A stretch of DNA of 39,043 nucleotides from Gammaproteobacteria bacterium (lineage in GTDB: Bacteria > Pseudomonadota > Gammaproteobacteria > Magnimaribacterales > Magnimaribacteraceae): contig DQKS01000053.1 of NCBI GenBank assembly GCA_015660645.1, forward strand, positions 1-39,043. Reading direction: 5' to 3'. The notes beneath the pieces are model-generated. The model ran no database searches, was not told where the DNA came from, and was given only the letters and a program-made list of their open reading frames with translations. A program made the position numbers and the translations under genes. Positions 1-39,043 of this stretch are shown one piece after another. Within the stretch, counting starts at the first letter, position 1, and each line of letters starts with the position of its first letter.

Positions 1-73
1 GCGTCCCCTAGGAGAGTCGAACTCCTGTTGCCTGGATGAAAACCAGGTGTCCTAACCACTAGACGAAGGGGAC
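1..73 (-). tRNA. tRNA-Glu (anticodon TTC), 3' end cut by window edge
   Basis: Read on the minus strand from 73, the sequence folds as a full cloverleaf. The acceptor strand GTCCCCT pairs with AGGGGAC, the anticodon arm is CCTGG-TTTTCAT-CCAGG, and the T-arm contains GTTCGACTC. The seven-base anticodon loop gives anticodon TTC, hence glutamate. Position 2 is the discriminator G, and position 1 gives the first C of what is probably an encoded CCA tail that continues outside the window. No neighbouring tRNA is visible on this side. Confidence 0.95.
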
Positions 74-125
74 TTAAAGTCCAGCATTGTATGGAGGACT
101 AACTCGAAGGTCAAACCTAATCTAG

Positions 126-1040
126 CTATTCAACTGAAGAATATTCACTCCTGGATCTGATGTAAACTATCGCCCCTATCAGCAATAAGCTGATTAAAAT
201 TCCGTACCAAAATTCTTGTGTTGCAAGCAGCAAAGGAATATCTGCAATTTCGACCACCCTAAGCTCTTTGTATTGCTTTGGAAACGAAGACATGAGTGAC
301 CATGGCTGTATTCTTTCAATGACAGTTGCTAAAAATAAAGCACTTCCAAATACAACCCTTTCAAGGGCAATAAGACCTACTAAAGGCAATATTGCAGCAA
401 CGATAGGTTTTCTAGAATAAGCGCCGGCTAACATTAACCAAGCCAATATAGGCAGAGACCATAAAAGTTGCATCCATAAACTAAATATTATTCGAAACCA
501 ATCAACAATTGAATAAGCGTTCCAAATCCAAGTAAAGGGAACTATGTCTGCAACAGCAAAGTAAATAGAAGCACTGAGTAACGCAACCATGTGCAGGAAG
601 ATTAAAGCGGGTAAAATAATCAAGGGAGCTACGAAGACCACTACAAATACTTTCGACAGAACGGTCTTTAAGTCTGAGATTGGTAGCGACCTCCAAAAAA
701 TAATGCTTTTATCCTTTCGTTCTTCAAAGAACGTTCCTAGACTGTAAGACAAAACAGCAAAAATCATTACAAAAGCAATTGGAAATCCTAAAACAACCAG
801 ACCACTTCTAATAACCGCTACCTTTTGATCCACAGTAGCAGCGCGCATCCACTCAACTGCCTCACCATTCTCATACACTGAAGTAGAGAAATTAAATTCG
901 TTGGTTTTGATATCAGTGACACCAAAATATACAAGGACAATGACCAAACTTAAAATGAAGGCAACAATAAATGGCGCGTAAATTAATCCAACCTTATATT
1001 CTTGTAATTCTCGTTTTACAAGGGTAATCAGTAGTTTCAT
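126..1040 (-). CDS. ABC-2 type transporter permease, partner of a YtrA-type operon
   Basis: A 304-residue hydrophobic membrane protein, the permease half of an ABC exporter-like complex. A short cytoplasmic N-terminus is followed by a membrane segment near residues 20-40. After a soluble loop of about 50 residues come several more membrane segments (about 80-105, 130-165, 185-235 and 275-295), as in ABC-2/YtrC-like permeases. Its ATG overlaps the stop codon of the ATPase gene in an ATGA arrangement, so the two are translationally coupled. The operon order regulator-ATPase-permease is typical of YtrA-controlled transporters, many linked to cell-envelope or antibiotic stress. The substrate cannot be told from sequence. 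Confidence is high for the class and low for any role. Confidence 0.85.
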   Translation of the reverse strand: MKLLITLVKRELQEYKVGLIYAPFIVAFILSLVIVLVYFGVTDIKTNEFNFSTSVYENGEAVEWMRAATVDQKVAVIRSGLVVLGFPIAFVMIFAVLSYSLGTFFEERKDKSIIFWRSLPISDLKTVLSKVFVVVFVAPLIILPALIFLHMVALLSASIYFAVADIVPFTWIWNAYSIVDWFRIIFSLWMQLLWSLPILAWLMLAGAYSRKPIVAAILPLVGLIALERVVFGSALFLATVIERIQPWSLMSSFPKQYKELRVVEIADIPLLLATQEFWYGILISLLLIGAIVYIRSRSEYSSVE

Positions 1041-1915
1041 GATTGATCTCCAGATTGACTAGATTGATTCATGATAGCTACAAAAAGATCGGCTATAAAA
1101 GGCGGCCTAACGTCTCCTAAAGAAGAGAGTTTATCAATATCCGTATTTTCATAAAGAAAGACCGTTCTGCCTAATTCACTTCTGATGTTTATGGGGTTTA
1201 ATGATTTTGCCTTTTCATTGTTATCTCCGTGCGGCCTTAACTCTAAGAATTTTTGATTTAAAGAATCAATAGACTCAGCCATTATGGTTTGCCCTTTATC
1301 TAGGAATACAACGTCTGTTAAAACGCCTTCAATTTCTTCAACTTGGTGGGTGCTAATTAATATGGTTTTATTGCCATCAAAATAATCTTCTATCAGTTGG
1401 GAATAAAATTCTTTCCTATAAACTAAATCCAAACCTAAGGTAGGCTCATCAAGAACCAATAGTTCCGCATCTATGGCCATTATGATAGCAAGATGTAGCT
1501 GCACAATCATGCCTCTAGAGAGAGTTCTTACTTTAGATTTTTTTCTTATATTGGTTTTAGAAAGAATATGCCTTGCTTTCTTCGGATCAAATTCTGGATG
1601 AACCCCTTCCACGTAGTCCAATACCTGGTCAACCGTCATCCATTTCGGAAGAACCGCAACATCGGTTATGGAACAAACTTTCTTGAGAAGTTCATGCCTA
1701 TTTTTAAAAGGCTCTAGCCCCAAAACCTCTAACGACCCTTCAGTCTTCAACAGGCCTAAAACTGCATGAAGGAAAGTTGATTTGCCTGCTCCATTTGGTC
1801 CAATGAGTCCAAGTATTTGTCCTTGGCGAAGGTCTAAGTCAAACCCATTTAAAGCATTGTTATCCGAGTATTTTTTCTTTACTCCCCTTGCTTTTACTAC
1901 GATGTTGTTTTGCAT
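1037..1915 (-). CDS. ABC transporter ATP-binding protein
   Basis: A 292-residue cytoplasmic ATPase that powers the adjacent permease. Visible motifs are Walker A GPNGAGKST (residues 39-47), an ABC signature of the form LSRGMIVQ, Walker B LLVLDEPTLGLD, and a switch histidine in ISTHQVEE. About 80 C-terminal residues follow the nucleotide-binding domain, as in the CcmA/YtrB group. The start ATG lies 3 bases after the stop of the GntR gene, and the end overlaps the permease start by 4 bases, so all three genes form one operon. The transported substrate is unknown. Confidence 0.9.
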   Translation of the reverse strand: MQNNIVVKARGVKKKYSDNNALNGFDLDLRQGQILGLIGPNGAGKSTFLHAVLGLLKTEGSLEVLGLEPFKNRHELLKKVCSITDVAVLPKWMTVDQVLDYVEGVHPEFDPKKARHILSKTNIRKKSKVRTLSRGMIVQLHLAIIMAIDAELLVLDEPTLGLDLVYRKEFYSQLIEDYFDGNKTILISTHQVEEIEGVLTDVVFLDKGQTIMAESIDSLNQKFLELRPHGDNNEKAKSLNPINIRSELGRTVFLYENTDIDKLSSLGDVRPPFIADLFVAIMNQSSQSGDQS

Positions 1916-1918
1916 AAC

Positions 1919-2263
1919 TTAACTCTTCTTAATTAACTCAAATAAATCAATATCTAATTGATTGGCTTTCTTTACAATTTTAGGCCAATTGTTTTTCAGG
2001 AACTTATCCTTTTCCAATTTTAATAATTGTTTCTTTGCTGAATTCTTTATGAACATTCCTAAACCTCTTCGTTTTTCAACGATTTCAAGATCTACTAGTT
2101 CTTGGTAAGCTTTAGAGACCGTTAGAGGATTTACACCACCTTCGACGGCCATTTGTCTAACGGATGGTATCGGATCACCCGACTTCAGAACACCATCAAT
2201 TATCAGAGATACTATATGGTCTCTTACTTGCTGGTAGATAGGCTGTTCGCTTGTCCATTGCAT
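1919..2263 (-). CDS. GntR-family transcriptional regulator, YtrA subfamily
   Basis: A 114-residue regulator. Residues about 7-72 form the GntR winged helix-turn-helix (QPIYQQVRDHIV, then PSVRQMAVEGGVNPLTVSKAY, then a KRRGLGMF wing). The tail is only about 40 residues, with no large ligand domain, which is characteristic of the YtrA subfamily. Such proteins usually repress their own operon with the downstream ABC genes. An imperfect palindrome directly upstream (2271-2294) overlaps a putative promoter and is a natural autoregulatory operator. There is no Shine-Dalgarno sequence before the ATG. The inducer is unknown. Confidence 0.88.
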   Translation of the reverse strand: MQWTSEQPIYQQVRDHIVSLIIDGVLKSGDPIPSVRQMAVEGGVNPLTVSKAYQELVDLEIVEKRRGLGMFIKNSAKKQLLKLEKDKFLKNNWPKIVKKANQLDIDLFELIKKS

Positions 2264-2270
2264 ATTAACT

Positions 2271-2299
2271 AGTGTATTGGTTTACTAACACACTTACAA
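2271..2299 (-). promoter_or_regulatory. Putative promoter with overlapping palindromic operator of the GntR-ABC operon
   Basis: On the minus strand, TTGTAA (2294-2299) and TACACT (2271-2276) are separated by 17 bases, as sigma-70 -35 and -10 elements. The same stretch, 2271-2294, is an imperfect palindrome with half-sites AGTGTATTGGTT and AGTGTGTTAGTA (9 of 12 positions match). Repression by the encoded GntR protein would therefore block RNA polymerase. The -10 ends only 7 bases before the ATG, so the transcript may be leaderless. This is seen by eye and not scored against a model. Confidence 0.5.
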
Positions 2300-2305
2300 G
2301 TTAGA

Positions 2306-3073
2306 CTATTTTTTTAGTTTTTGTTGGATAGCTGAAAATAAGCCTCGAAAAATATTGGCTTCCATTTTATCAATTCGAGATCGTTTAAAAAATCTTCGGA
2401 CACGCGTTAGTAATTTTCTAGGGTTTTGAGTGTCATAAAAATCAACTTCTTGCATAAGTTCATCTAAATGCGCTATCAATCTCTCTGTTTGATCATTGTT
2501 AGCTAATTCAACATCCCATTCAGGCTTCTCTAAAAGATCAGCGCTTTCCAACATAGCCAATCTTGTCTCGTAGGATAAGATTTGAACAGCTTGAGATAAA
2601 TTTAATGATGAATATTCTTCGTTGGTTGGAATATGAACGTGTAAATTACACATGCCAAGCTCTTCGTTGGTTAAACCTCGGTCTTCTCTTCCAAAAACAA
2701 CCGCAACATCATTAGTTCCTCTCTTTAAAGCATTAACAATCTCTTTACCTGCTTCTTTAGGAGAAATAACAGGCCAAGGCACTTTTCGATTACGTGCGCT
2801 CGTACCAATGATTAACTCACAATTCTTAGTAGCACTAAATAGATCTACATGTATTTCAGCTTGATCGAGAACGTCTTTTGCTGCTTTCGCTCTATAAAAA
2901 GCAATATCATTTGGAAAATCTTTAGGGGCAACTAGCTTTAATTTGCTTAAACCCATTGTCTTCATTGCTCTAGCAGAGGCCCCAATATTGCCTGGATGAG
3001 TAGTCCCAACCAAGACAAATCTTACAGACTCTGCCAATAGTTCTAATGCAGTTTTTTTGACTTCCATGAACAT
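2306..3073 (-). CDS. trmJ: tRNA (cytidine/uridine-2'-O-)-methyltransferase TrmJ
   Basis: A 255-residue SPOUT-class methyltransferase that 2'-O-methylates position 32 of the tRNA anticodon loop using SAM. The family motifs are clear: HPGNIGASARAMKTMG (about residues 26-41), FGREDRGLTNEEL, and the knot-forming IPTNEEYSSLNLSQAVQI. The C-terminal tail contains the basic stretch LLTRVRRFFKR. Length matches the family. Two in-frame ATGs (3073 and 3067) are possible starts and no clear ribosome site separates them. The gene is divergent from suhB across 54 bases, a neighbourhood also known in enterobacteria. Confidence 0.93.
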   Translation of the reverse strand: MFMEVKKTALELLAESVRFVLVGTTHPGNIGASARAMKTMGLSKLKLVAPKDFPNDIAFYRAKAAKDVLDQAEIHVDLFSATKNCELIIGTSARNRKVPWPVISPKEAGKEIVNALKRGTNDVAVVFGREDRGLTNEELGMCNLHVHIPTNEEYSSLNLSQAVQILSYETRLAMLESADLLEKPEWDVELANNDQTERLIAHLDELMQEVDFYDTQNPRKLLTRVRRFFKRSRIDKMEANIFRGLFSAIQQKLKK

Positions 3074-3127
3074 ATTCTAACAGGCTGTGCTAAAGCATAT
3101 GTTAGGATGCGCCCGTAAAAGAAACTT

Positions 3128-3937
3128 ATGGAACCAAAAGTAAACATAGCCTTAGAGGCGGCAAGGGCTGGATGCAAGGAATTATTGAGCTATGCTTATC
3201 GTCTCAATCAATTGGATGTTAAAGAAAAAGGGCCTACCAATTACGTTACACAATTAGATAAAAAGGTGGAATCTATTATTATAGATTCTCTAAAAACCAT
3301 CTACCCCCGCCACACTTATATCTCTGAAGAAGTGGGAGAACTTAAAGGATTTGGAAAGGACGCTGAATCCATGTGGATCATAGATCCTCTAGATGGAACC
3401 ACAAATTATATTCACGGTTTTCCGTATTATGCTATATCCATAGCCTACGTTGAAAAAGGAAAAACTCTTCATGCTCTTACCATAGATGTTGCAAGGCAAG
3501 ATGAATATACCGCTAGTTTAGGTCGCGGTGCTTATCTAAATGACAGAAGGATTCGGGTAAGTAAACGCATAGGATTAAAAGGAGCTCTTTTAAGTAACTC
3601 ATCTCACGATACCGATAAAGGAAAAGTTCGCCATGACAATATGGCTACCTTTAGATCCCTATACTCAGAAGGCCTAACCATCAGACGAACTGGATCTGCT
3701 GCCCTAGATATGGCTAATGTAGCAGCTGGTAGGCTAGATGGATTTTGGGGAAGTGGTCTTGGATTGTGGGATATTGCAGCCGGAGGATTGCTAGTGCAAG
3801 AAGCAGGAGGTCTAGTTAGTGATTATTTTGGTAAGCCCGCTTATTTAGAGGGTGATAATGTTGTCTGTGCAGCCAGTAAATGCTTTAAGCCTATGCTCCA
3901 ATCTATCAAACCCTACACTACTATCGTAGAAAACTAA
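3128..3937 (+). CDS. suhB: Inositol-1-monophosphatase family protein SuhB
   Basis: A 269-residue Mg-dependent phosphatase of the inositol monophosphatase family; in enterobacteria SuhB also takes part in rRNA transcription and processing. Metal-binding motifs are present: ISEE (E67/E68), [14 protein letters not shown] (D86, D89) and the C-terminal [15 protein letters not shown]. Length is that of SuhB. Its TAA stop overlaps the TAG stop of convergent secF by two bases (the genes share 4 bases), leaving no room for a terminator. The specific substrate in this organism is not shown by sequence. Confidence 0.93.
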
Positions 3938-4851
3938 GGTAGGTCGTAGTGATCGGGGTTTTCGACATTCTCAACTTTTAAATGGTCCTTAGTAAGTCCC
4001 ATTATAATTAAGGCATTAGATGCAATATAGATCGAAGAATAGGTACCTACAACAACTCCAAAAATTAAGGCTAAAGCAAAATTCTTTATAAATTCTCCTC
4101 CCATCAGAAAAAGGGAAAAAAGAACTAATAAAGTAGTTAAAGAGGTAATTAGAGTTCTTCCCAAAGTTTGATTAAGTGATTTATTAATTAATTCAGTTGT
4201 ATTGTCTTCAGTGTCACTTCTTAAGTTCTCTCGAATACGATCAGAAACAACGATAGTATCATTCAATGAATAACCAATAACCGCTAATAAAGCAGCCAAG
4301 ACGGTCAGATCAAAATCTAGTCCAAAAATAGAAAAGATACCTAAGACAAGAATGACATCGTGTATCAATGCTACTACTGCAGCACCGGCAAACATGGATT
4401 GAAATCTAAAAGCAATATAGAGCATCATAAAAGCCAGGGCCAATATCGTGGCTAAACCTCCATCATCTCTTAGCTCATCACCAATTTGAGGACCGACGTA
4501 CTCTATTCTTCTTAAATCAATTTCAGACCCCGCCGCATCACTCTTAAGTAAGGTAATTATTTCAGCCCCCAAGGTATCGCTTAGACTTCCAGGGAGTTTA
4601 ATGAGCACTTCTTGATTGGATCCAAAATTTGCTACTTGCGCTCCCGCGTAACCAGCATTTTTTAAAGAGGATCGAATTGAATTCAAGTCTGCAGATTCTG
4701 GATAGCTAAGCTCTACTAAAGTACCGCCTGTAAAATCTAATCCGTAATTTAATTCTTTAAAAACTAAAGAGACTACAGAGATCAAAATAAGAATTGATGA
4801 CACAACCAATGCAGGTTTTCTCCATGCCATGAAATCTACATTAAAAATCAT
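3934..4851 (-). CDS. secF: Protein translocase subunit SecF
   Basis: A 305-residue inner-membrane protein. With SecD it uses the proton motive force to help complete export through SecYEG. The first membrane segment is near residues 12-32, followed by the [15 protein letters not shown] motif, a periplasmic domain, and five further membrane segments from about residue 130. These contain the conserved [19 protein letters not shown] and the LTTLLVL-type region. The ATG overlaps the end of secD by 4 bases (ATGA), so translation is coupled. Length and motif order match normal SecF. Confidence 0.96.
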
Positions 4852-6698
4852 ATTGATAACCTCGAAAGATCTTTTTTACTTCCGTAAATAAGATTTATAA
4901 ATGCACGAGTTCCCATAATTGCAGTAAACATTGAAGTGATGATGCCGATCATCAATGTAATTGAGAAACCTTTTATAGCGCCGGTCCCTATTGAATACAA
5001 AACAACAGCGACTATAAGGGTTGTGAAATTTGCATCCCAAATAGTTAAAAAAGCTCGATCATATCCCGCATCTATAGCGTCCAAAGGTTTTCTACCTAAA
5101 GCTAATTCTTCTCTTATCCTCGAGAATATCAAGACATTAGCATCAACGGCCATCCCCACGGTTAAAACAATTCCAGCTATTCCGGGTAGCGTTAGTGTTG
5201 CAGATAATATGGACATCACAGCTATCAATAGGATGATATTAAAACTCAATGCTAGACTGGCGGCGACACCAAAAACACGGTAATAAATAAGAATAAAAAG
5301 CAAAACTAAGGCCATACCTAATTCCATCGATAAGATTCCGGCATCAATGTTATCAGCTCCTAAACTTGGTCCTACCGTTCGTTCTTCAACAAAACGCATT
5401 GGAGCTGCTAAAGCTCCAGCTCTGAGCAATAAAGCTAATTCTGAAGACTCGCTTGGGCTGTCCAATCCAGTGATTCTAAACGTAGTGCCTAAGGCAGCAC
5501 GAATAGTGGCAAGGCTAATAATCTCTTTTATTTCATACGTCTCAAGAACAGGAACCTGGTTACCTGAATCATCAATTTTATATTTTGTTCTAGTCTTTTG
5601 TTCAACAAATAGCACACCTAAACGCTTGCCGATATTGCCACGCGTAGCACGATGCATTCTGCCGCCACCTTCACCATCAAGAGTTATGTTGACTTGAGGT
5701 AATCCATTTTCATCAAAACTTGCTTGCGCAGTAGCCACTTGATCTCCACCCAAAATAATGGCATCTTGCAGTTCTGCACTAGGAGCTGATTGACCTTTAA
5801 ACGGATAGCTAGTCTTTCTTGTTCTCGAAGTATCCAGTTGTGCTTCTAGGTGAAATTCTAATGTTGCCGTCTTCCCTAGAATTTTCTTAGCCTCAGCTGT
5901 GTCTTGAATGCCAGGTAATTGGACGACTATTCGGGTCTTCCCTTGCCTTTGGACGATAGGTTCAGAAACACCTAACTCGTTAACACGGTTTCTTAAGGTC
6001 GTTAAATTTTGATCGATAGCATCGGATTTGATTTGATCAATCTCTAACTCAGCTAATACCAAAGAAATAGTTAATGGTTCTTTTGAATCAGGAGATCCTA
6101 AAAACTGAGGGTAATTATCTTCTATGAAGTCTTTAGCTTCGTTAAAAACTGCTTCACTTTGAAATCTTACAGAAATAGAAAGATCTTCTTCAACAAACGC
6201 TCCCGAATAACGTATTTTTTCTTCTCTTAATCTTCTTTTGATGTCTTGCAGCGTTCCATTTTGTCTGTTTTTAATAGCCGCGGCTGTGTTTACTTCCATC
6301 AAGAAATGAACACCTCCTCTCAAGTCCAGTCCTAATTTCATAGGCTCTGCTCCTAAATTAGCCAACCATTGAGGCGTTGTGGGAGCGAGATTCAGAGCAA
6401 CAATTACGTCTCCGCCTAAATTATTAGAGAGAGCACTCTTTACCTTCAATTGATCATCTGACGAGTTTGTTCTTACTAGAATATAATCTTCTGATTTTTC
6501 GAGTACGGTTTCAGAATCTCCTGTATCAAGGATAGTTTGAATTCTTTTGACTAAATTACTATCCGGAGATTGCGAACTAGAATTATAAGATATCTGCACA
6601 GCAGGATCTGGAGAGTAGAGATTAGGCAAGGCATAGACAATGCCGACACCTAAAATCATAAAAATTAGTAAATACTTCCAAGTTCCGTAACGTCGCAT
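4848..6698 (-). CDS. secD: Protein translocase subunit SecD
   Basis: A 616-residue inner-membrane partner of SecF. An N-terminal membrane segment (about 9-26) precedes the family motif [17 protein letters not shown]. The large periplasmic part includes [19 protein letters not shown] and the P1 head region. Five C-terminal membrane segments begin near residue 455 and contain [27 protein letters not shown]. The ATG lies 7 bases after the stop of yajC. Length is normal for a proteobacterial SecD. Confidence 0.97.
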
Positions 6699-6705
6699 TG
6701 AAGAC

Positions 6706-6999
6706 CTATATTGAGTTTATTGTTCCCTTAGGAAGAACGTTTGAGATAGCGCTTGTCTGTACTTTAACCTTCATTGAATCATTTAAAGTAACCTCAAGGA
6801 ATTGGTCTCCAATCTTAGTAACTTTTCCTAATATACCTCCGGCAGTTACTACTTCATCCCCTACCTCTAAATTACTAAGCATTTCTTGATGAGATTTCCT
6901 TCTTTTATTTTCAGGCCTAATCATAAGAAACCAGATAAGTACCATAAAACCTATTAAAAAAAGGAACGTCGGATCAAAAAATGTTAATGAATCTTCCAT
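6706..6999 (-). CDS. yajC: Sec translocon accessory protein YajC
   Basis: A 97-residue single-pass membrane protein that joins SecDF-SecYEG. A membrane segment (LFLIGFMVLIWFLMI) is followed by RPENKRRKSHQEMLSNLEVGDEV, the usual YajC arrangement of a short cytoplasmic domain with the GDEVVTAGGILGKV motif. I choose the ATG at 6999. An in-frame start at 7044 would add 15 polar residues lying entirely inside tgt, whereas 6999 puts the ATG 5 bases after the tgt stop. Confidence 0.94.
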   Translation of the reverse strand: MEDSLTFFDPTFLFLIGFMVLIWFLMIRPENKRRKSHQEMLSNLEVGDEVVTAGGILGKVTKIGDQFLEVTLNDSMKVKVQTSAISNVLPKGTINSI

Positions 7000-7004
7000 A
7001 GTGT

Positions 7005-9166
<2,162 letters not shown>

Positions 9167-9178
9167 AAGAAGTCCTTA

Positions 9179-9264
9179 TGGTGCCGAAGGAGAGACTCGA
9201 ACTCTCACACCCAAAGGGCGGGGGATTTTGAATCCCCTGCGTCTACCAATTCCGCCACTTCGGC
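9179..9264 (-). tRNA. tRNA-Leu (anticodon CAA) with encoded CCA
   Basis: On the minus strand from 9264 the acceptor GCCGAAG pairs with CTTCGGC, followed by A and an encoded CCA. The anticodon arm GGGGA-TTCAAAA-TCCCC gives CAA (leucine, UUG codons). A long variable arm (class II) and the T-arm GTTCGAGTC are present. The queA ribosome site begins one base past the mature 3' end, so this tRNA and the queA operon are probably one transcript. Confidence 0.97.
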
Positions 9265-9291
9265 ATTAAAATATATAAAATCTTAGTACAA

Positions 9292-9314
9292 AGTTTACTA
9301 TGAAAAGGTAAACT
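9292..9314. promoter_or_regulatory. 7-bp inverted repeat in the tRNA-Leu/plsB divergent promoter region
   Basis: AGTTTAC (9292-9298) and GTAAACT (9308-9314) are perfect inverted copies separated by 9 bases, inside the 81-base gap that must hold the promoters for both tRNA-Leu and plsB. The geometry fits a small dimeric regulator site, but in AT-rich DNA such a repeat can arise by chance. I recognise no known operator. Confidence 0.25.
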
Positions 9315-9345
9315 CCCGGTCTTAAAGTTAACAAGAGTCTATCTT

Positions 9346-11769
9346 ATGTTTAGTTTTTGGATTAGGAAACGTATTTTTTCCTTAATCACTTTCTTTTTAA
9401 AACCCATCTTAAAATTTGAAATAGAGTTTGGTGATGGCGTGTCTGAGAAAATAATAAGAAAAACTGAAGCTGTTTACGTTATTCCCTCAGATTCGGTTAC
9501 AGACTTAGTAGCACTTCAACTTGCGTCTCACACACTTAATATTTCTCAACCCCTTTCTAAGATTTTAAACTCACCTCTTAATAAGTTTATATGCCTTAAA
9601 TCTCCTATATTCAGTCAAAAAGAACAAAAGATTATTCGACAACCTAGTTACAATCTACAATCAATCATCAAGCTAGATAATAGCCTTATCACCCTCTTCC
9701 CAACATCTTTCTACTGGGGTAAACATCCCGATAAGCAAAAATCCCTATTTAAGATTCTTTTCTCTCAATCCTGGTCTGCTACTGGTCCACTAAAAAAAAT
9801 CTTCAAAATTATTTTTCATGGCAGATCGCTAATTATTAAATTTCATAAACCTTTAATCATTGATGAACTGAAAGACAATGGCAAAAGTTCAGAAGATAAT
9901 TCAAAGTTGATCAGCAGATACCTAAGAGCTCTTTTTAGACATTCTAAACAAGCCATACTTGGACCGGATATTTCACACCGAAGAACGCTTGTCCGTTCCC
10001 TGAGTAAAAATATTGAAGTAAAAAAGGAAATTGAAAAAATGTCGAAGGGGGACAAAAGAGTAAAAAAAAGGCTTAAGAAAAAAGCTTTAAGTTATGCCAA
10101 TGAAATTTGTTCTGATCTCAATTACCCCATTGTAAGATTGCTTATTCGCAGTTTTTCTTGGTTCTGGAATACAAGATACGACGGTATTCATATTAAAAAC
10201 CTTGATGAAATAAAAAAGATTTCCACTAAAAACTCTATTGTCTATGTACCTTGCCATAGGAGCCATATAGATTATTGCGCCTTGTCCTATATTCTTTATC
10301 AAAATGGTCTAATGATCCCTCAAATACCTTCTGGCAATAACCTTAACCTTCCTATTATGGGTAGAATTCTAAGGGGTGGAGGAGCTATTTTTATGAGACG
10401 ATCTTTTGATAATAGCCTCTACAGCACAATTTTCTTTCAACACATACAAAATCTATTAAGAAGAGGAAGTTCTATAGAATTTTTTCCCGAAGGCGGAAGA
10501 AGTCGATCCGGACTGTCACTGCCTTCAAGACCTGGTCTTATTTCTATGATCTTGAGAAGTTTTACTAATCTCCAATCAGAAAACGTAAAAATAGTTCCTA
10601 TATATATAGGTTATGAAAAAATTCTTGAAGGTCAAACTTATCTCTCCGAGTTATCAGGAAAATCAAAAAGAGGTGAAAGCCTATTAGACCCTATAAGAGT
10701 TCTTAAAGATTTTAATAACTACCTTGGTAATGTCTACATTAATTTTGGGTCTCCCATAGATTTAGGAAGTTTCCTAAAAAAAGAAGTCAAAGAGCCAATG
10801 ACAGCTATAGAGCCACTTGACTTAAAACCGGATTGGTTAAAAAAAGCAACAACCATTTTAGGCGAAAAAATAATACAAGGTATAAATTCTTCAGTTGCAG
10901 TTACAAGTACAAGCTTATTTTCAATAAGTCTTTTAACCGATTCAACTCAATCGCTCAATGAAAATAAGCTCAAACAAAGAATAAGCATGTTTTTAAATCT
11001 TATAAAAACTTCTAAAACCTACGGTCATGTTTGGTTAACCAATACGAATCCATCTGAAATTATTGAAAAGACCTTGGACTTAAAATTAATTAAGGCTCAA
11101 CTAGTTGGTAATTCGAGAATCTTTAACCCTACTAATGATGAAACTTCCATTCTTTCTTTTTATAAAAATAACATCTCGCATGTATTTATTCTTTATTCAG
11201 CTATTTGTGAATCGCTAAGATATGTTGACGAGCTATCGAGTGAAGAAACTTCTAGATTAGTAAGACTTGTCTTTCCTTTCCTTAAAAGAGATTACAATCT
11301 CTTGGAAAGTGAAGAAGAGTTAGACGCTCTTGTAGAACAAGCTTCAAATACTCTAATAACATCTGGTTTGATTGAATTAAGTCAAAGCGGGAATCTAACG
11401 AAACCTAATGCCCATTCTTCGAAACATGAAGACTTCATGGCTTTGTGCAATATTTGCGAGCCTAATATAAAACGTTTTTTTATAGTCTTGAATACTCTTT
11501 GGGAACACCCATCTATAAAAAGAGAAGAGTTGAAGAAACTATGTACCAAGATTGCTAAGAAACTTGAAGTTGTCGAAGGTTGGCCTTATCCAGAATTCTC
11601 TGACTTGCATAAGTTTGATCAATTTATAGATAAATTATTAATAGATAAACTAGTGAAAGAAGATAAGGAACTTAATCTTCAACCTGCAAGAATTACACAA
11701 AAGGTTAAAAAAGATTACTTAAATTTCTTTAATCAGCAATTTATCAATCTCATTAATGAGATGAATTAG
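9346..11769 (+). CDS. plsB: Glycerol-3-phosphate 1-O-acyltransferase PlsB
   Basis: An 807-residue membrane-associated enzyme that adds the first acyl chain to sn-glycerol 3-phosphate in phospholipid synthesis. The acyltransferase blocks are in order: HRSHID (H304-D309, the HX4D motif), the glycerol-phosphate region GGGAIFMRRSF, FFPEGGRSRSG, and VKIVPIYIGYEKI. Length matches the long PlsB form rather than the short PlsC type. glpK and a glycerophosphodiesterase elsewhere in the window could supply glycerol 3-phosphate. The 3' end overlaps convergent rsmJ by 17 bases. The gene is notably AT-rich but intact. Confidence 0.95.
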   Translation: MFSFWIRKRIFSLITFFLKPILKFEIEFGDGVSEKIIRKTEAVYVIPSDSVTDLVALQLASHTLNISQPLSKILNSPLNKFICLKSPIFSQKEQKIIRQPSYNLQSIIKLDNSLITLFPTSFYWGKHPDKQKSLFKILFSQSWSATGPLKKIFKIIFHGRSLIIKFHKPLIIDELKDNGKSSEDNSKLISRYLRALFRHSKQAILGPDISHRRTLVRSLSKNIEVKKEIEKMSKGDKRVKKRLKKKALSYANEICSDLNYPIVRLLIRSFSWFWNTRYDGIHIKNLDEIKKISTKNSIVYVPCHRSHIDYCALSYILYQNGLMIPQIPSGNNLNLPIMGRILRGGGAIFMRRSFDNSLYSTIFFQHIQNLLRRGSSIEFFPEGGRSRSGLSLPSRPGLISMILRSFTNLQSENVKIVPIYIGYEKILEGQTYLSELSGKSKRGESLLDPIRVLKDFNNYLGNVYINFGSPIDLGSFLKKEVKEPMTAIEPLDLKPDWLKKATTILGEKIIQGINSSVAVTSTSLFSISLLTDSTQSLNENKLKQRISMFLNLIKTSKTYGHVWLTNTNPSEIIEKTLDLKLIKAQLVGNSRIFNPTNDETSILSFYKNNISHVFILYSAICESLRYVDELSSEETSRLVRLVFPFLKRDYNLLESEEELDALVEQASNTLITSGLIELSQSGNLTKPNAHSSKHEDFMALCNICEPNIKRFFIVLNTLWEHPSIKREELKKLCTKIAKKLEVVEGWPYPEFSDLHKFDQFIDKLLIDKLVKEDKELNLQPARITQKVKKDYLNFFNQQFINLINEMN

Positions 11770-12505
11770 TAACGTAAACATCAAATCTAACTACCCTTCC
11801 TTGAATTGAAAAACTTGGTTTTTGGTTATTTAAATAGTTTGAATTTTTATGTCTCTTAACAATCACTCTTTTCTTAGCAAAGTCTAAGGCTTGTATTAGC
11901 AGATCATCAGAAAGAACTTCTTCCGAAAGGTCTCTTAAAGCTTGGATATTCTTTTTTGCTCTTGCACTTCCTTTATTTGGAAACATTGGATCAAGATAAA
12001 TAACATCTGTTTTATTTTTCTCTATATTAAGATATTCCCTAGCGTCAGATTGGACTAGTTTAAATTTATTAACTAGGGTCAAAACTGATTCTTGGGTTGA
12101 ATTTCTAACACCATCTTTCAAAAGATAGTACATCCAGGGGATTCTTTCAATTAATACAACGGATCTAGAAACCGTAGCTAACTCTAAGGCATCTCTTCCA
12201 AATCCAGCCGTAGCATCCAGCACTGAACATTCTGAGGGCAGTCCCTTCATGCAGCGCATAAGATTACTTTTCTTCTTATTATTAGCCCACTCAGTGAAGT
12301 TACAAAATATAGGTTTTGATTTACCTTTGATGCCTACTTGCAAGTAACTCTTATTCTTTCCTATAACCAAATAGTATTGAGCATGGATTAAAGTCTGCTT
12401 TTTCAAAGCATCTCTTTTCGAAATAAACTCTAAGCCTAGTTCAGTTGCTAGACCTTCAATCAAAGGACTAGAATCTTTAGTTTCTGATATCAAAAGAGGT
12501 AGCAT
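11753..12505 (-). CDS. rsmJ: 16S rRNA (guanine-1516-N2)-methyltransferase RsmJ
   Basis: A 250-residue SAM-dependent rRNA methyltransferase. The SAM-binding motif is SVLDATAGFGRDALELA, and the catalytic motif YLDPMFPNKG has the DPMFP form typical of this family. I take the ATG at 12505, which forms a TAATG overlap with the uppP stop. A TTG three codons upstream is also in frame but lies inside uppP. It is the last gene of the long leftward block that begins at rpoE, and its end runs 17 bases into convergent plsB. Confidence 0.92.
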   Translation of the reverse strand: MLPLLISETKDSSPLIEGLATELGLEFISKRDALKKQTLIHAQYYLVIGKNKSYLQVGIKGKSKPIFCNFTEWANNKKKSNLMRCMKGLPSECSVLDATAGFGRDALELATVSRSVVLIERIPWMYYLLKDGVRNSTQESVLTLVNKFKLVQSDAREYLNIEKNKTDVIYLDPMFPNKGSARAKKNIQALRDLSEEVLSDDLLIQALDFAKKRVIVKRHKNSNYLNNQKPSFSIQGRVVRFDVYVTNSSH

Positions 12506-13293
12506 TAAATCCAATAAGAAAGAAGCCAGATTCCTAATAAAACTCTATAAATAACAAAAGGCGTAAAGCTAAAACGATTGACCAACCTTAATAAGGCATC
12601 AATGGTTAGGTAGGCAACCACAAAAGATATACCTGCAGCTAATGCTAAGTCATATCCCTGATTTAGTAAATCTTTTACACTTAGATTAATCAACTCCGAA
12701 ACTGCTATTGCCCCTATGGTTGGAATGGCTAGCAAAAAACTAAATTTTGCAGCTGCCTCTCGTCCAATACCTAAGAAAAGCGCAGCTGAGATAGTTATGC
12801 CTGATCTTGAGGTTCCAGGTATTAAAGCTAAACACTGTGATAGCCCTATTACTAACGCCTGTCTTGCAGAGATAGAATGAATGTTATGGGAGGTTGTCTT
12901 TATTCTATCCGCCAACAAAAGGATTAATCCAAAGAAAATGGTTGCATAGGCTATGATTTCAGACGATCGAAGATTTTCGTCAACAAAATCTCTTAATAGA
13001 AAGCCCAAAAGAAGAATGGGTAAAACGCCTATAGAAATATTTATTAACTGCTGTGTTCCTTGTTTGTTTTCTTCCTTAAATGAAAGCCCCCTTATCATCT
13101 CAACGACTTCTTTTCTGAAATAAATAATTGCAGCAAATAGAGTTCCTAAATGTACAGCCACATCGAAAACTATACCTTGATCATTAGAATCTAAGAATTC
13201 ACTTATTAAAATTAGATGCGCCGAACTAGAAACTGGCAAGAACTCAGTTAATCCTTGGACTATTGAAAGTAACAGTAAGTCAAAAATATCCAT
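12505..13293 (-). CDS. uppP: Undecaprenyl-diphosphatase UppP (BacA)
   Basis: A 262-residue membrane phosphatase that dephosphorylates undecaprenyl diphosphate for reuse in peptidoglycan and polysaccharide synthesis. The signature motifs are QGLTEFLPVSSSAHL (about residues 13-27) and PGTSRSGITISAALFLG; about eight membrane segments are visible. The ATG at 13293 forms a TAATG overlap with tsaB and gives the usual MDIF... start. An upstream in-frame start at 13308 would add five residues and is less likely. Confidence 0.95.
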   Translation of the reverse strand: MDIFDLLLLSIVQGLTEFLPVSSSAHLILISEFLDSNDQGIVFDVAVHLGTLFAAIIYFRKEVVEMIRGLSFKEENKQGTQQLINISIGVLPILLLGFLLRDFVDENLRSSEIIAYATIFFGLILLLADRIKTTSHNIHSISARQALVIGLSQCLALIPGTSRSGITISAALFLGIGREAAAKFSFLLAIPTIGAIAVSELINLSVKDLLNQGYDLALAAGISFVVAYLTIDALLRLVNRFSFTPFVIYRVLLGIWLLSYWI

Positions 13294-13958
13294 TAGGCTT
13301 TCTTCCACTGCTCTTCACCTGAAAGATATACAGGGAGTAGCTTTGAAGGATCTAACAGTTCATCCTTGGCGTACTTATCCTTTGCTAACTCAAGAAGATC
13401 TTTAGCAGAAGGAAGATTTACGAGGAGATTTTTAGATATTTTATTAAGTCTTTTTTCTATCAAAACACAACCGTCTCCTACAAAAAAAGTGTTTTTGTTA
13501 TAAGCCTTTAATTCAAACCCTTCTATTGGAGAAACAAAAAGGTTAGCTTTTATAAGCCCCTGTTCAGAATATAAGAATTCTCCTACATACAGTTGTTTCA
13601 TGCGAGCATTTACAATTGAAACAATATCTTCAGATTTAAATTTATCATAAATATTTTTAGCTAAGACTTCCAAGCTGGAAACTTGAATGGTTTTTAAGTC
13701 ATTGCTAAATGCCAAACCTTGAGCAACCGAACAAGCAAGTCGAATTCCTGTAAAAGAACCTGGACCACAACCAACCGCAATTGCATCTAATTCTTTTAAT
13801 TCGGCATTGGCCAGGCGTAAAAGCCTTTTTATTTCTATCAACAGCCTTTCTGTATGCTGTTTGGGAAGGATCTCATGAAAATGATATTCACTATTATGAA
13901 ACAAAAGACTTAAGGAACATGCGTCACTTGAAGTCTCTATAGCAAGAATATTTGCCAT
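13293..13958 (-). CDS. tsaB: tRNA threonylcarbamoyladenosine biosynthesis protein TsaB
   Basis: A 221-residue inactive paralogue of the TsaD kinase-like fold. With TsaD and TsaE it forms the complex that makes t6A37 on ANN-decoding tRNAs. The start ANILAIETSSDACSLSL and the block AVGCGPGSFTGIRLACSVAQGLA are diagnostic. Length is typical. It begins 1 base after the adk stop and ends in a TAATG overlap with uppP, so it belongs to the same transcription unit. tsaD and tsaE are not in this window. Confidence 0.94.
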   Translation of the reverse strand: MANILAIETSSDACSLSLLFHNSEYHFHEILPKQHTERLLIEIKRLLRLANAELKELDAIAVGCGPGSFTGIRLACSVAQGLAFSNDLKTIQVSSLEVLAKNIYDKFKSEDIVSIVNARMKQLYVGEFLYSEQGLIKANLFVSPIEGFELKAYNKNTFFVGDGCVLIEKRLNKISKNLLVNLPSAKDLLELAKDKYAKDELLDPSKLLPVYLSGEEQWKKA

Positions 13959-13959
13959 A

Positions 13960-14604
13960 TTAAGCTTGGTCTATTTGATCAAGAATATTTTTTGAAACTA
14001 ATTCTGGAGATTCACTACCAGAGACTCGAATATATTTTACGGATTCTGATCTTTCTGAGTAGAATTCAATTAAAGGTAACGTCTGATTACTATAAACTTC
14101 CAACCTATCCTTAACTGTTTCAGGATTATCATCTTCTCTTTGAACCAAAGGCTCGCCGGATTCATCATCGATGTCCGCTATTTTTGGTGGGTTAAATTCT
14201 ATATGGTAGTTCCTTCCTGATCCTGGGTGCATGCGCCTACCTGACATTCTACTAATAATTTCTTCATCTGGTACTTCAATTTCGACTACAAAATCTATTT
14301 CAACCGATCTTTCAATCAATGCTTCTGCCTGAGGAATTGTTCTTGGAAAGCCATCAAAAAGAAAACCTGATTGGCAATCTTGTTGATTAATACGCTGTTC
14401 GACTAATCCAACAATTACTTCGTCTGAAACTAGAATTCCAGCATCCAATAGTGCCTGTGCTTTCTTGCCAAGATCTGTTTTAGCTTCTGCAGCTTCTCTC
14501 AACATATTGCCAGTCGAAATGTGTGGGATACTAAAAGTTTTACAGATTACATCTGCTTGTGTTCCCTTTCCGGCACCCGGAGGTCCCAATAGTATAATCT
14601 TCAT
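13960..14604 (-). CDS. adk: Adenylate kinase
   Basis: A 214-residue cytoplasmic enzyme that interconverts ATP + AMP and 2 ADP. The P-loop GPPGAGKGT is at residues 7-15, FDGFPRT is the NMP-binding block, and the LID region contains [13 protein letters not shown]. The LID has no four-cysteine zinc site, as expected in proteobacteria. The ATG overlaps the acpS stop in an ATGA arrangement. Position inside the era-recO-acpS cluster is less usual for adk, and coupling suggests it is expressed with it. Confidence 0.97.
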
Positions 14605-14990
14605 CTCTGCTCTCCAATTGCAAACGCCAAAGAATATTCTTTGGTATCAGTTATTGTTAGATGAAATATATCCAGACCTTTTTCAACTGCTACGGTGCCA
14701 GCAGCCCCTTGTAAATTTGCATACGGCGCACCTGATTTAGATCTTAGTATTTCTATATCTTTCATCAATACCCCTTTGCTAAAACCGGTTCCCAGTACTT
14801 TTGAAACGGCCTCTTTACAGGCAAAATTGTTACTAAGATAAGAAACTCTTTTAGACAAGTGAGTCTTTCTATTAAATTCGACAAACTCTTTTTCAGAGAG
14901 AATTTTATTAACAAACCTGTTTCCAAATTTTAAAAAGATATTTTCTACTCTAGATTTATCTAAAAAATCTGCTCCGACACCTTTAATCAT
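14601..14990 (-). CDS. acpS: Holo-[acyl-carrier-protein] synthase AcpS
   Basis: A 129-residue enzyme that moves 4'-phosphopantetheine from CoA to acyl carrier protein. The N-terminal motif [16 protein letters not shown] provides the metal-binding Asp, and [15 protein letters not shown] the second conserved Glu/Lys block. Length is typical. The start forms a TAATG overlap with recO. In many gammaproteobacteria pdxJ lies between recO and acpS; here it is missing and the two genes are directly joined. Confidence 0.95.
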
Positions 14991-15721
14991 TATTGTGCAC
15001 CACTTTCTATCAAGTATTTTCTTATATTTAAGGTCTTATTACCAAGATGAAAATCTAACGCCCTTCTCATTATCTTTTTAGAAGCGCTTCTTGAGCCTGT
15101 ATTAGCAAGGTCTCCTTTGGCAAAACTTAAAATATCTTTACCTAAAAAGCCGCCCGCTGCTAGTTCAACTTCTGCTTCTCCTATTTTGGTAAAACCAAGA
15201 GCAGGATCAAAGCTATAAGAAGAATTAACATTTATAGGAATACCAGAAAGTGCTTCTTTCTCTAGGTCAATTCCATAACCTAGTTCTTGAAGTAAAATTA
15301 ATTCAAATGATCTAAGTTGTAACTCTATTGATTCTTGATTTTGATCTTTAGATAAATTATGGCAAAGCATCTTAAATTGATTGAATATTTCAGGGTGAGG
15401 ATCTTCTTTTTCAAGAGTTTTTGTTAAGAGTTCATTCAAGTAGATGATACAACTCAAAGCAACCTTAGAAGATATTCTAAAATGTTCTATGATTTCACAT
15501 TGAGTAAGGGTTTTAAGGTCACCTTTACCAGTAAAAGAAATTGAAAAAACCGTTGTGGGTGTTTGAATCACTCGCAAGCCACTCTTGGGTCTCTTTGCTC
15601 CTTTCGCAACAAACGACATCTTTCCATAATTTTGAGTAAAGGCATCCACTATAAGGCTTGTCTCTTTAAAAGACCTTGTATGAAGAATAAATGCTTCCTC
15701 TAAGGTAGCTCTATTAACCAA
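14990..15721 (-). CDS. recO: DNA repair protein RecO
   Basis: A 243-residue recombination mediator that helps RecA load onto SSB-coated DNA with RecR. The N-terminal OB-fold is recognisable (EEAFILHTRSFKETSLIVDAFT, then GKMSFVAKGAKRPKSGLR), followed by the helical C-terminal domain. No zinc-binding cysteine cluster is present, as in many proteobacterial RecO proteins. The likely start is TTG at 15721, overlapping the end of era by 8 bases, with a weak GGGA ribosome site 7 bases before it. No suitable ATG precedes the conserved N-terminus. Confidence 0.92.
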   Translation of the reverse strand: MVNRATLEEAFILHTRSFKETSLIVDAFTQNYGKMSFVAKGAKRPKSGLRVIQTPTTVFSISFTGKGDLKTLTQCEIIEHFRISSKVALSCIIYLNELLTKTLEKEDPHPEIFNQFKMLCHNLSKDQNQESIELQLRSFELILLQELGYGIDLEKEALSGIPINVNSSYSFDPALGFTKIGEAEVELAAGGFLGKDILSFAKGDLANTGSRSASKKIMRRALDFHLGNKTLNIRKYLIESGAQ

Positions 15722-16616
15722 GATCGTATCCCATTGTACTCATCATAGCCTCATTATCGGTCCATCCGCTTTTGACTTTAACCCAGAGACGAAGCATCAC
15801 TTTTGTTTTTAAAATTTCTTCTAATTCTAACCTAGCCGCAGTTCCAATTAACTTTAAATGTTTTCCACCTTGCCCAATAACAATACCTTTCTGGCTTTTC
15901 TTTTCGACAAAAAGCGTTGCGTCTATATGGGTAACTTTATTCTTCAAATTAAAAGAATCTATCATGACTGAAATGCGGTAAGGAATCTCATCTCCCAATC
16001 GTGTTATGCACTTTTCTCTTATCACCTCACTTGTTAAGAATCTTTCAGTGGTATCAGCCACTTGATCTTCAGGATAAGAGTGCTCACCCATAGGAAGTTT
16101 AGAAAAGATAGAAGACTCCAGACTTTCAATGTTTTGATCTTTTAAAGCTGAAATAGGAACGATATCGGAAAAATTAAACTTGCTAGCTAATTTCTCTATA
16201 AACGGCAACAGACGATCTTTATCTAAGATCCTATCTACTTTATTAATAACTAGTATCACGTGTTCTAAATTAGCTGGAATTTGTGTTAATAATCTTTCAT
16301 CTTCTTGATCAAATTTTAATGCCTCAATCACATACAAAAGAACATCCACACCAGACATTGCTCCTATCGCTACTTTATTCATATATCGATTCAGGGCTCT
16401 TTTCTGACCTTGATGAAAACCAGGTGTATCTATAAAAATAGCTTGTGCGTAATCTTTTGTTTTAATACCCAAGAGTCTGTGCCGAGTAGTTTGCGGCTTC
16501 CTGGAGGTGATAGAAATTTTTTGTTCTACCATTTGATTAAGTAAAGTCGACTTGCCTACATTTGTTTTTCCAACTAAGGACACGTATCCTGTTCTAGAAT
16601 CTTTTGATTTAGTCAT
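15714..16616 (-). CDS. era: GTPase Era
   Basis: A 300-residue GTPase that binds the 3' end of 16S rRNA and assists 30S assembly. GTPase motifs are in order: G1 GKTNVGKST (about 16-24), G3 DTPGFH, and G4 NKVD. A C-terminal KH domain contains GIVIGQGGKHLKLIGTAAR. It follows rnc with an 8-base overlap, the conserved rnc-era coupling. Confidence 0.97.
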   Translation of the reverse strand: MTKSKDSRTGYVSLVGKTNVGKSTLLNQMVEQKISITSRKPQTTRHRLLGIKTKDYAQAIFIDTPGFHQGQKRALNRYMNKVAIGAMSGVDVLLYVIEALKFDQEDERLLTQIPANLEHVILVINKVDRILDKDRLLPFIEKLASKFNFSDIVPISALKDQNIESLESSIFSKLPMGEHSYPEDQVADTTERFLTSEVIREKCITRLGDEIPYRISVMIDSFNLKNKVTHIDATLFVEKKSQKGIVIGQGGKHLKLIGTAARLELEEILKTKVMLRLWVKVKSGWTDNEAMMSTMGYDLG

Positions 16617-17268
16617 TCTTTCTTTCTATTAACTCTAGCATCTTTTCGGCAGCTTTTATTTCTGCTTTCTTTCTTGTGTTTCCTTCAGCCTCTATTGATA
16701 AATTTAAGTCTTCTAGACTACACATGATATTAAATTTTTTAATTTGATTGTTAGTTTCTTCTTTCATTATTGTATACAAAGGTAGAGCTTCTCCTTTTTT
16801 TTGGAGATACTCCTGCAATTTAGACTTTGAATCTTTTAAATCTTGTGAATCATTAAGAAGACTTAGTCTTTCTTCAAATAACAAGGACACAACTTGTGCG
16901 GCTGCTTCAAAACCGCCGTCTATATAAATGGCACCTATCAACGCTTCAAATGAATTTCCTATTATTGAGTTTCCTTGGAGCATCTCACCTTTCCCAATTT
17001 TTACATGATCTTGAAGATCGATTTCTCTTCCTACTTCATCGAGTGATTCACGACTCACTAAGGATGCTCTGAATTGAGTTAATTGACCTTCTGATAAACT
17101 CTTAAATCGATTAAAGACTTCTTCTGCAATAATAAAATTTAAAAGAGAATCACCTAAATATTCCAACCTTTCATTATTATTGGCTGAATTACTCTTATGG
17201 GTAAGAGAAAGTTCTAATAAGGAAGGGTCCTTAAAACTATACCCTAATTTACAGCTAGTCCAACACAT
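16609..17268 (-). CDS. rnc: Ribonuclease III
   Basis: A 219-residue double-strand-specific endoribonuclease that processes rRNA precursors and some mRNAs. The catalytic signature NERLEYLGDSLLNF (E36 and D40 in this numbering) and FEALIGAIYIDGGFEAA lie in the nuclease domain. A double-stranded RNA-binding domain occupies about residues 150-217. It starts 6 bases after lepB and ends overlapping era. Full length. Confidence 0.97.
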   Translation of the reverse strand: MCWTSCKLGYSFKDPSLLELSLTHKSNSANNNERLEYLGDSLLNFIIAEEVFNRFKSLSEGQLTQFRASLVSRESLDEVGREIDLQDHVKIGKGEMLQGNSIIGNSFEALIGAIYIDGGFEAAAQVVSLLFEERLSLLNDSQDLKDSKSKLQEYLQKKGEALPLYTIMKEETNNQIKKFNIMCSLEDLNLSIEAEGNTRKKAEIKAAEKMLELIERKND

Positions 17269-17274
17269 TAAGAT

Positions 17275-18255
17275 CTACTGTATTCTTCCATTCCTAAAAA
17301 AACCTGGAAGTTCAGAAAAGGAACCCCAGTGCAACCATATATATTCTGCTTTACCGATTAAATACTTATCAGAGAAATATCCCCAAACCCTGCTGTCCAG
17401 ACTGTTGTCTCTATTATCTCCTATGGCTAAATAACTACCTTCGGGTATTTTCCAAGTAAATTCCTCGTAGTCAGAAATACCTTTCGATCTAATAACATGA
17501 GTACCATTGTCCAATGTCTCATTAATTAGATCCCCTTTGTCATCTCTACCAATGACTTCATGCAGCAGTTTTACTCCATTTATCCAAACTTCATCACCTT
17601 TAATTTCAACCAAATCTCCTGGTACGCCAAGAACACGCTTAACATATTTTATTCCCATTTCTGTACAACGTTGTTTTTGTAATTCTAAGAACCTATTTAA
17701 AAAAGACTGACTCTTCTGTAATGTTAAATTGATAATATCCGGTCTTGCTTCTTGTGGATTTACCTTGCACAAAGAATGGGGTGGCAAAAAAACTGCAACA
17801 TCGTTTCGTTTCGGTGATACTAAATCAGTTAATAAGTAATGGGTTCCAGGGAATTTAAGTCCATAAGCATATTTATTTACAAGAACAAAATCACCAATCT
17901 GTAACCCTGGTTCCATAGATCTTGAAGGGATTTGATATGGTTCGTATGTAAATGACCTAAAGCAAGTGATAATAAAAAGAATAATAAAATAAGACTTACT
18001 TTCTATTCTTAGTTCTTTTATTTTAATTAGATAGCCTACAAACCAAGAAATTCCAGCTATTAAAGTAGCTATAGATAAGACGAGTCCAAAGTCTAGATTT
18101 AACTGAAATACTCTCACCAATACTACCAAAGCCAACGCAAACATTAAAAAACTAACTATGTCCCTACTCTTACTATTTTCAGTACGCACAAAGAAAATCC
18201 ATGACAAATAACCGACTACTTCGGCAAGAATAAATATAACTAAAGGAGTGTCCAT
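17275..18255 (-). CDS. lepB: Signal peptidase I
   Basis: A 326-residue inner-membrane protease that removes signal peptides from exported proteins. Four hydrophobic segments (about 4-22, 33-50, 56-78 and 88-104) precede the catalytic domain. The nucleophile is S113 in IPSRSMEPGL and the general base K206 in YVKRVLGVPGD; GDNRDNSLDSR is the third family box. Four rather than two predicted segments before the serine is more than in E. coli LepB. It starts 1 base after lepA ends and precedes rnc, the classic lepA-lepB-rnc-era order. Confidence 0.95.
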   Translation of the reverse strand: MDTPLVIFILAEVVGYLSWIFFVRTENSKSRDIVSFLMFALALVVLVRVFQLNLDFGLVLSIATLIAGISWFVGYLIKIKELRIESKSYFIILFIITCFRSFTYEPYQIPSRSMEPGLQIGDFVLVNKYAYGLKFPGTHYLLTDLVSPKRNDVAVFLPPHSLCKVNPQEARPDIINLTLQKSQSFLNRFLELQKQRCTEMGIKYVKRVLGVPGDLVEIKGDEVWINGVKLLHEVIGRDDKGDLINETLDNGTHVIRSKGISDYEEFTWKIPEGSYLAIGDNRDNSLDSRVWGYFSDKYLIGKAEYIWLHWGSFSELPGFFRNGRIQ

Positions 18256-18256
18256 G

Positions 18257-20041
18257 TTAATTCCTAACTTTTAAAACTGATAAAAAAGCATCTTGAGGAA
18301 TTTCTACTCTCCCAATGTTTTTCATTCTCTTTTTCCCAGCCTTTTGTTTTTTTTGTAATTTCATCTTTCTTGTCACATCACCACCATATAACTTTGCTGT
18401 TACATCTTTTCTATAAGCTTTGACCGTTTGTCTAGAAATGATCTTTCCTCCAATAGCTGCCTGTATAGCAACATCAAACTGCTGTCTAGGAATGACTTCT
18501 TTAAGAGATTCGGTAAATTGTTTACCTTTTAAGGAGGCAACCGACCTATGAGCCATATGAGCTAAAGCATCTACGCGATCTCCATTAAGAAGTATATCTA
18601 GTTTTATTACATCTGCTTCTTCGTATCTATCCAGTGAATAATCCAAAGAAGCGTAACCTCTGCTGACTGATTTTAATCTATCAAAAAAATCTACCACTAT
18701 TTCGCTTAGAGGAATGTCGTAAGCTAATTCAGCTTGATCCGCTACATATCGCATACTAATTTGCTTTCCTCTTTTATCATTACAAAGCTTCATAACTGCA
18801 CCAATATAGCTTTCCGGTACCAATATATTTGCTCTGGCTATCGGTTCAAGTATTGCCTTAACTTTGCTATAGTCTGGAAGTGCACTAGGATTTTCAATTC
18901 TTTGGGTATTGCCATCCGTATTGATTATCTCGTAGGCCACAGTAGGTGCAGTAGCAATAAGATCCATACCGTGTTCTCTGTTTAATCTTTCTGAAACTAT
19001 CTCCATATGTAAAGTTCCAAGAAAACCACACCTGAATCCAGCCCCTAAAGCTTCAGACTGTTCCGGCTCATATTGTAAAGCTGCATCATTAATGCATAAT
19101 TTTTCTAAAGATTCTCTAAAAGCCTCAAAGTCATCTGCCCTTTGAGGGAAAAGCGCAGCATACACTTGAGGATTAACTTCTTTAAAACCTGGGAGTCTTG
19201 CGGTACCTGAATTAGCTTTAATTATAGTATCTCCTACTGGAGCTCCGCGAATATCTTTAATGCTTGCACATATAAAACCAACCTGACCAGAATACAACTC
19301 CTTAAGATCGCTTATTTTAGGAGTAAAAACTCCAATTTTATCTACGTTGTGTTTTTCTTTTTTTGAAAAGATTTCTATAGCATCTCCTTTCTTAATACTT
19401 CCTTTAGCAACTCTAACCAAAGAAACCACACCGAGATAATTATCAAACCATGAATCAATTATTGATGCCTGAAGCGGTTCTTCTTTTAAATCTTCTGGTT
19501 CTGGAATTAAAGCAACTACTTGTTCTAAAACCTCCTCTATGCCCGTTCCCATTTTTGCACTTATACATGGCGCTTCAGAAGCATCGACTCCGATTATCTC
19601 TTCTATCTCTTTTTTAACCCTCTCTGGATCAGATTGATCAAGATCTAATTTATTTAGGACAGGGATTATCGTTAAACCTTCTTCAACGGCATTATAGCAA
19701 GTTGATAATGTTTGAGCTTCAACTCCCTGAGAAGCATCAACTAATAGAATTGCACCTTCACATGCAGATAATGACCTAGAAACTTCATAGGAAAAATCAA
19801 CATGTCCCGGAGTATCAATTAAATTAAATTGATAAGTTTCACCATTTTGTGCCTTATAAGAAAGATTTACAGTTTGAGCTTTAATTGTAATGCCTCTTTC
19901 TTTTTCTAAATCTAAAGTATCAAGAACTTGGGAGGTCATCTCACGACTAGAAAGACCTCCACATAGCTCAATAATTCTATCGGCAAGAGTAGATTTGCCG
20001 TGATCAATATGGGCAATTATTGAGAAATTTCTAATATTCAT
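18257..20041 (-). CDS. lepA: Elongation factor 4 (LepA)
   Basis: A 594-residue translational GTPase related to EF-G, thought to help ribosomes during stalled translocation or during initiation. It shows G1 [13 protein letters not shown], the switch block [31 protein letters not shown], and the LepA-specific C-terminal domain with [22 protein letters not shown]-type sequence. Length is standard. A 44-base gap separates it from mucD, larger than its neighbours' gaps, and that gap holds a weak hairpin. Confidence 0.97.
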
Positions 20042-20044
20042 AAG

Positions 20045-20066
20045 AAAAAATCAGCCTTTAAAGCTG
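20045..20066 (-). terminator. Weak hairpin with T-run between mucD and lepA (possible attenuator)
   Basis: On the minus strand, CAGC (20063-20066) and GCTG (20052-20055) can pair around a 7-base loop, followed by a run of six T (20045-20050). The stem is only 4 bp, so it would terminate poorly. If real it would lower lepA expression relative to the rpoE-rseA-mucD part. The same bases hold the AAGG that may serve lepA translation. Confidence 0.25.
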
Positions 20067-20085
20067 TGAATAATACGCAGGATAA

Positions 20086-21477
20086 CTACTTTGTAAGTTT
20101 TAAGCTAAGAATTCTTTGATTGCCGTCTCTTGAAACGCCTATTCGTGTGTACTTACCATATTCAAGTTTTTGAAGAGCATTTTTAAAACCTTCTACATTC
20201 TTAAGACGAGTTCCCCCAATCGAATAGATAACATCACCTTTAATTATACCTGCCATTGCTGCTAGACCAGTTAGGTCTAGTTCAGTAACCACAACCCCAG
20301 AAATATCAGCTTCAGGATCTTGATTTTCTACAATAACGCCTAGTACATTTCTGGGCGAGTTAGTTTGTGAAGAAAAGGCTAATCCAGGATCTTTGGGTAA
20401 CTCTCCCACTTTAACTTTTATATTTTTCTTTTTTCCATCCCGTAAAACAACTGCAGTTACTACAGAGTCAGGCTTAATGCTCCCAACGGTTTGAGGAAGA
20501 TCAGTAGAGTAAAATATTTCTTCTCCGTCAAACAAAAGAATAACGTCTTCTTCCTTAAGACCAGATTCTTCCGCTGGGCTATCCTTAATAATTTGACTAA
20601 TCAAAGCTCCTTTAGGTATTTCCATATCTAGTGCTTCAGCAAGTTCAGAGGTCACCTCTTGAATACTCACACCCAGCCAGCCTCGTGCAACATAACCTTT
20701 TTTCTTTAGCTGATCCGCTACATCCATAGCATAATCAATAGGAATAGAAAATGAGACACCCATGTAACCACCTGACCTTGTATATATTTGAGAGTTAATC
20801 CCAACAACCTCTCCATCAAGATTAAATAAAGGACCTCCTGAGTTTCCTGGATTTATAGCAACATCAGTTTGCAGAAAAGGTACGTAGGTTGTATCTGATC
20901 CATTTGGAATACTTCTTCCTTTAGCGCTTACAATTCCTGCCGTTACAGAGAATGAAAGTTGAAAAGGAGAGCCGATGGCAACAACCCATTCTCCTACCTT
21001 TAATTTTTTAGAGTTTCCAATCTTTAAAATAGGTAAATTTTCTGCTTCTATCTTAAGCAAAGCTACATCTGACCTAGCATCCAAGCCAACTATTTCAGCC
21101 TTAAATTCTCGTCTATCTCCTAAACTAACAATTACTTCATCAGCGCCTTCTACCACATGATTATTTGTTAATAGATAACCGTCTTTAGAAATTATAAACC
21201 CTGATCCTGTTGATTTAACCGGCCTTTGACGTTGCTGATTTGGAGCTTGTTCTCCAAAAAATCTCTTAAAAAATTCATCGTATCTTGGGTCTTGGAATCC
21301 TCTTTGATTAAATGGACTAAACTGTTTTTTGGATATAGTTTTGGTACTAGTAATATTAACTACTGCAGGAGTAGATTCTTCGGCTAAATCTGAAAAATTA
21401 GGAAGATCTTTTGAGATCAACTGACAGCTTAACAATAAAGTAATTACTGCTAACGAAGAAAATTGAATTTTACGCAT
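20086..21477 (-). CDS. mucD: Periplasmic serine protease/chaperone of the DegP/MucD family
   Basis: A 463-residue HtrA-family protease that degrades or refolds damaged envelope proteins. An N-terminal hydrophobic signal is followed by LLSCQ, which could be a lipobox with C18, so it may be anchored. The catalytic triad is H107 (LTNNHVVEG), D137 (ARSDVALLK) and S213 (NPGNSGGPLF). Two PDZ domains follow, at about 256-345 and 370-460. It sits directly after the rseA-like gene, as mucD follows algU-mucABC in pseudomonads, and is probably part of the sigma-E response. Confidence 0.92.
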   Translation of the reverse strand: MRKIQFSSLAVITLLLSCQLISKDLPNFSDLAEESTPAVVNITSTKTISKKQFSPFNQRGFQDPRYDEFFKRFFGEQAPNQQRQRPVKSTGSGFIISKDGYLLTNNHVVEGADEVIVSLGDRREFKAEIVGLDARSDVALLKIEAENLPILKIGNSKKLKVGEWVVAIGSPFQLSFSVTAGIVSAKGRSIPNGSDTTYVPFLQTDVAINPGNSGGPLFNLDGEVVGINSQIYTRSGGYMGVSFSIPIDYAMDVADQLKKKGYVARGWLGVSIQEVTSELAEALDMEIPKGALISQIIKDSPAEESGLKEEDVILLFDGEEIFYSTDLPQTVGSIKPDSVVTAVVLRDGKKKNIKVKVGELPKDPGLAFSSQTNSPRNVLGVIVENQDPEADISGVVVTELDLTGLAAMAGIIKGDVIYSIGGTRLKNVEGFKNALQKLEYGKYTRIGVSRDGNQRILSLKLTK

Positions 21478-21507
21478 AAGGTTTAGTTAATTTTATTTTA
21501 TCTAATT

Positions 21508-22203
21508 TTACTTTATCTGATCTGAAAAATAATTAGCATTTTGAAGTATTTGAGATTTTTTTTCTTCTGTTATATTTCCGGTTACTGAAACAACAAAAAC
21601 TCCTTTGTTTGTTTTAATAAATGCTCTCCTTAATGTTCGAGGTTGTAGAGATTTATATTCTAACATTACAGGAGATAAACTAACTTGGAATGTCCTTCCG
21701 TCTTTTGGGAAGACGTAGTTTGCATGTATTTTTCCACCAGAATCATAATTAAATTTTTCTAACCTTGCATCTAAGCCTAAAACAGAATTATTCAACACTT
21801 CCATTGCTTCAGGACTTTCTATCGCATTAGCAATCTTCAGAGAAGCCTCTTCTGAAAAAGTATCAATGGCCAACGAGGCCGGCATAAAAAAGAAATTAAC
21901 ACCAAAAAACAAAGCAAGGCCTGCCGTAGCCGCTAAGTAAGCTCTGTATTGGAATTTAGAAGAATTTTCTTCCCCTACATGCAATTTGCTACCGGACAAC
22001 TCTTTTCTTACACGATCAGTTATGTCAACATCCAATTTTCCCAGTTCTTCATTAGTTAAACTTCGTCTAGTTATTTGGAGTAAATCCCAATAATTCCTTA
22101 ACTTTGGTTCTTTCTCAATTTCATCCAACACTCTTCTAACTTCAAACTCTGATAATTCTCCATCAACCATGGCAGAAATTCTCTCTTTTATATTCTCATT
22201 CAT
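21508..22203 (-). CDS. rseA: Anti-sigma-E factor, RseA/MucA-like, with long periplasmic domain
   Basis: A 231-residue single-pass membrane anti-sigma factor that should hold the adjacent RpoE inactive until cleaved. The N-terminal domain (about 1-75) begins with the RseA-type ISAMVDGELSEFEVRRVLDEI; a membrane segment lies at about 88-107. The periplasmic part of about 120 residues is odd: residues about 168-226 (DGRTFQVSLSP ... GVFVVSVTGNITEEKKSQIL) resemble by eye the C-terminal domain of RseB/MucB, which is otherwise missing here. Its ATG overlaps rpoE (ATGA). The family call rests on context and the N-terminus. Confidence 0.8.
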   Translation of the reverse strand: MNENIKERISAMVDGELSEFEVRRVLDEIEKEPKLRNYWDLLQITRRSLTNEELGKLDVDITDRVRKELSGSKLHVGEENSSKFQYRAYLAATAGLALFFGVNFFFMPASLAIDTFSEEASLKIANAIESPEAMEVLNNSVLGLDARLEKFNYDSGGKIHANYVFPKDGRTFQVSLSPVMLEYKSLQPRTLRRAFIKTNKGVFVVSVTGNITEEKKSQILQNANYFSDQIK

Positions 22204-22829
22204 ATTGTTTCTTTATTATTAATTACTTTAAATTTATTTGTGACTGGTGAGATTAAATCTTCTAAAGTTTCGCGCCCTCTGAATATTCTTGACCTTACTG
22301 TACCTACAGGGCAATTCATAATCTTCGCTATTTCTTCATAATTTAACCCCTCAAACTCCCTCAAAGACAAAGCCGTCCTTGTATCTTCTGGAAGACTACT
22401 TATTGCATTAAAAAGAGTATTTCTTAATTCCTGAGCTAAAAGGATTTCATCAGGAGAATCGTGAGAAGCTATAACAAATTGGTCTTCATTTTCTAAAGTA
22501 CTCAATTCTGAAATAGAAGACTCTCTTCTGCGTCCTTTAGAAACTAAATAATTTTTTGCTGTATTTGCCGTTATTCTATAAAGCCAAGTATAAAAAGCAC
22601 TCTCCTCTCTAAAGGAGTTAATTGCTTTATAAGCTTTTATGAATGCTTCTTGGGAAATATCTTCGGCAAGTTGAATCTCTTTAACATACTTAAAAGCTAT
22701 TGAAACAAGCCTAGACTGATATTTTAAAACTAAGAGGTCAAAGGCCCGATAATCTCCTCTCTTAGCCCTCCTAACCAGAGCAAGGTCTGCTTCTCGATTT
22801 GTTTCTTTTTTTGATTGTTTATCAACCAT
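22200..22829 (-). CDS. rpoE: RNA polymerase sigma-E factor (RpoE/AlgU)
   Basis: A 209-residue ECF sigma factor for the envelope stress response. Region 2 is clear (DISQEAFIKAYKAINSF, then AFYTWLYRITANTAKNYLV). Region 4 is LPEDTRTALSLREFEGLNYEEIAK, then CPVGTVRSRIFRGRE. Both closely follow gammaproteobacterial RpoE/AlgU. The anti-sigma gene overlaps its end by 4 bases. A sigma-E-like promoter ends only 5 bases before the ATG, suggesting autoregulation with a leaderless transcript. Confidence 0.96.
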   Translation of the reverse strand: MVDKQSKKETNREADLALVRRAKRGDYRAFDLLVLKYQSRLVSIAFKYVKEIQLAEDISQEAFIKAYKAINSFREESAFYTWLYRITANTAKNYLVSKGRRRESSISELSTLENEDQFVIASHDSPDEILLAQELRNTLFNAISSLPEDTRTALSLREFEGLNYEEIAKIMNCPVGTVRSRIFRGRETLEDLISPVTNKFKVINNKETI

Positions 22830-22834
22830 ATTCC

Positions 22835-22862
22835 ATAGACCAAATAATAAAGCAAAAGTTCT
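22835..22862 (-). promoter_or_regulatory. Putative sigma-E-dependent autoregulatory promoter of rpoE
   Basis: On the minus strand, AGAACTT (22856-22862) matches the sigma-E -35 consensus GGAACTT in 6 of 7 positions. After a 15-base spacer, GTCTAT (22835-22840) matches the -10 GTCTAA in 5 of 6. Only GGAAT separates the -10 from the rpoE ATG, so transcription should start at or next to the start codon. Read by eye from the known consensus. Confidence 0.65.
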
Positions 22863-22896
22863 TAATAAAAAATAATTGTTTCAGGATTAAAAGCTA

Positions 22897-23832
22897 CTAA
22901 AAATCTCTAGTTAGCTTTAATGCCCCCCTAAAACCTAAGTCCTGAGGTTTTACCCGATATATGGATGTAACTCTAAGGAGACCTTTCATGGTATCACTAT
23001 CTTCAAAGATATTTCTAAACTCATTATTATCAATATCTGACAATAAAGAATTGGTAATTGAGCCAACCAAATAAACACCTCCAAGTGCTCCCCAGGCTAA
23101 GGCGATATACCTTAAATAAGCAGCGTAGAGATAATTCATACTATCTTTTACCTCTAAACAAATAGAATCTGTATTGTAATTTAACAAGATTTCTTCATTT
23201 GAAAGCTGACATTCTTCTTGGCCCGACAAGACACGATAAAAAAAATTTAACCCTTTTCCTGATAAAAAGTCCTCATAAGTTGGCATTCTTCCTGTCTTTC
23301 TTCTAAATACATCTATGATAAGATCAAGGTCTTCTTTTTTTATTTTTGCAGGTATATTTAGATGCCCAGCCTCGGTCGATACCACCTCTTCTTTGATAAT
23401 ACCTGCCATGCCCAAACCCGTTCCTGGACTAACTAAGATTTTTGGGCCTTCTAAATATGGGAGTCTAGCACCGATAACTTCCAACTCATCATCTTTAAGA
23501 AAATTCACAGCATGAGCCTGCAAGGTAAGATCATTAACAACCCTAAGTCCTTCTGAAAATAGGCTAGATTGTAACTTTGATTGGCTGAATTCCAGATCAC
23601 AATTCACGAAGGAAACTGAATCAGCTATTACGGGAGCAGCCACACCTATAACAGCTCTTTTTAAACCCTTAAGATCAATTAATTCTAGATATCCTTGACA
23701 AAGAGATTCCATAGAGTCGTATTCTGAAATTTTTAATTCCAAGGAATCTCTGTAAGTCTTACCGTCAATGCTTATTGCAAACCTAGCATTGGTTGCTCCC
23801 AAGTCTGCTAAAAGTGATGGTTTAAAGTCCAT
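22897..23832 (-). CDS. glk: Glucokinase (proteobacterial Glk family)
   Basis: A 311-residue cytoplasmic enzyme that phosphorylates glucose with ATP, giving glucose 6-phosphate. The ATP-binding start LLADLGATNARFAIS (about 7-21), the catalytic VVNDLTLQAHAV, VSPGTGLGMAGII and STEAGHLNIP are all as in the Glk (not ROK) family. Length is near the usual 315-325. It starts inside the end of sdhE (11-base overlap) and ends 67 bases before rpoE, separated by the sigma-E-like promoter. Exact sugar specificity is inferred from family only. Confidence 0.9.
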   Translation of the reverse strand: MDFKPSLLADLGATNARFAISIDGKTYRDSLELKISEYDSMESLCQGYLELIDLKGLKRAVIGVAAPVIADSVSFVNCDLEFSQSKLQSSLFSEGLRVVNDLTLQAHAVNFLKDDELEVIGARLPYLEGPKILVSPGTGLGMAGIIKEEVVSTEAGHLNIPAKIKKEDLDLIIDVFRRKTGRMPTYEDFLSGKGLNFFYRVLSGQEECQLSNEEILLNYNTDSICLEVKDSMNYLYAAYLRYIALAWGALGGVYLVGSITNSLLSDIDNNEFRNIFEDSDTMKGLLRVTSIYRVKPQDLGFRGALKLTRDF

Positions 23833-24082
23833 TGTGGTTTTTCATGTGCTTATCTAAAATTAACTGAATTAAATTAATGAATTGACTCTCTTGAGGTTCA
23901 ATCTTATTAACAAAGATATCAAATAGCTCTATGTCTTCATACTTTAATAGTTGCTGAAAAAGCAGCTGATCTTGTGTGTTTAAATTTGTAAATTCCTTTT
24001 CTACGAAAGGTAAAAGAATTATATCAAGTTCCCATAAACCTCTTCGACATTGCCACAATATTTTTTTCTTTAAATCAGTCAA
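23822..24082 (-). CDS. sdhE: FAD assembly factor SdhE
   Basis: An 86-residue cytoplasmic protein that promotes covalent attachment of FAD to succinate dehydrogenase SdhA. The family motif RRGLWELDIILLPF (RGxxExD) is at about residues 14-27. Length is typical. The start is TTG at 24082, with AGGA eight bases upstream; no ATG precedes the motif. The gene is divergent from ygfZ across 33 bases, the same pairing seen for sdhE (ygfY) and ygfZ in enterobacteria, which supports the call. Confidence 0.9.
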   Translation of the reverse strand: MTDLKKKILWQCRRGLWELDIILLPFVEKEFTNLNTQDQLLFQQLLKYEDIELFDIFVNKIEPQESQFINLIQLILDKHMKNHNGL

Positions 24083-24093
24083 GCGGTTTGTCC

Positions 24094-24099
24094 TATAAT
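24094..24099 (+). promoter_or_regulatory. Perfect -10 box upstream of ygfZ
   Basis: TATAAT lies 16 bases before the ygfZ ATG in the 33-base gap between sdhE and ygfZ. No good -35 element is present at 16-18 bases upstream. If used, the 5' leader would be only about 10 bases, with no Shine-Dalgarno sequence. Confidence 0.4.
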
Positions 24100-24115
24100 G
24101 TTAGTAGATTAAATT

Positions 24116-24991
24116 ATGAATGAAAGAAGATTAATAAACTTAAACTATTTGAACATACTTGAGATAGTAGGTGAAGGAACAAAAGATCTATTACAAGGTC
24201 AATTAACATGCGATATAAATAAGGTTAGCTCAGAAAATCCTATCTTAGGAGCTATTTGTAATGTTAAAGGAAGGGTCATTAGTTCTTTTATTCTAATTAA
24301 TCCAAGTAAAGAAGATTCCAGTAAATATTGGCTGATAGGGCCAGCAGTTATGATGCAGAAGACTCATGAAGCTCTAAAAAAATACTCCCCTTTTTATAAA
24401 GTTGATATATCTGTTTTAAAAGATAAAAATTTATACGGGGCTAGGGATAAGGTCGTTAAAGAATTATTCTCCGATTATAATTTAAATGATAATCAATTTA
24501 TTCATAAAAATGGGTTGGTTCTAAGTTATTTAGAGAAAATATTTAAATTAATTATTACCAATAAGAGTAATGATGCTATTGAAAATTTTCCCGTAACTTC
24601 TGAGTTAAGCGACTGGCATCTAGATGATTTTTTTAATAAGGATGTTGAAATTACTGAAGATCTAACAGAAGAATTTACACCTCATGAAATTAATTATGAT
24701 GTGACGGAAAGGGTAGATTTTGAAAAAGGGTGCTATACCGGACAAGAGATTGTATCAAGGATGCACTACAGAGCTAAAAGTTTACCTAGACTCTATCTAG
24801 CACAGAGCTCTAACAACCTGCTTGAAGCTAATATGTCAATTGAAGATAACACTGGAAAAAGAGCTGGAACTATTGTTAAGGTCCTAAATCACCTAGACGG
24901 ATCTTATGCGTTGATCTCGATTAAAGTAAATAAAGTAGATAAGAGTTACAAAACCTCTAAAGGTAAAACAAATCTAACCATTAAAAAATAA
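24116..24991 (+). CDS. ygfZ: tRNA-modifying/folate-binding protein YgfZ
   Basis: A 291-residue protein of the YgfZ/GcvT-like family, which uses folate and takes part in Fe-S cluster protein assembly or repair, including that of MiaB-type enzymes. The signature KGCYTGQEIVSRMHYRAK is present, with the conserved C206. The N-terminus LLQGQLTCDINKV and the block AICNVKGRVISSFIL also fit. Length is slightly below the E. coli protein. It ends 4 bases before convergent ung. Confidence 0.93.
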   Translation: MNERRLINLNYLNILEIVGEGTKDLLQGQLTCDINKVSSENPILGAICNVKGRVISSFILINPSKEDSSKYWLIGPAVMMQKTHEALKKYSPFYKVDISVLKDKNLYGARDKVVKELFSDYNLNDNQFIHKNGLVLSYLEKIFKLIITNKSNDAIENFPVTSELSDWHLDDFFNKDVEITEDLTEEFTPHEINYDVTERVDFEKGCYTGQEIVSRMHYRAKSLPRLYLAQSSNNLLEANMSIEDNTGKRAGTIVKVLNHLDGSYALISIKVNKVDKSYKTSKGKTNLTIKK

Positions 24992-24995
24992 TCTC

Positions 24996-25679
24996 CTACC
25001 AGATAATCTCTTGAAAGTTATTTTCTTTTAAAAATTTGTTACACTTCGGAAAATGATTATTCCCAAGAAAGCCTCTGTGAGCTGAAAGCGGCGACGGATG
25101 AGAAGATTCCAATACAAGGTGTTTTGTTTTATCTATAAAAGCTCCTTTCTTTGAAGCATTTTTTCCCCATAACATAAAAACTAATTTATCAGTTTGGTCC
25201 AGAGTGCGTATTATTTCATCAGTAAATTTCTCCCACCCCATATTAGAATGAGATCTAGGCAGGCCCTCTTCAACCGTCAAGATACTATTTAAAAGAAGTA
25301 CTCCTTGTTTGGCCCATCCAATTAAAGAGCCATTGGAGGATTCCAAGCCATTGGTACTCCTCAGAATTTCTTTATAGATATTTTTCAGTGAAGGAGGCAA
25401 TGCCACACCTGGATTAACTGAGAAAGAAAGCCCATTAGCTTGGCCCTGATGCATATAGGGATCCTGTCCTAATATTACCACCCTAACATTATGTAAAGGA
25501 GTGGCATTCATAGAGGCAAACAAGTTTTCTGGTTCAGGAAAAATCTTCTTGCCTGAACTTCGTAATTCAAACAAATTCTTATTCAGATTTATCATATATT
25601 CTTTACTAAACTCTGAATTTAATACCCTTCCCCAGCTTTCTTCTAGAGTTGGAAAAGCGTTAATTTGTTTATCTTCCAT
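24996..25679 (-). CDS. ung: Uracil-DNA glycosylase
   Basis: A 227-residue base-excision repair enzyme that removes uracil from DNA. The catalytic water-activating motif GQDPYMHQGQANGLSFSV contains D73, and the C-terminal SSHPSPLSAHRGF contains H194. Both are complete family 1 UDG signatures. Length is standard. Upstream lies the long AT-rich gap with DnaA-box matches; downstream it converges on ygfZ with a 4-base gap. Confidence 0.96.
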   Translation of the reverse strand: MEDKQINAFPTLEESWGRVLNSEFSKEYMINLNKNLFELRSSGKKIFPEPENLFASMNATPLHNVRVVILGQDPYMHQGQANGLSFSVNPGVALPPSLKNIYKEILRSTNGLESSNGSLIGWAKQGVLLLNSILTVEEGLPRSHSNMGWEKFTDEIIRTLDQTDKLVFMLWGKNASKKGAFIDKTKHLVLESSHPSPLSAHRGFLGNNHFPKCNKFLKENNFQEIIW

Positions 25680-25741
25680 CTATAAATATATTAGTATAAA
25701 AAAAAGAAAGGTGGCAATAATAAAAAAAAATTTATAAATTT

Positions 25742-25963
25742 TTATCCACAATTTCTGTGGATAAGTCTATGGATAAGTTTTACTTATCTAGATAATGCTT
25801 TTGTGGCAAAGGAGTGTCAACAGATTGTACAAATTTTAACCTAATATAAAAATTACTAATATAATCAATAACTTATATTTTAAGCCTTTTTTTGTGCAAA
25901 AAAAATTTGGTTTTTAAAAGTTAGTTGAAAAACTTGACTATACTCTAAGATTTATGTGTAAAA
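25742..25963. promoter_or_regulatory. Cluster of DnaA-box matches
   Basis: TTATCCACA (25742-25750) and its inverse TGTGGATAA (25756-25764) are perfect DnaA boxes facing each other across 5 bases. TATGGATAA (25768-25776) is one base off. TGTGCAAAA (25893-25901) and TGTGTAAAA (25955-25963) match the relaxed consensus TTWTNCACA on the other strand. Several sites in about 220 bases, in the longest gene-free region, suggest true DnaA binding, though AT-rich DNA raises the chance rate for the relaxed sites. Confidence 0.5.
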
Positions 25964-26124
25964 GATTAAGATATTAGGGTTTTTTTTATAAGCTCAAAAT
26001 CTGATGTAGGATTTTAATAGCAAATACAAGGAGTTAGCAACAAGGTTTAAACTTAGAAAAACTAATAGTCCAAATCAAAGAAAATAATTACTTCCTAAAT
26101 ATTAACTCACAGTTAGCTCTCAAT

Positions 26125-26193
26125 ATTATTTATAGAAATTAACAATTCCTAACAGCAATAAAAAGAATGGGTTATTGAATTTCTATAAATAAT
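26125..26193. repeat. Perfect 16-bp inverted repeat with nested hairpin downstream of serA
   Basis: ATTATTTATAGAAATT (26125-26140) recurs inverted as AATTTCTATAAATAAT (26178-26193), separated by 37 bases. Inside, CAATAA (26156-26161) and TTATTG (26172-26177) form a second small hairpin directly against the right arm. As RNA on the minus strand the structure begins 16 bases after the serA stop, so it may end or protect that transcript. It lacks the GC-rich stem and clean T-run of a classic terminator. Confidence 0.55.
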
Positions 26194-26208
26194 CTTATAA
26201 CTCATAAC

Positions 26209-27408
26209 TTAATCATTATTATCTTTTAAAAGTCTTACATTGATTATATTTTCAATTGACGCAAGAGTTTTTATAGCCTCTTCTTCTACTGCATTTTCTA
26301 TATCAATTATGCTATAAGCAATGTCACCGCTACCAACATTTATCATTTCGGCAATGTTAAGACCTAAATTACCAAGAGAAGTTGCTATTTGACCAATCAT
26401 GGCCGGCACATTCTTATTGATTATAGTAATACGGTTTGTTGTTGTACTTTTTAATCGCACATTAGGGAAATTTACAGAATTCTTAATATTTCCACTTTCA
26501 AGAAAATCAACTATCTGATTGACCGCCATCACAGCACAGTTTTCTTCAGCTTGAAATGTACTTGCCCCTATATGAGGTAATAAAGTTACATCTTTATGAT
26601 TATTAGCTCTTTTAATCAAGTCTGGTGTTGGAAAATCTGTTATAAAATTATCCAATTTATTAGAATCAAGAATTTCTAAGACATCGTCTGTATTAACAAC
26701 CTCATGACGGGCAAAGTTTAGAAGGGACACCCCTTTGCAGTGACTCAGAAGTTCTTTATTAATAATCCCCATGGTTGATTCGAGCGCCGGAATGTGGAGA
26801 GTAATATAATCTGAATTCTTAAATAATTCTTCTAAAGATTCAGCAGGAATTACTTCGCTTGGAAGCCTCCACGCAGCTTCTACGGAAAGAGCTGGGTCAT
26901 ATCCAATAACCTCCATATCAAGAGCGACACCCATTTTTGCTACCCTTGATCCTATGGCTCCTAGACCTACAATCCCTAGAGTTGACCCTGCTAATTCTTT
27001 TCCTTTAAACAATTTCTTATTATCTTCAAGATATGGCTCGAGATCTTTTATATCAGATAGATGCTTCAAACCATTAACAAAATTAATACTAGGAAAGATA
27101 TTTCTGCTAGACAACATGAGGCCGGCAAGTACCAATTCTTTTACGGCATTTGCATTAGCACCAGGAGTGTTGAAAACAACAATGCCTTTGTCGGTACATA
27201 AGTTGACAGGAATATTATTAACTCCCACCCCTGCTCTAGAGATTGCCCTAAGTGATTTAGTAAGATGATTTTTATTTAACTTAGTGCTTCTAACTAAGAT
27301 TCCATCTGGTTCCTCAGAAGCTTCTGAAATATAACAATTGGTTCCATTAAATTTATCTAGCCCAATAGGAGAAATATTACTGTAGGGTCTGACTTGGAAA
27401 TTGGTCAT
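26209..27408 (-). CDS. serA: D-3-phosphoglycerate dehydrogenase
   Basis: A 399-residue NAD-dependent enzyme that commits 3-phosphoglycerate to serine synthesis. The Rossmann motif GLGAIGSRVAKMG is near residue 150, and the catalytic histidine lies in LLPHIGASTFQAEENC. A C-terminal ACT domain (about 325-395, with AEMINVGSGDIAYSIIDI) suggests serine feedback. The block LLNFARHEVVNTDDV carries the substrate-site Arg in a form lacking the usual RGG. A possible AGAGGA ribosome site lies about 12 bases before the ATG. Divergent from argF across 99 bases. Confidence 0.93.
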   Translation of the reverse strand: MTNFQVRPYSNISPIGLDKFNGTNCYISEASEEPDGILVRSTKLNKNHLTKSLRAISRAGVGVNNIPVNLCTDKGIVVFNTPGANANAVKELVLAGLMLSSRNIFPSINFVNGLKHLSDIKDLEPYLEDNKKLFKGKELAGSTLGIVGLGAIGSRVAKMGVALDMEVIGYDPALSVEAAWRLPSEVIPAESLEELFKNSDYITLHIPALESTMGIINKELLSHCKGVSLLNFARHEVVNTDDVLEILDSNKLDNFITDFPTPDLIKRANNHKDVTLLPHIGASTFQAEENCAVMAVNQIVDFLESGNIKNSVNFPNVRLKSTTTNRITIINKNVPAMIGQIATSLGNLGLNIAEMINVGSGDIAYSIIDIENAVEEEAIKTLASIENIINVRLLKDNND

Positions 27409-27451
27409 TTTTTATGGTTATCCTCTAAAAAAAAGCGAAGGATATCATTAA

Positions 27452-27480
27452 TTGCTACCATTCTCGATAAACTATATTAT
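27452..27480 (+). promoter_or_regulatory. Putative sigma-70 promoter of argF
   Basis: TTGCTA (27452-27457) and TATTAT (27475-27480) are separated by 17 bases, matching the -35 in 4 of 6 and the -10 in 5 of 6 positions. The predicted start is near 27487, giving a leader of about 20 bases with no Shine-Dalgarno sequence. I see no clear ArgR box nearby. Confidence 0.45.
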
Positions 27481-27507
27481 TAGCTGCTTTTTTTAACTAG
27501 ATATAAA

Positions 27508-28383
27508 ATGAATAAGCACTTTTTAAATTTAAAAGAATATGGATCTACTGAAGTAAGAGATCTTGTATATGCGGCCCAAGAACTAAAAAAAGGCTCTCTT
27601 TTAGATAAGCTCAAAGGGAAGTATTTGGCGCTAATTTTTGAAAAATCTTCAACCAGAACAAGATTATCTTTTGAAGTTGCAATGAGCCAGCTTGGCGGTA
27701 GAGCTAGCTTTCTTTCTGTAAACGATCTTCAGCTTGGACGAGGCGAGCCCATTGCTGACAGCGCAAAAGTCATAAGCTCAATGGCTGATGGGATTGTCTT
27801 AAGAACACTTAAACACGAAACTCTAGAAGACTTCGCTAAAAGTTCTAGTGTGCCAGTGATTAATGGCTTGACAGACCTGTCACACCCCTGCCAATTACTA
27901 GCAGATATGGTTACCTTTATAGAACAAAAAGGTTCAATAGAAAATAAGAAAGTCTGCTGGGTAGGAGATTACAATAATGTTTGTTATAGCTACATAGAGG
28001 CTGCAGAAATTTTTAATTTTAATTTAGTAATTGTCTGCCCGGAAGAATTTCAACCTAAGGACCTTAAATTAGCTAGCAATGTTGAGATGACAAAATCGTT
28101 AGATATTGGACTAAAGGAATCTGACTTAGTAACAACAGACGTCTGGATATCTATGGGAGACGAAAAGGAAACTAGTAGCAGGCTTGCCGCCTTCTCAGGC
28201 TACCAAATATCACCTGAGGTTATGGATAAAGCTAAAAGTGATGCAATCTTCCTCCATTGTCTCCCTGCTGCTAGAGGTCAAGAAATCTCTCATGACATGT
28301 TAGATGATCCAAGGAGTAAAGTATGGGATCAAGCAGAAAATAGACTTCATGCACAAAAGAGTCTTTTGCTTTCTCTTCTTTAA
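27508..28383 (+). CDS. argF: Ornithine carbamoyltransferase
   Basis: A 291-residue cytoplasmic enzyme that makes citrulline from ornithine and carbamoyl phosphate in arginine synthesis. The carbamoyl-phosphate site SSTRTRLSFE (about 47-56), HPCQLLADMVTF, the ornithine-side DVWISMGDE and the catalytic cysteine in HCLPAARG are present. It is a little shorter than the common 300-335 residues but no motif is missing. The position after HCLPA carries Ala where many family members have His. It ends 5 bases before convergent glpK. Confidence 0.93.
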   Translation: MNKHFLNLKEYGSTEVRDLVYAAQELKKGSLLDKLKGKYLALIFEKSSTRTRLSFEVAMSQLGGRASFLSVNDLQLGRGEPIADSAKVISSMADGIVLRTLKHETLEDFAKSSSVPVINGLTDLSHPCQLLADMVTFIEQKGSIENKKVCWVGDYNNVCYSYIEAAEIFNFNLVIVCPEEFQPKDLKLASNVEMTKSLDIGLKESDLVTTDVWISMGDEKETSSRLAAFSGYQISPEVMDKAKSDAIFLHCLPAARGQEISHDMLDDPRSKVWDQAENRLHAQKSLLLSLL

Positions 28384-28388
28384 TAATT

Positions 28389-29864
28389 CTAGGTTAGAGT
28401 TTTTTTAACAGCTTCCTGCCATGACAAGTACTTTTGATCAGCTTTCTTTTTATTTGTTGTCGACGGGATAAACTCTTTGTCACTTTTCCATACCTTAGCT
28501 ACAGACTTTAAATCTGGATAAATACCTGCACTTATACCTGCCAGATAGGCCGCACCAACTGCGGTTGTTTCAATAACTTTTGGCCTGTAAGTTTTAATAT
28601 TCAGGACATTTGCTAATTCCTGGTTAAACCAAGAGTTAACTACCATTCCACCATCAATTTTTAATTTTTTAATTTCCGCTCCATCTTGTCGCATGGCTTC
28701 TAGCAAGTCTTTAGTTTGGTAAATAATAGATTCAAGGGTTGCTCTGGTTATATCTGCTACCCCACTATCACGAGTTAAACCAAAAATAGCTCCTCTTGCT
28801 TCAGGATCCCAATGAGGGGCTCCTAATCCAGTTAAAGCTGGTACTACTATTACACGGGAGTCTAAATTAGCCTGTTCTACTAAAGCTTCTGTTTCGTTAG
28901 CTGATTTAAAAAATTTTAAACCATCTCTTAGCCATTGGATTGCAGATCCTGCAACAAAAATACTTCCTTCCATACCGTAAGTTATTTCTCCATTTATCCG
29001 GTATGCAATAGTAGAAAGCAGTCTATTCTTTGACTTCAGAAAATCTTTTCCAGTGTTTAAGATAACAAAACACCCAGTGCCATATGTACTTTTAATATCT
29101 CCTTTATTAAAACAACCTTGACCAATTAATGCCGCCTGCTGATCACCTGCCATCCCTCCTATGCCAATAGAACCACCAAAAGAATCTGTAGTGCCATAAT
29201 AATGAACATTGTCGCAAACCTCAGGTAACATGCTTTTAGGAATCTTAAATAAGTCTAAAAGCTCAGAATCCCAAATATTTTCTTTTATGTTAAAAAGCAT
29301 GGTACGTGAAGCATTAGAAGCATCTGTTTTATGTTCTAAACCGCCCGTTAGTTTCCATACCAAAAAACTATCCACAGTGCCAAATAATAAATCACCCCTC
29401 TCAGCGCTCTCTCTTGCTCCCTCAACATTATCTAAAATCCAGGCTAATTTAGATGCAGAAAAGTACGGGTCAATTAACAAGCCAGTTTTATCTTGGACCA
29501 TTTTTTCTAACTCAGGGTTCCTCAGAACATTGCAGAACTCAGACGTTCTTCTATCTTGCCAGACTATAGCCGGGTAAATAGCCTTCCCTGTTTTCTTGTT
29601 CCAAACTAGAGTTGTCTCTCTTTGGTTAGTAATACCTATAGATGCTATGTCAGAAGATTTAAGATTATGTCTTTTAATTAAGGTATCAGTAACAAAAAAA
29701 ACTGAGCTCCAAATTTCTTCTGGGTCATGTTCCACCCAACCGTCGTTTGGGAAAAACTGTTTAAATTCTCTTTGTTCATGATCTATAAGAACACCTTCAT
29801 GGTCAAAAAGAACAGCACGCGAGCTGGTTGTTCCTTGATCGATAGCTATAATTTTTTTATTCAT
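28389..29864 (-). CDS. glpK: Glycerol kinase
   Basis: A 491-residue FGGY-family kinase that makes sn-glycerol 3-phosphate from glycerol and ATP, feeding phospholipid synthesis (PlsB) or central metabolism. Visible motifs are IAIDQGTTSSRAVLFD at the N-terminus, TNQRETTLVWN, WLRDGLKFF, and the FGGY signature region with GLGAPHWDPEARGAIFGLTR. I use the ATG at 29864; a TTG two codons earlier is in frame but unlikely. No glpF or glpD lies nearby. Confidence 0.95.
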   Translation of the reverse strand: MNKKIIAIDQGTTSSRAVLFDHEGVLIDHEQREFKQFFPNDGWVEHDPEEIWSSVFFVTDTLIKRHNLKSSDIASIGITNQRETTLVWNKKTGKAIYPAIVWQDRRTSEFCNVLRNPELEKMVQDKTGLLIDPYFSASKLAWILDNVEGARESAERGDLLFGTVDSFLVWKLTGGLEHKTDASNASRTMLFNIKENIWDSELLDLFKIPKSMLPEVCDNVHYYGTTDSFGGSIGIGGMAGDQQAALIGQGCFNKGDIKSTYGTGCFVILNTGKDFLKSKNRLLSTIAYRINGEITYGMEGSIFVAGSAIQWLRDGLKFFKSANETEALVEQANLDSRVIVVPALTGLGAPHWDPEARGAIFGLTRDSGVADITRATLESIIYQTKDLLEAMRQDGAEIKKLKIDGGMVVNSWFNQELANVLNIKTYRPKVIETTAVGAAYLAGISAGIYPDLKSVAKVWKSDKEFIPSTTNKKKADQKYLSWQEAVKKTLT

Positions 29865-29904
29865 AAACAAACCAAGAAAATAAGGAAACGATAAAAGCCA
29901 CTAA

Positions 29905-29933
29905 TTTATATATAAACACTTATCCACAGTAAA
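29905..29933 (-). promoter_or_regulatory. Putative glpK promoter with a perfect DnaA box in its spacer
   Basis: On the minus strand, TTTACT (29928-29933) and TATAAA (29905-29910) are 17 bases apart, fitting sigma-70. The DnaA box TTATCCACA (29920-29928, plus-strand reading) covers half the spacer and touches the -35, so bound DnaA would compete with RNA polymerase. The same site lies about 50 bases upstream of the first NrdR box of nrdA, on the other side. Confidence 0.45.
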
Positions 29934-29961
29934 TACACAATAATTTTCTATATTTATAGTA

Positions 29962-29990
29962 TTGTAATTTACTATAAAACACAGTATCTT
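29962..29990 (+). promoter_or_regulatory. Putative nrdAB promoter
   Basis: TTGTAA (29962-29967) and TATCTT (29985-29990) are 17 bases apart, each matching consensus in 4 of 6 positions. The -10 element lies inside the first NrdR box, so NrdR binding would shut the promoter. Predicted transcription start near 29997. Confidence 0.45.
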
Positions 29991-30026
29991 GTGTCTTGTA
30001 TTAAAAAAAACCACTATATGTTGGGT
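29979..30026. promoter_or_regulatory. Tandem NrdR boxes controlling nrdAB
   Basis: ACACAGTATCTTGTGT (29979-29994) and CCACTATATGTTGGGT (30011-30026) both fit the 16-bp NrdR palindrome ACACWATATATWGTGT with few mismatches. Their start-to-start distance is 32 bases, about three helical turns, which is the standard arrangement for NrdR repression of ribonucleotide reductase genes. No nrdR gene lies in this window. Confidence 0.8.
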
Positions 30027-30069
30027 TATAGTGAAAAAAAAGGAAAAAGGGGAAAAAGAAAAAAAACGT

Positions 30070-32922
30070 ATGGAAACTGCAACAGAAACAGGAAAACAGC
30101 AGCCAAAAGAAGCAAAAGCTACTGCAACAAAAACAGCAATGGCCCCAGGACAAATGAGAGTAATTAAAAGGAACGGGTCAGTTGTCTCTTATGATGCAGA
30201 AAAAATAGCTATAGCGATAACAAAAGCATTTTTAGCAGTAGAAGGCGGAGCAGCAGCAGCCTCAACAAGGATTCATAACGAAGTAAACGAACTAGCAAAT
30301 GCGGTAACAATAACCTTCAGCAGAAGAATGCCTTCAGGCGGCACTCTACATATAGAAGAAATACAAGACCAAGTTGAGCTGGAGCTCATGCGAACAGGGG
30401 AACAAAAAGTTGCCCGTGCCTATGTCCTTTATAGAGAAGAAAGAAGAAAGGAAAGAAAGGAAACACAACCATCAACAGAAGGTATATCAGGAATTAAAGT
30501 TGTTCTAGACTCAGGCGAGGATGGAGCAGCGGAGATGGCAAGGCTGGTCAAGATGGTAAGTGAGGCCTGTGATGGACTAGAAGGAGTAGAAAAAGAGGAA
30601 ATAATAGAGCAAGCAAACAAAAATCTTTATGACGGTGTGACATTAGAAGACGTTAAATCTTCTTTGGTAATGACAGCCAGAACATTGGTTGAGAAAGAGC
30701 CAAACTACACCTACGTAACAGCAAGAATACTACTAGACAACATCAGATCAGAAGGCCTTTCGTATCTAGATATGCAGACACAAGCAACGCAACCAGAAAT
30801 GGAAGGGCTCTACCCAGAAGCACTGAAGAAATTTTTAAATAAAGGCGTAGAAAACAACATCTTAAACTCAGAGCTACAAAAAATGGACATCGAAAGATTG
30901 GGCAAAGCTATAAAAGGAGAAAGGGATAACAATTTCACGTATTTAGGTCTACAAACCTTATATGACAGATATTTTATTCATGATGACGATATTAGATATG
31001 AGCTTCCTCAAGTTTTCTTCATGCGGGTTTCTATGGGGTTGGCGCTAGGAGAAGAGAACAAAGAAGAAAAGGCAATAGAATTCTATAACCTTCTTTCTAG
31101 CTTTGACTACATGAGTTCGACTCCAACTCTTTTTAATGCAGGAACACAACACTCTCAACTGTCTTCTTGTTACTTAACCACGGTGCCTGATGATCTACAC
31201 GGTATATACGGAGCAATACAAGATAATGCCATGCTTTCAAAGTGGGCAGGCGGGCTAGGTAATGATTGGACTCCAGTCAGAGGACTAGGATCACAAATCA
31301 AAGGAACAAACGGGAAATCGCAGGGCGTTGTCCCTTTCTTGAAAGTAGTAAACGACACAGCAGTAGCAGTGAATCAAGGAGGAAAAAGAAAAGGAGCAGT
31401 GTGTTCTTATTTAGAAACATGGCACGTTGATATAGAGGAGTTTCTAGAACTAAGGAAGAACACAGGTGACGACAGAAGAAGAACGCACGACATGAATACT
31501 GCTAATTGGGTTCCTGATCTCTTTTTGAAGAGAGTCTCAGAAGGAAAAAGTTGGACGTTATTCACTCCAAGCGATACGCCTGATTTGCACGACCTATACG
31601 GACTTCCTTTTGAGAAACGCTACGAAGAATATGAAGCACAAACGGAAACGGGTGAAATAGACTTCTATAAAAAAGTTGATGCAAAAGAGCTCTGGAAAAA
31701 AATGCTTTCCATGGTCTTTGAAACAGGACATCCGTGGATAACTTTTAAAGACGTATGCAATCTAAGATCACCTCAACAACACGTGGGGGTTGTTCACTCT
31801 TCAAATCTTTGTACTGAGATTACTTTAAACACTAGCCAAGATGAGATAGCTGTTTGTAACCTCGGCTCCGTAAACTTAACGCATCATATAGATATAGCAG
31901 AAGGAAAACTTGATGAAAAAAAGATAGAAAAAACTATAAACACAGCAATACGCATGTTAGATAACGTCATTGATATTAACTACTATGCGGTTAAAGCAGC
32001 AGAAACTTCTAACATGAAGCATAGACCAATAGGTCTGGGTATCATGGGATTCCATGATGCTCTTTACATGTTGAAGACTCCCTATGCTTCTGAAGAAGCA
32101 GTTGAATTTGCTGACAGATCTATGGAAATGGTGAGTTACTATGCAATAAAGGCGTCAAGCAATCTTGCTAAAGAGAGAGGAGCTTACAGCTCGTATGAAG
32201 GCTCACTATGGAGTCAAGGGATCTTGCCAATTGATTCTATAAAACTACTTAAAGAAAGTAGAGGGGATGAATATTTAGATATTGACGAAAGCTCTACTAT
32301 GGACTGGGATGGTCTTAGAGAAACAATCAAAACCCAAGGAATAAGAAATTCTAATGTTATGGCAATCGCACCAACTGCAACCATAGCAAATATAACAGGA
32401 GTATCACAATCTATAGAACCTACTTATCAAAATCTATTTGTTAAGTCGAATCTCTCAGGAGAATTCACAGTAACAAACATACCTATGGTAAAGACTCTTA
32501 AAGATCTAGGTATTTGGGACTCCGTCATGATCAATGACCTAAAATACTACGACGGAAGCGTTGCTGGTATTTCGCGCATTCCAGAAGAAATCAAGAAGCT
32601 CTACGCTTGTGCCTTTGAGATAGAACCTAAATGGCTAATAGACGCTGCAAGCAGAAGGCAGAAATGGATTGATCAGAGTCAATCTCTTAATCTTTATATC
32701 AACGAACCGAGCGGTAAGAAGCTAGACATTATGTATAGAATGGCCTGGTTAAGGGGTCTAAAAACAACCTACTACTTAAGGTCTAAAGGCGCTACAACCT
32801 CTGAAAAATCAACAATAGCAACAGGAGAGCTAAATGCTGTATCTGCAACAGCGGAACCACTAGCTGCACCTCTCCCTGCCGCTTGTTCCATAACGGATCC
32901 AGACTGCGATGCATGTCAATAA
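30070..32922 (+). CDS. nrdA: Ribonucleoside-diphosphate reductase class Ia, alpha subunit
   Basis: A 950-residue catalytic subunit that reduces ribonucleotides to deoxyribonucleotides with NrdB. An N-terminal ATP-cone begins at about residue 30 (MRVIKRNGSVVSYDAEKI), and a second cone-like region follows at about 135-240, as in Pseudomonas NrdA. Active-site residues include C367 (SSCY), C581 (SNLCTEI), C596 (CNLGS), Y901/Y902 (TTYYLRS) and the C-terminal shuttle cysteines C946/C949. I choose ATG 30070: longer in-frame readings run back through the NrdR boxes. The leader just before it is a 34-base all-purine tract. Confidence 0.96.
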   Translation: METATETGKQQPKEAKATATKTAMAPGQMRVIKRNGSVVSYDAEKIAIAITKAFLAVEGGAAAASTRIHNEVNELANAVTITFSRRMPSGGTLHIEEIQDQVELELMRTGEQKVARAYVLYREERRKERKETQPSTEGISGIKVVLDSGEDGAAEMARLVKMVSEACDGLEGVEKEEIIEQANKNLYDGVTLEDVKSSLVMTARTLVEKEPNYTYVTARILLDNIRSEGLSYLDMQTQATQPEMEGLYPEALKKFLNKGVENNILNSELQKMDIERLGKAIKGERDNNFTYLGLQTLYDRYFIHDDDIRYELPQVFFMRVSMGLALGEENKEEKAIEFYNLLSSFDYMSSTPTLFNAGTQHSQLSSCYLTTVPDDLHGIYGAIQDNAMLSKWAGGLGNDWTPVRGLGSQIKGTNGKSQGVVPFLKVVNDTAVAVNQGGKRKGAVCSYLETWHVDIEEFLELRKNTGDDRRRTHDMNTANWVPDLFLKRVSEGKSWTLFTPSDTPDLHDLYGLPFEKRYEEYEAQTETGEIDFYKKVDAKELWKKMLSMVFETGHPWITFKDVCNLRSPQQHVGVVHSSNLCTEITLNTSQDEIAVCNLGSVNLTHHIDIAEGKLDEKKIEKTINTAIRMLDNVIDINYYAVKAAETSNMKHRPIGLGIMGFHDALYMLKTPYASEEAVEFADRSMEMVSYYAIKASSNLAKERGAYSSYEGSLWSQGILPIDSIKLLKESRGDEYLDIDESSTMDWDGLRETIKTQGIRNSNVMAIAPTATIANITGVSQSIEPTYQNLFVKSNLSGEFTVTNIPMVKTLKDLGIWDSVMINDLKYYDGSVAGISRIPEEIKKLYACAFEIEPKWLIDAASRRQKWIDQSQSLNLYINEPSGKKLDIMYRMAWLRGLKTTYYLRSKGATTSEKSTIATGELNAVSATAEPLAAPLPAACSITDPDCDACQ

Positions 32923-32937
32923 AATTAGGAGCTAATT

Positions 32938-34191
32938 ATGTTAAGTTGGGATGAATTTGAAAAGCCAGAAGCGGAGAAAAAACCACCGGAGCAACAAAAA
33001 GAAGCTGCTCCTGTAGAAATAAAAGAAGAACAAAGTGAAAAGATTGTTAAGAAACAACCAAAAATAAATGTTTCTTTGGAAACAGGTTCATCTTCTGACA
33101 GACTGGAAAGAGCAAAGAAAGCCGTAGAGCAATTTGATCAAGCTCTAGGGGAGGCCGCTTTAACTGGTGCTGGATCAAGAGTTAATGTAGATGAAAAGGC
33201 AATGATTAACTGCAGCGCTGATGTAAATCAACTTGTACCTTTTAAATATGACTGGGCTTGGCAAAAATATTTAGATGGTTGTGCTAATCACTGGATGCCG
33301 CAAGAAATAAACATGACTGGAGACATAGCCCTTTGGAAATCAGAAGATGGGCTATCGGAAGACGAAAGAAAGATTGTTAAGCGTAGTTTGGGTTTCTTCT
33401 CCACTGCTGACTCCCTGGTAGCTAATAATCTTGTTTTATCGGTCTATAAACATTTAACAAACCCTGAATGCCGCCAATATCTTCTCAGACAAAGCTTTGA
33501 AGAAGCTATTCATACTCATGCCTATCAATATGTTATCCAGTCCCTAGGAATGGATGAAGCAGAGTTATTCAATATGTACAGAGAAGTTCCTTCAGTAGCA
33601 AGAAAAGCTTCATGGGCTCTAGAATTCACAAAAGAGTTAGACGATCCTCATTTTAAAACAGGAACTCCAAAAGAGGACAAGAAGCTACTACGCAACCTTA
33701 TTGGTTTCTATTGTGTTCTAGAAGGCATCTTCTTTTACTGTGGTTTTACGCAAATCCTTTCCATGGGAAGAAGAAATAAAATGAATGGAACTGCAGAACA
33801 GTTTCAATATATTCTTAGAGACGAATCTATGCACCTTAACTTTGGTATTGATGTTATCAATCAAATAAAGCTTGAGAATCCGCATCTCTGGGATGAAGAG
33901 ATGCAAGACCAAGCAGCTGGAATGATACTTCAAGGCATGCAATTAGAAATAGAATATGCTCGAGACACAATGCCAAGAGGTGTCCTTGGAATGAATGCCA
34001 GCATGATGGAAGAGTACCTAAACTACATAGCGAATAGACGCTTAGTGCAAATTGGTCTTCCTGAAGAATTCCCAAATGCTGAAAATCCTTTCCCTTGGAT
34101 GTCTGAAATCATGGATCTTAGGAAAGAAAAGAACTTCTTTGAAACAAGGGTAATAGAATACCAAACTGGCGGCGCTTTAACCTGGGACTAA
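32938..34191 (+). CDS. nrdB: Ribonucleoside-diphosphate reductase class Ia, beta subunit
   Basis: A 417-residue radical-generating subunit. The iron ligands and radical tyrosine can be read in order: D158 (FFSTADSL), E189 and H192 with Y196 (EEAIHTHAY), E262 (VLEGIFF), and E296/H299 (RDESMH). The tyrosine is retained, so this is a standard class Ia protein. A charged, Lys/Glu-rich N-terminal stretch (about 6-45) precedes the core, as in pseudomonad NrdB. A strong TTAGGAG ribosome site precedes the ATG, 15 bases after nrdA ends. Confidence 0.96.
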
Positions 34192-34923
34192 GTGGTTAGA
34201 ATCATAGGGCATCGAGGGGCTTCCGATGATGCCCCAGAGAATACAATTGCTTCAATAAGCCAAGCATTCAAACAAGGTGCAGATGGCATTGAAATAGACA
34301 TTAGACTAACCAAAGATCAAAAAATAGTCTGCCTACATGATAAAAATACACTCAGAACTACTGGCGAATCTTTAATCCTTAAAAATACAGAATATCAAAC
34401 GATCAAGAATCTTGATGCAGGTTCCTGGATAGCAGAACGCTGGAAAAATGAACCGATTCCTCTACTGGAAGAAGTGATAGAAGTCATGCCATCAAACAAA
34501 GAGATATTTATTGAGGTAAAAACAGGCTTAGAAATAATAAGCCCTTTAATTTCATTAATTCTTAGTTCTAACTTAAAGAAAGATAACATTTCTATAATCT
34601 CATTTAATGATTCAGTGATTAAAGAGATAAAGTCCCTTCTACCAGAAGTAACAGGGAATTTACTAGTAGCTTTTAACCCTTCCCATAACGAAAAAGATTT
34701 ACCTAAATTACTAAGTACTACTGGAGCAGATGGAGTGGGGGCACAGAACCACCCAAAACTAAACAAGAATTTTGTTGAAACTATAAAGAACCTAAAAAAA
34801 GATGTGCATGTTTGGACAGTAAATGAAGAAGAAGAAGCCAAAGAATATCAATTATTAGGCCTTTCATCGATAACAACAAATAAACCTAAAATTATTAAAG
34901 ATTATTTATTAACCTCTAAATAG
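34192..34923 (+). CDS. Glycerophosphodiester phosphodiesterase
   Basis: A 243-residue, probably cytoplasmic (UgpQ-like) enzyme that cleaves glycerophosphodiesters to glycerol 3-phosphate and an alcohol. The catalytic start is IGHRGASDDAPENT (H7, R8), followed by GIEIDIRLTKD and VCLHDKN with the second catalytic histidine, then EVKT. No signal peptide is present. The start is GTG, immediately after the nrdB stop codon with no spacing, so translation probably depends on ribosomes finishing nrdB. The exact substrate is unknown; glycerol 3-phosphate from it could feed PlsB. Confidence 0.92.
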   Translation: MVRIIGHRGASDDAPENTIASISQAFKQGADGIEIDIRLTKDQKIVCLHDKNTLRTTGESLILKNTEYQTIKNLDAGSWIAERWKNEPIPLLEEVIEVMPSNKEIFIEVKTGLEIISPLISLILSSNLKKDNISIISFNDSVIKEIKSLLPEVTGNLLVAFNPSHNEKDLPKLLSTTGADGVGAQNHPKLNKNFVETIKNLKKDVHVWTVNEEEEAKEYQLLGLSSITTNKPKIIKDYLLTSK

Positions 34924-34962
34924 TAGTTTTGTTATTCTTAAGTTAGCACTATAGTTCTTAAT

Positions 34963-35346
34963 ATGAAAAATCATAACCCTGGATTCTTAGGACTAGTCAA
35001 AAAAGCTTTAGAGACAATTCCAGAAAACGACGTCCATCAAGTAAAAAGTAAAATAGACGAGTCTCATAATTTTATTCTTGTAGACGTGAGAGAAGACAGA
35101 GAGTGGGTTCAAGGAAATATTCCTTCTTCTATACACATTGGAAAAGGGGTAATTGAGAGAGATGTAGCCAATCTAATTCCCGATCAAGAAGCGGAAGTAG
35201 TTCTATATTGCCAGGGTGGTTATAGATCTGCTCTTGCTGGCGAGAGCCTAAAAGCTATGGGTTATAGCAATGTGCTTTCCATGAGTGGTGGTTTTAGCGA
35301 CTGGGCTAACAATAACTTTCCTATCAATCTAGAGAATAAAAAATGA
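34963..35346 (+). CDS. Rhodanese-domain protein
   Basis: A 127-residue single-domain sulfurtransferase-like protein. The domain starts with ILVDVREDREWVQGNIPSSIHIG and has the active-site loop YCQGGYRSA with C83. An N-terminal extension of about 35 residues resembles that of small proteins that recycle or deliver sulfur; it is not a signal peptide. A possible -10 TATAGT (34950-34955) ends 7 bases before the ATG. The TGA overlaps the ATG of an 18-codon frame. The physiological acceptor is unknown. Confidence 0.85.
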   Translation: MKNHNPGFLGLVKKALETIPENDVHQVKSKIDESHNFILVDVREDREWVQGNIPSSIHIGKGVIERDVANLIPDQEAEVVLYCQGGYRSALAGESLKAMGYSNVLSMSGGFSDWANNNFPINLENKK

Positions 35347-35399
35347 AATTTTATACGATGAGAGCTCCAAACCCGATAAGGGTAAAGATCTCATGGTAG
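35343..35399 (+). pseudogene. Remnant of a glutathione S-transferase N-terminus
   Basis: An 18-codon frame, MKFYTMRAPNPIRVKISW, starts in an ATGA overlap with the rhodanese stop. Its pattern, MKFY followed by APNP-x-RV-x-I, is the typical first strand and active-site turn of bacterial glutathione S-transferases. The frame then stops, and the next gene begins inside it (ATG 35393). No further GST sequence follows in any frame. The simplest reading is that most of a GST gene was deleted, leaving its start fused to the 5' end of the next gene; a short coupling peptide is the alternative. Confidence 0.45.
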
Positions 35400-36745
35400 T
35401 AACAAAAAAGGTCGGCATTACTGAAGTAGTCTTAAGAGATGGAATTCAGTCTATTCTTGCAACGCGCGTCGCTTTAAGAGACCTAGTCCCAATAATACCA
35501 ACTCTAGATAAAGTTGGTTATTGGTCTATGGAAACCTGGGGTGGAGCTACATATGATGCCTGTATTAGGTATCTTGACGAGGACCCCTGGGAAAGATTAA
35601 GAGTATTTTCTAAACTTATGCCTAACACACCTCAACAAATGCTTATTAGAGGCCAGAATCTAGTGGGTTATCAACATTACTCCAACAAAGTAGTTTCTGA
35701 ATTCTTAAATAAATCTGCTGAAAATGGAATTGATATCTTTAGGACTTTTGATGCCTTAAATGACTTTAAGAATATTCAATTTACCATTAAGGAAATTAAG
35801 AAGTTGGGTAAACACGCTCAAGGTACAATGGCTTATACAAAGAGTCCCGTTCATAATCTTGTAACTTGGATGGATCTAGCAAAAAAAATAGAAGATGCCG
35901 GATCAGATTCAATTGCCATAAAAGATATGGCGGGCCTGCTTAAGCCTTACGATGCATTTGAATTGGTTAGCAATCTAAAAGAGCAACTGTCCATTCCCGT
36001 TCACATGCAAACCCATGCAACTACTGGCATGTCTACAGCAACAAACATGAAAGCTATTGAAGCTGGTATAGACAATATAGACACATCAATATCCTCTATG
36101 AGTATGACCTATGGCCACTCGGCCACTGAAACTTTAGTGGCGATCTTTGAAGAAGAAAATGTATCTATAGACTTAGACCTAAAGGCGTTAGAAGAAATTT
36201 CTATCTTTTTTAAGTCGGTAAGAAAAAAATATTCTGAATACGAAGGTGATATGAAGGGCATAGACTCCACAATGCTAGTTAAGCAAATTCCTGGCGGGAT
36301 GTTATCAAACCTTGAATCTCAATTAAAAGCTAATAACCAAGAAGATAAAATTGATTTAGTAAAAGAAGAAATACCGAGGGTAAGAAAAGATTTTGGCTAC
36401 CCTCCTCTAGTCACGCCTGTTTCTCAAATCATTGGGGCACAGGCTCTTCTTAACATTATGGGTAATTCACGATATAAAAACCTTTCTAATGAATCAAAGA
36501 ACCTGCTGTCAGGTAAATATGGCAACCTTCCTGGTGAAGTAAACCCAGAATTACTTGCTAAAGTATTATCGTTAGATGAGGGCATGTCCGAAAACAAACC
36601 TGAAGAGCTGATCACTATGAAAGAAGAATTAAAAAAGCTATGCGTTGATAATAAGCTAGATGATCTTTCAGAAAATACCGAAATGCTTCTTACCTATATT
36701 CTATTCCCAAATATTGCTTTAAAGTTTTTTAAAAGTCTTAAATAA
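35393..36745 (+). CDS. OadA/PycB-type carboxyltransferase lacking biotin domain
   Basis: A 450-residue protein that follows oxaloacetate decarboxylase alpha and pyruvate carboxylase subunit B through the carboxyltransferase and conserved domains (SMETWGGATYDACIRYLDEDPWERLR, in part; MLIRGQNLVGY; IAIKDMAGLLKP with K177; GGMLSNLESQL). It ends where relatives continue into a linker and biotinyl domain; no biotin-attachment motif is present. Two usually conserved places differ: RDGIQS for RDAHQS (I18), and HMQTHATTG for HLHCHATTG (Q206 instead of a metal-ligand His; H208 kept). The ribosome site AAGGG is 10 bases upstream. Substrate is uncertain. Confidence 0.8.
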   Translation: MVVTKKVGITEVVLRDGIQSILATRVALRDLVPIIPTLDKVGYWSMETWGGATYDACIRYLDEDPWERLRVFSKLMPNTPQQMLIRGQNLVGYQHYSNKVVSEFLNKSAENGIDIFRTFDALNDFKNIQFTIKEIKKLGKHAQGTMAYTKSPVHNLVTWMDLAKKIEDAGSDSIAIKDMAGLLKPYDAFELVSNLKEQLSIPVHMQTHATTGMSTATNMKAIEAGIDNIDTSISSMSMTYGHSATETLVAIFEEENVSIDLDLKALEEISIFFKSVRKKYSEYEGDMKGIDSTMLVKQIPGGMLSNLESQLKANNQEDKIDLVKEEIPRVRKDFGYPPLVTPVSQIIGAQALLNIMGNSRYKNLSNESKNLLSGKYGNLPGEVNPELLAKVLSLDEGMSENKPEELITMKEELKKLCVDNKLDDLSENTEMLLTYILFPNIALKFFKSLK

Positions 36746-36795
36746 GAAAAACTTAATGATCTTTATGAGTTATACGTGTAAAAATTAGGATAACT

Positions 36796-37659
36796 ATGAA
36801 ACAAAATTTTACTGTAACAAATCTTGATAGTACATTTGGAGCAACCGTTACCAATATTAAGCTCACAGAGATAACTGAAGAAACAGCCAAAAACCTTTAC
36901 TCTCTGTGGTTAGATCGTTCTCTACTTATTTTTCCTGATCAACACCTAACCAACCAAGAACAAGTAAAATTCGCAGAAAACTTTGGCAAGCTTGAATTTA
37001 ATTTAAGTCCTATAAGCAATGTTAGAACAGATGGAACGGTTAGAGACCCTAACGATGACGATATTGTTAAATCTCTTAAAGGCAATATGGAATGGCATCA
37101 TGATAGTACTTATATGCCTATTCAGGCAAAAGGGGCAGTCTTTACTGCCCACCAAGTTCCTTCCAAAGAAGGCCAGACTGGCTGGGCTGATATGACTGCA
37201 GCTTATGAAGCTTTGGATGAAGATATTAAAAATAAGATAGATAATCTTTCAGCTTACCATTCTTACGAATACAGCCAGCGAGAAAGGTATGGCCATAAAC
37301 CGCAAGAAGAGAGCGAATTCAGTGGGTATGGTTTTGATGTTGATCCAAAACCTTTAAGACCTTTGGTTAAAGTACACCCTGAAACTGGTAAAAAAACTCT
37401 AACCATTGGACGCCATGCCTACAAAATACCTGGACTGTCCGATGCAGAAGCCAGAGAACTTGTGAAATTTTTAGAAGACTTTTCCTGCCAGAAACCTAGA
37501 ACCTATCATCACTCTTGGTCTGTTGGAGATGCCGTAATTTGGGATAACAGAAATCTAATGCATCAGGCTAGACCTTGGGACTTAACTGAACCTAGGATTA
37601 TGTATCACGCCCGACTTAAAGGCGACCCTAGAAGTGAATCTGGTCTTAATTATAAGTAA
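36796..37659 (+). CDS. TauD/TfdA-family Fe(II)/2-oxoglutarate dioxygenase
   Basis: A 287-residue oxygenase using Fe(II), 2-oxoglutarate and O2. The iron triad is H101 and D103 (EWHHDSTYMP) plus H256 (NLMHQARPWD); R267 (EPRIMYHAR) is the likely 2-oxoglutarate anchor. The start is fixed by an AGGA ribosome site 7 bases before the ATG. Family members act on taurine, alkyl sulfonates, aryloxyacids or other small acids. Nothing next to it, such as a transporter, indicates the substrate. Its stop codon directly abuts the stop codon of the convergent rhodanese gene. Confidence 0.9.
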   Translation: MKQNFTVTNLDSTFGATVTNIKLTEITEETAKNLYSLWLDRSLLIFPDQHLTNQEQVKFAENFGKLEFNLSPISNVRTDGTVRDPNDDDIVKSLKGNMEWHHDSTYMPIQAKGAVFTAHQVPSKEGQTGWADMTAAYEALDEDIKNKIDNLSAYHSYEYSQRERYGHKPQEESEFSGYGFDVDPKPLRPLVKVHPETGKKTLTIGRHAYKIPGLSDAEARELVKFLEDFSCQKPRTYHHSWSVGDAVIWDNRNLMHQARPWDLTEPRIMYHARLKGDPRSESGLNYK

Positions 37660-37980
37660 TTACTTTTCTATCTCATCTCCGACTAAATTCTTAGCCTCTA
37701 AAAGAGAGCCTGCATTAGTAACATTTATATAACCCAAGTCATTTAAAATAATTTTAGCTTTTCCTGCCCTGATTCCACTACGGCAATAGAGTATGATTTC
37801 ATTGTCCATGTCTAAATTTAGGCTTTGAATTTTTTTCGAAATTTCTTGCCACTCTATACGTTTTGCTGAAGCTAAATGGCCTTGATTCCATTCTGCTAAA
37901 GTTCTTACGTCAACAATGAGCTCTTCAGAAAATAGAGATAAGCTAAGAAGTATAAGAGTTATTGAAATTACTTTTTTCAT
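37660..37980 (-). CDS. Periplasmic rhodanese-domain protein
   Basis: A 106-residue protein with an N-terminal signal peptide (MKKVISITLILLSLSLFSEE) followed by a compact rhodanese domain. LIVDVRTLAEWNQGHLASAK and the active-site loop YCRSGIRAGKA (C66) are visible. It resembles PspE-type exported rhodaneses, which may move sulfane sulfur or simply bind anions. It starts 11 bases downstream of the ceramidase-family gene and may be co-transcribed with it. Function in the periplasm is not defined by sequence. Confidence 0.85.
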   Translation of the reverse strand: MKKVISITLILLSLSLFSEELIVDVRTLAEWNQGHLASAKRIEWQEISKKIQSLNLDMDNEIILYCRSGIRAGKAKIILNDLGYINVTNAGSLLEAKNLVGDEIEK

Positions 37981-37991
37981 AGAAATATTGG

Positions 37992-38963
37992 TTAGGTTTC
38001 ATTTTTCTGAAATTTTCTTTCTGTTCGCAAAAACATAAAAAAGCACCAAGTAGCCAGAGCAGATAATATATGCCAAATGCCGTGAGCTTGAAATAACCTA
38101 TCAGGATCGCAATAAGGGCTATCTGGAACTCCTGTAAGCCAAATAGAGAAAGCGATTATATAACTTGCCATGCCTGCAAAGAACCACGGAGAATACGTTC
38201 TTCTGTAACGAGGTGCTTGTGGTGACAATATAGCAGGAATCCAAAAAGCCAACACCCACCAGTATTTATCAAATTCAGCAATAATTTCTGTAGGGTATAT
38301 ACCAAAAACTGCGCACACCACAAACCCAACAAGGCCAGAAAGCCATCTAAATTGGGGTGACCAGAACCTATACAATGCCTCAGATATACACCATAGACCT
38401 ATCGATAATCCAAATAGATCTATACCAATGGATAAATTAAACCACCGTATTAATCCGTCAGTCACAACTATAGCTATATAAACAATAAAGAATCTCTTTA
38501 CGGACCAACGCCCCATCTCTTTAACGTTAATTAACCAAGGTAGTAATATGTACATCACCATGCTGAGATTATCAGCCCATTGGCCCCAATCAGTATGCGT
38601 GCCATGCATAAGCATAGACCCAGGGCCTAAATAAATAGCAGCTCCGGCGTAAAGCATAGAAACAGGTGTAAGACCATGGAATTGATTAGACCCTGTATCT
38701 CTCTTATCTTTGGTTAATACCCAAAACATTAACAATCCAGTCACCATAAAACCTAAATTACTTAATGCGTTTACAGGCTCTCTAAACATAGAAGAACTTA
38801 CTCTCTCGCACCATCTCGAAGCCTCTCCCACAACTGCTCCTGCTTCCAAGGAAGGTATAACTCCAAGAAATCCTAAGACAACGTAAAGGACCATAAAGCC
38901 TATGCTTATAGCCAATGCTGAAGGGAATACTTTCTGTTGCCAGTTAGAGTGAGACTCGTTCAT
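37992..38963 (-). CDS. Ceramidase-family (CREST) integral membrane hydrolase
   Basis: A 323-residue polytopic membrane protein with about eight hydrophobic segments. Residues match the metal-hydrolase pattern of the alkaline ceramidase/CREST superfamily: NALSNLGFMVTG, then GSMLMHGTHTDWGQWADNLSM (S116, H120, D131), and near the C-terminus HGIWHILS (H294 and H298). The expected Ser, Asp and three His are therefore all present. Family members hydrolyse amide or ester bonds of lipids such as ceramides. The bacterial substrate is unknown and no sphingolipid synthesis gene is in view. Confidence 0.8.
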   Translation of the reverse strand: MNESHSNWQQKVFPSALAISIGFMVLYVVLGFLGVIPSLEAGAVVGEASRWCERVSSSMFREPVNALSNLGFMVTGLLMFWVLTKDKRDTGSNQFHGLTPVSMLYAGAAIYLGPGSMLMHGTHTDWGQWADNLSMVMYILLPWLINVKEMGRWSVKRFFIVYIAIVVTDGLIRWFNLSIGIDLFGLSIGLWCISEALYRFWSPQFRWLSGLVGFVVCAVFGIYPTEIIAEFDKYWWVLAFWIPAILSPQAPRYRRTYSPWFFAGMASYIIAFSIWLTGVPDSPYCDPDRLFQAHGIWHILSALATWCFFMFLRTERKFQKNET

Positions 38964-38972
38964 TATATTTAG

Positions 38973-39043
38973 TTATTTCACCATCGACTTACGCATAGAG
39001 TCCGTATCTTCAAAAGCAGTGAAAGATGCTATCTTTCCTTCCC
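38973..39043 (-). CDS. 3' end of a leftward gene, possibly SnoaL/NTF2-like
   Basis: On the minus strand an open frame enters from the right edge and ends at 38973-38975 with TAA, giving the last 22 residues EGKIASFTAFEDTDSMRKSM plus VK. The pattern dGKI-x-x-F-x-x-F-x-D-t resembles the final strand of SnoaL/NTF2-like small proteins. The gap to the ceramidase-family ATG is 9 bases, so the two could share a transcript. Too little is present for a firm call. Confidence 0.4.
   Translation of the reverse strand, partial: EGKIASFTAFEDTDSMRKSMVK

Follow-up and report, generated by a model that had tools for sequence, protein, structure and literature searches.

The window, a stretch of 39,043 nucleotides of DNA, is contig C5 of a 102-contig, 1.416-Mb assembly (86% complete) of a SAR86-order genome. 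Its largest gap between 39 listed nonoverlapping open reading frames (ORFs) separates ung from a serA-like gene, and within this gap lie three closely spaced DnaA boxes, followed by a Fis-like 15-mer and an IHF consensus site (Table 1).

The intergenic region between ung and serA

An initial annotation of the window had singled out this gap as its longest intergenic stretch, and the ORF list agrees (529 bp versus 179 bp for the runner-up, which holds a tRNA). The features it had described there are also present, namely, a perfect inverted pair of DnaA boxes 5 bases apart, a near-match box beside the pair, and weaker boxes with two mismatches. The best NCBIfam match of the serA-like gene is TIGR01327, with a score below that model's cut-off, and this gene is not a constant neighbor within 1.5 kb. 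An Rfam search of positions 25400 to 26500 gave zero matches, and we rejected a structured RNA in the gap on this basis.

Table 1. Coordinates of the element and its flanking genes in the window
Feature	Position	Strand	Remarks
Intergenic region holding the element	25680..26208	.	529 bp; between ung and the serA-like gene
ung, uracil-DNA glycosylase	24996..25679	-	NCBIfam TIGR00628 and NF003589 over cut-off; box I side, constant neighbor
serA, phosphoglycerate dehydrogenase-like	26209..27408	-	PF02826 and PF00389 over cut-off; other side of gap
DnaA box I, TTATCCACA	25742..25750	+	exact consensus
DnaA box II	25756..25764	-	perfect box; inverted to box I, 5-bp gap
DnaA box III, TTATCCATA	25768..25776	-	near match; direction as box II, 3-bp gap
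Fis-like 15-mer, GTACAAATTTTAACC	25827..25841	.	fits GN3AW5TN3C; 50 bp past box III
IHF consensus site, AATCAATAACTTA	25863..25875	+	fits WATCARNNNNTTR; 86 bp past box III

Single DnaA boxes occur near chance frequency in this A/T-rich window, with 14 matches at one mismatch or fewer versus 11.0 expected; the ordered box triplet (here termed the core) has a single match at three mismatches or fewer in the window and none in 100 dinucleotide shuffles. The box I sequence TTATCCACA occurs 12 times in the 1.416-Mb assembly and forms a close pair only at this locus. The 15-mer past box III is called Fis-like on the basis of its fit to GN3AW5TN3C, which we take to be the Fis consensus.

Elsewhere in the window, a perfect DnaA box (29920-29928, plus strand) lies 61 bp before the start of nrdA at 29989. 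Boxes also precede nrdA at a similar distance in two relatives, G007 (967743) and G036 (305471, minus strand). In E. coli, nrd is under DnaA control.

Conservation and gene neighborhood of the core

Conservation of the boxes in related genomes, which the initial annotation had named as a check, proved extensive: the core was found in 53 of 61 relatives drawn from four families (f1, the window's own, to f4), and a reversed-pattern control was found in none of the 61. By coordinates, the core adjoins ung, just upstream of it, in all 53 core-bearing relatives; seven of the eight relatives without a core also have no detected ung, and in the eighth (G020) ung is truncated by a contig start. All nine positions of box II are invariant in the 53 order-level cores, and boxes I and II together are invariant save for one last base of box I, with zero compensatory changes; box III varies more than either. 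This pattern bears on whether the inverted boxes are the stem of a terminator hairpin after serA. The minus strand does fold as RNA better than its shuffles (z, -4.15), but a terminator scan found none, and near-invariance without compensatory changes fits a protein site and not a stem. We rejected the hairpin for these two reasons and regard it as extremely unlikely.

A further 113 named stretches match the SAR86-type pattern, with titles that are almost all SAR86 cluster bacterium. This set overlaps with the 61 relatives, so the two are not independent, and since the genomes share ancestry, none of the conservation counts represents independent events. Divergently oriented ung lies on the box I side, 14 to 143 bp from the core, in 106 of the 113; the named loci without this neighbor are L264, L271, L287, L304, L309, L314, and L328, several of them with the core near the edge of the slice. 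Three contigs with a SAR86-type core are titled Hydrogenothermaceae (L264), Dehalococcoidia (L287), and Flavobacteriales (L324, where the core adjoins ung), and these are probably mis-binned. A named isolate, Hydromonas duriensis, carries two SAR86-type cores (L304 and L328) ∼48 kb apart on one contig, without ung in the slices.

When one locus was taken from each of 16 genera, only three conserved islands appeared: the core, the Fis-like 15-mer, and the IHF site. Among the named loci (n = 112, as one of the 113 ends too soon after the core), 96 have an exact IHF consensus at offset 84 to 87, versus 5 exact matches at all other offsets from 0 to 136, and 87 have an exact Fis 15-mer at offset 49 to 51; L031, L033, and L034, which duplicate L177, L172, and L176, were excluded from motif counts. 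At order level, the 15-mer is exact at 49 to 51 in 30 of 53 loci (8 of 28 in f1, 15 of 17 in f2 and f3 together, and 7 of 8 in f4), and the IHF site is exact at 84 to 87 in 34 of the 45 loci of f1 to f3 and in 1 of 8 in f4. We also sought a second DnaA-reactivating sequence (DARS) in SAR86: in G007, if a palindromic shift of the core on its own position is set aside, the next-best place has 7 mismatches, and G029 alone has a separate second site, at 3 mismatches.

Beyond the order, we sampled 369 genomes from across the class, including four SAR86-order genomes, all matching; 257 of the 369 have the core motif (three mismatches or fewer) and none has the reversed pattern. Many of these class-level genomes have at least two core sites. 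A search of 30 class-level loci, each with at most 1.5 kb of flank, gave no match to ung, ygfZ, serA, argF, uvrB, bioD, ybhK, mutH, rppH, ptsP, ygdT, or ygdQ; a neighborhood shared with DARS1 or DARS2 was rejected, none of their neighbor genes being matched at these 30 loci. The left neighbors at 41 class-level loci (40 distinct places, as L215 repeats L149) include one ten-member cluster, of which the two members scanned are PriA-like, and other neighbors scanned match Lon, ribosomal protein L31 (rpmE), and ProS. The core lies upstream of the clustered gene at L131, L132, L133, L150, L151, L152, L154, L155, L211, and L216, with L150 and L216 being the two scanned.

The association with ung raises the question of whether the element is a DnaA-responsive operator through which DnaA, IHF, and Fis couple ung transcription to the replication cycle. 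That ung flanks box I in 106 of 113 named loci and 53 of 53 core-bearing relatives speaks for this reading, as does a promoter-like minus-strand site (25820-25792) from which transcripts would begin just short of box III. The number of promoter-like sites is close to that expected by chance, though (6 versus 4.5), and the distance from core to ung ranges from 14 to 143 bp while the spacing within the element is fixed. Elsewhere in the class, moreover, the core sits beside other genes: an ung match was found at 0 of 30 loci, and some of the 41 have a priA-like, lon, rpmE, or proS gene as neighbor. We therefore consider a dedicated ung operator unlikely; given its invariable neighborhood the element could nonetheless serve ung, and regulation of this gene could be a second role of a DARS element.

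Position relative to the replication origin

The initial annotation had proposed the locus as a candidate oriC or, more broadly, a DnaA-binding locus or DnaA reservoir. An origin would be consistent with DnaA boxes inside an A/T-rich gap near which gene direction partly changes, and the described gene-direction bias is broadly as stated. GC skew, the check that the initial annotation had itself proposed, points elsewhere in relatives. In G007, a single-contig genome of the same family, the cumulative skew minimum (1,591,520) falls ∼0.4 kb on the circle from dnaA (start, 123) and the maximum falls at 786,466, while the ung locus (963,763) lies 0.6 of the way round the circle, inside one replichore. 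Skew is -0.065 before the element and -0.074 after it; because the sign is the same on both sides, the gene-direction bias is not a replication signal. The skew also does not change at the locus in G036, from another family, where over the first 800 of 1,194 kb it is +0.043 before the element (310,142) and +0.055 after it, with a maximum at 619,176.

The usual origin neighbors (dnaA, rpmH, and others) are missing from the window, as the initial annotation had cautioned, and dnaA of the same genome lies on contig C26 with its own upstream boxes. We rejected oriC on the GC skew, and the locus is almost certainly not the chromosomal replication origin. Across six single-contig relatives, the ung locus lies 0.26 to 0.40 of the chromosome from dnaA. 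Like a DARS, then, the element is intergenic, occupying an ORF gap, and its off-origin position in relatives places it between origin and terminus.

A predicted DARS2-like element

The three boxes stand at offsets 0 (+), 14 (-), and 26 (-), an order, orientation, and spacing identical to those of the E. coli DARS1 and DARS2 cores. We equated the E. coli bioD-uvrB and rppH-mutH sites with the published DARS1 and DARS2 through their box layout and their map positions, given as 0.81 and 2.97 Mb in PMC5742627. According to the same source, DARS1 and DARS2 share three equally spaced boxes, with box I opposite to II and III, and head-to-head boxes I and II are a prominent DARS feature. Across the 26 fixed positions of the SAR86 core pattern, DARS1 has 3 mismatches and DARS2 has 5; the best placements in the datA and oriC regions have 8 and 11, respectively. 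The earlier suggestion of a DnaA-binding locus is thus supported and can be narrowed to the DARS type.

These counts also bear on a datA-like, DnaA-inactivating site or a plain titration site. In E. coli datA, which is also off-origin, DnaA boxes are likewise accompanied by an IHF site (PMC5742627), but the datA region lacks such a triplet, with 8 mismatches of 26 at best, and the head-to-head arrangement is the DARS trait described in that paper. For titration, three strong boxes are few. We rejected datA by box geometry, and this pair of readings is very unlikely. The DnaA reservoir of the initial annotation is still tenable as such, but the exact DARS geometry together with the Fis-like and IHF sites favors a catalytic site.

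The genome itself encodes an Hda-like protein, DnaA, and Fis, the last scoring over its cut-off; assignments of Hda and IHF are by best score, several of them below curated cut-offs. Two DnaA residues named for DARS activity in PMC5742627, D269 (sensor-1 Asp) and L290 (AID-2 Leu), are conserved in its DnaA. The 86%-complete assembly yielded only an HU-like protein and no IHF subunits, and G007 and G036 have proteins typing best as HU, IHF alpha, and IHF beta. The DnaA proteins of the window's genome, G007, and G036 (L332, L344, and L044) have Gln at the position of E. coli Arg245, in the B motif, associated with single-strand DUE binding.

Family f4 keeps the core and the Fis-like site (7 of 8), but just one of its 8 loci has the IHF site, and its genomes have 0 or 1 HU/IHF-type protein each, with all three of those typed being HU-like. 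The exception is G043, where the IHF site is present though the single HU/IHF-type protein is HU-like, which speaks against strict co-loss. In the f4 loci (L198 to L205), box III is altered, with a GGGGAAAA-type end, in 8 of 8, alongside the loss of most IHF sites and with no IHF detected.

Taken together, the box geometry, the conservation, the off-origin position, the conserved Fis-like and IHF sites, and the presence of Hda, DnaA, and Fis genes make it very probable that the element is a DARS of the DARS2 kind, predicted from sequence to occur once per chromosome in the SAR86 order. Observations against this reading include the order of the sites, which is core-Fis-like-IHF here and core-IHF-Fis in E. 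coli, and the Fis 15-mer, which is exact in only 8 of 28 loci of the window's own family. A DARS at this locus would act on the ADP-DnaA that Hda produces (RIDA). ADP-DnaA would bind boxes I and II head to head and extend onto box III, with IHF and Fis bending the DNA, stabilizing the complex, and setting the timing; ADP would then be released, and apo-DnaA would leave and bind ATP, such that the supply of ATP-DnaA might rise for the next initiation at the dnaA-side origin.

As far as the literature consulted describes them, DARS are known mainly from E. coli and near relatives, and the comparison in PMC8682772 covers seven E. coli-proximal species. The literature we searched, in which SAR86 was paired directly with IHF (no match) and with the replication origin and DnaA (one listing), yielded no paper on DARS in SAR86; statements on conservation in the original DARS paper fall outside that scope. 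A DARS-type core of constant geometry is now seen in streamlined, abundant ocean bacteria and in the majority of genomes sampled from the class, and throughout SAR86 the predicted DARS, conserved as one copy beside a DNA repair gene, would, if the prediction is true, recharge the start protein DnaA. We place at even weight, for and against, a broader proposal: that the DARS core is of ancient descent in most of the class and not just in E. coli and its kin; that SAR86 runs the DnaA cycle with one copy, rewired to core-Fis-IHF and fixed beside ung; and that one SAR86 family, having lost IHF and most IHF sites, represents a natural IHF-free DARS2-type switch.

Compared with E. coli DARS1, in the bioD-uvrB gap, the SAR86 element has the same box order, orientation, and spacing (3 mismatches of 26), and DARS1 too lies between oriC and terC (PMC5742627). 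It differs in its neighbor, which is ung and not uvrB, and in its IHF site, as our scan of 330 bp past the DARS1 core found no exact or one-mismatch IHF site; DARS1 is reported to be active without added factors (PMC5742627). The likeness to DARS2, in the rppH-mutH gap, includes an identical core geometry (5 mismatches) and an IHF site at a set distance beyond box III, predicted in SAR86 at 84 to 87 bp (96 of the 112 named loci). DARS2 further requires IHF at IBS1-2 as well as Fis at FBS2-3, in the order core-IHF-Fis (PMC4245941). Our own scan placed its IHF-like sites at offsets 58 and 74, 3 bp apart, in agreement with that account, and the SAR86 site thus lies 10 to 13 bp, about one helical turn, beyond the second of them. 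Unlike in DARS2, where Fis sites lie beyond IHF, the SAR86 Fis-like 15-mer precedes the IHF site, between it and the core, and there appears to be one core copy per genome, beside ung. Relative to the known DARS, the single copy, the core-Fis-IHF order, and the ung linkage would thus be the variant features of the SAR86 element.
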